Origin: Akanthomyces muscarius
Taxonomy: Eukaryota; Ascomycota; Sordariomycetes; Hypocreales; Cordycipitaceae
DNA: 64,000 nt
Direction of reading: 5' to 3'
Assembly (NCBI RefSeq): GCF_028009165.1
Contig: NC_079243.1
Location: 2,418,001 to 2,482,000, forward strand
In this document: positions 1 through 64,000 of the stretch, one piece after another
Position numbering within the stretch: the first letter of the stretch is position 1
Layout of the letters: each line of letters opens with the position of its first letter
Program-made: the position numbers and the translations under genes
The notes under the pieces: model-generated
Seen by the model: the letters and a program-made list of their open reading frames with translations, nothing else
Told to the model about the DNA's origin: nothing
Database searches by the model: none

Positions 1-1317
1 TTGAATTGTAAAGGCCAGTGTTACGCTGGCCGCTAGTGCCGACGGGTTTGTAAGACCATGGAGAGATTCAAACACCCGCCCCTGGTTCAGCCCCGATCCT
101 TCCGCAGCAGGATGGGGGGTTAGTACTGCAAGCAGCGCTTCTGTTGACGCGGGGCCGGTGAGCTCAATGCTCCCAATCTCAAAGCGCAGATCTTCAATAT
201 ACAGGCGTGGCGTTTCCATTCTCGTCAGTCGAAGCAGCTCGTCAAATACTTCTTTGAACGCAGATGGATGCATGCGCAGAAACACCTGTCGCTGCGTACT
301 ACTCTCATCCTGCGCGGCAGGTTGAGGGTTCCAGAGAACAGTGCACGGGCACATTGGCCGTGGTCGTCCATTGTGATCCCGGAAAATAGTAGCAGAACTT
401 GAACGTGTACCTGCCAGCCACTTCTTTGCTTGACCATTCCAGTATGCAGCGTCGGTGAAGCCAAGTCGCTTCAACACGCGACTGAGCCCAGCCTCATGGC
501 CGTAGAGACCAATGGTGCTCATATAACTTGTGTCCCAAACCAGTGTTCCTCGTTCGCCTTGCGACCGGTGGGTCGGTCGATAGATCTTCTCGCTGGGGGT
601 CAACGGAATGGCGAATCGCCACAGCGGGTTGTTTGGCGGCGTCATTCTCGCGCGCTTGGCATGCCATAGGTGTGTGGGCAGCCAAGTCTTGTGTATTTGT
701 CGCTTTCGGAATCTCGAAGGCGGCAAGGGCGGCTCATTTAGCTGGTTTCTTCGAATTTTAGGGCGCGGCCTTTGCGTCAAGGGCTTTTCTGCCTCGTCGC
801 CCGTCTTTGTGCCCTTTGCAATCATCTTTCGCCGTCGTGTCCTCGCTGCCAGGAGCCGCAAACGCTTCGCCGTCTCCGCTCGTAGTCGCGCGCGCGTAGA
901 TGTCGGCTTTCGTCGCCTGGGTTGTACCATGGGTGTGTTGTCGTCTGCCATTTCTTTCCTTGCCCGCGCTTGCAGCCGCCGGGGTACTCTGCGCGGGTTG
1001 TGGCTCGCGGTGCGTCGGCGCAGCCCGCGGGGAACCTGCTGGAAGGCGCGCGAGCTCCCCACGGCCTTGGATGTGGCCATGCTCTGCTCAAGGGAGCGAA
1101 TTTCGAATTCGTGGGCGGCCACAAAGGCCTGCAGGTCCAGCTCGCCATCCTTAAGGGCAGATTGCGCGGGCTCGACGGGAATGTTGCGCGCAAGGTGGAC
1201 TTTGGCGCGTCGCGCTGCCTGGGGGTTATCGTTACGGCCACCAGAGGACGCGCTGCCGGGTTTCCTTTTGCCCTGTCCAGGTCCTCCTGGACCAGCAGGA
1301 GCTTGCTTGTTGCCCAT
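1..1317 (-). CDS. pop1: Ribonuclease P/MRP protein subunit Pop1, N-terminal part (runs off the left edge)
   Basis: Pop1 is the largest shared protein of RNase P and RNase MRP, nuclear ribonucleoproteins that mature tRNA 5' ends and pre-rRNA. On the minus strand an uninterrupted frame of 439 codons starts at the ATG at 1317 and is still open at base 1, so the C-terminal part is outside the window. The Pop1 signature is clear: an Arg-rich block with RRRTASHNPRRVPRRL near residues 100-115, then THLWHAKRARM near 215-225, matching the conserved TH-W-HAKR element. The N-terminal 40 residues are low complexity (Gly/Lys/Pro) and the next 150 are very basic, as expected for an RNA binder. No intron was needed. 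Other open frames over this interval lack family features. Confidence 0.93.
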   Translation of the reverse strand, partial: MGNKQAPAGPGGPGQGKRKPGSASSGGRNDNPQAARRAKVHLARNIPVEPAQSALKDGELDLQAFVAAHEFEIRSLEQSMATSKAVGSSRAFQQVPRGLRRRTASHNPRRVPRRLQARARKEMADDNTPMVQPRRRKPTSTRARLRAETAKRLRLLAARTRRRKMIAKGTKTGDEAEKPLTQRPRPKIRRNQLNEPPLPPSRFRKRQIHKTWLPTHLWHAKRARMTPPNNPLWRFAIPLTPSEKIYRPTHRSQGERGTLVWDTSYMSTIGLYGHEAGLSRVLKRLGFTDAAYWNGQAKKWLAGTRSSSATIFRDHNGRPRPMCPCTVLWNPQPAAQDESSTQRQVFLRMHPSAFKEVFDELLRLTRMETPRLYIEDLRFEIGSIELTGPASTEALLAVLTPHPAAEGSGLNQGRVFESLHGLTNPSALAASVTLAFTIQ

Positions 1318-2062
1318 GGCTTGTGGTGAGGCGCTCGCGCGTGAAGATGGAAGAAGAGGAATCGAGTTGCCAACTTTTTAGTGGAGCATACAAGATTTAC
1401 CGTTTTGACGAGTATCGTTGTCCAGACCGAGCACATCAAGAAGACAAGCTGAAAATATAATAGGCTTTTAGAATATACTTGAACTTGGGAAGGTCTCACT
1501 AAAAGTAAAGTTCAATTTAGAAAAGATTATTTCTCAAGTCACATACTCACCACTGACGGCCTGCTCTGTATTCATGGCTTCTCCGCCCCCGTACCAAATA
1601 CAATAAACCAGAAAGAGTATATCTACTCTTTTATGGAAAAGAGAAAGAAAAAGAAATAAATAGCCAGACTGATCTTATTGATAGACCTGCATCTATGCAT
1701 CAAGGCAGCGTTTACGATAGTGAGGTAGCGCGTAATAGGTAGTGTAGGTAGTTGGTCCGTAGGGTAGGTGTGGTTCAAAAGCCGATATGAAGTACTGCTC
1801 TCATAATGGTACTTCCTATCTGCTAATAGTATGCCTTCTGGCTAATTTGGGGTACCTAGGTAGTGTGGTACCACATAGTCGGTCCGGCCAGTAATGCTCA
1901 TATCATCTATGATAACCCCCCGTTCATTCGGTTTCTCGCACAATGCATAATTACCTCGTTACTAATCAACCTCATCACACTCAAGTCACGATAACAGAGG
2001 TTGTCCTGTTTTCCCATTCGGACTTGCGAGTCCATTTCCTGACAAGCGACATCTCAAATATC
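1318..2062. other. Intergenic, Pop1 5' flank
   Basis: About 745 bases between the Pop1 start and the 3' end of the 2EXR gene. It holds short GTAGGTAG-type repetition around 1725-1770 and AT-rich sequence, but no supported gene. Confidence 0.6.
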
Positions 2063-2896
2063 TCATGTTCTTCTGCCTAGCCCTCTCTTATCTGTAACTT
2101 CTGCCACATCTGTGAGATGGATCTCAAAGGGCAGCCTTGCATGCTCTTGTACATGATCTCGAGCAAAGGAAAATCCACCAGCGTTTCTTTGAGCTCTTAA
2201 ATATTCTTGTACCATAGTTGACAGTATTTCTGACGCCTCTTCCTCGGGGATTGCGTGTGTGCGCAGCTCCCAACGTCTCCGGGGAAACTGCTCACCCACA
2301 CCTTCGTCGGCGCCGTCAATGTCGTCATGATCAACCACAACGTACAAGGTTTCCAAGTCTTCAATGTACTCTGCGACTTCAGTCAAGATTTCATAGTCCT
2401 TGTTCTCGATCGCGGCACGCGGGATAGCAAGCCTTTGCAGGTGCGTTCGCTGAGGACCAATCCTCTGATCAAGGTTTTCTTCCTGAAAGAGCAAGTCCAC
2501 GAGTTGCGTACCAAAATGAATAACGCATGGAAGTGGCAAGTACAGTATATCGATTTCAGGCCTGAATGGTCGCACAACATGACGCCCGCCCCCGGGATAT
2601 GTTCTTCTTGTCATGGTATCTTGTCGAGTGAGCCAGTCGAGAGTGACAGCCCGCGACTCTTTGCTTGCAGAGAGTAGTGCATCAAACCACTGTACTCTGG
2701 AGAATAAGTCATAGTAGTAATCGAACTTGAGTAAATGTTCTGGAAAATCGTCCCAGTAAATCTCGCGCGTCATACTGCAGCAGCCAGCACGATATATGAA
2801 CAGGGCAGGCTTGTCCTGTGCAGGGATCGCATCGATCCATACCTGCGTGCGCAGCTCACCGGGGAGCTGCGAAAAATGATGAAAAGTTTTTGCCAT
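2063..2896 (-). CDS. 2EXR domain-containing protein
   Basis: Single-exon frame of 277 residues. The N-terminus reads FHHFSQLPGELRTQVWIDAI (residues 5-24), the F-box-like opening of the fungal 2EXR domain, whose core is F-x2-LP-x-ELR-x2-VW. As in that family, later segments have aromatic and hydrophobic patches (YYYDLFSRVQWFD; IDILYLP) and a segment around DLETLYVVVDHDD. 2EXR proteins are numerous in filamentous ascomycetes and their molecular role is largely unknown; no catalytic residues are visible. It is tandem with the permease (336 bp gap), with no evident functional link. Confidence 0.8.
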   Translation of the reverse strand: MAKTFHHFSQLPGELRTQVWIDAIPAQDKPALFIYRAGCCSMTREIYWDDFPEHLLKFDYYYDLFSRVQWFDALLSASKESRAVTLDWLTRQDTMTRRTYPGGGRHVVRPFRPEIDILYLPLPCVIHFGTQLVDLLFQEENLDQRIGPQRTHLQRLAIPRAAIENKDYEILTEVAEYIEDLETLYVVVDHDDIDGADEGVGEQFPRRRWELRTHAIPEEEASEILSTMVQEYLRAQRNAGGFSFARDHVQEHARLPFEIHLTDVAEVTDKRGLGRRT

Positions 2897-3232
2897 CGGG
2901 GCGGGATGAGATGCAACGACTCGCTGGATTTGGTGACATCTCAGAGCTTGTTGTTGTCAGTATGCGAGTCTGGCGCCGCTGTCATCATTAGTGCGTGGGC
3001 CAAATTGCGCCACATATGGGCAGCCTTCGGCTGTCGGCAATCCTTCTGATTCGGGCAGCGAAAGAATAGAACAAGGCAGGTTTTCATGCACAGTAGACGT
3101 GTATCCTGCATGACTGGGCCTTGAGAGCAAATTTCATCTTGGTGGTGCGAAGAATTGCACCAGCGCCACCGGAAATATACGGATCGCTACAAAGAACTCA
3201 ATTCATAAATAAATTCAAAGTAATGCTATCGT

Positions 3233-4961
3233 CTAAGACACCCACTCCTCTTTTGAATTGCTTGGACTACCGTCCGTTTTCTCTTCTGTGGGATCCATGC
3301 CTTCCACCGTGCCCTGCGCCAAACTTTGAACGTTGAGCTGAGGTCCGTGGTAGTTTTTGCGACCGTCAAAGATCCACGTTCCTCCAGCGATCAGAAGAAT
3401 GACACCAAAGGCGGCAATGGCGTAGTTCATGTTGTTGCCGGTAACGGGGAGCTCGGGAGGGAAAACAAATAGGACTGTGGTGAGAACGGACCAGAGAATA
3501 CCAATCTAGATGCATGTTAGCTTGTGCTCCAGGAATTCTCGTCAGAGCGGCTTCTTACAATATTGAGAATCCAGCCAAAGGGTTCGGGAATCTTGAAAGG
3601 ACGGTCTTCAGGCAGCATGCGACGTCCTCGAAGAACGTTGATAGCCGGAGGGATGGCATAGGTTACGCCCAGGGCGACAACAGAGGCCGAGGTGATGGCA
3701 TTAAAAGTGCTGCTTGACCCCAAGAAGATACACCCAAAGATGATCACCCACGCAGCAGTCCAGATAAGTGCATTGAGGGGCACATCGAGCGTGGGATGCA
3801 CCTTGGCAAAGAAGCTGGAAAAGGGCATGCCGCGATCGCGGGCAAAGGCGTAGCTCATGCGGCTGCTGGTGCACATGATGGTGATGGCTGTGAAGAGCAT
3901 GCAGACAATGGGGAAAATCAACATGCACACGCTGCCCGCCTTGTTATTTGTGGCATCCATAAATACTTGGAGAAGAGGTCCCCAAGGGGCCTTTATGACG
4001 GCATCAATGTCGTTGGTGACAAGAAGAAGGCACGTGAGGAAGATGAAGCCCGTGAACATGCCGATGCCAATACAGTACAACATGATTTTAGGGCCCTGAC
4101 GCTGAGGGTCGGGGATTTCTTCAATCATATGTGCGGTGGCGTCGAATCCTAGGAAACGCATTAGTTTAGTTGAAATTGTGTCAGTTGAAACGAAGCAAGC
4201 TTACCTGTCAGCGCAAAAGCGCCCTGCAACAGCCCCAGCATCCAGGCGAGACCGTCAGGCCAGCCGGTCTTGTTCGTAAATTGGGTAAAGACGAACTCGC
4301 CGCTTTGATAGTCTCCCGCTGAGCACGCCAGAATCGTGATGCTGATGATGACAAAGCCCGCCAGCGACCACAGGAATCCGGCCTGGGTGACCACTGGCAG
4401 GATGCGCGTCAGGAACGCGTTGATGACGAGCGCCGCCAGCGTGAACCCAATGTAGATCAGGAACTGGTGCCAGGGCTTGGGTTCGTACGTCGGGTGCAGC
4501 AGCGAGATGATGTTGACGACAAAGGTGCTGCCGAGCAGGCCGGTGGTGGCCGTGAGCGCGATCCAGCCCGAGACGTTGATCCAGCCGGTGGCATAGCTGA
4601 GGCCGCGGCTCCAGCGCTTCCAGGCGATGATGGCGACCCAGTGGTACTGGCCGCCGGCGGTCGGGTAGGCCGAGAGGAACTCGCCGAGCGAGGCGGCGAG
4701 GCACAGGTTGAGCAGGCCGGCGACGACGAGGCCCCAGATGACGGCGCTGCTGCCGCCCGAGGGCAGCGCGAGCGTGATGGAGGCGGCCAGCGCGGTCCAG
4801 GTGTTGAGGATGGCAAAGGCCAGGCCCAGCATGGAGAGCATGGAGAAGTTGCGCTTCAGCTCCTGCTTGTGGCCGAGCTGCTCGAGGACGGCCGTGTCTT
4901 GCATGACGGCGGCTTCCTGGCGGGAGGGCCGGCGCGACGTGGGCGCCGCTTCGACTTCCAT
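3233..4961 (-). CDS. Amino acid/GABA-type permease (APC superfamily)
   Basis: Plasma-membrane transporter of the fungal amino acid/choline/GABA permease family. Three exons give 539 residues: 4961-4205, 4148-3559 and 3505-3233, with introns of 56 and 53 bp. The frame closes exactly across both joins (ALTG-FDATAHMIEE and FGWILNI-IGILWS). About 12 hydrophobic segments lie between a hydrophilic N-terminus (residues 1-40) and a charged tail. Typical motifs are LGEFLSAYPTAGGQYHW in the third helix region and FDATAHMIEEIPDP in the middle. The family covers GABA, choline and other amines, so the substrate cannot be read from sequence alone. The next genes to the right degrade GABA, which makes a GABA carrier the best inference. 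Confidence 0.9.
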
Positions 4962-6844
4962 TCTTGCGATGTCACTAAAATGGGATCATAAATCAGGAGT
5001 AATCGAAAAAAGGCCAACTTTGTTATTAGACGGAAAGAATTGCTTGGGGGAAGGAAAGAAGAAAAAGAAGGATGTACGAGGTGGACATGTCAGCGGCGCT
5101 CGTTGTCGGGAGACCCCAGGCTCATTCTAGTTACCCCAACACCCTCAGCGTCCCGGGCAAAAGGGCACCGGGGCTGGGTCGGGGTTGCAACGCCTGGACC
5201 AAGGACTGATAGGGACGGAGGCGCTAGAAGGCAGTTTCCACAGGGCAATCAAACCGCTCATGATCGAGAATGGCAAGACTGGCAACGCTAGGGACGGGTG
5301 TAGCGGTAGCGTCGCGGTGTCTTGCCCGAGAACGGCGGAGACCCCAGGTTCGCTTATTAGCTAGAGCGACGGCTACCCCGGTGGTAGTTATGCACCCCAG
5401 GAGCAGAGGAAAAACGCTACTGCAATGCCACGCCGATGTATGTACGGATTCTTTTTCGTGTCATTTGAAAGAGGTTCATGTTGCTACGCAATGGTTGGGG
5501 ATGCGAGATATCTTGAAAATCAGAAGGACGACTTATGTTATCTTGGTGCTATCGTTCAATTTTGATCCCGGCTCCGATATGGTGCAGATCACACTGCTCG
5601 TCTGACAGCGTGTGGCTTGCAGGCAAGCAGGCATCCGAAGCAAAGCCCGTGGCCCGGTACAAGCCACTCTACAGTGATGGGTATGTCTACACCGATAACA
5701 GGACGGAATATGGACCAGGCGTTAGATGCGAGTCAGTAATCGCCGGGCGAGTGAAATTGTGTGGTTATCAACCTTGCAGCCTACCGGCGGTGGCAAGAAT
5801 GAATTGGGCGTCATGGGGCGCGATCCACTGTCTCGTCTCCGACGTGGCCGGGGCCCCGGGCAGCGGTGCAGATGAGGTTCACACTGTGGGATTGGGGATT
5901 GCGGGGAGTAAGTATAATATTACTATCTAAGCTACTCACTATCGAGTACATGGACGCAGGCAAATGCAGGCCTTGTGCGTGGTTTGTAATTGCTGGCATC
6001 AGGGGATGTTGAGGCCGTGTAGTGATTTTCGCAGGGTTGCACCGCCGAACCGCAGACCGATCGTTTCTTGGCAGCGCTTGCCGATGGCGCTATGAATTGA
6101 GGCGTTCTAAGACTGGGCATAGTCATGCAATGCACCGAGACGCGAACTGCACAACTCAGAATGCAGACTAGACAGTCTTTAGGGGGTATGTGTTCCAATT
6201 TGACTTTTCTTCTTCAGGTCAATCAAAAGCACTCCGGGCAAATCCGGGGTAATAACAGATTACCCAGAGTTTGGGGCTTGCAGAAGCCGGCTGGCAATAG
6301 AGGGTGAGAGGCTAGCAAGCCAAAACAACCATGGCTGCCGACTGCATTAGTATTCAGCCTTTCTTTGCTAGTCAGGAGACTGCATATCCTTGCTTAAAAG
6401 ACGAAAATGAATCGCATGATGAGCATTCAGTTGTGTAATGTATTGGAACCGGGCGCTCGGCAGGCTTGGCGGCGGCTGCGTAGCCGGTCCCGGTCCCGGT
6501 TCCGGTCCCAGTTTGCCGGTTCCACGCCGGGGCTTGGTTGCCCACCGGGCGGCGCCACAGGAGCGCAAGCGATGGGCCGCTCTTATCTGGCACGAGAGTC
6601 GTTTGTTGGCAAGTAGTGTGGATTTTATTCAATTTGCCTAGACCTGTTTTACAAGGAGATGTATGCCGTCTATTTCAAATGAACTGAGCTTGTCCACCTA
6701 AGCAGAACTGTGTTCTAACTGCGAAGTGCCCTCGGTCTCGCAATTATTGTCCTACCACGCTTAGAGCAGTACCAAGTTCCCATTGGAAATTCATGTGGAT
6801 AACTTGAGAAATATTAAGATTTTTAATTTGTCTAGTATAAGAGT
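4962..6844. other. Intergenic region upstream of the permease
   Basis: About 1.9 kb between the permease start and the 3' end of the dehydrogenase. Several short frames exist, but none has codon regularity, splice support or family similarity. A GC-rich CCGGTC/CCGGTT repeat tract lies near 6483-6510, and one GATAAG (minus strand, 6582-6587) could be a GATA-factor site. Confidence 0.55.
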
Positions 6845-8502
6845 CTATACAGCCATCATTACCATTTTTGTAGTCAGATACTCGTCGATACCGTACTTGC
6901 TGCCCTCCCGGCCAAAGCCACTCTGCTTGACACCACCAAACGGCGCCACCGGATCGCTAATGGCTCCTGGATGGAAAATATTAGCATGCGAAAAACTTCA
7001 TTTTCACGAGAGGTAGCATTTCTTACCTGTATTGACACCGACCATGCCAACCTCGAGCGCCTCTGCCACCCGCCAGCATCGGCTGTGATCCTTGCTAAAG
7101 AAGTAGCCTGCAAGGCCAACATCTGCATCGTTGGCCAGCGCAATAGCCTCTTCTTCCGAATCAAATGGGAAGACAGCCGCAATCGGCCCAAAAGTTTCTT
7201 CGTGGCAGATGCGCATACCACGCTTCATGTCCGCGAGGACCGTCATGTCAAAGTAGTTGGCGCCGAGCGGCAGTCTCTCGCCACCAATGAGCAGTCGGGC
7301 GCCCTGGGCGACGGCGTCCTTGACGTGGTCTTCGCATTTCTGGACCGCGCGCCCGTGAATCAGCGGTCCGTGGGTAGTGGAGGGCTCCAACCCGTCGCCC
7401 ACCTTGAACGTCTTGACGACATCGACAAGCATGGACAGAAACTTGTCGTATACGGCGCGGTGGACCAGGATTCTGTTTGCGCAGACGCAAGTCTGCCCCG
7501 AAATTCTAAACTTGCATGCCACTACACCTTTAATGGCAGCGTCCAGATCTGCATCTTCAAACACGATAAACGGGGCGTTACCGCCCAGCTCAAAGGAGAG
7601 CTTCTTCAGCGTCGACGCCGACTGCTGCATCAGCAGCTTGCCCACCGGTGTCGATCCCGTAAAAGACACTTTTTTGACAATAGGATCTGTCGTTAGCACT
7701 TTACCCACCGCTACCGTATTCTCCATGGCCGTAATGACATTCATCACGCCGTTTGGGATGCCCGCGCGGTGCGCCAGCTCCGCGAGCGCCAGCGCCGTCA
7801 GGGGCGCCTCGGCAGGCGCCTTGACGACCACGGTGCAGCCCGCGGCCAGCGCGGGGCCGACCTTGCGCGTGATCATGGCCGCGGGGAAGTTCCACGGCGT
7901 GATGAGGCCGCAGACGCCAACGGGCTCGCGCATGGTGACGATGCGGCAGGACGGGTTGCTGCTGGCCGGCATGGCGTCGCCGGCAATGCGCGCCGCCTCC
8001 TCGGCGAACCACTCCAGGAAGCTCGCGGCGTACTTGACCTCGGTCGTCGCGTCTGCGAGCGGCTTGCCGTTCTCAGAGGTTATGAGAAGGGCGAGGTCGG
8101 CAGTGTGCGAGAGCATCAGGTCGTGCCACCGCCGGAGGAGGTGTGCGCGCTGGCGAGGCGCCGTGCTGCGGAAGTCAGGCAGGGCGCGCTGCGCGGCGAG
8201 GACGGCGGCGGAGGTGTCGGTTTCGTCGAGCTCAGGGCATTCTCCAATGATGTCAGCCGTTGAAGGGTCTAATTCATGGAAAGTTAGGTTCAATCGGTCC
8301 GGTCGTTGATGGCTTCTGTGTATATTTGGATGCGCATACTGTCCACGGAGAAGCGCTTGTCGGACGCCGCTTCTATCCATTTTCCGTCAACATAGCATTG
8401 ACTTTTGAGAAGTGAAGGGTCTTTTAGCTGTACCCATGGTCAATTATTTCGTTTTCATTTCGGTTCAATTCCGCGACTTACACGATCCTCGAGTGCAGAC
8501 AT
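6845..8502 (-). CDS. uga2: Succinate-semialdehyde dehydrogenase (NAD(P)+)
   Basis: Aldehyde dehydrogenase family enzyme that oxidises succinic semialdehyde to succinate, the last step of the GABA shunt. Four exons give 490 residues: 8502-8482, 8427-8340, 8268-7027 and 6966-6845 (introns 54, 71 and 60 bp). The joins restore the family N-terminus ([20 protein letters not shown], then [17 protein letters not shown]) and the C-terminus [18 protein letters not shown]. Catalytic features are FELGGNAP (general-base Glu near residue 262) and GQTCVCANR (nucleophilic Cys near 298), plus ITPWNFP and FTGSTPVG of the cofactor fold. [13 protein letters not shown] favours the SSADH branch over generic ALDHs. 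The start at 8502 was chosen because the seven-codon first exon MSALEDR splices into the conserved LKDP segment. It is divergent from the GABA aminotransferase, with 344 bp between starts. Confidence 0.93.
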
Positions 8503-8846
8503 GGCGGCGGTTCTCCTCTGTACAGTCAGTGGACAGTATGACGTCGCGCAATCTTCATTTTACAAGAACATTACCCGCCATATTATATCATACAAGTCCA
8601 TCTGCAATTCGACGCTCCTCTACACGGCTTATCTTTGTTCGTCCTACCAAGTAGTGTCGCTCAGTCCCGACCATCTCCGTCGCTCGCCGGTCGCGGGGCG
8701 GCGATGTGGGACCGGCAGCGTCGACCGGCCCGGTTTACAGCTGCACGGCATCGGTGGCCGCGCACAGCGTGGCTGTCATCACTGCTTCAGCTGATCGAGT
8801 ACGCTGGCAAATATATACACATGGTCCAATGGCGATGCATGACTGA
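8503..8846. promoter_or_regulatory. Divergent promoter between SSADH and GABA aminotransferase
   Basis: A 344 bp intergenic region serving both catabolic genes. It contains one GATAAG on the minus strand (8628-8633), the core of GATA nitrogen-regulator sites, and a GC-rich block at 8671-8730 with several CCG/CGG triplets, including CCG-N8-CGG at 8677-8690. Zn2Cys6 proteins bind paired CGG triplets and one such regulator is encoded two genes away. Occupancy is inference. Confidence 0.4.
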
Positions 8847-10556
8847 ATGTTTCCAGCAACGACAAGAAGCATTCCAGCAAGAGATTTTGTCCTGCCACCA
8901 AGAATGACTGCCTCTGCCATGATCAACCAGGTGCCCGGGCCCGTGTCCAAGGCCACCTCGGACAAGCTCAACACCATTTTCGACGCACGTGCTGTGCACT
9001 TTGTCGTTGACTATGACAAGAGCGAGGGGACATAGTACGTGCTGACCAGAATTTGGCAGCCAGCTTTTTGCACTAGCTAACTAATTCGCAGTATTGTTGA
9101 CGTCGACGGCAACAAATACCTAGATGTGTAAGTCCTCGTCTTCGGCACTCTAGAAAAAATGAGCCAATCTGACGCATAGCATAGGTACTCTCAAATCGCT
9201 TCTATCCCTGTTGGCTATAACAATGCCGCCCTCGCGGCTGCTGCCAAGTCCCCAGACATGATCTCTGCCCTCATCAACCGTCCCGCCATCGGCAACTACC
9301 CCTCGGCCAAGTGGCACGACGTTCTCAAGGACGGCCTGCTGCGCGCCGCGCCGCCCGGCTTGGATAAGATCTTCACCGCGCAGTCTGGCTCCGAGGCCAA
9401 CGAGCTGGCCTACAAGGCCGCCTTTATGCTGTACCGCCGCAAGCAGCGCGGCGAGGCCGGCAGCCCCGACTGGACGCCTGAGGAGGTGTCCTCGTGCCTC
9501 GACAACGCCAAGCCCGGCTCGCCCGACCTGGCCATCATGAGCTTCGCCAACTCGTTCCACGGCCGCGGCTTCGGCAGCCTGTCGACGACGCGCTCCAAGG
9601 CGGTGCACAAGCTCGACATTCCGGCCTTCAACTGGCCCCAAGCACCATTCCCGCAGCTCAAGTACCCGCTGGCGAAGCACGCCGAGGCGAATGCCGCCGA
9701 GGAGAAGCGCTGCCTGGCGAAGATCGAGGAGATCATCACGTCGTGGCACTGTCCCGTGGCGGGCCTGATTGTCGAGCCGATCCAGAGCGAGGGCGGCGAC
9801 AACCACGCGTCGCCAGCGTTTTTCCAAAGCCTGCGCGCGCTGACGAGCAAGCTCGGCGTGTGTCTGATTGCCGACGAGGTGCAGACGGGCTTTGGCGCGA
9901 CGGGCAAGTTTTGGGGCCACGAGCACTGGCAGCTCGAGTCGCCGCCGGACATGGTGACGTTTTCCAAGAAAGCGCAGACGGCGGGCTACTTTTTCGGGAA
10001 CCCGATGCTGGTGCCCGACAAGGCTTACAGACAATTCAACACGTAAGTTTCTGGCGGCTGCAAGTGCGTTTACAAGGCTAACGGTGGCGTATAGCTGGAT
10101 CGGCGACCCTGCACGGGTCTTGCTGAGCAAGGCCGTTGTCGAGGAGATTCTCGACAATAAGTTGGTTGAGCAGTGTGCGCGTGTTGGCGACGTTTTGTAC
10201 GCGGAGCTGGAGAAGCTGGCTTCCAAATACCCTAGCCAGGTTCAGAACCTTCGCGGCAAGGGACAAGGGTATGACATTTTACGGTAATTTTATCATTTGA
10301 GCAACGGGCTAACAAGGAGTATAGAACATTCATTGCTTTCGATGTCCAAGATCCAGTCAGCTTCGTTGCGGCGATGAAGAAGCGTGGCGTCAACATTGGA
10401 ACCTGCGGTGTTTCCACTGTTCGCCTTCGCCCAATGCTCATCTTCGACGAGACTCACAGTAAGTTGTATGAATGAAATTTTGTCTTGCGCGTTGCGCTAA
10501 CGGTCATAGTCCCTATCCTGATCAACACCATGGACGCCGTGCTATCTGCCCTGTAG
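8847..10556 (+). CDS. gatA: 4-aminobutyrate aminotransferase (GABA transaminase)
   Basis: PLP-dependent class III aminotransferase that converts GABA and 2-oxoglutarate to succinic semialdehyde and glutamate. Six exons: 8847-9034, 9092-9127, 9185-10042, 10095-10268, 10325-10458 and 10510-10556, giving 478 residues in one frame. Family features are YLDVYSQIASIPVGYNN, the GSEANE loop, IADEVQTGFGATGKFWGHE, and FSKKAQTAGYF, which holds the PLP-binding lysine near residue 336. The C-terminal end is IPILINTMDAVLSAL. The exact start is uncertain: ATGs at 8847, 8907 and 8922 share the frame. The longest form adds a basic N-terminus (MFPATTRSIPARDFVLPPRM) that could be a mitochondrial presequence, while the shorter forms resemble cytosolic yeast Uga1. 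Confidence 0.93.
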
Positions 10557-11124
10557 TCACCGGGCATTGAGTCAAGGCATTCAAGTTGACATATTGAAAA
10601 AAAAAAAACCTCTCGAGTACGGAATGATTCTATGGCGTGTTTCTCTTTTTACTCATGTACATAAATAAGAATAATTTCTAGTCACGGTCATTCTCGCACG
10701 CTGGTTCACCGTCTTGCAGGCAAGAGTAGTTACCTGTCAATAGCGTTGCTGATAGCAGTTGCATTAAAAGTATAGTGGCTTCTAGGTGTCTGTTGAGCGC
10801 TACATCCACTATAACATGATAGCGGGGTGACGCTTCTTAACAGCACCCGAGGCATCTCTCTGCTTTGAGTATATGTAGAAACATGTCATGCTTTAACTTC
10901 AAGTTTATTCAAATACTGTTCGAAAATACATCTCGCCCTTGTAATTGGGTTATTCATGTCAACTACAGGCGTTGGTCGACTGTGTTGAGCTGCTGCCTTA
11001 GTGGGTCTCGCTGCGATGAGCATCGCCGCTCTAAAACCTTGCGTTTGAAACTCATACCATACACATACAATTACTTTGCACTGCAAAATACCCAACAGCC
11101 ATACATGCCGTTGACGTGGCCCTC
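10557..11124. other. Intergenic, GABA-T 3' flank and regulator promoter
   Basis: 568 bases with a ten-A run near 10597 and AT-rich 3' flank. No supported gene. It presumably carries the terminator of the aminotransferase and the promoter of the Zn2Cys6 gene. Confidence 0.55.
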
Positions 11125-13620
11125 ATGAGCAATCAATATCGCTCTACAGACTCCAACAGAAGCCTAGAAAGGGAGCGCAAGCGGGCCGCTCGGGCGTACG
11201 TTTCTGGCCATCACAGCTAGTTTTCTTCACTGCTAATGAATGCCACTGCAGGTGTGACACTTGTCGTCGCCAAAAAGAGCGTTGCGACGGCGGCGTACCT
11301 TGCCGGAGATGTTTTCGTCTAGGGCGCCAGTGTGAGTTCACTGGAGATGTCGGGGGCATGCCTGGGCCGAGCCGGCGCATGATGGCGAGGCGGCCACCTT
11401 CGTCGGTGCCTGCGACGCACACCGCCAGCAGCCAGAGGGACGTCGGCCACGGCTCCTCGGCGCAGCAAAAGCGGCTGGAATATCTTGAGAGAATCGTACG
11501 CAGCCACGCTGGGTCCGAGACGCCGCTGGATCTGGACACGCTACGGAACCTGGCAGAGGAGGCAGACAGCCAACGGAGTCCATCCATCACATCACACGAA
11601 GACGAAGTGGACAAGTCCATTACCATGCAATCTCTCGACGGTAACGTAACACGTAAGCTCTAATATTTCGGTCACTTCCCTGTCATAGATGCTAATCTGA
11701 TGCAGATTACTCGGGCGAATTCTCGCATTGGAATTTTTCCATGCGCATCAAAGACTGGCTTGACCAGAGCGTAGCACGACAAGGTCATAGTGTATGCATT
11801 GGCGTCAAATTCCTCCTGGTCTGCGAGTACTAACTAGAACAGGAGCAAAGCCCAAAGCCGTCCATAGTGTTTGACGAGTATTATCGACCCGACGAGCTTC
11901 GGTCCCCGGCTGGTTCGCTCGTGCCGCTGTCTTCGCTGCCGCCACGCTCAATAACGGATTTTCTCATCCACTGCTTCTTCCAGCACGCAGAAGCCAACTA
12001 CAGCTTCGTCGACAGAGAGTGGCTATGCGGCCAGGTGGATATTGTGTACGAGAATCCAATGTCTCTTTCAAATAGAGACATTGGGACCCTTTCGATGATG
12101 TTCACAATACTCGCCATCGGCACTCAATATGCATATCTCGAGTCCATAGCAGAGGGCAGCGCTGCAGCCTCTGCAAGTGATTCGAAGAAATTCAGCGAAG
12201 ATGCGGTCGGCATTCAGTTCTACCGAAAGGCTGCCCATCTTTTGCCAGAGGTCATCGCAGCCTCGTCGCTAGAGAGCGTGCAGGCATGCCTGCTGATGGG
12301 CATATATACACTCCCGGTGGACGCGTCCGGCCTCGCATATATATATTTGAACCTGGCGTTGAAACTGGCAATACAGAATGGCATGCACCGAAAGCATCCC
12401 GCCAACGACATAGATGCGCGCATCCGCGAAACCAGGAATCGTGTTTGGTGGGCTCTTTACACTATTGAGCAGTACGTACCATGCAAGGTCTTTCGCCTCC
12501 GCATTTTCTGGTCCTGGGGTTATTAACATTCAATAGGCGCGTTGGTATATTTCACGGTCGTCCAATCTCCATCGCAAGCGTGGATGTTGATGCCGACCTG
12601 CCCGCTCCAATGCCCAGGCCGACGCTTGCATTCAGAAATCCCGAGTTGTTGCTCACCAGCATACAGCTCAACCAGTATCTGTCAAAAGTGGCGCACATAA
12701 TGTGAGTATTCTGTAAGATTCACTAGGCGTAGTCACTGACGATAGACTGCAGGACCAACTTGCGCACGCTCCCAAAAACAGAAACTTCAGATTGCGTCAA
12801 GAAGCTCGCTCAGCTTCAGGCTGAGCTAGTCAAATGGTGGGGAGGTCTTGAGAACGCCGCTTTCTACAACAATGAGCAGCCAAGTTCAGGCCCATTCCGG
12901 CCGAGGATGCATCTGAGGCTGGAATACTGCATGGTGCGAATGTTTCTCGGCAGAATCTTTATTCTACCGCAAGATGGCCCGCTAGACAGCGGTAATCGCT
13001 CGACGCCCTCATCCGACACGACGTCCAGAAGCCCACGCTCTACTCTTGTGCACGACTGCGCTGAGGCAGCACTGTCGGTCATTGATGCGTGCCGCGTCAT
13101 TGCAAGGACCGTCGGGCTGGCGCGGTCGTCGTACACGGAGTTCAGCTCGTGTCGCGCAGCGCTCCTGGTCATCACCACGCAGTGCCTGACACAAAATACG
13201 GACCGGTTCCGGCAAGCCCTGCGCGACGGCGTGGTAATGCTCAAGGACATGTCGTCGGGGAGCCAGTCGTGGCACTCGGAGGCCTCGTTGATCGAAGCGT
13301 TTGAGCGGGCGATTGCGAGCATGAACACGCGCCATCCTGGCGTTGGTGGTGCACCCGCCGATGCTGAAGAGTCGGATTACGCCAAGTTTAAGAAATGGGA
13401 GCAAATGATGCAGAAGTATCCGTCGGCGACACAGTCGACAGCCAGCATTGTCGCGTCGGAGGACATGGCGCCTCAGGGCTGGAGACCAGCGGAGGCGGCG
13501 TGGCGAGAGGACAACACGCTGATGCCGTCGTGCACGCCGTTCTTTGGGGTAGATGGGAATTTTGCGGCGTTTCCGGATAGCTTGGATGAGCTGCCGTCTT
13601 TTTTGGATACTAATTTTTAA
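11125..13620 (+). CDS. Zn2Cys6 transcription factor, candidate regulator of the GABA genes
   Basis: Fungal binuclear zinc-cluster regulator of 739 residues from six exons: 11125-11195, 11252-11652, 11706-11791, 11843-12471, 12537-12701 and 12753-13620; every junction keeps frame. The first intron lies just before the zinc cluster. The cluster has cysteines at residues 25, 28, 35, 41, 44 and 51 (CDTCRRQKERC, then CRRCFRLGRQC), spacing C-x2-C-x6-C-x5-C-x2-C-x6-C, preceded by a basic ERERKRAAR stretch. Residues about 200-450 match the fungal-specific regulatory domain (LIHCFFQHAEANYSFVDREW; RNRVWWALYTIEQ; GRPISI). It is co-directional with the aminotransferase and next to it, so a role as pathway activator is inferred from context only. 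Confidence 0.9.
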
Positions 13621-15041
13621 AGCTCCTCGTTGGATTGATAGAACGCCGGCCGCCATTATTTGGTAGGAACTGCACATAGGTAATGATTTACGATGACATG
13701 TGTACGCTCCCATTGCGAGACATGTTGGCTGTGTCCGTGTCACGGGGAGTAGAAAAAAAAAGACGCCAGCGGCGAGACTGTTGGTTATAGAAAAAGAAAA
13801 AGCTTAAAGGAGAATAAGAGAAAGCATTGCCACCGTTCATGGGAGCGGCAACGTGGATGGTGTGGCGAGCGGAGACGGCGGTCTGAGCTGCAGGCCCGCG
13901 GCGCCGCCCTGCAGGCTTCGTGGGGATGAGGAGAACAAGAGAGAATAAGAACAATACGCAGGGCAGCGCCCACAAGCAGCTCCTCCACATGCAGGGCTTG
14001 TGCCACCCATTCAATTCATTCTCTGACACATATGCGCTGCAACGCCAGATGCACCTTCAAGCCATGCTGCGTGCCTACTGAACCTATTAGAATCATTATG
14101 CTGCTGGACTCTCTATTATATCATCTGCCCTTTCTCTCACTCTATTTCCGCAAGACATCCAGCCATTTACAGTATAAAGACAGACAGCGCACCAAGTGAC
14201 GCTAAGAAGCGTCTTACTAATATAGCGTAAAACTTTTAGTATAGCTATTATAAGTAAGATAAAATACCTTTAGAAAGAATAGGAAGAATAGGAAGAATAG
14301 GAAGAATAGAAAAATTAAGGAAATCTGTTCGTCTGGTGATGTGGCCAGCACGTCTGTGGCGCATCCGTTTGCTGGCAGATGCTGCAGGCTACTGGCTGCT
14401 GGGACGCTAAACCCAACGCAGCCTGAATTTGCAAAGGGCTGAAGACATGGAAGAGCGTCTACTGGTACGACGGAATGCCCCTGCTGCCTCCGCAAACAGA
14501 TCTTTGTCGCTTTGTCGTCCGTCCCGTCAGCCGTCCACCTTGCATCGCGCATCAGTCAATTCGCTTCTTCAGAGAGCAAGGCAGTCGCCGCGCCCCCCGT
14601 ACCGCACCATTTCGTCACCCCAGCCTGTCCTCGTCCTCGTCAGCCTCGTCTCCACAGCCTCCTATCGCTGCCCCGCTGGCCTCTTGCGCATCGATTGCGC
14701 GCGTCATCATCACATGCACTGCATCAGCACCCTCCGTCTAGCCTATCTACTACCGCATGGCCTGGTAGCCCGCTAGCGAGAATCTTCTCAGCTTGTTTCC
14801 CTAGGCCACCATCAGCCGCCAACAGCAGCAAAGGCGCCACCACGGCTGCGCCGGATTTGTTAGCTCGCAAACGAGCCCTCTACCGGCAGGAGTCAACACG
14901 CACCCTTTCCTTTCCTGAGGCCTCGTACACGACTCGTCCCCGGGCCCCTCGTCGGCAGCCCACAGCGACCCTAACAACTGCCAGCCCCGGACCAGTCGGC
15001 TCTGCCATGCCGCTGCGATAACGCCTTCCGCACTCATCATC
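13621..15041. other. Intergenic region upstream of the NT-C2 gene
   Basis: About 1.4 kb without a supported gene. It includes polypurine tandem repeats at 14273-14309 and a CT-rich, probably 5' untranslated, stretch before 15042. Open frames at 14429-15021 look like non-coding GC-rich sequence. Confidence 0.55.
14273..14309. repeat. Short tandem repeat GAAGAATAG
   Basis: Three exact copies of the 9-base unit GAAGAATAG (14283-14291, 14292-14300, 14301-14309), preceded by a near copy. It is a polypurine microsatellite in intergenic DNA. Confidence 0.9.
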
Positions 15042-16653
15042 ATGTCTTCTCTGAGTAAGCCGAAATGGACCCCGTTTCCTTCTTCATCGCACAAATATAG
15101 CTGCATTCACCCCTTGTTCTATTGCCTCACGTCTTCGAATGCACTGAGGCGGCTGCGAAACCCCTACGTTCTATGCCCCAGCCCGACTGCCTCTCTCGTC
15201 TAGCCAGCCTTGACATTCGCTAACATGCACCTACCAACAGTTGGCAAAAGTCGCAAGGTATGTTGACCACGTCAGGCGTCCGGCTCATCCTCATTCGCTA
15301 ACGCCCTGTCGCATAGCCAAAATTTGAGCTTCATCTCAAAGTAAGCTAATCTCAGGCCATCACTCGGCCGTCTCAGAAACTAACAGCTCACAGATATATG
15401 ACCTGAACAATGTTCCGCTGGTCAACGGCAACTCATACATAAAATGGCATCTCTCCCATTCCATGCACGCCGAGCATCGTGGGCGCACCGGCAAATGCCC
15501 CATCGCAAACCACAGAGTCGATTATGATTTCAGCAAAATCGTATCCTCTATTCGCATATCCATTGACAAGAACAACATGCTCTCCGAGTGTCCCTTTGAG
15601 CTCGAGGTTCTGCAAGAATTTGCCCATGCCGAAAAAATAACCCTCGGCCATGTCAAACTGAATCTCAGCGAATTTGTCGAGGAGAGCGAGCCGTACAGCA
15701 AAGATGCCTTGTCCCCTCCCAGGATTCGGAAGCAAAGTACGGGCGGAAGCAGCATCAGCCTTTCAAGCTCAAACCGTCGAGCTAGTTCAGAGAGCCGCCC
15801 TGCACAAGAAGGCATCATTCGAAGATATCTCATGCAGGACAGCAAGATCAATAGCACCCTCAAGATTGGCATTCTCATGATTCAAATCGACGGCGAGCGC
15901 AATTTTGCTGCGCCTTCTCTTAAAACTGCTCCTGTTTTTGGCGGTATTGCTGGATTCATGGATCCCAACCAGATCGAAGACGAAACTGGGCGTAAGTAGC
16001 AAATCCAACCTGTGCGACACGAATACTAACGCGTCATTCAACCAGCCATGCCCAGCTTTAGCAAAAATCGAGACAATGCCGAAGTTCAGGACCTCTATCG
16101 CCGCACATTGGCTGCATCGTGGTCGAAACAGCCAGCGCAGCTTCCTGCCGATGAGTGCATCGAAGATATCTTTGCCGGCGGCAACGGTTGGAAGGCTCCC
16201 AAGACGGGGTCTGCTAAGCGCGATCCGTCCTCCTCCAATACAGACCCCGAGGACTTGGAGGTTGACGATCTAGGCAACAACGGTACCCTGCGCCCTTCTG
16301 ATTTCCGCCGCCTTGGTATTAGCAATCATCGTCGACACCACAGTGCCTCCTCTGACAAAAGTGTCTCCACTGTCACCGGCGGTGGACATCATCGCAACTC
16401 TCCTAGCCCCCGCAAGTCCCGCACTCCGCTCAACAGCCGCCAGTCTTCACACGTGGACGAAGACCACCATGCTGCCCGCAGCAGCCGCAGCGATAGCATG
16501 GCCAGTCTTGTCCCAACATTGGGCAGCAGTTCAGGAACGGAGAATAATGGACGAGAACCGAGCTACAAGCACCAGCGTGAGGTTGGTGAAGATGAGCTTC
16601 GCGATGATTTCGTGGCATGGCATCTTCCTGGGCAGGAAGGTCTTGCCGCATAA
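15042..16653 (+). CDS. NT-type C2 domain protein (EEIG1/EHBP1 N-terminal-like)
   Basis: Five exons, 15042-15054, 15241-15257, 15317-15340, 15394-15991 and 16046-16653, give 419 residues. The first three exons are tiny (13, 17 and 24 nt) but splice into KPKFELHLKIYDLNNVPLV, the first strands of an NT-C2 domain (residues about 8-185). Its later strands include VDYDFSKIVSSIRISID, FELEVLQEF, GHVKLNLSEFVE and ILMIQIDG. NT-C2 domains usually bind membranes or small GTPase-linked partners. After residue 210 the protein is Ser/Arg/His-rich and probably disordered, with SPSPRKSRTP. The function in fungi is not established. The start rests on the conserved exon chain, as the ATG at 15042 is the only one that splices in frame. 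Confidence 0.85.
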
Positions 16654-17162
16654 ATGAGAAGGACAAGTCTTTAAGCATCTTCTCAGTGTCTTTTTCTCTT
16701 TTTAATAGCTGGTGCAAACGGAGTTTTAACGGTACCAACAATGGTAACTGGGCAGGTGGGAAAACAGCTTTACTGGATTGGCGGGTTTTTGAGTCATAAT
16801 TAGCGGCTTGTTTGACCTTGTTGTTCCTTCTGTTGATATATTTGAAATGGAAAAGATTCGTCATTTATTTCTATAAAATTAAAGCCGCTTTTTAAGTTCC
16901 CTTTCTATATTTTTAAAGTATTTATAGTTTTTTCATATAAGTGTTCGTACCATCGACGTTACTTTCCTTGTAGGTTTCCCTTGTCCTGATGATCTATTGT
17001 GGATATTTCCATCATCTTCCTTAAATGTCCTACATCTTCGTATTCTGCCTATCCACCTTAGTTTCCTTATTCTCCTTGCTTCCCTTGTTTCCCTTACTTT
17101 TCGTATTTTCTCTCTTTTCCTCAATTTTTATTATTCGCCTTAATTTCCGTGGTGAGGCTTAC
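16654..17162. other. Convergent intergenic region
   Basis: About 500 bases between the 3' ends of the NT-C2 gene and ssz1. It is AT-rich and then strongly T/C-rich (17040-17150). No gene is supported. Confidence 0.6.
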
Positions 17163-18919
17163 CTAAGCCGTAATAGTGCCACGAACACCGCCTTTACCGC
17201 CGACCTCACGCGCGGTGATGGTGACGCTGAGGTCACCGAGGACGTTAATGGTGACCTCAACCTTGCTGGCGGCGCCAGCCTTGACGCCCTTGACAGCAGC
17301 CTCGGCAAGAGGCGAGCCAATCTTCCAGAGCTTCTCGCGCGTCTCCTCGTCCTCCTCCTCGCTGTCAAAGTCCGAATCGTCGTCATCGCCGTTTTGCTCG
17401 GGCTTGGGTTCAGCCTTGGTGACCTTGATGTGCGTGCCGCCCTCGACGACCTTGATGAGGACATCGCCGCCGTTCTTGGGGGCGGCAACGTGGATGGTGC
17501 GGCGGGCGGGGACGGCAGTCTCGGCCTGCATGACGGGGGTGAATGTCTCGCCATCGGCACCGACAGTGACAACACCAATGGCGTTGGTAATGTGCTTGAC
17601 GGTGGTGACGGCGGCGTGGGTCGACTGCTCAATATCGGCGGCTTCGTACTCCTGGATCAGCGAAGCCTGCAGGGCTGCGCCGCGGGCCTGCAGCTCAGAA
17701 GGGTTGATGGCGACGGCGCTGGTGGCGGGAGCCAGGACGGTGGTCGTCTCGGGGAAGATGTTGGCCAGGTTGTTGGCGACACGGGGGGTGTGAGAGGTAC
17801 CACCGCACATGATGACCTCGTCGACGTCGAGGACGTCGAGCTCGGCCTTCTTGACGGCGCTCTCGACCAGACGGTTGAAGCCCTCAAAGACCTTGCGGGC
17901 CACCATCTCGTAGCGGATGCGGTTGATGGTGGAGGAAAAGTCGAAGCCGTCAGCCAGGCTCTCAACGGAGAACTGGGCGTTGGTGCCGAGAGAAAGGGCC
18001 TTCTTGGTGGCCTCGGACTCGAGACGCAGCTTGGCGAGGGAGCGAGCGTTGCTGCGAGGGTCAACCTCGTGCTTCTTGATGAATTCCTTGGCGAAGTGGT
18101 CCATAAGCGCGTTGTCGAGGTGGACGCCGGCAAAGTCGTAGTCGTGGACGGTGGCGAGGATGGTGTACATGCCACCGCGCGAGGCGACGACGGTCACATC
18201 GGAGCGGGTGCCGCCGAGATCAGCGACGACGACAATTTTGTCGCTGATGACGGCCTCCTTGCGGGCATCATAGGCGAGGACGGCGGCAACGGGCTCGGAG
18301 ACGAGCTGCAGCACCTCGAGGCCGGCGGCGTTGGCAGCCTTGGTCAGGGCTTCACGCTGCTTGTCGGTGAAGTTGGTGGGGACGGTGATGACGGTTGAGG
18401 TGACGGTCTTGCCGAGGTAGTCAGAGGCCGAGGTGACGAGGCGGCGAAGGTATCGGGTAGCGGCGTCGTCAATGGAGACGGTAGAGAGCTCGACTTCCTC
18501 ATCGTCTTCGCCCTGGGGCTTGTCCTTCACCGTGAAGGAGACGTGCCCAGAGACATCTTTGGGGTGGGCGGCGGCGTGGCAATGCGTGGGGTCAATCGAC
18601 TTGAAGCTATCTCACGGGTCAGTTTCGTGTCGGGTACGATGCCCGCGGCGCATTGGTGTTCAAGGACATACTCTTTGCCGAGAAAGTCGCGGAAGTAGGC
18701 AATCGTGTTGCTGGGGTTGCGGACGAGGAAGGCCTTGGCCTGGGCACCGTAGTACTCGTCGCCGTCGACGTAGGAGAGAACGGTAGGGATTTGACGGTCA
18801 CCGTCTTCGTTGGCAATGACCTCGGCCTTGTCGTCGACAGTATAGGCAATGGAACTGTTTGAGTTGCCAAAAGTGATGCCGATGACCACACGGTCGTTGG
18901 GGTCAACTGGCGCAACCAT
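17163..18919 (-). CDS. ssz1: Ssz1, Hsp70-like subunit of the ribosome-associated complex (RAC)
   Basis: Atypical Hsp70 that pairs with the J-protein zuotin on ribosomes and helps fold nascent chains. Two exons, 18919-18672 and 18606-17163, give 563 residues (one 65 bp intron; the join restores FRDFLGKD-FKSIDPTHCHAA). The nucleotide-binding domain covers about residues 10-390: phosphate-1 ITFGNSNSSIAYTVDD, phosphate-2 VVADLGGTRSDVTVVA and adenosine motif VIMCGGTSHTPRV. The C-terminal region is short, with an acidic DDDDSDFDSEEEDEET linker and an end motif NVLGDLSVTITAREVGGKGG, which identifies Ssz1 rather than canonical Hsp70 with its full substrate domain and EEVD tail. The long plus-strand frame over this gene is an antisense shadow. 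Confidence 0.95.
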
Positions 18920-19909
18920 TATGACAGGTGTGATGGGTGGAATAGGACGGAATAAGGAAAATAAGAAAAACAGCAGCAGCAACAAAAACAGGCTGCGAAG
19001 AGTAGACAGAGCCTGCAGTATATACAAGGCAAGAGGTGTGGCGGAGGAGAAGGTGTTTTTGAGGGCGGTGATGGTCGATTTGGCCTGGTGGATGGTGGGG
19101 GCCTCAAAAAAAAATTCAGAGGCTACCGGACCTGCTTTTTGCCTCGCCTATGTCTGGCTGCTGGCTGGCGGGCGGGCGTTGGCCAGATCCACTATCTGAT
19201 TGCACCTTTGTGGGTTGGCTATCGATAAGCTCTTTTCGTGTAGACAAACAATCGCAGTACTCTTTATGGTTTCGCTGTGAATTTTTTCTTCTTCTTATTT
19301 TTTTTCCTTGTTCTTCCTTAATTTCCTTCCATACTAAGAGTCTCGCTAACAGCTTTGGCCTTTCCTGGTATCATCAACCGTAGGTGCTACGGAATGGCAG
19401 TCTGGAAGGTCAAGTGGAAACCGTCAAAGAAGCTCTCAAATACAGATCCCCATCCAAGGCCAGTCCTAATTCCTCCCCACGTTCAATTATTTGATTTGTT
19501 GACAACGAAGAGCACTGCAATTGTCTATCTAGTTTGAAGTCTAAGTTCATATCTACCGAAACTATGGTTGAAGCCCTCGGAGACGTTGTGGACTTGGTGC
19601 GGTCTCGAGCGTCAACAAGATTGAGCATACCAATGCTTTATTGCTAGACAAGTTGCTTACAGCTACATACTCAAGAGCTATATCGGTATAAGACCATCTT
19701 TCTATTGACTATGTCTCAATCGCAGTCCCGTAGTGGCGCCAGCCTCCGTCTCAGAGCCACCGCGTGGGACCTGTTCGAAAGCTATAAAAGCAAGCTTCCC
19801 GTCCTCATATGAAAGTACATGTCCTTTTCATATCTTCCTATCACGTCTATTGTATTAGGCATATTCCACAGCGTCCTTTTTCAGTCACCTAAATACTCCA
19901 TACGCAGAA
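18920..19909. promoter_or_regulatory. Divergent intergenic region between ssz1 and the F-box gene
   Basis: About 990 bases containing the promoters of both flanking genes. A CT-rich tract (18940-19020, minus-strand sense) fits the 5' leader of ssz1. No individual factor sites are claimed. Confidence 0.45.
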
Positions 19910-21070
19910 ATGTCATACCTCAACTCCGTCGCTGGCCTGCTTGCCGTTGGCCGCGACAGAACACCCAAACCCCCACAAGACTTGCTCCCCAATCTCGCCC
20001 TTGACATAATCCTAGTAGTAGCGGATCATCTTCCCCTACTGGGCCTGCTCCATCTCGCGCAGACCTGCTCACGCCTGCGCGAAAAGCTGCTCAAGCGTCT
20101 GCGGCTCGAGGCCCGGCGCGCCTCGAAGCAAGAGCTGCTTGAGTGTCTGACAGTGGCCGCACAAGCTTGCCCCGACGCCTGGGTCTGCCAGGAGTGTATT
20201 ACCATGCATGCTGCAGACTATAGTGACACACCGCATCGGCGAGCGCTGGCGTGTCCCCGGCTTCGCTACATTCCCTTGCACTCCACCCCTCGCGACGGCG
20301 ACAACGACGACGACGACGACTACCAGCTGCATCACCACCATGTCCAGCTGGCTCTCAAGTACAGCCGGCTGAAGAATCCAACAGAGAAGCAGAGGGCGTA
20401 CCTGCAGCAGCTCTTGGCGCCACACGCGCGCACGCGCTTTCGCATCAATCCGCACGACGCGCGCGGCAACCTGCTGAAAGCCTCGTATATCCTGACGCCC
20501 AAGATTGTCATGGGCCGGTATGTGCGAATGTCCACCTGGACATTTTCGCAGTGGCCAAAGCAGCCTTCTGTCGAAAATGCTGGAGCTTTTGCGCTGTGCT
20601 GTCACCTGCCCAGCGCGCCGGTGAGCTGTACCGAGGACGGCCTAGTCACACCCCGACGGCACGACTCGCAGCTGGTCAATGCACTGTGCCGGGTCTTTTC
20701 GTGCGAGCATTTCTCTTTGGGCCATTATTTCTTCTGCGCTGTCGAATTTCAAGTCAAGCTCGATCGCCGAGGCAAGAGGCTGACAATCGAGGCGTGGCAG
20801 GATCTCGGGCCAGAAGGCTCCGTCTATCATGCCAACTGGCGAACGGCGGCGTGGGACAGTCGCCAGCACAGCATCGTCGAGCACATGGTCCAGAATAGGC
20901 TCCTCGGCTCGGAACGAAGCCCGTTTCAGGAATTATATGAGGAATCGGGCCCATCCACGTCCGATGATGAGGACGGGGGTGAACAGAACTGGTCTGCAGG
21001 GTCTGACTCTTGGGCCAACCGGTACATCTCCCACTCGAGGTTATATCACCCGCTTCAGAAAGCAGAATAA
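19910..21070 (+). CDS. F-box-like protein
   Basis: Single exon, 386 residues. Residues about 22-60 (LLPNLALDIILVVADHLPLL, then LLHLAQTCSRLREKL) match the fungal F-box pattern: a Pro-led LP-x-L-x2-I-x2-Y/H-L helix followed by L-x-L-x-T-CR-x-L. F-box proteins recruit substrates to SCF ubiquitin ligases through Skp1. The rest has no recognised substrate domain, but it has an early cysteine/histidine segment (WVCQECITMHAADY), an Asp run (DNDDDDDY) and a Ser/Asp-rich acidic tail. The target is unknown. Confidence 0.75.
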   Translation: MSYLNSVAGLLAVGRDRTPKPPQDLLPNLALDIILVVADHLPLLGLLHLAQTCSRLREKLLKRLRLEARRASKQELLECLTVAAQACPDAWVCQECITMHAADYSDTPHRRALACPRLRYIPLHSTPRDGDNDDDDDYQLHHHHVQLALKYSRLKNPTEKQRAYLQQLLAPHARTRFRINPHDARGNLLKASYILTPKIVMGRYVRMSTWTFSQWPKQPSVENAGAFALCCHLPSAPVSCTEDGLVTPRRHDSQLVNALCRVFSCEHFSLGHYFFCAVEFQVKLDRRGKRLTIEAWQDLGPEGSVYHANWRTAAWDSRQHSIVEHMVQNRLLGSERSPFQELYEESGPSTSDDEDGGEQNWSAGSDSWANRYISHSRLYHPLQKAE

Positions 21071-21329
21071 CAACCAGTTCTCTAGAGCCTTGAAATGTAC
21101 AACGCCCGAAATTATCAAGCTTCTTAATTAGTTTATCTTAGCAAGTGAAACTCTATTCATTCATGATCTCCTATTTGCACAGTAACAACACGTGACGCTA
21201 TTGGCTCGGCGCCAACACCCTGTTCGCCACTTTATCGATAAGCGCCGTTTTGCATTTCTTGCTACCAGCTTCAGTGACTACCATTAACCATCATACACAG
21301 CAACCAGGTAATAAGCTTGGCCAAGCGCG

Positions 21330-22131
21330 ATGGCTTCACATACAATTGTCCTGCCGGGCGACACAATCGACGACGCCTTAATACCCACCCACCCCAAGAA
21401 GCCGCTGCGTCTCGGCCCCGGCCTGCGGCACGACCCCTCCACCAACGAGATCCTGCCGACCGTCGCGGGCCAGCTCGTCAGCGACCCCAACAAGAATGCG
21501 ATCCGCGTCGAGACGTCCACCGGGAGGGTACGCGATCCCCAAATTCCAAAGGGAGAAGTCGTAAGCCAGCGCCGGGCTAACCTTGAACCAGTACCTCCCC
21601 CGCGCGGGCGAGCTCGTCATCGGCACCGTCAGCAAGTCCGCCGCCGACGTCTACTACGTGCACCTCTCCGACTACACCGCGCCCGCCACGCTGCCGCAGT
21701 TGTCCTTTGAGGGCGCCACCAAGAAGACGCGCCCGGTCCTCGCGCCCGGCGCGCTCGTCTACGCGCGCGTCACCGTCGCCAACAAGCACATGGACGCCGA
21801 GCTCGAGTGCATGTCCTCGTCGACCGGCAAGTCCGAGGGGCTGGGCCCGTTGACAGGCGGCATGCTGTTCCCCGTCTCGCTGGGCCTGGCGCGGCGGCTC
21901 ATGATGCCGAAAGCCGCCGAGGCCGGCAGGGTCGTGGTGCTCGAGGCGCTGGCCGCCGCAGGCCTGCAGTTCGAGACGGCGACGGGGCGCAACGGGCGCT
22001 TCTGGGTCGACAGCGCCAGCGTCAAGACAGTGCTGGCCGTGGGGAGGGCGGTGCAGGAGACGGACGAGAGGATGCTGGGGGTGGAGGAGCAGCAGAAGCT
22101 CGTCAAGAGGTTGCTCAAGGAGCTGAGCTGA
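21330..22131 (+). CDS. rrp40: Exosome complex RNA-binding subunit Rrp40
   Basis: Cap subunit of the RNA exosome, the 3'-5' RNA processing and decay machine of nucleus and cytoplasm. Two exons, 21330-21527 and 21592-22131, encode 245 residues, near the 240 of yeast Rrp40; the 64 bp intron join gives TSTGR-YLPRAGELVIG. The N-terminal domain covers residues 1-65, with LPGDTIDDAL and RLGPGLRHD. An S1 domain follows (about 66-150: GELVIGTVSKSAADVYYVHLSD) and then a KH domain with the GRNGRFWVDS loop. All three canonical Rrp40 domains are present. Confidence 0.95.
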
Positions 22132-22764
22132 GAGGGAGCGGGAGAAAAGATACCATTGCTGATTCAGAGAAATTAAACATGTACATTTTTTTACGATTTC
22201 AAAAACGAGAGGTCATAGGAGAGCAGATCAGGCGGAATTGCAAGAATCGCCTTTACAAGAGTGTATTGGACATCGCATTATTGCCTTGACAAAAGAGGTA
22301 TAAGACATGACAGCACAATACTTGCTGTTTGAAGATGTTGTGACGTTGGTTTTCTTAATCGCTCAAGAAATACTAATGCTTAGTCCAAAACTTAAGCCAG
22401 CCATAAGGGCGCTTTACGCCCACTCTCACGGTATACCCTTCCAAACGCCAAGGCAAATTCTTTCCATGTTTGCCAAACCCTTTGCCCAAAAACAAATCCA
22501 GAATTCCCGTTCCCAAGCTGTAAAATGCCCAATAAAGATGGTGAAAAGTGTGCGAGTGTGTGAGTATATACAGGTTCAGAGAACAAATTTGCAAGCTGCA
22601 AGCAAAGTGTCAAACTGCATAGTAGTGCAGGGTCGTCAGACACTGCTTTAGTCATCAACGAGATAGCCAAGGCAAGAAAGGGTGTACAATAAAGCTCAAT
22701 GTGAGCCAAAAGACAAGCCAAACAAGGACGCAAAGTCCCCAAGTAGGACACCGTTATTCGTCGG
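22132..22764. other. Convergent intergenic region
   Basis: About 630 bases between the rrp40 stop and the decayed zinc-finger repeats downstream of the C2H2 gene. AT-rich; no gene supported. Confidence 0.55.
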
Positions 22765-23313
22765 TCATTTCCGCATCCGCTTTGACGGGTATATGCAGTT
22801 GCAAAGGCTCGGCATGATGAATCTTGATCATGTGGCGCTTCCAGTTGTCTTTTCTGGAGATCGTCTCGCCACCATTCTTCGAGTAGTCGCAGCCATCGAC
22901 TGAGTAATGAAGCCTCGTCCTCATTTCGTGCTTATCGCCAGTCATTTCCGCATCTACCTCGACAGGCATAGGCAGTTGTTACTGTTCGACATAATAAATC
23001 TTAATCATGTGGCGCTTCTAATTGTCTTTTCTTAGAAACGCCCTCGCGCCATTCTTCGAGTAGTCGCAACCGTCGACAGAGCACTGGAACCTCCTCCTTT
23101 CGTGTTGATCGGTTAGTTGGGGCCGCTATACGCCTGTCATTTCCGCATCTACCTCGACGGGCATGGGCAGTTGTTGCTGTTCGACATGATGAATCTTGAT
23201 CATGTGGCGCTTCCAATTGTCTTTTCTCGGAAACGCCCTCCCGCCATTCTTCGAGTAGTCGCAACCGTCGACAGAGCAATGAAACTTCTTCTTCTTTTCA
23301 TGTCTATCGTTGA
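22765..23313 (-). repeat. Tandem triplication of a zinc-finger module (one live, two decayed copies)
   Basis: Three direct copies of about 177-195 bp: 23137-23313 (inside the C2H2 coding exon), 22942-23136 and 22765-22941. Each encodes on the minus strand the CSVDGCDYSKNG ... NWKRHMIKIHH zinc-finger unit plus the PVEVDAEMTG tail. The reading frame is continuous through all three copies but interrupted by stops at 23126-23128, at a Trp codon turned to TAG, and at a Gln codon turned to TAA. Compared with the live copy, the middle copy differs by about nine C:G to T:A transitions, at least six of them in CpA/TpG context, which is the signature of repeat-induced point mutation. Confidence 0.85.
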
Positions 23314-24956
23314 TGTGACGCTGCAAGTGTGTCTTGGTGCCAAAACCCTTGCCGCAGCCAGGGTACGAGCACTTGTGGTCTTTACTATGATAGCGCTGGT
23401 GATGCCTGCAGCAGGTTAGCGCACGTTTACTCGACCATGTAGTATATGTCTTACTTAAGCTTGTGCGGCTGATCAAAGTACTGGGTGCAGCCAGGCTCAT
23501 CACACTGATACATGCCGTCCTGGTTCTTGACAGGCGACGGCACATGGTTTGCAACCATTCCGGGAGAAGCGCTGTGTCGGAAATCGGAGCTGTTTCGAGA
23601 GTCTGGAGATGGAGTATCCAGTTGCGTGGACGGCGTGTTTTGCGACGAGACGTCTGTGAACCCAGGACCCGGCAGAGGCGTGGAATGCTCTGATGGAAAG
23701 CTTGGATGCCGGCCAGCAGATGTAATATTGTCTGCGTGGAGAAGATTATCTTCTCCCGCAAAAGTATGGTTTGATTCAGATGCCTTCTGCTCTGGTGTAT
23801 CATCATTTGCCGAGCTCACATGGACTTCTGGCGAGCTGGCTTGGTTTGTGCTGCCCGGTGAAACGTTGTCTAGCTCCGCGGGAGGCTGTAGCGCCTGGGA
23901 GGGCGGCGACTCGTACCATGACGAAGAGAGCTGATACTCTATTCTATGCCATTGTTCCGTTTGTGTACTCGGGGCCATAATATCCATGGGATTCACCGTA
24001 CCTGGTGCTGGGTTGTTCGGAGGGGATGGCGACTTGAGCAGTGCTCGCGGAGATGGCGTGTTGGATAAGCCGATACTACGAGGTTCAGCATTTAGGCCCC
24101 TTGGCGTCGCTGATGGCGGTGGCCTGAATACAGCAGACTGCGGAGCTGGACTAGAGCTCGGCGACAGCTCCTTTGGGGACTCAGCCATGGCCTCCTCGGC
24201 TGTGGTGATGCGCTGGAGCGGTGTCGCGCCTTGGTCGGCACCGTTGTTGGACGAATTGACGGAGCTGAGTGTCTGATTTCTGTCGCTTTTGCGGCGGAAG
24301 ATGTGGCGGACATTGTGCGATAGAGAACTAGCTCTTGAGATTGTTCGAGTTGAGATCTCGGCAAGAATGGGTTCGTCGACCATGCCAAAGGCTGATGAGG
24401 GTATTGATGTTCGGTAGTAGTCCTCGCTCGTACCCTTGAGTATACCCGGTTTATCATCTTGGCCATCAACCATGTCCTTGGGCATGTATTCGAAAGTGGC
24501 CTTCGCAGTTTCCGGGCCATACTGGCCAAAGTTCAATAGCACAGGGTCTGGGTTGGGCACACCTTCACTTTGCGGAACAGCGGCGGGATCAAAGTCGTGG
24601 CCCCTCGCCAAGGCATTGCTATGCTTGAGCGAGTCACTTGACGAGAGTCGTGGGCGCGCACCGTCGGATGCATCCTGTCCATTTGCAATGGCAGCCTCCT
24701 CGTCGAGACGATGCTGGCGCAGCCGCCTCTCTCTTTTGCGGCGCTTGAGACAGCCAACGATGACGGGGTAGAGGCAAAAGGCGAGCAGGACGCAGAAGAC
24801 GACGATTCCGACCGCGAGGCCGGCGACGGCATCGTCTGATAGATCGCGCCTCGCCAATAGATTCCGTGATGGTTCCGTCGTTATCGTGATCGGGGCGTCG
24901 TCAGCGGCTGAGGGCCATGGCAGCAGCTGCCGCCAATAGCCTGGCGGGCCAGGCAT
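23126..24956 (-). CDS. Membrane-anchored C2H2 zinc-finger protein
   Basis: Two exons, 24956-23455 and 23405-23126 (intron 49 bp), encode 593 residues. An N-terminal extracellular-type segment (residues 1-42) precedes a strong transmembrane helix (about 43-70, AVAGLAVGIVVFCVLLAFCL), which is followed at once by a KRRKRERRLR stop-transfer cluster that could also act as a nuclear signal. A 400-residue Ser/Pro-rich linker leads to three C2H2 fingers at the C-terminus: CDEPGC...HKLKHHQRYH (split by the intron), CSYPGCGKGFGTKTHLQRHINDRH, and CSVDGCDYSKNG...KRHMIKIHH. The layout suggests a membrane-tethered transcription factor released by proteolysis; this is inference. I know no named orthologue. 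The C-terminus ends at a stop that cuts off further finger copies. Confidence 0.85.
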
Positions 24957-26347
24957 TAGAGGAGGCGAATGGCGTGAGTGGCGGCTGATGGTCGTGAAAG
25001 GATACGAAAAGCGGTAGCTCGTCTGGTGAATGATCGAGATTATCCGAGATTCGATTTTCGAAATCGCAGCAAATTGACTGCGGTGGCTGCGACGGTCGGC
25101 GAGTGCTGGCTCACTGGAACCCAGACGAGCTAAAATTGGAGGCCGCCTGGATCCTGGCGAAACAGGATGCGACGGACACAGCGGCGAGTCGGGGAGAGCA
25201 GCAAAACTGATGGAGCGCGCAGGCGATGCCGGGCGCAGCTCTTGAAGAACGTCGCGGCCTATTGTCAGATGTCTTTCATGGCAAAAGAGGAGGGATGGGA
25301 TGATACGATGGGCAAAAGGTTATTGGCAGCCAGCCGCACGACATGGAGGGGAGGACGGGGGAGGGCGGCTCAGGCGAAGAGCGTGTGTGGCTGGGCAGAG
25401 GTACCTGTACCTGCGCTGAGTGTAGGTATTAAGCAGGGAAGTTGCCGCTGATGGCGTCCGCTAGTGGCCGCGCTCTTCTTTAGCGTGCCATGTGTCCGGG
25501 AGAGAATGGTCAGAGGCATGACATTAAACAAGAATTCTAGTCTTCCAGTCGATCTATTCATGTGCGGCCCTGCGGTGATTCGAAGCCAGGCTCAAATTCT
25601 CACAGTCGATTACGAAAGAGTCGAACGATGGCGCAACAGCTTCGCAACCAGATTAAATGCCGATTCAATGACACGGATGGCTCCGACCGGTAAGCCGGTT
25701 GGCGGCTGGACCGGCCTGTAGTGGTTCAGCTGCCCTGTAATTCCCTGTCCTGTCGCAAGTACCGGTACCTCCGACTGTGCCACTCTGGCTGTGGAAGCCT
25801 GTATCGCCACAGCCACAACGGTCGCGTGTGACTGTACTCAGTACTCACTCATTCACTCGCCTCACACACAGCGTATACACGAAAGAATCTATTGCAGTAT
25901 GGCATCCGCAAACACAGGGTCTTTTCCCCAGTTGTTTAACTCTAGTTTTCCCTTTCAGCCATGATGATAGGCCCCGATACCCCATTCTCTACAGCACCGC
26001 ATGCATTAAATTACTCAGTAGCCCATGGTGCAAAGTGTGTAGGAAGATACATGATGTATTTTATTCACTCTAGAGTCCTGTAGACCGCAATGGGTGTAGT
26101 TTATAGGCCTTGAGACTCACCAAAAGAAAGGCCGTTTTCTTCCACTGTAGGCTACTACCTATGGATTTTGGGGCTCAAAAACAAATGTGTCGATGTTAGG
26201 TTTGCCTCACTGACGTTGGACGGCATGCATAGCTTAGTGCCATTCCAGTGGCCAGCAAATTCGATGAGAAGGTGCGCTTTCTGAGCTACGTGAAAACTTC
26301 CACAAAACAGGATTTTATTGTTGAATCAGGATAACGAAGATACCAGC
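24957..26347. other. Intergenic region upstream of the C2H2 gene
   Basis: About 1.4 kb, the 5' flank of the C2H2 gene and 3' flank of the first UstY gene. No frame here has splice or family support. Confidence 0.55.
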
Positions 26348-27443
26348 TCATGGAGGCGTGGCAACCACCACAGAACCAGCTGACTTCGTGATGAAATGCG
26401 ACCCGGTACCTGTCGCGTGTAGTTCTCTTTCGTGGTACCAGTCAAGTACGTCTTCAAAGTTTCGGCACTGATGAATGGTATTGAAATCGGGCCATGCCTC
26501 AGGACGAAACTCGACGAAGTTATAGGTAATAATACCCAAGTCGCTCGAGCACATCAATACCTGGCGTAACATCTCGATGCAGTGATCTGAAATATGAATT
26601 AGTGACTGAGTGGGTGACACATATGTTCTTTGTCACTTACCGACGTGCGTTCGCATCATCGGGTCGCCCCAGTACTTCGGATTTTGCTCCACATAGTATT
26701 CTAAATAAGTATATTTTCGGATCATGTCCTAGAGGATAATTAGCATACCGTCGCAACAAACAATGTGTCAAAGTATGTACCAAGCAGTGTAGCTGATGAA
26801 AGACTTCTACAGTCCCCATATATCCGCCGCCAAGGTCGTCCGGAAGCTGAGCGCACTCCCTGGCCGATTTTCCCATTTTAGTAACATCGTCTCCGGTGAC
26901 CGCAAAGGGTCCAACTTAGGTGAGATGTTAGAATTACCTTTGACAGAATACACGTGAAGATGGTCCTCCCTTGTCCTTCAACTTACCTTTTGTAATTCTC
27001 TTCCATGCTGCATCAAGCGAAGCATCGGGATAGCCACGATATATTGACGGCATGTCGAACGTTCCATTGAACTTAATGGTTTCGGTAATTTCGCCAACAT
27101 CTTTCAGTAGAGGGGCTGTGACTTCGGATCAACAGAACGTATTAGTAATAAAATTGATGTATGGCTTACAAAAGGTTGATGTGTGCAAAGCTTGCTCCAA
27201 TTTAGTGGACGGTGATGCTCTTAAATGGCATCCCAGGACGAAGAATGTTACAGACGCTGTTACAAGCACGAAATGAACAAGCCAGACGCCAACCTGACGG
27301 ACCCTCTGCTGCAAGTTCATCCGCTGCTTCTCGGAAAAATACTCCGACGTATCATCAGAACATCCAGATCCGGTATCGACTCTGTTGGGGCGACAGCTGA
27401 TGCCATCATGGACCTGGCAGTATTTTCCTTTACCGTCAGACAT
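26348..27443 (-). CDS. UstY-family (DUF3328) protein 1, candidate RiPP cyclase
   Basis: Five exons, 27443-27170, 27121-26987, 26914-26781, 26728-26641 and 26586-26348, give 289 residues with every join in phase. DUF3328 proteins such as UstYa/UstYb catalyse oxidative macrocyclisation of fungal RiPPs. Topology fits: a hydrophilic N-terminus, one transmembrane helix (about 52-73), then a lumenal domain. Family motifs in order are FNGTFDMPSIYRGYPDASLDAAW, GGYMGTVEVFHQLHCL (first HxxHC, residues 176-180), EYY, and HVDHC (209-213) followed by IEMLRQVLMCSSD. The paired HxxHC motifs are the putative metal-binding active site. It is divergent from the precursor gene (559 bp between starts). Confidence 0.92.
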
Positions 27444-28002
27444 GGCAAAGCAGCCGTTCGAGAGAGATATTCTCAGAAGCTCGTAGTAGGATGGGTATAT
27501 AGTAGGCGAGTGTGTGCCAAGGAGGCCAGTGCTTGTAATCTTGGGCTTGAGAACAAAAGTGCGAGGGGCTGGGATGGACGGCATAAAGGGCATGGCACTC
27601 AAGCGTGGTAAAACTCCTCTACGACTTGTCAAAGATAAGTCTTAAGTCTGTTCCTTTCGAGAACCGACGTCGGACTGTTATCAGGTAGCATTGCATCGGC
27701 TTGCAGGCTGCATGAATGATTCAAACATCCCCACCTTGTATTGATAAACCCTCATTTTTTATGACGGGGACTGGACAGAGCCTTGTTTGAGCTCTGCATT
27801 ATTCTTTGTCATGTTTCGCTTTTCAACTCGATGACCATGTGTAGACACCTGGGGTCGTGTTCGTAAGCATGCGTTCGAGTAATAACGTGTGCACTCGTTT
27901 AAAACGTTCAATCTTCCCACGTAGAAAGTTCTTATTCCTCGTCACATTAACTTGCGCTCGCCTATCCCTCTGATCACCTTGCTTCAATCACTCATCTTCA
28001 AT
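27444..28002. promoter_or_regulatory. Divergent promoter of UstY1 and the precursor peptide gene
   Basis: 559 bp separating two head-to-head cluster genes, which suggests coordinated expression. Short frames here are N-terminal extensions of UstY1 without support. No cluster-specific regulator gene or clear binding motif was identified. Confidence 0.5.
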
Positions 28003-28372
28003 ATGCAACTCAACACAGCTACTTACAATCTCTTCATCATGGCCTGCACTCTGGGACCTGCGTTAGGCAGTCCAGGTTCGTCTTACCGAAAGGATATTGC
28101 GCTTGGCGCTAATCGTATTGATAGTTCCCGTTGACCATGAGCAAGAGGCAGCCAAGAAGTTTGGCGATATCTCTACCCTCATTGAAACCAACTATAAACG
28201 CGACGAGGGCTTTGAGAAGGAAGCTGCCAAGAAATTTGGGGATATCTCTACCCTCATTGAAACCAACTATAAGAGAGACATTAGGGACTTCGCCAATTAC
28301 GGTCTCGATAACGGAGACGTCGCCCACAAGAAGTTTGGCGAGATTGATACTCTGATCGAAACCAACTATTGA
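28003..28372 (+). CDS. Repeat-containing secreted RiPP precursor (dikaritin-type)
   Basis: Two exons, 28003-28075 and 28125-28372, give 106 residues; the 49 bp intron (GTTCGT donor, CTAAT branch site, ATAG acceptor) is required to join the signal peptide to the repeat frame. Residues 1-23 are a signal peptide ending ALGS, then PVPVDHEQ. The mature part has three repeats: AAKK-FGDISTLIETNY-KR, AAKK-FGDISTLIETNY-KR, and AHKK-FGEIDTLIETNY followed directly by the stop. Dibasic sites flank the cores as in UstA-type precursors, which are cut by kexin in the Golgi. Two UstY-type genes flank it. The final peptide and its cross-link are unknown; each core has Ile and Tyr, the residues joined in known dikaritins. 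Confidence 0.88.
28148..28369 (+). repeat. Core-peptide repeats of the RiPP precursor
   Basis: Three 36 bp core units at 28160-28195, 28235-28270 and 28334-28369. The first two are 75 bp apart and encode identical cores with only synonymous differences (GGC/GGG; AAACGC/AAGAGA in the following Lys-Arg). The third is 99 bp further on and has two conservative changes. Synonymous drift with identical peptide suggests selection on the core. Confidence 0.9.
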
Positions 28373-28867
28373 ATCAGTAGTAAAGACAAGATCTGATGTC
28401 GAGACTTCAGGGAAAACTATCCATCGGCATGGGCAAGACACTCACTCGCGGGCTCCTCAAGTGTGCCTTGCTACAAGTCTCATTAGTCGAACACATTAGC
28501 TAGATAAGCGTCATCGCTCTCAATCACTTTCCTTTTCTTTTGGAAGAATAACTGCAGATCGCGAACTTTGTATCATACCTCCATGCAATCATTCCCTGTG
28601 CGGCCAGCCGCATAACCTGGCAGCCCATAGTAAGCTGCACGCTTTGTAAACAATTGGCGCACCTTGCGTCGTATGCAATGCATACAATCCATCTGCAGTC
28701 GAGCGGATATGCCACGTCGAGACCGAAAAGAAAACGTATTCACTGCTGCAGCTCGTATCAAATCGCGCTAATGGTGCACCGAAGGAAGACACTCCTGCAG
28801 GCTACTTGGTTTAAATCGTTTGTAGTATCGGAACCAGATTGAAGGGAAAACATGAACGAAACGAAAC
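28373..28867. other. Intergenic, precursor 3' flank and UstY2 5' leader
   Basis: 495 bases with no supported gene. An upstream ATG at 28852 opens a 19-codon frame that overlaps the UstY2 start and stops at 28909-28911. Confidence 0.55.
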
Positions 28868-29990
28868 ATGTTCGAGATTATGAAACCAACTGCTACAGAA
28901 CACAGCTATGAAGAGGAAACTCTCGGTTGCCACGAGGAACACCGAGGTTTCCTCGCGGATCACGACAAATTGTCTGTCTCTCCAACGCCTTGCCCGGGTT
29001 GGGCTACATCGCAACGTGGTTCCAAGCTCACAGTGAAAGAGCTCTTCCATCTCTCATTTATTCCCTTGGTCTTTATTATATGGACTCTTTCTATCTATGC
29101 TACTTTTCTTTGTACTCGTCACGCTTACATGCCAACGAGCCGCAGCTTCGAGACGGGATTTGACACTGAGCTAGGTGCGTCGAGACACCTGGCTTTTGCT
29201 CGACATTCAATAGCTAATTGCGGCACCACAGAACCCATCTGGGGCGTAATCAGCCTGGAAAAGATTCGATTTACCGGGGATTTGAAGGTTGATCCAAATG
29301 GCACTGTGTATAGAGAAGTCGTTGGACGGCAATACGTTGGTCCGCCGAGTCCAGAAATTGACGACGCATGGGTCGACATCATCAGAGGTACTTTCGCTCA
29401 TTCTACTTTTACCTAATATTCCGCCTTATTGTTTGATTTACATCGTACTAATAAGCGAAGGCGGCGGCGTTGATCTTGTCGGTGTCGAGGCAGAGAGTGT
29501 CACTCACAAGACGTACCGAAAGCCTGGTGGATGGTGGCTGACTGGAACACACGTCTTTCACCAGTTGCACTGCTTGGTATAATATTCTCATAGCTTCTGT
29601 TCGCTTCCTCGGGGTGTCTTATACACAGCTAACTGGTTAGAATAAACTTCGAATGTCGACTCACCCGGAATACTACACGCAGCACGATTTCGAGCCTCTC
29701 GAGAACTGGCGAATGCATTTGGGTGAGTAATTGCTAACATTTATTCTCTAATCCTGAATATCGGAATGTGCTTTCAAGCGCTAAATAAAACTACAGACCA
29801 CTGCATTGACATCATTCGGCAATCACTGCAATGCAGTGCAGATATGACGAAGATTGACGTGGTTTGGAATGAAGCGAAGCACCGTATCGTGCCGGATCTC
29901 AACGGAGAGCACGTCTGTCGTAATTTCCGCCAGTTGCAGAGCTGGATGTTAAATGGCTCAAGAAATTCGGAGCTTCACAAGATCCATTAG
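28868..29990 (+). CDS. UstY-family (DUF3328) protein 2, candidate RiPP cyclase partner
   Basis: Four exons, 28868-29387, 29461-29576, 29641-29722 and 29797-29990, give 303 residues in frame. The order matches the family: N-terminal cytosolic segment, a transmembrane helix (about 60-82, FHLSFIPLVFIIWTLSIYA), then IRFTGDLKVDPN, QYVGPPSPEIDDAW, GGWWLTGTHVFHQLHCL (HxxHC, residues 207-211), EYYTQHDFE and HLDHC (238-242) followed by IDIIRQSLQCSAD. It is clearly diverged from UstY1 and resembles the UstYa/UstYb pairing, in which two such proteins act together. It is co-directional with the precursor, starting 495 bp after its stop. Met-1 at 28868 or Met-5 at 28880 could start it. Confidence 0.92.
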
Positions 29991-30730
29991 ATCGCTTGCT
30001 ATAGTAGCATAGCATTTACTAACAGCCTTGGTCGTTTTAATCTGACGAGACTGAGCCAGACTTCAATTTGTACGCGAGAGAGCAATAGCTATGTGAATAC
30101 TTATTGTCCCCGGTTGCCATTTCACCATTCTCATATGCTCACGTACACTTTCTGAACGCATGGGAATCATCTAGTGGGGAGACTGCAGTCTTCGACTGCA
30201 CAGGGCAGTCTGACGCACTGTCATGCAGCACGGAAGTGACGGCTTTTCAAGGCCGAGGTCTGTCCGACATGCCCCGCAATATTACATTCAAAATCATGGC
30301 TATCAGATTGATACATCATCTTCCCCCGCTTTCCTCGCAGGCCGCATCTCCTACCCGTGTGGCGTCCGTGCCAAGCAATAAATGGACGCATTTCGGACGT
30401 GTAATAGTCTCCATCCTGCAAGGTTTCCGGCAAGACATACCATGGACATTGATGATATTGCATAGCTATATATATATTAATTTACTTAGGGTATCCGTCC
30501 TTGTGCTGTGTGTCACGTTTGGTGCTGAAAGCGGCAGCCGATATCAGTAACGTTGTAAGACTGGCGTCTTATCATTCCGTTTCGCGAACGTTACAGGTAA
30601 TCTTGGACGCCCACCTTAATCGCAACGGGGTTCTCACTTGGCGTGGAAATATAGTCCAAAGCAGCTGAAACAAATCCCATTGTCTTCGTCATTGATTCGA
30701 TCTCTCCATCAAGACATTTTCGAAGTCCTT
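29991..30730. other. Convergent intergenic region between UstY2 and the ABC transporter
   Basis: About 740 bases. The 148-codon plus-strand frame at 30104-30550 lacks any domain, splice logic or compositional support, so I do not call a gene. Confidence 0.5.
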
Positions 30731-33700
30731 TCAGTTGCCGCCTGAGACCCACAACTCTTTGAAGCGACTACCATCTTGCTTCAGTAGAGCTTCCGGCACA
30801 CCTTGCTCAACAACTCGTCCAGAGTCAAGTACCACAACCTTGTCAAATCTCAACACCGTCTCCAGCCTGTGGCTGATCATAATCACCGTATAGTGCTTGA
30901 ACTCCTGTGCGATAATGTCTTGCATCCTCTTGTCTGTTGCCGCATCCACACTGCTGTTGTACTCATCGAGAATTAACATACCACCATGATCATCTCGCGC
31001 GCAAGTATCCAAGCCAATGGCGTTTGGTGGAGCAAGGGCCAGCACATCACCTGCGTCGGCGTGTCTAGCCAAGGCGCGCATGCGACGGCGTACAATCGCC
31101 CGACTCAGTACGAAGAGCTGCTTCTGGCCTTGACTTAATTCATCGGCAGTCAGCTCTCCGCCTAAGCCGCCGTGCTCCAGTACATATGTCAACATTCCGG
31201 TCACCTGAAGCGACTGCTGGCAGATGTCGTCACTGCCTTTACCGTTCGGGTCAAGATTCATGCGAAAAGATGCGCCGTCTGGCAAGAACACGGCATCCTG
31301 CGCGATCGCGATGACACGCTGTCTGACAACGTTACCATCAATGTCGGCAAGGGATATGCCATCAATCGAAATGGTATGAATAGCTCCTGGAATCGGGTCG
31401 AGTAGCCGTAGGAGAAGAAGGACAAGTGAGGATTTCCCGCTTGCTGCAGTGTCAGTCACATGTTGGCCAACTCTTCTCAAGATCATGACTGACCTTCCTG
31501 TACGTCCACAGATTGCCACTTTTTCACGGGGCATAATCTCGAGGCTCACGTTCTTGAGTGTCGGCTTCGGCGATCCAATGTTGGCCGTGTCTCCGCGGGG
31601 TTTACTGCGAGTGGTCAGCATGTTTGGAGACGGAGCTCTGCTTTTCCCACATACTCATACGACGTGGATATTCCTTGCAGAATTACGTGTCCCGTATCTG
31701 GCCACGATGCAGGCAAAGTTTTACCATGCTGAGCAGAATCCTCTACGAGTGTTTTATCGCTGAACGTCTTGAGTCGATTAACGGCACCAATAGATGTTTC
31801 GAGTAGTGTGTAGTTCACAATAATGGAGCTCAAGTACCCACCAAAGCTGATGATGGCCACCATGCTCGCGCCTGTGAGGCCGGATTCGGCTTTTAGCTGC
31901 GTTGCTAGGATGACAATAGTGACCGCCAGCACTGCGACCAACATTCCTAGAACGAACGAGAGCCAACTTTGAATCATTTTGAGCTGAAAGTCAGGCCTGA
32001 TGGAGCTGTCCAAGAGGATGCGGTTCAGGGTCACGGCCCTGTCTGTCCATCCGAAAGCACGAAACGTGGCAATGCCCTTCATAGTGTCAAAGAAGTGGGT
32101 GTAGAGGGGGCTTTTTGCTTCCAGATCCAATAGTCGAAGTTGCCGCGACGTGCGCAGGTAGAACCTTTGAATGAAATACACAGCGGCAAATATGAATGGA
32201 TATGCGATGAGCACGTACGGCGATACCGTGGCTGTGACAGCGGCGGCACCAATCACAATCCACATCATAATGACAGCCTCCAATAAAGACACCGGCAGCT
32301 CTTCGTCAACAAGAGACATGTCTTGAGAGAAAAGGTTGGTAATGACACCCATGTCTGTAGTGGCAAAGAGCCGCAGCGGTGCTGCCATCACCGTTCGTAA
32401 CGCGTCGCTGTGTAGCTTGGTGCCGGTGACCTTTGCCACAGCCAGCATCCCGATGCTCACCTCTGCCGTGATGGCTAGTAATGACAGCATTGCGAAAGCA
32501 CTGTATATGCCAAGCCAATACGATATGCCGTGGAGAGAGTCAGCCCGCGCAGTGTCTTCGGACCACAGTTTCAGCCAAACATTGGGAAAGTTCCAGAAGA
32601 AGCCGCAGACCACCCCCATCAGGACAAGCATGGCAAGCCAGCATATTCCGATGCTACCAAAGTAGTGCACAAATACTTTCCTATCGCCTCTTGTCCTCGT
32701 CGCATCTCTGCTTTTGGCATCGGCCGCGGTGCGTTGCGGCCTTCGCTCCGCCAGCTTCAAAGTGCTTCCTTGGCTTGTTTCATCATTTTCGGAGTCATTG
32801 CCGCGGTCACGCCTTGTCAATCCAAGACTTTGAACGTAGTTGTCATTCGACCGAAGGGCAGAAAATGTTCCCTGTTCAGCAACTGTACCTTCTTGAGACA
32901 GGACGATAATATGAGTTGCTAAAGGTAGATGTCTGATGGAATGCGTACACAATACTGTTGTTGTCTTCCGCTTCCTTAGCAGCCCAAATGGTCCAAAAAC
33001 ACGGTTGAACACTTGTTGCTCTGTGTCCCTGTCAAGCCCGCTGAGCACGTCATCAAAAACATTGAGCTGGCAACGCTCATATAGCGCTCTGGCAATAGAG
33101 ACTCGTTGCTTTTGTCCACCACTCAAAGCTGCACCGTTGCTGCCAACCATGGTCTCGTCGCCTTGCGGCAGAAGCAGTAGGTCTATGTGTAGCATGGTAG
33201 CTTTTAGAATCTCTTCATACCGGACCTCATCGACATCGCCCTTGCCGGCAATATTCTCTCTGATTGTGGCATTGAGGAGAAAAGGAGTTTGATCGCAGAA
33301 TCCAATCTTAGAACAGTCCATGTCCAGGAGAATGTGTCCTCTATTGAAGACAGTCTCACCGAGAAGGGCTTTGCACAACGTCGACTTTCCACACGCGACC
33401 GGCCCAGCAACAATTGTGAGGCCGGGTTCAATCTCTGCTGATACGTTCTTGACGATATATTTTCCGTCTTCCCAGCCGAAGCATCCATCACGGATGCTGA
33501 TGGAACTAGAGTAATTACCCCGTTGTGAACCTGGGTCTCCTGTTGTTTCGGCATCCGACATTTTCTGCTCACGAAAGTCGTGCTGGCCTTTTTGTTCCAA
33601 GAACTCTTGAATTCTTTGGAAACAAGCTAACGACGCCATCAAGTACGGCGCCTTCTGAATCAACACATTAAGCTTTCCACCCGCGAGGGCCAGAAGCGAC

Positions 33701-35326
33701 ATGGAAGTGAAGATGGCCGTGACACTCAGGTCACGCATGGCGGTGACAAAGGTAAACATGGGAGATAATTGCCCGGGCGTAAAGCCAAGTGTAATGTTGA
33801 GCATCAGAAGGCTGCGAAACTTGTTCCCAATGCTGATTTCGTTGACTCGCATTTTCTGTATCGCCGTTTCTGTGGCGTCGCCTAGTCCCGAAATTTTGAT
33901 GCTCTTTATGTTGGAAATAACATTGGCAGTTTTGCTGATGCGGGCTTGAACATGCTCCATCCACTGCTTCTGAAGCTTACCCACGGTGCGCATAACGCTA
34001 CTTGATGCAACAATACATAGCATTGTTACGATAACGGACGCAGTGAAGGAAGGGCCAATCTGACGAAACAGTAGATAGTATGTCACCGCGAGCTGAATGG
34101 GAATGGCCCACAAGTCATGAATGGATGTAAAACCGAGAACAATTCGCTGGATGTCTGTACTCATGAGAGTCAAGGCCTTCTTGTCGTCTCCAGCCGTGAC
34201 ATTGACAGTTGTCGTCTTCTGGAAGATGGCGCTCACAAGGACGCTGCGCAGCTTGAAAAGGAATCTCTGGTGAAAGTACGCTTGCATCACGGCTGACATC
34301 GGAGCCCCAACGTAGATGAAGACCGCAGCACCTATGAGCCCATAGCCACTGCTCGCAGGCCGTCCTTCAGGCTGGGACAGATAGTTGAGAATGCTCTGGA
34401 TGAAAAGGGGTTGAGCCAGTTCAAAGCCTAGCTGGGCGGCGCGTGTGAGGACTGGCAGTAAGAAAGGAATACGCAACTCCCATAGTACGGACTTTGCGAG
34501 CGCAAACTGCTTTCCATTAAAGGCAGAAAGTCTGAGTCGCAGAGCCTCCTGCTGGAGGTGCTCGGCACTCATGCTCGGCTCGAGAGGGTAGAGGTGCTGG
34601 GACTTCAAAATGACCTTGTAGCCGGTGCAGAGAAGTCGGGCCAGCCAGGTACAGGTAGCTAGGCCGTAAATCCCGCTCGTCTCCTCCGGGCTTCGTTTTG
34701 CATCCTGCGATGAAATCCAGTGGCCTTTCTGTTTCGCTTCGAGGAGCACGATAAAAGCTTTGACAGCGACAGCAGCAGTGAAGACACCAGTGAATACAGC
34801 GCTATCATGGCCAGACGACGATAACCAGAATGTCCGAATGCTTGCAAGGTCGAACAGCAGCGTGAGTGGCAAGTAAATGTTGAGTATAATTGAGGGTCGT
34901 GCATCGCGAGCATGTTCAAAGACGCTAAGCGCGCCCATGGACAATGACGCTACAAGGTTGAGGACCGTTGAAGCTATAATAGATTGTCGAAATTGGACAG
35001 CTCGAGATCCTATTATAGCCAGAGCTAGCTGTAGAATGGCCAGGCCCAAGAGCGACGTCTTAACAGCAGCGATTGTTCGTTAGCGTTGGCTCAATCAAGG
35101 GCAAAGACAAGCTTACTAGCTTGAGCACCTGAAACCAAGTACCGCCGACGATGGGCGGTTTACGAGCCAAAAGATAGAGTCTAGGGACGACTAGCCCAGT
35201 TAATATGGCCGAAGGAAGAATTTCAAGGACAATTATTTCGAATTTGACTGTGAAATCAAATCCTCGGTGGCAGTGTTGGACGGCTGGACCGAAGGAGCCG
35301 TCATTTTCGCAATAGAGGAAACGCAT
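30731..35326 (-). CDS. ABCC-type (MRP-like) multidrug ABC transporter
   Basis: Full ABC exporter of 1477 residues from four exons: 35326-35117, 35058-31655, 31604-31494 and 31439-30731. The joins restore KL-TSLLG, STSYD-KPRGD and the Walker A GRTGSGKSS. Architecture: an N-terminal membrane domain TMD0 (starting NDGSFGPAVQHCHRGFDF, an ABCC hallmark), TMD1, NBD1, TMD2, NBD2. NBD1 has GPVACGKSTL (near residue 623), signature LSGGQKQRVSIARAL and a Walker B ending FDDVLSGLD, with Asp in place of the catalytic Glu, as usual in ABCC NBD1. NBD2 has GRTGSGKSS (near 1242), LSQGQKQL and LILDEYNSSVD with the catalytic Glu. Members export conjugates and metabolites. Its position beside the RiPP genes suggests export or self-protection. 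Confidence 0.93.
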
Positions 35327-35753
35327 TGCCAAGAGGTGAGCCGTGCGTTGGCGGGCTGGAACGCAGGGGCCAAAATAGTTTGCAAAGAGAAGAAATGCAG
35401 CTGCAAAGGAAAAGGAGAAGGAAGAAAGGGGGGAAGGGGTGGAGCGACGAAGCAGGCGGCTGCAGGCTGCAGCTACCTGGCAACTGATAATAAACCGTGA
35501 TCGGAGGGATGAGGAGCGCCACGCTGCGGGCGTCGTTGAGGTTGACTCACAACAAAAGTCCCATACCTTTACCAGGCAATATTAGTGCGAGGATTTGAAA
35601 ATAAGATTACATACGAAAGACGTGATTAATCAGCAAGGTGACTGGTGTATTCAATTACATGCCTGCTGGCGGGGAATTATTTGATTAATGTGTGCGCAAA
35701 GAACCTTTGTAGCATGCTCATATCGCTTCTCGTCATCATTTGTCATTTTGGTA
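35327..35753. other. Intergenic, ABC transporter 5' flank
   Basis: About 430 bases between the transporter start and the 3' end of the hypothetical gene. A polypurine tract lies at 35390-35450. No gene seen. Confidence 0.55.
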
Positions 35754-37097
35754 TCACTGGTCGTTCTCATACTCGCTGTCGTCTCCCGCCCCTTCACTGG
35801 CAATATTGTTGTGAATGGCGTACAGCGCACGAATCCAGGAATCAATCGCGTCGCGCGCCTGGACGTTCTCCTCCGTAGGCTTGTTGGCGTCGAGCTGCTC
35901 GCGCAGCCTCTCATACGCTTCAATCATGACCCATATCTGCAGACCTGCGGAGTTGGTGCCGTCTTTTGGCCGGCGGCTGGATTGGTCCGCAAAAGCCGTC
36001 GATAGCTCCTTGGTCAGGAGCTCGAGGCCAATCTGGAAACGCAGCGATGCCAGCGCGGGCGGTTCGTCGCCGTCCTCGGCGTCGCTCATCTCGGCCGGCG
36101 GCGAGCTAGAGTGTGTCAGCGACGGGCATGTGTCTGGCTCGGAGCCCAGCAGCATTCCGTCGTCGGATGTGGAAGACGGTGTGCGTTGATGATGATGATA
36201 CGAGGCACCAAGAAGATGGCCTTCCTGGCTGTTGGTGGCTGGCAGTTCGATGATGCCCTGCTGTAGCAAGTAAGAGGCGTCGATTTTTGGCACGTCGGGT
36301 ATATCCATATCTGAGTGGACAGCCAGCTCCCGGTATTCTCGCGCAATGGTGCTGACGCTCGACATGCGGTTGACTCCATCCATGTTGCCATTGTAGTGGA
36401 GAGGCTTGTTTCGGTTTCGCTGCGCCGCCTCGAGCTGGCCAATGTGGTGAACGGGTGTCTTGGCGCGGCGTCGCACCGTGGAGGGAAACACTGGAGAGAG
36501 CGGCATCACTGGCGGGGGAGGCGACTCGGCCAGCTTCACATCTTCAGAGTGAAAATTGACGGCTGATAACTCAGGAATCGGAGGTGGCGGCGGCGCGCGG
36601 CTTGGCGCTGCCGGCACTGCTGCCGGCGATGGGTAATACCGCGGCGCAGCATTCGTCGGCAGCGGCTTTCGCTGGATGCTGCCGCTGCCGCTGCTATGCC
36701 GCGAGAGGGCAGTTGCGCTCTTGGGCAGCGACATCTCCAGATCCTGCCACAGCTGGGGGTCGTCCTGCTGGCACGGCGCAGGCCGGGATGACGATGCGGG
36801 CCTCCTCCGGCGAGGATCCGCCAGTGCGCCCATTTGCTCGCCGGCCAGCATGATGAGCGCCGATAGGTCGTGCGTCGTCGTCGTGGCCTTTGTGGTTGTT
36901 GTCGGGCTTTTAGCACCTGGCCAATACTTCTGCAGCCTGGCCCTGGATGGCTTCAGGTTTCCCAGACTGAGACTTTCGGTGAGGCTGATGAGCGAGCGGC
37001 GACGGTCGCTGGTGGGCGTGGGCGTGTAAGTCGACTCCGGCAGGGCGCCGGGCGGGGAGCCCGGGATGTACAGCGAAAGACGTTGTCGCTGGGGCAT
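35754..37097 (-). CDS. Conserved-looking hypothetical protein, Pro/Ser-rich
   Basis: Single exon, 447 residues, not assigned to a named family. Most of the chain is low complexity (Pro runs such as APPPPPIPE and SPPPPVMPLSP, a Thr run, a His run SYHHHHQ). Two segments look ordered: RRSLISLTESLSLGNLKPSRARLQKYW (residues 32-58) and a C-terminal helical block of about 85 residues (LRFQIGLELLTKELSTAF; LQIWVMIEAYERLREQL; RDAIDSWIRALYAIHNNIA). The intact length over low-complexity sequence and the amphipathic helices support a real gene. Function unknown; a regulatory or scaffold role is only a guess. Confidence 0.7.
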   Translation of the reverse strand: MPQRQRLSLYIPGSPPGALPESTYTPTPTSDRRRSLISLTESLSLGNLKPSRARLQKYWPGAKSPTTTTKATTTTHDLSALIMLAGEQMGALADPRRRRPASSSRPAPCQQDDPQLWQDLEMSLPKSATALSRHSSGSGSIQRKPLPTNAAPRYYPSPAAVPAAPSRAPPPPPIPELSAVNFHSEDVKLAESPPPPVMPLSPVFPSTVRRRAKTPVHHIGQLEAAQRNRNKPLHYNGNMDGVNRMSSVSTIAREYRELAVHSDMDIPDVPKIDASYLLQQGIIELPATNSQEGHLLGASYHHHQRTPSSTSDDGMLLGSEPDTCPSLTHSSSPPAEMSDAEDGDEPPALASLRFQIGLELLTKELSTAFADQSSRRPKDGTNSAGLQIWVMIEAYERLREQLDANKPTEENVQARDAIDSWIRALYAIHNNIASEGAGDDSEYENDQ

Positions 37098-40000
37098 GAC
37101 TGCGGTGTTCCTTTTACTGTGAATGATCGAAAAAAAAATATCTAGACGAGAAGAAAACGAAAGAGCAACAGAATCATCAGAGTAGGCTGTGCCTGGAAAT
37201 ACGGCCTACTATAATAATACGAGGAGTCCCGGGGGGAGTAATGCTGTCGTCGTCACGTCACTCAAGCGCTGATCCAAGCCACAAACCAAGGCGAAAGACA
37301 TAGTGGCTGGCGCTGCACCGCCTCACTCCGCGACCACACCACCAAACAAAAGGGCTGCCTCTCTGCCTCGCTCCACCATTTCCCGCGAGACAATGCCGGG
37401 TAATGCTTCTCGAAACGAGGATAATGTCTCGAAATACGCATCTGTCAGGTTGAAGCCGAACTCCGCATTCCATCCGCGTTGATATCTTCTTTTTGGCTTG
37501 TTTAATTCTGATGGAATCACACTGCTGACCGATAGCAGGATGACGAACGGAACAAACAAATCCAAGCTGGCAAGGCTAGGCTAGCCCCAGCCAGGCTAAG
37601 CCTCCCCAGAACCCTGGTTGATCAACACTGTGAAAGCCTGGACGAAACGGCAAGGTAGACCAACGCCAGACGGGACCAAAGGGACGAAATCAGGGCTGCG
37701 CTGCATACGCCCGTCTTTGAGCCTACTGCTGGCTTCCTCTCTGCTGGCAAGTGTGGCGCTCAGATGGACGCAGAGCCTATCAAAACCGTTGAAATTGTGG
37801 CTAGTGCTTGAAGCACAATATATCCTCCAGTGTAGGCGTCATGGCATACATCGTTCCGCCGTCACTAGCTTCCGCAAACCACCAGTCTCCAAAATCCTAC
37901 CGAGCCACCATTGTGGCGATTTCAGCCTTCTCACCTTTGGCCAAGATATTTGGCGAGTGTGTCACTGACCGCGCAGGTTCGTTGCGGAAATTGGGAAGCT
38001 TGCTCCTGCTTCTTCGTAGTGGGTAGGTGCCATCAGCCATCATCAATCCGCACAGTCTGATATACTCATATCTCACGACATAAGCTACAGCATAGCCAAA
38101 ATCAAGTTTGAATAAAGTAGCTCAACGCGATCGACAGGTGGAGTCTTTATCTCAACTCCAACTGCTGGCAGCATTAGTTGTTGCGATGGTCAGCCAATTA
38201 CCCGTGAATGGGTGACCGCAGACAGACCTGCAAAATAGCCGCAGCACACAAGCATCTTCAAAGTACCAATCCGACACATCACAAGGAAATAACAGGTCCA
38301 CGAGATTGGACAGCCGGATTGAATCACAACGCTTGACTAATACGATGCGAGAACTCGCCCAAATTCATTTGCAGCACCGAAAACAACGAGGGGACACCAA
38401 CTGCCATGGCCAGGGCAGCCTACCCTGTACAATCGCGATCCTGCAGCTCGGTCCCCATATTCCCATCGCAAGTGTGGGCGCGCACATGGCAAACAAACAC
38501 CTTATTTTTAGAGTTTTGAGGCAGTGCGATTTCATGCAAAAAATCGATAGCATGCCTTTTCCTCGTCTCAGTAATCACGCCACCCTCTGGCCTCGATCAA
38601 ACTGCATGAATTGGAGCCAGTCGAGCAGCACCATCGTGTGCACACGGGGCGTGCCTTACTGGCGCGGTGGAACAAAATGCCGCCAAAGCTTTGAATTTGA
38701 CTCTGCGAAATATTGACTCGGTCATTAGACTCACCGGTGACTCCCACTACCGTTCCATAGCTGGTTGCTCGTTGCCATCACATCCTACTGGTTGGCACAC
38801 CAGCACGAGTACAGTCACGTCCGCGAGCCCAGGAAGCCCGGCTTCTCAGCCTGATTCAGATCAGAGCTGCGACTTGAGAACTGCACTTGCCAGCCAGCCT
38901 CGGATTTCCCACCGTGCGCATTTTTAGCAACGGATACGAAAGATAGGCCGCCACCGGTACGCGGGCCGAAGACAGTCTGCACTAGTACTTGCAAAAGGTT
39001 AGTCCGAGCGCTGCCAAAGAGAGATTCGCCATCTGGTCCTGTAATACGAAAAAAGTGTCTCAGTCGTCGCAGCTTGACAGCCTAATCAACTAAGTGTTTG
39101 GCGCCTGCACAGTCTTACATAGCTGGCCCGGTCCGGCTCTCCGCCAGTTCCAGTACTAAACAGGCCGCCGCTTGACGGGCAAACAGGGCAGCAGCGCTGC
39201 GCAGCGCATCATTTCATTCCGCCTCCAAGAAGAACCCGGACAAGTCTCGTGGCAATTTAATTCCTTCAAGATGAGATTGCAGGGCTGGAAGGGGGATTTA
39301 ATTGCCCGGGACCCGATTTGCCGCATCTCCGGATTGACCTGGTTTACAATGCAACGTCGACTCCTGCTCCTGCACTAGCGCACTCCTGACTCCTGCAGCT
39401 CCTTGGGGGCTTGGCCAAAAAAATAAATAAAAATAAGCAAGGAGCAAAGGGGGCCTGAGAGATAAGGTGGCAAGTCGGCCGGCAACTAGCAACCACTAGG
39501 AACACGAGAGAGCCAGATTTTTCGCAAATGGGCAGATGGAGACGTTGTCAGTTGGCATGACTTTTGTTTAATGAGGCCAGCCACGAAAACCACAATCACC
39601 CATATCACCTTGCGATCCCACCGCAAAACGCAAGATGCAATGACGGAGCGGAGACAGTGGCTGCAGCTGGTCCAGGTACCGAACCGGCCAAGAGGCTTGG
39701 GGCTGTTGGAAAAGCCTCTCAGCTCGCAGGTCAAGCTAGGCGTGCCACGGGCAGCGTCGGATCTACCGGTGGCGGGTTCCCGATGGGCTGAGGTGCCTGC
39801 AGAGCCTGCGAGAGCGTCCAGAACGATATGGTGTTAGCCAGGCGGGCCCCGGGCCCAACCAGGCTGACAACTGACTCTCTTGTTCTCCCAAAGCAAAGCC
39901 GTGGCGTGCTTGGTGCTTGACTAGCGAGACCGCGCCCGGGCTAAAAAGTCAAAACCACTAGCGTGCTGCGATTATGCCTGTTTGGGCAGTCGAGTGCTGA

Positions 40001-41347
40001 GCACTGCCCTATGATGTTTCGAGAAGCAAATTTTTTCCTGGGTACCTCTTCTCTTTCTGGGTTGCCGTGGTGCCGTGAGAATACGGAAATGGCGCAACGC
40101 CAACCCAGACGGACAGGGATGGCGGCCTGAAGAGTGCTGAGGCATTTCTTATCAGGGGACGGATATTCACTGCGATGGTCATGGCAGAACGGGCCAGAAT
40201 CGCCAGCAATCTGCCAGTGCGACACTGTCCAAGACATCTTCTTCGGGCTGAGAGGTGTCGACGCCGCGAAAGCTCTACCGAGATTCACTGGCTGGTCGAG
40301 ATGCTGCATAAAGTTCCAGCCTCTCCAGGGCCAGGGGATCGCTCGTCAGCTTGCTTTTGCTTCTGGCTGGCAAGCTGGTACACAACAAGGCTTCCGGTTG
40401 GTTGGTCGGAATGCGTCCCGCCTCGACACGCCATGACCGGAGAGCTCGAGAGCTTCTACCCTGCTTGTCTGCTCACGGCGAAATTAAACTGTCCAGATTT
40501 GCGGCTCCGGTGGAGAATGCCCGTGGGGACATTGCTGGTTGCTACCAGTTATTTCTTCTTCTTTTTGGACTGGCAAAACCCGTCCACCGTCGAAGCCGTC
40601 GAGTCGCCATGTCCGTCGCTCTCGGCGTGCCGCTAGGGGGCTTGGCCTCGCCACAAATCACGATGACTGTGTGCCGAGATGGGAATTTTCATCTGCGTCT
40701 CTTTTCGGCGACTTGCAAAATACGGGAAAAATAAGCAGCACCAGGATCGCAGCATGGATCCTGCAGGAGGGCCCCTAGTTGCCTGGTCTGAAAGTCAGGC
40801 TCGGACGGAAACCAGGCTCTGGCAAATTAACGCCATGGGCGATGCCAGTATCTCAGCCGCCTGCCCGTTCTGGGTACATGTCGCCAGGCCCGGGGGGTCC
40901 ACTGGACGGGACAATGAAGGAGAAGAAAATTCCTCGTATTGTTTTTTATTGGTGGAGGCTGGAGCGGGCTGCGCGCTCTCACCATGGGCCACCGTACACA
41001 CCCACTCGCCAGTCATCCATCACCAGGTACCGCCCAGTAGGAGGCCGACCGGAGGTTATCCCAGTGGGCTGGGTGTGGCTCATGATGTCACGTAATACTA
41101 GGGCCGGTTTTGTTTTTCCTATCAGCTTTGGCGCAATCCCATGTTTCTAATAATATCGCCCCTATTCGGGACGAACGAGCAGCTTCTGGCTACCATATAA
41201 GGCGAGTGCCCACCCCCCGAGATTGTCCAGCTCTTTTCTTTCCTTCCCCAACCAACTCACATTCCATCTACATTCGCTTCTCACAAGACTTTTGTCTACT
41301 TACATTCGCTTCACGCAAAAAAACAAATCCACCCCAACTCAGTCAAA
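37098..41347. other. 4.2 kb gene-poor region
   Basis: Between the hypothetical gene and the CCG-6-like gene I find only short, unsupported frames in all six readings, no splice-linked families and no transposon ends. The distal end should contain the promoter and long 5' leader of the wall-protein gene (CT-rich leader at about 41220-41345). A short inverted element, GGCTAGGCTAGCC, lies near 37573. Confidence 0.5.
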
Positions 41348-41758
41348 ATGAAGTTCTTCGCTGCCACCGCTGCCCTTGTCGGCCTTGCTGCCGCTCACAA
41401 CAACGCCACCAGCACCGGTGAGGTCGTCTGGACCACCGAGGTCGTCACTGCCTACACCACCTACTGCCCGGCTCCCACCACCGTTGTTGTCAACAACAAG
41501 ACTCACACCGTCACCGAGGCCACCACCCTGACCATCACCGACTGCCCTTGCACCATCAGCAAGCCTCACACCGTCACCGGTGTTCCCACCACCCAGCAGC
41601 CCGGCAAGCCCACCGGCACCGGTGTTGTCCCTACCGGCAACAAGCCCACTGGCCCCAGCACCTCTGCTCCCTCTGGCACTGCTCCCCCCCAGGTTGGCGC
41701 CGCTGCTGCCGTCGCCCCCTTCGGCGCTGCTGCTCTCGCTGCCCTTGCCATGCTGTAA
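41348..41758 (+). CDS. CCG-6-like GPI-anchored cell wall protein
   Basis: Single exon, 136 residues. Signal peptide 1-16 ([16 protein letters not shown]). The mature chain is Thr/Val-rich with [16 protein letters not shown] and [16 protein letters not shown], the cysteine motif shared by clock-controlled CCG-6 and related small GPI wall proteins of Sordariomycetes. N-glycosylation sequons are present (NATS; NNKT). A Pro/Thr/Ser-rich stalk leads to a C-terminal hydrophobic tail ([11 protein letters not shown]) typical of GPI addition. Codon use is highly biased to C-ending codons, the mark of a strongly expressed gene. The CCG-6 identity is from motif memory. Confidence 0.85.
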
Positions 41759-42852
41759 ATAGCATAGTACTCTTTGCTTCAAAATGAGGACATGTTATGA
41801 TAGCGGTGGATTTAATACTTTTTTTTCTTGCATCAATGCGCGAGGTCTTTCCACTAGCATAGACTGGTCCTAGGAACATGTCCGCTCAAGGACACTAATA
41901 CAAAGGGCTTTTCACGATGTACATTTTTTTCTTGGAGTCTGGATACCTATAGACTTGGTTATATTTAATATGGTTTAACAAAATGGCTAATTTTCTTCAA
42001 CAAATCTGCTCATTCTCGCTGTGATTGCCTTTTGGAGAACAATACAGATACCAACAATAGCTACAACAGCACCCAGTGCCCAGTAGGAAAACTCTGATAA
42101 GAGCTTGGCTAGCTCCAGCCTGGCTGAGTGGGCGTAATACGAAGCTCTGTCCAATCACAACGCCGAGACTGCGGACCAGTGTCTAATCTTGTCCGCAGCC
42201 GCTGCACGTGTATCCCCGACTGTCACCCGTCAGGTGTGTGTGGGCATTGGGCAGGCTAGGCACAGATGGCTGCGTTTTGAATTGAAGAGAAGGCTGGGGA
42301 TATATTGGCTTGTTTCTTCTGCAGATACGAGACGACGGGCGCGCGAGCAAAAAACGACAAAGACAAGACAAGACCGTTGATTAACCACAAACCTGTGGCT
42401 TGACGCCTTGCAGCCAAGCTAGGCACCCAAGTCCCGAACACAAATCGACAAAAGGGGCAGTGAAAAAACGTGGCTTGCATAAGAAAAGGGCGTGCTTGGT
42501 TTGATCGTGCGTCCTTGCACCACCCCCCTACCTAGCCCGCTGGCTCAGGCACCGCAAACTTTGTTTTTGTTCGGGGGGCGACGACGGGCACTACGAGATT
42601 GTGTAACAATGCAGGGTGTGCGCTCGGCTTCTTGACAAAGCAAAAGAGAAAAGAAAAAAGAAAAAAAAAGTCGCGTTTTTCCGCCCGTCGCGTCCCAGTG
42701 GCAAGCCCTGTCGCGTCTTGCTCATCGGAGTCGTTTCGGCGACTTTTCCCAAAGCGGATGGAGAGATAGCACGGAAGAACTCTGCTTTGCTGTGCTGACT
42801 TCGTCTGAAACGAGGCGGACGAAAGAAGAAGCAGGGTTGTCACTTATCGGAG

Positions 42853-42871
42853 AGGCCCTTTGAAAGGGCCT
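42853..42871. repeat. Perfect short palindrome
   Basis: Nine-base arms AGGCCCTTT and AAAGGGCCT separated by one base. It is intergenic and its function is unknown. Confidence 0.85.
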
Positions 42872-43339
42872 GATCGGCAGACGCCATTTGCGTGAAAGCC
42901 TTGGCGCTGCCGCGTAACGAAGCTCATGGGGAGACAAGGCTTGTGTGAGGTCGTGCTGGGCTTATCGTACATCATCGCTCGGTGACATCTCTCTCCCGGC
43001 CTTTGCGCAAAATGACCGTAGGATGTATAACTGAATCGATGCTGCCCTTTTCGTAGAAGCTTGAAGTAATAATCTGCTTACATCCCATTGTCCCCAAATG
43101 CCCAAAGCCTTTGTCGTCTTCAGCGCCACCAGCACCCCAGGCGGTTCCGTCGGCCGCGCCTTTCTCTAGGACCCGGAATGGCGAGTCTGCGCTCTCACCC
43201 ACCATTCGTCGTGTCGGTGCTGTACGGCGCGGAGAGGTTGTCCGCGGGCTGGTACAAGTAGGAATACCACTTGAGTCCAAGACCAAGGCGGAGGACTACA
43301 TCAAAGAAAAGCAGCCGGCGCTCAGGAGCAAGACGCCGG

Positions 43340-43386
43340 CTCCATCGTCTCGGCTCTAGTCCGAGAGCCGACGGCTGACGATGGAG
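43340..43386. repeat. Long imperfect hairpin
   Basis: Left arm CTCCATCGTC + TCGGCTCT (43340-43357) pairs with AGAGCCGA (43364-43371) and GACGATGGAG (43377-43386). All 18 pairs are perfect apart from a 5-base insertion (CGGCT) in the right arm; the loop is 6 bases. It lies about 300 bp beyond the stop of the neighbouring minus-strand gene. Confidence 0.85.
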
Positions 43387-43697
43387 CTTTGCAGTTGACG
43401 CACCGCCGGTTTTGAAGACCGTTGCGGAATATTCCCAGAAGAAAGATTGGGAGTGATGCATGTGGTAACCGAACACAGAATGATGCATATTAATATGTAT
43501 TATGAAGTGATGAATACGCTAATGAATGGTTACATTTTCTCCATGCGCTGCGGCTAAATGAATCGCTTGCATAGCTACAAATACAGTTGGAGATGCCCTC
43601 GGGCCGAGATGCGGTTGGCTCCAAGGTTGATGACGTCCCAAAAGGGGGCCGACGTGAAACAAGCACAAGCAGGTTGCTTCCGGTCAGGATTTCATAA

Positions 43698-44405
43698 TCA
43701 AGCGAGTCCAGCAGCGATGGCGGCCATGACGCAAGGGCCGAGAACAGCCCCGACAGTCTGCATGGCTCCAGCAGCAGAGCTGGGAGTTGTCGTCTTGGCC
43801 GTGCCGCTGGTCGACTCCGTACTCTTGCTCGCCGACGCCGCGCTGGTCGACTGCGCACTCGTAGTCTGCGCCAAGCTCGAGGCACTCTGGGACGGCGCGC
43901 TCGTGTTGCTCCCCGTCAGGATGGTGACGGATGCCTCCGAAGATGCGCCCGAAGACGCGCTTCCCGTCAAGATCGTGACCGACGCCTCCTCGACCGAGGA
44001 CGTGGTTGAGCTGGCCGTCGTCATCGCGGACACGACGTCGGACGCCGCAGTTCCTCCGGTGGTGGCGGCCACGGGGGCGGCCGCGAGCGTGACGCTGTGG
44101 CCGGCCGCGATGACGCCGTTGCCCAGCGTCTTGGGGTTGATGTACGAGGGCTGGTACGTCTCCGTGCCCGTGTAGTCGGGGCACCCGGGCACCGTCGACT
44201 TGGGCGGCGCGCGGCCGCCGCCGCAGTCGAGGAAGTCGCAGACCTCGCCCGTGTCGGGCACGTAGTAGAGGCGGCTGGCGTAGGCCGCCTGCTGGGTGGC
44301 CTGGATGACGAGGTCGGTGTACGTGCAGCCGGCGAGATCGGTGCGCGCGAGGGCCGACGAGGCGCCCAGGGCGAGGGCAACGGCAAAGGTGCGAATGAGC
44401 GTCAT
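43698..44405 (-). CDS. Secreted Ser/Thr-rich, probably GPI-anchored protein
   Basis: Single exon, 235 residues from the ATG at 44405, chosen because it opens a clear signal peptide (MTLIRTFAVALALGASSALA). The N-terminal domain has a conserved cysteine pattern: DLAGCTYTDL, YYVPDTGEVCDFLDCGGGRAPPK, PGCPDYTGTETYQPSYI. Similar small secreted fungal proteins are often labelled siderophore biosynthesis in databases, a label I would not trust as function. A Ser/Thr stalk contains a duplicated EASVTILTGS unit. A hydrophobic tail (QTVGAVLGPCVMAAIAAGLA) indicates GPI attachment. Confidence 0.82.
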   Translation of the reverse strand: MTLIRTFAVALALGASSALARTDLAGCTYTDLVIQATQQAAYASRLYYVPDTGEVCDFLDCGGGRAPPKSTVPGCPDYTGTETYQPSYINPKTLGNGVIAAGHSVTLAAAPVAATTGGTAASDVVSAMTTASSTTSSVEEASVTILTGSASSGASSEASVTILTGSNTSAPSQSASSLAQTTSAQSTSAASASKSTESTSGTAKTTTPSSAAGAMQTVGAVLGPCVMAAIAAGLA

Positions 44406-45713
44406 GGTAGCCGCGGCTGTGAATTGAGGGCGGGAAAGATGCAGAGGCGATGTTTTCTTCCTCGCGGTGGGGCGGAACGGATGGATAGAGCGAGAGTATG
44501 GCGACAATAAGCGAGTGTATGGAATTCAAACGGTCGATGAATCAAAAGAGAGGCGGCGGCAGCGGATACTAATTGATGGAAAAGACGGCGGAATGAAAAA
44601 GGGAGATGCTCGTGTGATCTATTAATAGGGGCTTTTCACGAAGCCTCATTTACCCGCGTGACAGCCAACAGCCTCCTCGTGGCTGTTACTAGTGGGCAGG
44701 CCCGCTGTAACAGGCAATACGCCCTTGAAATAGCTGTGACAGAGATTGTATCTCTGAAAATACATCGTTGTGGTTTTATCCAATTCCGAGTCGACGTATC
44801 GGAACGAGGCGAGCCTAGTTGCTTGGCCGCTTTGTCTACGACCCGTCCAACAGACCCGTTCCGCGAGGCTGCTCTTGACGGGCGCTTCGAGCTGTTAGAG
44901 CAAGAGCAAAAGTTTGTGGCTGATCATATTAATGAGAACCAGTCACGATCCAAGCTTGCAAGCAGACGATGAGCCAATGGTTGTCGCGTGCAGTGCTCCA
45001 CCAATGCAGCAGATCAGATCCGTGATTTATCGCCCATGCCTTTCTGTAAGCCGAGTCTTTTGTTACCTTTGAAGACAAGATGCAAATTCCCTGCAGACGT
45101 GTGCAACGTGCTGAGCCGCGTGGTGGTTTACGTACACCAAGGGCCACGGGAGCACTACCCAGGTGGCGTCGAAATCCGTACCACTTGCGGGGAAGTGCGC
45201 AACAGTGATGAGCAGTCAGTTACCGAAGATTGGGACGTAAAGCATCACCGAGAAGAAGAAGTCTACTCAGATAAGTATGTACTTTTATCCTTCGGGTCGC
45301 TTGTGTTATAGTTGAATATTGCTTGACGATACCCTTGACGCTAAGCCTTATTACAGAGTAGCCCTTGGTCGTCAGAAGGCGGAACCCATGAATCTAGTTA
45401 ATCCAACGAATTATTAGTTGCACTGGCCGACGCTACCTCGTCGCGTCGGCGCTCAGCCTTATCCTTAGCGTGGACACTACACGTCAGTCCTGCGGCCGCA
45501 AGACGAGTACGGACATCCCCAAGTCGCAGATTTCGGTCCCGATGAGTCGTAATGGCCGCGTAAAGAGAGGGCCGGATTGTCTGCGCACTCTTGAATGTGG
45601 CGTACAACCCGCCCGCGAAGTATTGTACATAAGCGTAGTGATGCCCCCCCCCCCCCGTGCTTGAAGACAACCTCCGTCACTGTTAACTCATACTCACCGC
45701 CGCCCACAACACC
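44406..45713. other. Divergent intergenic region
   Basis: About 1.3 kb holding the promoters of the secreted protein (minus) and the acetyltransferase (plus). A run of 13 C bases at 45644-45656 lies about 60 bp before the acetyltransferase start. No gene supported. Confidence 0.5.
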
Positions 45714-46316
45714 ATGACATCGATGCAAGAAATGACGGATAGCTTTCGCGACGTTTTTAAGTCGGAGCGTCTCGTCTACACCGCCCTCGAGGAGACGGAC
45801 CGCTGCAAGGACTTTTGGTGGAAGTGCTGCGCCTCCGACCTCGTGAACCGGAGCCTCATCGACGCCGGGCGCCCGGTGCCGCCCTCGCGCGCCGCCTCCG
45901 ACAAGCAGCTGGCCGAGACTGTCAACGAGAGCAAGACGTACCTCGCCGTGCTCGTCTGCCTGCCCGCAGCAGACCCGGAGCCGGAGCAGCCGATTGGCTA
46001 CCTGGTCCTCAACAAGTCGTTTCCCAGCTGCGCGTCGTACCACCTCGGCTTTCTGCAGGAGCACCAGAACAAGGGCTACGGCCGCGAGGCGATCCGCTGG
46101 GCGGCCGACTACGCGTTTACGTGGTGCAACCTGCACCGGCTGAGCATCGGGGCTCTGTCGTACAACGAGCGCGCGATGCACCTGTATGCCAGCATCGGGT
46201 TTGTGCAGGAGGCGAGGAGGCAAAGCTGCATTTACTTGAATGGGTCCTGGCACGATCTGGTTGATTATCGCATGTTGAGGGAAGAGTGGGAGAAGCTGCG
46301 TGAAGAATCAGCGTGA
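45714..46316 (+). CDS. GNAT-family N-acetyltransferase (RimJ/RimL-like)
   Basis: Single exon, 200 residues. GNAT enzymes transfer acetyl from acetyl-CoA to an amine. The opening FKSERLVYTALEETD is the RimJ-type first strand. Motif A is LGFLQEHQNKGYGREAIRWA, with QNKGYG (residues 118-123) binding the CoA pyrophosphate. Motif B is NLHRLSIGALSYNERAMHLYASIGF. Substrate unknown. ATGs at 45714, 45723 and 45732 share the frame; the first is used. Confidence 0.88.
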   Translation: MTSMQEMTDSFRDVFKSERLVYTALEETDRCKDFWWKCCASDLVNRSLIDAGRPVPPSRAASDKQLAETVNESKTYLAVLVCLPAADPEPEQPIGYLVLNKSFPSCASYHLGFLQEHQNKGYGREAIRWAADYAFTWCNLHRLSIGALSYNERAMHLYASIGFVQEARRQSCIYLNGSWHDLVDYRMLREEWEKLREESA

Positions 46317-46598
46317 CGAAAAAGGATGGGCGCTATACGCAATTGACGGGAAACGTGCAGCTGGAGTGTGCAATGACGCGGGTGCGATGAGTGGACAATT
46401 TGAGTACTCTGTCGTACTTTTCTGGAGAATTGAGAAAGGCAAAAAGTATCAAGCCCATGCTGGGCGCTTTAGTCCGACGCGGCGTGTAACATCCTTTGAG
46501 AACGTCCAATCTGTACAAGCCACATAACAGCTCCCAATGCAGCCTCAGCTGCCTGTAGTACCGCTCACAACCCCAACCAACCTTGTACTCCTCCAAAA

Positions 46599-48647
46599 TC
46601 AGTCACCCAGCCGATCACTATCCTCCATTGTCCATGCCCACAGTCGCATCAACCATTCCTCATCAGGGTCGTCTTCTCTGTCCGCGTTGAGATCCGACCC
46701 TGCAGCACTTCCAGAAGCCGACGGATTGGCACTTCTTTCCACAATTGTCAAGTTCCCCAACAGTGTTTCGAGAGAGACCTTGATTGCCAGCACGATCTCT
46801 CTGACTTCGCGAATGCGCATGGTCCCGTCAACTTGGGCGCAGTGCGCGAGATCCAGAACGTGGTTGCGCATATCGCTTGTGAATGCATCAGTGACGGCTG
46901 GTAGCTGTTCCCGGATGCCATCCAGTGCGGCGCGGAGCACGTTGTGAACGCTATTGGTGCTGGCGTTGCCCTGCAGCACTGCGTCGAGGTTGGCAATGGC
47001 AATCTGAGCAAAGCGAATGGTCCGCTCAATGCAGCCTCTGGCCATTGTCAAAGCATGGATCTGGGTAGGATTACCCTGCCCATGAGGTATTGCCTGGACG
47101 ATGGGCGCCGCGCTACTGAGAGGTTTTGTTCCGAGCGAGGCGGATCGCGCAAATTGCTGCGTGTTCTCCTAAACATCGCACAGCTCCGCGGGGAGCCGTC
47201 CCAAGACTCGTTTTGTTTCCCATTCTTGGTTGCCGTAGAAATGGAATCGTCGACACCACTCTCCGACTATGCAGGCACGAAATTCTGGCTGTACACACTG
47301 ACAGTTCAGTGTCCCAGAGCGTAGCAGCCTCGCCAAATCGGTAAGAATGCTCATGTAATTCAATCTATTGGAAGGCGATGGATTGCAAATTACCTTTATA
47401 TTGTCAGCCGTAGGTGCGATTCTGCATGTGAATGTACTTGCCTTTGTCTCTTTCAAGAGCTTCGCAGCATTCGAGATTGTGTATTTAGCATCAACTGCAA
47501 ATAGCTGGGCGAGGTATTTATCCAATTTGGTTACTTGACTGGCAGCTGGGTCGACCGGCAAAATTTGAGGAGTTTGACAACTTTTGCTGTTCTGCTCAGT
47601 TTCTTGCTGGACTTGGGACTCTGTGTGATTGGACCTGGCGTGCGACGCAGGATCAGAACCAATATTGCTTGCTTCATTTCCGGATTGACTCTCCGGCTGC
47701 AGAGATTCGATCACATCTTTTGGCGTAGGCGGAGGTTTCTTGTCATGCGATGGACTTTGGATCTGCTCTTGCTGCTCCGAGGGCTTAGGCGATGCCTGCT
47801 TTGCGGTTGGCACGGTGTTGCTGTTCGGCGCACTGATGGTTTTGGGCCGTGGCTTCGCAGGTTGGAGGGTCTTTCGAAGCAAACCGGTCTTGAGCGTGAC
47901 TATCAGGGAAGGAACCGCCGGCCTGGGAGAAGTGTTGCGCATTATAAGTTTGTGGGTTTCACGGTGTTTCTTGCAAAAGTCGTCGAGGCTGCGCTTCACG
48001 TGTTGCCAAGTCTCACTCGCGGACATCTGGCAGCTGTGTCCAACCCATTCATCGTAAAAAGCAATGTAGTGGCGGATATCATCGTGCTCCGGAGCACGAT
48101 ACAGCCAACAGAGGCCACTGCCTGCGTCTTTCCTGCCAAGGACAAAGAATGCGTCCGTGACGTCATAAGTTAGTCGCACAATGAGGCAGCGGTGATGTTC
48201 TTCGTCGACAGTGACCAATTTGAGGCGCCTTGGCAAGGATCTATTTGGGGTTTGAAGCTCTTTGTATGCTTCTTTGTATACTTCTTTGTATACTTCTGAA
48301 AAGGCAGAGCCTATGCATGCGGCTGCCGGAATTAGCTCACCCACCATAACAGCGTGGTTCAGACCCTGGTAGTGCAGTTGGGTTCCCTCTCGGCGGAAAG
48401 TGAAAGCATCTGCCAAATTCGTCCATTTGGCAATATCGCCAGTTGTAAGACATTTATTTGTATTAAGTGGCGGTCCGCGCGAATGACTCTGCGGCGAACC
48501 CGGCTTTGAGCTGTGTTGAAGCCCCAGCGGCCGTCAGGGTTGTATGCAAACCCTCGACGGGGTTGATTCACAGCTAGAAGGAAAAAAGTCAAGTTAGAAT
48601 CTAAACGGAAAAAATTGAGAATAGATAAAGAGCGTACCATTTGGCAT
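46599..48647 (-). CDS. Unknown paralog family member, model uncertain or disrupted
   Basis: Paralog of the gene at 51094-52070. Exon 1 is only ATGCCAAATG (48647-48638); exon 2 starts at 48573 with GFAYNPDGRW and RVRRRVIRA. The homologous frame then continues as KWTNLADAFTF in another frame, open to a TAG at 47169-47171, and the same frame goes on open for 189 codons to 46599. So either two unrecognised introns (for example one ending GAGAG near 48385, one ending TTTAG at 47169) or a frameshift plus an in-frame stop are present. The body matches the paralog (VVGEL; RCLIVRL; HYIAFYDEW; W-x5-7-L-x2-FC-x2-HRETH). A Pro/Gln/Ser-rich middle and a helical C-terminus follow. Function unknown. Confidence 0.45.
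48261..48296 (-). repeat. Coding tandem repeat (12 bp x 3)
   Basis: Three copies of a 12-base unit (TTTGTATRCTTC on the plus strand) encoding the repeated residues EVYK/EAYK inside the uncertain paralog gene. The paralog at 51094 lacks it, so it is a recent local expansion. Confidence 0.85.
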
Positions 48648-49147
48648 TTTTGCGGCGTCAACAGACCATGCAGCAAGGACTCTTTGACGACTTGGCACGT
48701 TGGAGTCCTGCTGGGATGGAAGCTGATTTTAGACGTCGCGGAGATGTAAGGAGAAATAAAAAGAGAAAATACAAAAAGTCAGAAGTGAAATTCTGACTGC
48801 TGTCTTGTGTGCAAACGGGCTGTTCCTCTGTTTGCAGCCAGCGCGCTGAAGTATGGCCAAGCACGCGTCAATGAATGTGTTCCCGGCACACGTGAAAAAG
48901 CGCAACGAAAAGAGCTGCAAAGTCAAAAAGCCCACAACTCTCAGTACGACAGCACATGATGATTGTTTTTTACACGGACAAATAAGTAACTCCTCTCTGT
49001 TAAGCTCCGTGACAATGAGCCCCCCTACGGGCTATGCAAAATTACGCTACATCTCTCTCGAGGGCCACGACTAATGCGAACCAAACCCACACTCTGGTCC
49101 TTTCATTGTCGTAAATTTAGTGACATGTCCATGCTCTCTTCCTGTCA
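48648..49147. other. Intergenic
   Basis: 500 bases between the uncertain paralog and the next minus-strand gene. Contains the presumed promoter of the former; nothing else seen. Confidence 0.5.
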
Positions 49148-50382
49148 TCAGTTGCCAGTCCTTGGGCGTTTGCTGCCTCTCCTCGAAACTGGTCGTCCGG
49201 CCGGGCTGCCCATGTTGGGTTGGAGGCGGGCAAGCTCCCGGGCCTTGATGTACGCGAGCATCATATTGACCTGAACTCCGACCGCAACAGTGGCGGATGC
49301 ATCATTTTCAGCGCTGGCCTGCACGAGGAAGGCCCGCATGGATTCGCAAAACGGCAGAAAGCTCCCGGACTCCTTTGCGAGCTCGAACGCGGTCTTGATG
49401 CTCACGTACTTGCTGTCGGGCCCGGCCTGCTCCTCCGCGGCGGAGCCTGCAGCGGCGACGGACATGCCCGAGAATCTTGCCGTCAATGCCCTGCCGAGCG
49501 GGCCGGCCATGGCGTCCAGCGAGTCCAGCACCTTGGTGATGGCTGGGGCGTTGCGTTCCCCCGGCCGAAGAATGTCGCACAGGTACAGCAGACGTGGCAT
49601 GCCGCTGAGCGCATTGCGCGTCCAGATAAAGATGTCCCGCACATTGTCCGTCCTGTCGAGCAGCTGGCGCTTGTGCTCCGTCATGCGCAGCAGGTCGATG
49701 CCATATAGCTGGCGCAGCATGCCTGACTCCAGCATGTTTACGGCCTCGGGGGCCTCGAGGCTGCTGTAGAGAATGCACCACTGCGAGAACAGCCAAGACT
49801 GGCTGACAGGATCCGCAACGGCATCTTGGAGCGGCTCGCTTCGCACCACGGCCGCCAGGTGGAGGATAAGCGCGGGAGAGACGCCGCGGCCGTCAGGCCG
49901 TGTCGTTGCGTAACAAACTGGCCTCTTCTAACTGGTTTAGGGGAATGTAAATATGAAAGTGACTGGGGAACACTTACATCTAGCAAACGGGCAAACTTGG
50001 CCGCGTGATGGGCTGTAAAGCTGCACTCAGGGTCGAAGATCCGATCCAGCAGCACGCAACGCACTTCTTCTTCTCGTTGCGACTCCGAGTTGAATATTCG
50101 ATCAGCTTCCGCCATCTGAAGCTGAAGAGTGTGTTTCTGCAGGCTATTGGCGGGAAGGGCATCGACGAGGGGCTTGACGTTGGAAATGAAGTCGCCAACG
50201 TTGACACCACAGCTCTCTGCCGCTGGGGTGGCAGAGTCCGACCTGGACATGCTTCCCGCGGCTGCCGACGCTGGGCTGTGTATCGGGACCCAAGAAAGCA
50301 CTGTGTTTTGAGAAAGTAGAGAAGAAGTTTTGATTAGTGGAAGGGCAGCGTGCAAGCCTGGAGAACACGTACGTGGCGTCAT
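49148..50382 (-). CDS. Hypothetical protein with tiny first exon
   Basis: Three exons, 50382-50373, 50300-49978 and 49927-49148, give 370 residues; introns of 72 and 50 bp keep phase (MTP-LLSW and FARLLD-KRPVCY). The chain is largely alpha-helical by composition, with no transmembrane segment or catalytic motif that I recognise. It has a Ser/Ala-rich start, a helical body (DFISNVKPLVDALPANSLQ; LLDRTDNVRDIFIWTRNAL) and a basic tail (SRRGSKRPRTGN) that could be a nuclear signal. The 10-nt first exon ending in phase 1 repeats the arrangement of the two flanking paralogs, though I see no convincing protein similarity to them. Function unknown. Confidence 0.68.
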
Positions 50383-51093
50383 CTCTGAGAGTGTCAAACT
50401 GTGATGAAGAGAGAGAAATTTGGAGTGACTGCTGCTGCTGTCCAGGAATGGAGTATCATTCACTGGGATGACATAATGAGGAGTGTAAAACGCTGGCGGC
50501 AGTCTGCGGGGATTATTTGACGCGGGGGTGAAAAGCAAACGGGCTCTTCACAACTCTGCACCGGACTGGCTCCTACTACCAAAACGTCCTGCATCCAATC
50601 GCATCTGCTGGAATTATGGCAAAGAGCTGTCTCTTCCAATGGCTTGTGTGTATAATTAGAGGAGAATGTTGATCGCTGGTTCGACCTGGTGTAGCGGCCT
50701 TGACCATCGCGACCCTACGGAACAGGCATGAGATGCATTGTTAGAACACCCTACGTTTGACCTGAACAGTAATCAAAGTTTCATAATCATTTTCAAAATG
50801 GTCTAGTCTTCTCGATTTCCAGAACCATGTCATCCAGGTTCTGACCGCCTCCCAAAATGTATTTAGTAAACCTCCCCGCGTCTCGTCACATACCGTCTTC
50901 ATCTTTCCCAGATCTCGATGCTCGTGTCCTGGTAGTTCCTTCTTGAATCCCGTCTTAGCTTTAATTATCAGTTCAAATCGTTTCGTTTAGTATACACAGT
51001 TCCCTTTGGACAGCCCAATCTTCTTCTTCAGCTGTCCTGCCTGCGATTGTTCTGTTCCGCACCATCACCACTCGGAGCGCGAGATGCCAACCT
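50383..51093. other. Intergenic
   Basis: About 710 bases, promoter of the preceding minus-strand gene and 3' flank of the next. No gene or RNA gene seen. Confidence 0.5.
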
Positions 51094-52070
51094 TTATCCC
51101 TGAGCAGCAATGGCAAACAAGCAACCCGTGAGCCCGAGGTAGATGCAAATAATGACGGCAAAGAAGATATCGACGGTCTCAGTGGAGGCGCGATCCTCGG
51201 TACTTATTGCAGCGCCCACGCCTCGCGGGCAGGCCGTCGCGCACGGCACAACAGCCGAGCGCACCGGGATTAGAGCCCCCCCGTCATTGCCATCGTCAGC
51301 TTCGGCTCTCGAATTAGAATCAAGAATCAATAAGTTTGCAGCCTTGTACCCGCTGCGAAAGTGTGTCCTCCTGTAGTCTCTGCAAAACTTGAAAATATTC
51401 TCCCAGATCTGTCGTTTCCGGTCCTCCCTCTGGTCCGACACAGGTACAACCCAGAACTCATTGTAAAAGGCAATGAGGTCATCGTCATACCCAGATAAAT
51501 TCAGGGCTCTTATAGTACAGGCCTCATTGAGCTTGTTGCGGCCAGTGAGGACATGCAGCTCATCGCGCCTGGCGTTGAGCATTCTGACCACAACTAAACG
51601 TGGGACGAATTCGCACGGATAGATCATATGAAGTTTTTGCCAGCAGCCTTGACTACACGAATGATGCGTCGCGAGGGGTATATAATGGAACTCGCTTTTA
51701 TCCGATGCTCCTTCGATCAAGAGCTCTCCCACGACTACAGCGAAACAGCCGAGGCCGCAGCCATCAATGTTGACGTCTACGTCGTGCCAGATCTCTCCGC
51801 ACTCACTATCACTACTATGATAGATGTCGTCCTCCCAGCATGAGGTGTCGCTTTTTTGTTGCGGCATCACGCGTATCACACGGTTGCGCAGACGGCCTTC
51901 TCGTGCTGGGACAGCCCAGAGGTAGTCCGGCTTCGCAGCAAAGCCGGGGCCAATCGTGGAAGCGAAATCTTAACCAGAGTCTAAAAAACAAAAATGTGGA
52001 TCAGATGACAGTTCAGACTGGCGAACCTCTTCGGCAGGTATAGGGGCAAGGCAAGTTCCATACCAGGCAT
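51094..52070 (-). CDS. Unknown protein with C-terminal membrane anchor, paralog of 46599-48647
   Basis: Two exons, 52070-52064 (ATGCCTG) and 51968-51094, give 293 residues; the 95 bp intron ends TTAAG, chosen because the downstream frame carries a stop just before it. The N-terminus GFAAKPDYLW...RLRNRVIRV aligns with GFAYNPDGRW...RVRRRVIRA of the paralog. The core has VVVGELL, RLVVVRMLNAR, DDDLIAFYNEFW and W-x2-IFKFCRDYRRTH. The last 28 residues form a hydrophobic helix (IFFAVIICIYLGLTGCLFAI) ending near the C-terminus, so a tail-anchored or GPI-like form is possible. No known domain recognised. Confidence 0.68.
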
Positions 52071-52683
52071 TCTACAGTTGATTGTACGCAGGGGCGCAAC
52101 TAGCGGTAGACGTACGGTTTGATGTAGAGGCGCAGAAGGGCATCCAGGAGCAGAGAAGAACAGAGTCGAGATGTAAGGAGGGAGCAATGCTCTCGAGTGG
52201 CAGAGAGCAAGAGAAAAGCTGTGCTGAGGCAGGCAACGTGGAAACGCGAAAAGGGTGCGAGTAGTGAAAAGGAAGTGGTGCGAGATCAAGTTACTTGAGT
52301 AGAGGCGTGCATGCCAAATTACATGCAAACGCACACGCTCTCCACTGTTTACGCACCATCTCTACAAAACCGAGGATGCTCAGCCGGCAGACTACAGACA
52401 CAGTACCTCTGAATCAACAGCAGAAATCCATTCGCCTTTAGAGACTCGCCGCTCTTTTCCCCTCTATCTCTTACCCAAACCATGCTTCTTCTTCCCCTTC
52501 TCCAAAATGACAAAAATGCCAAAATGTTCCATTTCGCACGAAAAGCATCTCTATCCTAGGCAACGCCGTTAAATGCCCTCCTGTCTATACAAACCTAATT
52601 ATGTAAAATGTAAAATGCAACTGGTAAAACAAAGTGGAAAGCAAAGCGAAGCAAATGTTTCATGATATGCAGACAAATGAGAA
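52071..52683. other. Intergenic
   Basis: About 610 bases between the tail-anchored protein start and the 3' end of sen1. Nothing supported. Confidence 0.5.
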
Positions 52684-55600
52684 CTACCTTTTCTTAGGTA
52701 GGAACAGGCTCGGTTTGGCCTTCTTTCGTGGTCCAGTGGGTGGTGGTTTCTATGCGCTGTTAGTAGCTGAACGTGGGCAAAGGTGAGCTGCATTACATAC
52801 CGGTCTATTGAGCGGCGCCGACATTGCAGACGGCCCAGAAGGAGCTGTTGGCAGCGACGGCAGTGCACTCGGCTTTGGTGGCGGTGGACGCTCCGGCGGT
52901 GCCAGGCCCAGAGTCACCATGGCGCTAGGATCTGTCGGCTGTCTGGGCAGTGGCCTGTTAGGCCTCTGGCCAAACTTGCCAGCCAGTCCTCCTGCACGAG
53001 GCTGGGCGCTGACAATTCTCTTTGGGGCAGGCAGAGTACCGTCTGGGCTATTCAGTGCTCTCTTTTTGTTGTCGCCGGGCAGAGAAGCTGTTTGGATCGA
53101 AGGAGAGCGGTACGAGGAAGCGGCTGGTCGAGTGGGAATTGACGCATATTCTTCGCTTGAACGCTTGATGGGTGGAGGTTCGTAAGCATCGGGCATGACG
53201 ACGTCGTCATCAGGCGTGGCAATAGATGCGGGAGAGCCGTTAGTCATGGGACTGTCTACAGCTGTACGTGCAGTAGATGTCATGATGCTGCCAGGCTTGG
53301 CTCTCTCGAGGGGCTTGCGGAACATGTTGACAATGTCGCCCTGGGTATAGCGGTCTCTCGACTGTGCATCTTCGATGAGCTTCTTCCAGAACTCACCCTG
53401 CACAAGCGCGCGTGAGTCTCCCAAAATCCACAGCGACGATTTCGCACGGGTTAAACCGACATTCATACGGCGAATGTCGGTCATGAAACCGATGCCACCG
53501 GTAGCGCTGGCTCGCACGCAGGAAAATATGATAATTTCGCACTCGCGACCCTGGAAAGCATCGGTTGTGTTGAACTCGATGATGTCGGTGATCTCTTCTC
53601 CATATCGCGCCTTGAAACGGTTGCGGAGCTCGAACAGCTGAGCTTTGTAGGGAGTAATGATACCGATTTTGCCCACCAAGTTGCACTGGCTGTATTCCTT
53701 GCGAAAACGATCGTACATTTGGAGGGCGACGTCGAGTTCTCGGGTATTGACAAGCGATCGGCCCCTGCTGCCACGCTCTTGCGCACCCTGCACATCAAAG
53801 AATCGGTAGGGTCCCAGTAGCGCGCTCTTGTGCCAAGGTTGCTGGCGGAGACCGGCCATGTCCTGTCCGTCATGCAGCTGCCCTTCGTAGAATTCTTTGC
53901 TGGGGAATGAACTGATCTCGGGATGCATTCGGTATTGCATGTCGAGGAGATGGACCGACTTTGGGTGATTTTGCTGCATCCGAACGAACAAACTCTGATC
54001 GTAGCCGAAGCGGGCAGCTGACTGCGAAAGGACAGTAGGTGGCAGCTGCTTGGGGTCTCCAACGAGGATACACTTGCAGCATCCGTATTTGAGCGGGATC
54101 AGGGCACTCAGCTCAACACACTGCGCGGCCTCATCGATAATGACCGTCTCGAATTCGACATCCAGGTTGCGGAACATTTCGTGACCACTGCCACTAAGGG
54201 TAGCGCAGAGGACGTGGGCGTTGTTGAGGATCTCTTGCTGAATCTGGCGACGCTTCATCTCCACCTCTCGAGCAACTGAGTTGCCGCTATCTTTGTCGGC
54301 TTCAATCTGTTTGCCTATGTCTCGCTGCTCGCGCTTTAGATCGTCAAACTGCCGCAGAAGTTTGTTGCGAAAGTCTTGGTCCTCTTTTTCGTTTGCTTCG
54401 TCTAGCTTGGGACGCAGAATGCCAAGTTCTTCCTTGATCTGGCCGGCGCGTTCATGGAGCTTGTCTCTGGTGACCTTGGCCTTGTCCTTTGTTGAATCAC
54501 CTTCCATGCGTGCACGAACTAGCTCGTCCAGAGTGACATCCTTGACACCAGCACTGATGGCATCAGTACGACCGAGACGCAGGACATTGATATTTCTGGT
54601 CTTGCCGCTCGTGGTTCTGATCCCATTCTTCAAACGGGTGACGAGTTCGTCAACAGCTGCGTTACTCGGAGCACAGACAAGGAGCTTCTTGGGCTTCTGA
54701 CCAGCAGACTGGTTTGTAGCCCCCGGTCGAACTGGAACACCAACAGGCATGCCCTTGGCGGGTGCTTGCGCAAGCTGCTCAGAAAGCAGAGCACCAACCA
54801 TGGCAATAATGGTTTTGGTTTTACCCGTACCAGGAGGGCCTTGAATGAGGGTGAAGCCGTCATTCTCCTGTGCACCCAGAACGGACAAGGCCTGACCTCG
54901 GTTGAGTTGCCAATTACTCTGGTAGTTGGTAACTTTCTCGTCCCCGTATTTGAGAATGGGCGACGGTTCAGCCTTAAGAATTTCGTCCATGAGATCATAG
55001 TACTGCAGGGATTCGAGAGCAGCATACTCTCGCTCAATGGTGGTCATATTGGTAATCTTGATGCCGTGCATCATGGTGTTGGGCATCAGAGCGGTACCCA
55101 GGGGGTTACCGCGTGATGCGACACGGAAGATGACTTCGAGACGAACCTTCTTGTATATTACGCGATGGACACGAGCTAGACAGTGACGAGCAGAGGGATT
55201 GCTGAGCGGATTCTCATCCTCGGAGACCAGGAGAATATCTCCTTCACCGATGCCTCGCTCTCTGTTCTGAGCGACTTCCATCGAGAAGGTAATTTCAAGA
55301 TAGCTGTCAACACTGGCTCGACTGGCAATCTTGATGCCAAACGTCTGAGCCGTGACTTCATCCTTTGCCGTGACAAAGCTTCTCCACGCTTCCGAGGCAA
55401 GAAGTGGGAAGAATGTATCCCTGTACGATGTCGGGTCGGGGTATCTTGTATCGACCTTGCAAGCCTTGGGCCCATTAGGCGGATCATTTCCGCCATGGAA
55501 AATGTCCCAAGCTAGAATGGCATTGTGCAACTTGTCCATAGGTGGAATAAGACGGGCTCGCATTTCCTTTACTGATCGCTGCTGTCGAACCTTCTTGACG

Positions 55601-58600
55601 GGCCGCCGAGTCATGTCTCGCAGGGCCCGCAAGCGACGCTTCTCTGCTTCATCAAGTGTCTTTTGTCCACCAGTGCTGAGCTGGGCAAGCTGGTTGCCTT
55701 CTTCGATATCATCGTCGCTGTTGTCGGATTCTTCGTCGGAGCTGTTGACCATGATTTCACTCCGCCCGACGAGACCACCAGGGGGCTCGCCGCGAAGCTG
55801 TCTGGCCTTGGCGATTGCCTCTGCATCTCGCTTGGCCTTCTCGGCCTTTTCTCTTTGTCGGCTTTCCTTAAGTGCGGATATAGCCTTCTGATCTGGGACC
55901 TTGGATTTGGCCTTTTGCTTCGCCTCAATGGTCTTGAGGAGAGGGTTGTTCAAAGAATTGCTCAAGTTCAAAACATCCTGTCGGTTCGAACTAGGCTTAC
56001 TGCTGGATGTGGATGAGCTTGTTGAGGACGACGCTGACCCAGACTTGGACCACGCATCCAGTCTGCTCTGCTTCTTGATCTTGTCTCTGGCGGACTTGGT
56101 ATCAGCTGTGCTAAGCTGGATAATTTGTACGTCGTCGTCTGTGTTTCCAAGGGCTTGTAGAAGTTCGGCGCGCTGCTGGTCGCTTAGGTTGGTAGATCGC
56201 AAGTACTTTCCTGCCGTCGCCGTTGGCACACATGCGTCCACGATCAGCTTCCTGGAACCAGCATTGATTTCAAGATTGTTTTCGCGAAGTCGCTTCAGAA
56301 TCTTGCAAAGAACTCGTACGGTGACATCAACCAACCACAGATCCTTAAGTCGAATCATGTTTTCCATACCGCGGAAATTGTCCTTTGCAGGAGCAAGAAT
56401 CTTTACCATCATGTCTGCCTCGCTACGACCAAGAGCCGTTGCAGATGTAAGAAGGCCATCTTCAGCAATAAGAGCTTCTGCTAATTCCATGATCTCACGA
56501 CAAAACTCCGTCATGATGGCGTTTGGCACGTAATGTGACCACGATTCAATGTTGAGGCACGACTTGGAAACAAAGCGCCATTGCTCGTTCCACCAACGGA
56601 GGACTGTGGCGGCTTGTCTAGAGTCCAGCTGTCCACTTCGCAACACACCGGAGGAGGAGGCTTCGGCAAGACCACGCAGAATGGCACGATTGGCGTTCAG
56701 AAGCGGACGAATTGGGCCCCATGGAAACGGTGGTTTAAGAACTCGGTCCAGAGACCACACTGCGGAGGCCAACGTTTGCTCAGTGTGCAGCTGCGCAAGC
56801 TGTTCGATGGCAGAGCCGCGAGTATCCTCGGCAGTCCAGCCTTTGAGGACTTCAGCTGCAGACTCGGCGAGATCTGATTCGTCATGAACTGACAAGCCAA
56901 TAATAACCTGAATAGGGACCCGCTCGATAAAGAGGCTATTGAGGTCCATGACGTCCATATCGCCGATTCGTCCTATGATTCTCGAAATAGTGTCGGCGGT
57001 GGACTTGAGAGACTCGTTGAAGGCTATGCTTGAGTCGTCTAGTTTGCCTCCCGCTTTACGCGCTCGAATCTGCTCGACGGCGCATATTGGAGCCAAAGCA
57101 AAGAGAATTTGTTTGGATAGCTTGACGCGATCATTGGACGCCTCGTACATTTCGATAATGGCGGTCCAAAAGGCCCTGGAGTTTCTTGTAACGGTGGACT
57201 GGATCTTGCTGCTACCATGAATGGCATGGTACTCTTCATAGAAGAGCTTCATGTCTAGCTTCATGGCCGCTTCTGTCAACGTATGCGCAGAATCGGCCAC
57301 TTGAAAGGTAGCCCAGCCTTCTATGCTCTGCTGTTTCTTGGGCGGATTGATTTGCTGGATGATGAGGTCTTTGTATTTAGTCATCAGGTTGAAGGCCGAG
57401 TTAATGTACAGATGGACTGTAGATGTAGCAGCAGACGTTTCCATGTCGAGAAATGTGTTGAGAAGAAAGGCGAGTGCGTCAAACCCGGCTCTCATACACG
57501 CCGCCTGGCCAGGCTCACCGATACTGGCATCTTTGACCAAAGTCTCAAAGAGAGTGTGCATGAGCACTTCGCATGCGTCATAGCGCTGGTCACGGCCGAT
57601 GGACTTGAGCCAAGGCTGAATCCAGGATATAGAAAATGGAACCGAATCTTTGCCTGGGCTATCCCAGCAATTTTCAAGCGATTGTCGGAGCAGGCCTTTG
57701 TATATAGGACTTCCAAAAAGCAAGTCGGCAATGACGTTGGGGCGAGCACCACCAATCACGTCCCAGAGAACTTTGGGTGCCTTGTCAAGCAGGGCTGTCA
57801 AGATGCGAATGGCGGCAACTAAGACGCCCTCTGAGCGACAGAACTGCATGTGGGCGAACAGCAACTCGTAAATAGACTTGCTTACTTCCAAGTTGCGCAC
57901 GTGGGAAGCAATCAGGCTGGCAGGAAGTGTGCGCAGGATATCCTCGAAGCCACACCAAAACTGCTCAATCTCGAGGTACACCTCAGGGGTCGCCTGATTC
58001 AAGTCTTTGCGCCACGTTTCCTCGATGGCACTGACCAATCCATCGTGGATAGCCCATTCAAATTGCGGTACAGTCAGAGAAGACGTACTTATATTCTTCC
58101 AGTTCTCGTGCGCCCACTTTCGTCGATCCTCGTTCTTGTGATCGAACAAAAAGTACGTCATACCGGGCAAGGGGTCCTTGGTCCCAAGCTTCAGATAAGT
58201 CTTGCCCTGCAGGCGCATAAAGACATATTGAAATGTGGCTCGCTGATCGGGCTGAGCTAGGTAACTCATGCAGCAGAGAGCCTCGTAGACCGTAATCAGC
58301 ACGTTGCCCAAATTGTCGCCAAACTCTGACTTCTTAAATGTTGCGCCTGTGTTTTCGATTTTGGCAATGTAATTTTTGGCCCAAGTAAGATTTTCGTCGA
58401 TTCGGGCGTTGTCGAGTTGGTCGAGCAAGTCTTGGATTTGAGCGACGGCATCTTCATCCCAGCGTCTGTCAAAGTCATCAGGGTTAGTTTTTGCGGCGTA
58501 CATTCAGTGGTCTAGGTATCATCTACGTACTCGAGGAATTTTTGCATCTGTGGCTTGCGCCTCATGTGCCAGTTAAGGACACATTCGGAGCAAGATTTGA

Positions 58601-58886
58601 GCGCGGCATCAAGCCTTCTGCTGAAATCTCCGAGCCATTTGCCGGCGTCCTTCTTGTCAAAGCCAAATATCAGGCTGTTCCAGTAAGTGACATTGATGCG
58701 GCTATTGCCAGCCTCTATTCGCTTCTCTTTTTCTTCCCGGGTGATTGTAGAGTCGGGATCGTCGAGCACTCTGTAATTTTCGCCATCGTCGTCATGAATT
58801 CGTGGGCACAGGAGGTGTGTTTCGGGCGGGATCGCTTGGAACTCGTCGAACCATTTCCCGAGCTCGTCGCTAATTACGTTCGACAT
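52684..58886 (-). CDS. sen1: Sen1-type RNA/DNA helicase
   Basis: Superfamily 1B (Upf1-like) helicase; Sen1/senataxin terminates RNA polymerase II on short non-coding RNAs and resolves R-loops. Three exons, 58886-58531, 58465-52801 and 52749-52684, give 2028 residues. The first intron (GTACGT donor, CTAAC branch) joins KFLE to RWDEDAVAQIQ. The last intron adds the basic end PRKKAKPSLFLPKKR. Residues 1-1000 form the helical Sen1 N-terminal domain (MSNVISDELGKWFDEFQ). The helicase core has Walker A QGPPGTGKTKT (near 1327), motif II IIDEAAQ (near 1563), GDPKQLPPTV, motif V TTDAFQGRE and motif VI GLTRAKSSLWI. A disordered Pro/Ser tail follows. Taking the ATG at 58503 instead would lose 118 conserved residues. 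Confidence 0.95.
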
Positions 58887-59723
58887 TATGGGCAATCTAA
58901 TCCCGTCATTGTTCTGTTGAAAAGTAGCACCGGATCTTGATGGACGGGTAGATGATCGAGATTTGTTTGCTCTCAGGAGCAAACCTGCGCTCGTGCGTAG
59001 AGGAGCGGCAGCCTGCCCGCGATCCAGGGGTTTCTCTTTTGGCAGAGCACGCTGCGGCCTTGTCAGAGAATCAAATGGCAGAAGGCAAGATAAAAGCACT
59101 GCAGAGTGACACTCTAGATCCGCCGAGCGGCTACGGGTGAAGAAGCGAGGTTCGTGACCGCAATGGGTCGGGGATGATGAAAAAGAAAAAGGTGGATGCA
59201 GTCATTTACGCGTGGAGCTCTTGCTCGCGCGTTTGTTCGCGCAGCGCACTGTAGGCTGTAGGCAGCCGCTAGCGCACAGGCCCCCGAATTTAGATATGAT
59301 CGTTTGCACCTAGGTACTACAATCGATTCCAGAGCATCCCACGGATGATGATACTTTATCACTACTATCTGTCGGCTTAACAAATTCGCCTGCTCCCTCA
59401 CCGCTCTGTTTCCATCTGCCATCTTGTCAAATCTCGCTTTGCTTGGTCATGGGCAGTTAGCCTACTTATCCACGCGCAGGCTCGAAGACCCGGAATGCAA
59501 ACACTGCAACAAATCAAGACACGTGCCCGCACCAGATCGTGCCCGATATATATGACATAAGTTTATTATCATTATTATAATTTTATTCTTTGTCCTCTTC
59601 CTTCTTTTGACATGGCTTCGCTCGAGTACCGTAGCCAGCTTTTTTCCTTCTCGCTTACGCACGCAAAGGCTTGCTGTCTTGTCAAAGATGTACAGTGAAA
59701 ATAAATATTCTTTAAATATGCAT
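58887..59723. other. Intergenic, sen1 promoter
   Basis: About 840 bases upstream of sen1 and downstream of the DUF1857 gene. No gene seen; upstream in-frame extension of sen1 to 59099 lacks conservation. Confidence 0.55.
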
Positions 59724-60268
59724 TTATGCCTTCAGCCTTCCATCCGAGATCATCTCGCGGATAACCTTGATAGACGACTGCACCGCACCACGTGCATTCT
59801 GTAATGATGTTAATAATTTCGTCGCAAGCACTAGGCCACCATCTTCTCCTGCATCAGACTCACCTTTTGCTGCTCAGCCAGCATGTCCCGCTCCTCTGTG
59901 CTTCCCCTCTCAATCTTGGGAAACTTCCACTTGAACGAGTACGTCAGGTACAGATCCGTCTCGTCGTCGCTCGGCCCCGACGACAGGATGTTCTCAATCT
60001 CGGTACCGTCCTCGAGGCGAAAGTCGACCCTGTGCGGCGCCAGCTCCGTGCAAACCTCGCTCATCTCCTTGCTGCCCTCGAAGATGACGCGACGGTGCAC
60101 CACATTGTCCTCTTCCTTGTCGACAATGCACGAGGTAATGGGCGGTACAAACTGATCTGCGTGGCGGACCTTGCGGCGCAGGCCCTCCCAAACCTGCGCT
60201 GGGGTCAGGACGGGCTCGGCGCCGGCAGGATTGATGGGGGCTGTAGCGGCGTAGTAAAGGATGGCCAT
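59724..60268 (-). CDS. DUF1857 (AtaL-like) SRPBCC-fold protein
   Basis: Two exons, 60268-59840 and 59798-59724, give 167 residues. Without the 41 bp intron (donor GTGGCC, acceptor TTACAG) the frame stops at KMVA. With it the protein continues MNARGAVQSSIKVIREMISD, the helical C-terminus usual in this family. The fold is SRPBCC (START-like), a hydrophobic-ligand pocket of about 150-170 residues. Visible motifs are LTPAQVWEGLRRKVRHADQFV, DNVVHRRVIFEG and YLTYSFKWKF. The role is unknown; the best-known member, AtaL, comes from a secondary-metabolite locus. The donor is non-consensus, so the C-terminus is less sure than the rest. Confidence 0.85.
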
Positions 60269-63200
60269 GACGAAGGATGGTTTTTTTTTTTTTGGCGGAA
60301 GAACTATGTAATTTTATGCAGTTGAATTTCTTTTTGGAACTTTCAAATAATGAGGTCAATTGGAAAGAATATCTACGCTTTTTATAGTTGTGCTGTGCCT
60401 AGTGGTTTATTAATGCTTTTGGTTTGTGGTTCCACCTAGTTCGATAACTACATCTTGGTTTCTTACTTGCTTTCTTGGTCAGCTCAGCCACTACTTCTTG
60501 ACGTCACGTAATGCGTCAAGCGCGAGATCTACGGCGCAGGAATACCAAGGAAATAAGCAGAAATGGAGTAAATGGGAGGTTTAGAGGATGCACTATGGCT
60601 TTTACGAGTTTTGTAGTCCGTCGAGATCTTGTGTAACAGGATACGTGGTTCCTGTCAATCCTCGCCGTTGTTGGGCAGGTAAGCATGGTTGGGCGGACCT
60701 TGGGCGCTGTGCTGTTGGCGGGGGTGGTTGACAACGGTTGGTCATTGATGAAACAGTGCAGCGGGCGGCCTGCAGGCCGTAAAATGTCGGCTGTCTGTAT
60801 CGGGGCCGGGGGTAGCCACGATCCCCATGACTAGCAGGTCGGCAGTGGTGTGGTAGCCTAGACGGACGAGGAAAAATGGAAGGTGTTAACCCTCGCTGCT
60901 ATTATACTAAGTTACTCGCCGGAGGGTGCATCGCAGAGACACGACTCGGACGAGGAGCAGGTAGGTTGGTGTGGGCGGGGTAGAGGGTGCATGAACCAAG
61001 TTACTACGTAGGCCAATGGTGTAGCAAAAGGTGCTATTGGTGACAAGATATGCGCCACAGAAAAGTAGACGGACATGGGAAAAAATGGAGGGCTCTGGGA
61101 GCGGGAAGTGACCAGGCGAAATAGCTAGATTGCGACTGGTGGTGTTGAGATATGTGGTGCGGAGTGAATGAACAGGCCGATGGACAAGGCAGGCTAGCAA
61201 AGTGGGCAAACGCCAAAGAGATAGACGAGACAAACCAAAGAGTTCGCTCCGGGGATGGTTGAATTGTTGAGAGACTGATGGACAAAACTCGAGGACGGGA
61301 GCGTTGGGGGCCAAAGCCAGTTACCAGTAGGGCACTTTGTTTTGCTAGACAATGGATACTGAGACATTACGTTGTAGCACTGGTGAAAGGGCAGGCAAGC
61401 ATTTTTAGCTTTGAGCCAAGGTGAATTCTGGGAAACCAAAAGACCAGGGTGGTGTGGTGATGATTAGCGGGGGATGGGAGGAGAGGAGATGAGAGGGGAT
61501 GAGAGGAGGAGTGGAGTGGAGGGTGACAAGCGAAGAGGGGAAGCGAAGGCAAACTAGTCGAAGAGGAAGCGATGATGGGTGGTGGTGATGGCGATGGTGG
61601 TGAGGGAATGGCTGATGCGGATCGGAGATGTCAAAGATGGCCATGACAATGACAATGTGATGTGCACGGCAGATTGCAACAATTACCAACGAGTTGACCA
61701 AGCGATCGGTCAGAGCACAACAACAGTGTCACTTGTTCAACTACATCTCACTTGCGCGACTGGATTTGATTCATTTCCTGGCCGAGGCGGCACGTTGCAG
61801 GCCCGTGTCTAGCTCGCTGCTAGCAGCATTCTGGACTGGGTTGGCTGGTTGGTGGTCGTCGAGACTGGAGAGTCTCGTTGGCGGATTCCGGGCGTTCTCT
61901 GGCAGGGCAGTTGCCAGGCTCTCGTTCAAATTAAAGTGGTGGGTTTCGGGGGGTTCGTACAGCCTGATGATGGGCGCATTATTAGTCCAGTGTTGAGTGC
62001 CGGCGCTTGCATGAGAAAGGCTAGAAGGTCCGTGGTGGCTCTCGCGGCCCTCTTGCGTGCATCGAGGCTGCAGGTATGTCTTGGTATCGGCCTCACCAAC
62101 AGCATCTTGCCAACTGCAGACGGGCAAGTCAGCAGAAGTACCAGTAGTTCTTCTGCGCCGTTGGAGGCCCGGCCCCTCCGCCCCTCCACTCCGGGGGCTA
62201 AATACTGCTGCTGGATATTGGATTGCTGGGGCACATATGTACCAGGGTGCAGTGGGCGGAAGAGGGTGTTGCGGCAAGACAGACAAGCATCCTGCCTGGC
62301 ACGCCTGGTCCCTTGGCCGTGCATAGCCGTGTCTTGTGCAAGAGGCGCCGCGACCGTGTTCCTTTTGTAAGCAGGCACGCAGGGTCATAAGAAAGGGACA
62401 GGTAAGAGGCCGAGCAGAAACGCCGTCGAGATCCGTAGCAAAGCGGCCAATAGTCAGTCACAGGACTTCCACCATGCAAGCCCAAGCCCGGCCGGCGGAA
62501 GGTGGGCTGGGCTGGAACTGGCTCGACATGTCTCTCTCTCCACACCACAACCACGGGATGGGTGGACAAGGCGCCGGCAGTCAGTGGTACCTTGCGACAT
62601 GCGAGCTGCAGTAAAGGAGGGGAGGGGTCCGTGAAATATGGTCTGGTGCGGCAGCTCAAGTCAGGCCAGGTTGTCAGGTTGTCAGGTTGCTGGTGGTGCT
62701 GGTGCGGGTGCTGGTTGTTTGCATTGATTGTCATCGCCGGAAATTCATGATTGGTGCGCGACGAAGATGCTGCCACACGCAGTCTAGATTGCAGTCAGCG
62801 ATTTACAGCAGACGGACAGACTGAGAAAGTCGGAAGCAGTAAAAGCGGTGCGCCTTACGTTTTGACTCGAGAGGCCGAAAGAAAGTACCCGTGATGCAGG
62901 CTTGCAAACGCGTACTACGTGATAGGTAGCTGGACTGGAGCTCCTTTTGGTCGTCTGTATGCAGAGCTTACTGGAGATGGTTGGTCACGCCGTCTTGTGT
63001 CTTTATGCCGGCAGTAGGCAGATCTGTTCCCATCTCGTGGATTTGTAAATTGTGTTTGCGGCCGGAGAATTTGGTGTGGGTGGTGTCGTGAGCCCTGGTC
63101 GTTGTGGTTGTGGTGGTGATGGTGGCTGTCGGATGTGTGAGGCGCCCACCATGTCGAATACCTAGTTACTCAGTAGCCAATGGACAAGATGGCGAGGAAA

Positions 63201-64000
63201 CGCTGCCACAGTGGGCAAGACGAGGCAGGTCACTGGCTTCTTCTGGTTGCCAGCTGCTACTTAGCTGCTGGTCCTCGTTTCGGTTTGCTTCTTGTTCCGC
63301 ATTTGACCGTTTTCTTGTCCGGAGCGGGCATCCGTGGTGGCCGGCTAATAAGGAGGATTCCTTGGGGGGGTCGAATGGAGACCGGGGAGGGGGCCAGGGC
63401 GTGCCAGGTGGCGCGATTATCGATGGATACTGGGATCAGAGTCGGCTCTTGTATGCAGCCATGTCTGCATGTTTTTGTGTTGGCACGCTGCAAGCTGCAA
63501 GCCTGCGAGGTTGCAACGCCTCGGAGAGGGCGAGGGCGGATGGAGGAGAAAAGTGATGCTGGGCGTGGGAGGCGTTTGCGTTTGCAAGTGCGTTAATGAC
63601 AGCACCAGCAATTGAAAATGCCCAAGGTAAGTTGGTAATCAACAATGCTGCTGCCACTACGATGTCATACGTACTTGAAGGTAGCAGTAGCATTTATCAT
63701 CATCGTCTTTCTGTTATTATATTTGCTGATAGTCCGGTGGCACCTGGTGCTGGTCTGTCTCTTGGTCCCGTCTGCAGTCTGCAGCAGGCTTCTGCAGCGT
63801 CAGGCTGGCCGCTCTCCGCCCAGCTGCTGGCGGCGGCCACCCAACCACCAACGCACCCCAACATCCCCCCACTTGGCCAACACCTGTCCTGTCACACAGG
63901 GTTTTTAGTGCCAAAAGCCAGACCAGCAGGCCCAGACTCGCTCCGGTGCCGCTGGTCTGTCACCGAGGGCTGCTTTAGCGTGCTGCAACCTGCTGCAGGT
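60269..64000. other. 3.7 kb region without a supported gene
   Basis: The strand is strongly purine-rich (GA and GGT/GAT microsatellite-like tracts at 61440-61620 and 62670-62710; GGTGGT at 63100-63125). Many open frames exist on both strands but all are low complexity and none has splice logic or a family motif. It could be the promoter and long leader of a gene beyond the right edge, with the pyrimidine-rich strand transcribed to the left. Confidence 0.45.

Follow-up and report, generated by a model that had tools for sequence, protein, structure and literature searches.

A minimal candidate UstY-RiPP cluster in which a three-copy repeat precursor is flanked by two UstYa-family oxidases

The stretch of DNA analysed here (the window, 64,000 nucleotides; C3:2418001-2482000) belongs to a genome that totals 36.2 Mb over 12 contigs and is fungal, judging from the gene families present and the shortness of the introns. 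Four adjacent genes within it follow one another in the order UstY1 (minus strand), precursor (plus), UstY2 (plus) and ABCC exporter (minus), and open models with plausible splice sites were obtained for all four (Table 1). A first-pass annotation of this DNA had assigned these genes to a single pathway and had described them as a candidate undescribed dikaritin-type cluster. The genes, their reading frames and families, the repeat architecture of the precursor and the mostly synonymous drift between its core copies were all obtained from the sequence, and we present them before turning to what the locus might make.

Table 1. Coordinates of the features of the locus (window positions) and of the other UstY loci in the same genome at which a repeat precursor was found (contig positions)
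Feature	Position	Strand	Details
UstY1, UstYa-family oxidase, 289 aa	26348..27443	-	Five-exon model, PF11807; exons 27443-27170, 27121-26987 (alternative acceptor 27115), 26914-26781, 26728-26641, 26586-26348
Divergent intergenic region, 559 bp	27444..28002	.	Between the start codons of UstY1 and the precursor
Precursor (KEP-type), 106 aa	28003..28372	+	Exons 28003-28075, 28125-28372; intron 28076-28124
Likely signal peptide	28003..28068	+	Cleavage between ALG and SP, by eye; hydropathy peak at residues 10-18
Core copy 1, FGDISTLIETNY	28160..28195	+	KK before, KR after
Core copy 2, FGDISTLIETNY	28235..28270	+	KK before, KR after
Core copy 3, FGEIDTLIETNY	28334..28369	+	KK before, stop codon after
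UstY2, UstYa-family oxidase, 284 aa	28868..29990	+	Five-exon model, PF11807; exons 28868-29174, 29232-29387, 29461-29576, 29641-29722, 29797-29990
ABCC exporter, full length, about 1477 aa	30731..35326	-	Four-exon open model, Pfam; exons 35326-35117, 35058-31655, 31604-31494, 31439-30731
L003	C3:2382 kb		7 copies of EYTHPAGGVTD; beside UstY
L005	C4:3101 kb		4 copies of GWNDTHDRAG; beside UstY
L038	C5:2940 kb		9 copies of GDILYNNQAGWG; two UstY genes
L039	C5:2847 kb		2 copies of PDILYFMPVGWG; two UstY genes
L040	C1:1214 kb		7 copies of SVEDYTIGPE; beside UstY

The precursor had been annotated as a signal-peptide protein with repeated cores. In the spliced frame a 12-residue core, FG(D/E)I(S/D)TLIETNY, occurs three times, each time with KK before it, and the N terminus is a likely signal peptide. 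Its two exons join in frame, and because the unspliced repeat frame (28067-28372) contains no Met, the intron is required for an ATG start. When donors at 28060-28109 were combined with acceptors at 28090-28139 in pairs over 40 bp, two GT-AG pairs left the frame open, and these differ solely at the end of the signal peptide. The N terminus is hydrophobic and ends in ALG followed by SPVPVDHEQ, the cleavage site being judged by eye. According to the methods passage of PMC7329392, a KEP has a signal peptide and at least three repeats of at least eight residues between Kex2 sites (KR, KK, RK or RR); the present protein has three repeats of 12, two of them between KK and KR and the third between KK and the C terminus. 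The earlier description of the cores as bounded by dibasic sites is thus correct for copies 1 and 2 and incorrect for copy 3, which runs into the stop codon. The spacer DIRDFANYGLDNGDVAH was considered as a second core, occurs in a single copy and was kept as a spacer. A search of the genome at E up to 10 returned the precursor itself as the single match and no paralogue elsewhere, and none of six strings of the core was found in the main text of the open-licence papers searched, in agreement with the earlier remark that the core was not one that could be recognised.

Over KK and the core, two synonymous changes are all that separates copies 1 and 2, while copies 1 and 3 differ by four synonymous and three non-synonymous changes. 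Between copies 2 and 3 there are 6 synonymous changes on about 8.5 sites and 3 non-synonymous changes on about 33.5 (Fisher's test on rounded counts, p 0.0004, the copy pairs not being independent of one another). Differences between the repeats are therefore mostly synonymous, which is the pattern that selection on the peptide would leave. This bears on the possibility that the cluster has decayed, leaving a remnant precursor that is shrinking, has few and diverging copies and yields no product. Such decay could account for there being three copies only, and for a third copy that has diverged at two residues and lacks KR; however, all four genes retain open models, the drift is of the kind just described, and at L003 and L040 the last copy likewise ends its open frame without KR. 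We consider decay very improbable.

A protein was placed in the UstYa family if it matched PF11807 above the curated cut-off (25) and carried two HxxHC motifs. UstY1 scores 189.9 bits (E 7.6e-56) and carries HQLHC and HVDHC, and UstY2 scores 145.6 bits (E 2.7e-42) and carries HQLHC and HLDHC, all read in the spliced proteins, so the paired motifs reported for both in the first-pass annotation are indeed present. By eye, the N-terminal region of UstY1 contains one hydrophobic stretch. The two models agree in having one intron immediately behind HQLHCL and another within the Asp codon of the second motif. For the first of these introns in UstY1 the frame is open with 9 of 21 GT-AG pairs, and three pairs retain both motifs, all with the donor right after HQLHCL; the acceptor at 26729 was chosen because it retains residues typical of UstYa proteins (by eye, in comparison with UstY2). 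UstY2 had no match among solved structures at E up to 1, UstY1 had none in NCBIfam, and no repeat precursor was found at C6:2422-2431 kb or C2:2853-2861 kb, where the nearest UstY relatives lie. Random placement of about 30 UstY genes over 36.2 Mb would bring two or more within 6 kb with P about 1e-5, a value that overstates the surprise because UstY genes cluster in the genome.

The fourth gene encodes the full ABCC exporter that had been claimed, with membrane domains and both nucleotide-binding domains matching Pfam. Its first two donors were set by consensus among nine open combinations, which give proteins of 1463-1477 aa, and its third intron was set by hand. Compared with NCBIfam, the main frame matched 144 families, of which the best 25 all scored below their cut-offs, an MRP model being at the top. 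By eye, an additional stretch, ALARHADAGDVLALAPPNAIGLDTCARDDHGG, seems to precede the Walker B region of the second nucleotide-binding domain (31439-30731, minus). ABCC genes form a large family in this genome: of 281 candidates found with the main frame 40 were scored, and these gave at least 46 matches, among which are many of nearly full length as well as some that are fragments of a single gene. The other ABCC matches listed are all more than 15 kb away from the UstY matches, so UstY loci do not habitually have an ABCC neighbour. The claim that all four genes serve one pathway is well supported for the precursor and its two UstY genes; for the ABCC gene the basis is adjacency only, and we lean slightly towards counting it in.

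A shared divergent promoter had also been suggested between UstY1 and the precursor. The gap between the two start codons exists, but no motif common to it and to the upstream regions of UstY2 and the ABC gene stood out: these regions share no 9-mer, and they have four 8-mers in common (both strands), a number reached in 19 of 200 random triples. As far as tested the cluster is minimal, as first described, and no tailoring genes lie beside it. Tyrosinase (PF00264) gave 13 exon-level matches genome-wide, none of them on the window's contig, and the two S41 peptidase matches in the genome are both on other contigs. Neither a methyltransferase nor a P450, tyrosinase or peptidase was found among 29 further stretches of the window compared with Pfam (28 taken from the 121 of at least 130 aa, the cluster's own included in that number, and one of 85 aa). 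A thirtieth stretch compared in the same way belonged to the ABC gene. Matches in the surroundings were to an amino-acid permease, an aldehyde dehydrogenase, a Zn2Cys6 regulator, Hsp70, 2EXR, RRP40, GNAT, SEN1, an AtaL-type protein and POP1, with C2H2 below cut-off and nothing for the other stretches. The aldehyde dehydrogenase (7007-8386) lies 18 kb from UstY1 and the GNAT acetyltransferase (45687-46313) 10 kb from the ABC gene, and both were left out of the cluster.

Two further observations concern these surroundings. By eye, a long frame at 23004-25319 (minus) contains just one hydrophobic stretch, close to its N terminus, and the frame adjoining it has the weak C2H2 match below cut-off; together they are possibly one membrane-anchored C2H2 protein beside UstY1. 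At 59834-60313 (minus) there is an AtaL-family protein (PF08982, 147.7 bits), the family being named after a secondary-metabolite cluster, and no partner from a secondary-metabolite family was found among the neighbouring stretches scanned.

UstY genes are found at many other places in this genome. The 48 exon-level matches to PF11807 form 22 loci when matches at most 15 kb apart are grouped, and a repeat precursor lies close by at six of the 22, the window included, which is a lower bound because most loci were read for about 1.5 kb on each side only. At the other 16 no repeat precursor was seen in the stretch read (mostly about 1.5 kb each side), which indicates that UstY genes often stand without one. 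The five sibling precursors (Table 1) have KR sites, and their cores, some copies of which vary by one residue, are unrelated to the window core; Tyr is present in five of the six cores. L038 and L039, whose cores are related and which have two UstY genes apiece, appear to be paralogous clusters. At L040 a tyrosinase match (C1:1217233-1217898) lies 2-3 kb from the precursor, and precursor, UstY gene and tyrosinase match all fall within about 3.5 kb. L040 therefore looks ustiloxin-type, and is the candidate locus of that type in this genome, while the window locus is different and simpler. With six loci of this kind, of which L040 also has a tyrosinase match, the genome provides a useful internal comparison.

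The scan for repeats preceding dibasic sites gave no match in 20 shuffles of the window, a lenient control in which base triplets were shuffled. Serving as a natural control, the remainder of the window together with L035-L037 (about 30 kb) yielded a single match at 23004-23297 (minus), which by eye represents C2H2-like repeats read in another frame and was dropped. The repeat of L008 as read in a second frame was dropped as well. L038-L042 were outside the scan, and their sequences were read for repeats separately.

The precursors of L038 and L039 each lie between an 'LMC'-type and an 'LQC'-type UstY. A tree was built from 29 motif-2 fragments (29 of 32 rows, after two duplicates from L020 and one short row from L034 were dropped; supports 0.71-0.98); in it UstY2 joins the second subtype (support 0.79) and UstY1 falls in a broader clade that holds the first (support 0.74). 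Pairwise scores against the first and the second subtype were 52.8 and 47.8 for UstY1 and 41.6 and 49.7 for UstY2. These differences are small, and they weakly suggest that UstY1 and UstY2 are probably one each of the two subtypes.

The reading of the window locus as a minimal UstY-RiPP cluster, in which a repeat precursor is flanked by two UstYa-family oxidases, is well supported, and it is likely that the locus makes a UstY-modified peptide released by Kex2. Against this reading stand the presence of three copies only, the use of KK as the N-side site and the lack of a common promoter motif, together with the 16 UstY loci at which the stretch read showed no repeat precursor and the lack of a tyrosinase match on the contig. 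Pathways of this kind are known already and occur commonly in fungi, while the core sequence looks new; the term 'undescribed' in the first-pass annotation is too strong for the type of cluster, as loci pairing a KEP with DUF3328 are numerous and at least five more occur in this genome. In the passages of PMC7329392, 1758 of 7878 KEPs (22%) have DUF3328 neighbours, DUF3328 genes are most frequent at the gene adjoining the KEP, and Tyr occurs in 65.6% of the repeats of DUF3328-linked KEPs versus 38.2% in others. The same source describes KEP repeats as highly diverse and 2560 KEPs as having no homologue at all, so a core of its own is nothing unusual, and the 10 fungal-RiPP clusters given by antiSMASH for Beauveria bassiana in PMC12142624 indicate that several such loci per genome are not unusual either. 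As to the class, the locus appears to fit the broad definition of a dikaritin, a KEP precursor cyclised by UstYa homologues (so worded in a passage of PMC10512285), with two PF11807 genes directly flanking the precursor. It does not fit the narrow definition, that of the ustiloxin/phomopsin type, as its cluster contains neither a tyrosinase nor an S41-family peptidase.

It could be argued that the precursor yields an unmodified secreted repeat peptide, similar to a pheromone or signal, and that the UstY neighbours serve another metabolite. The passages of PMC7329392 report 6120 of 7878 KEPs without a DUF3328 neighbour and describe the yeast mating factor as cut by Kex2 and linear, but they also report that DUF3328 neighbours are missing from almost all pheromone-like KEPs. 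Here two UstY genes directly flank the precursor, and no polyketide or nonribosomal-peptide gene was found among the window stretches scanned with Pfam, which makes an unmodified peptide quite improbable.

For the UstY-modified peptide that we favour, we infer a course of processing, cross-linking and export, as well as any bioactivity that the product may have. Peptides released by Kex2 are trimmed by carboxypeptidases, and UstY enzymes use copper. The signal peptide would route the precursor into the secretory pathway, Kex2 would cleave after KR and probably also after KK, and carboxypeptidase trimming would leave the 12-residue peptide. Since copy 3 ends the protein at Tyr, the C-terminal Tyr of the core is well defined. 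UstY1 and UstY2 may jointly oxidise each core unit. The likeliest product is one in which the C-terminal Tyr is joined oxidatively to the side chain of an Ile or Leu within the core, each link costing 2 H, and this product would be exported or sequestered by the ABCC pump. We regard such a Tyr cross-link as evenly poised, and the product would presumably be cyclic. That the two UstY enzymes alone, with no tyrosinase, form a macrocycle by linking the C-terminal Tyr back to an Ile or Leu inside the 12-residue core is a tentative and somewhat doubtful proposal; if true, the ring direction would be opposite to that of ustiloxin, and the chemotype would be one apparently undescribed in the passages of the sources cited here.

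The UstY pair might instead modify the core without cyclising it, by desaturation, hydroxylation or halogenation of Ile, Leu, Phe or Tyr, to give a linear peptide. Passages in the literature describe UstYa homologues that desaturate residues in phomopsin biosynthesis (PMC10512285) and that hydroxylate and chlorinate in cyclochlorotine clusters (PMC12048977), and the contig of the window has no tyrosinase match. However, the core bears Tyr and two UstY genes flank its precursor, and asperipin-2a is cyclised although its four genes, as listed in PMC6514808, include no tyrosinase. A linear modified peptide is therefore an unlikely product of the locus.

Among known clusters, that of asperipin-2a (aprA, aprY, aprT, aprR) is closest in gene content to the window locus. 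As described in the passages of PMC6514808, it consists of four genes, for a precursor, one UstY, a transporter and a reductase, and so shares with the window locus a repeat precursor, a UstY and a transporter, with no tyrosinase among the genes listed. The window locus differs in having two UstY genes rather than one, in that no reductase gene was found beside it, and in its unrelated core of 12 residues with a single C-terminal Tyr, where asperipin-2a has several Tyr; its transporter is an ABCC pump, whereas the type of AprT is not stated in those passages. With the ustiloxin and phomopsin clusters the locus has in common a repeat precursor of Kex2 type, here with a likely signal peptide, and adjoining UstYa-type proteins. 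Cyclisation of ustiloxin and phomopsin needs a tyrosinase according to a passage of PMC7329392, whereas the window locus has neither tyrosinase nor S41 peptidase. It also has 3 core copies against the 16 given for ustiloxin in PMC6514808, and its Tyr is C-terminal, while a passage of PMC9233826 describes an N-terminal Tyr linked to an internal Ile in ustiloxin and phomopsin. In the position of its aromatic residue the window core resembles victorin, in which the side chain of a C-terminal Phe is linked to an internal Leu (PMC9233826), although the residue is Tyr in the window core; victorin is extensively modified further, according to the same source, whereas no further modifying gene was seen at the window locus. 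The epichloecyclins (GigA) also derive from a few-copy repeat precursor with KR sites, and a cross-link between Tyr and Ile has been proposed for them (passages of PMC9233826 and PMC6514808); they are, however, cyclic nonapeptides with an N-terminal Ile, an internal Tyr and a different core. Few UstY-RiPP products are known, five being named in the passages of PMC10512285 (2022) versus the 1758 DUF3328-linked KEPs predicted in PMC7329392, and against this background a cluster with two oxidases, no tyrosinase and a short, defined core provides a compact test of a UstY pair acting alone.
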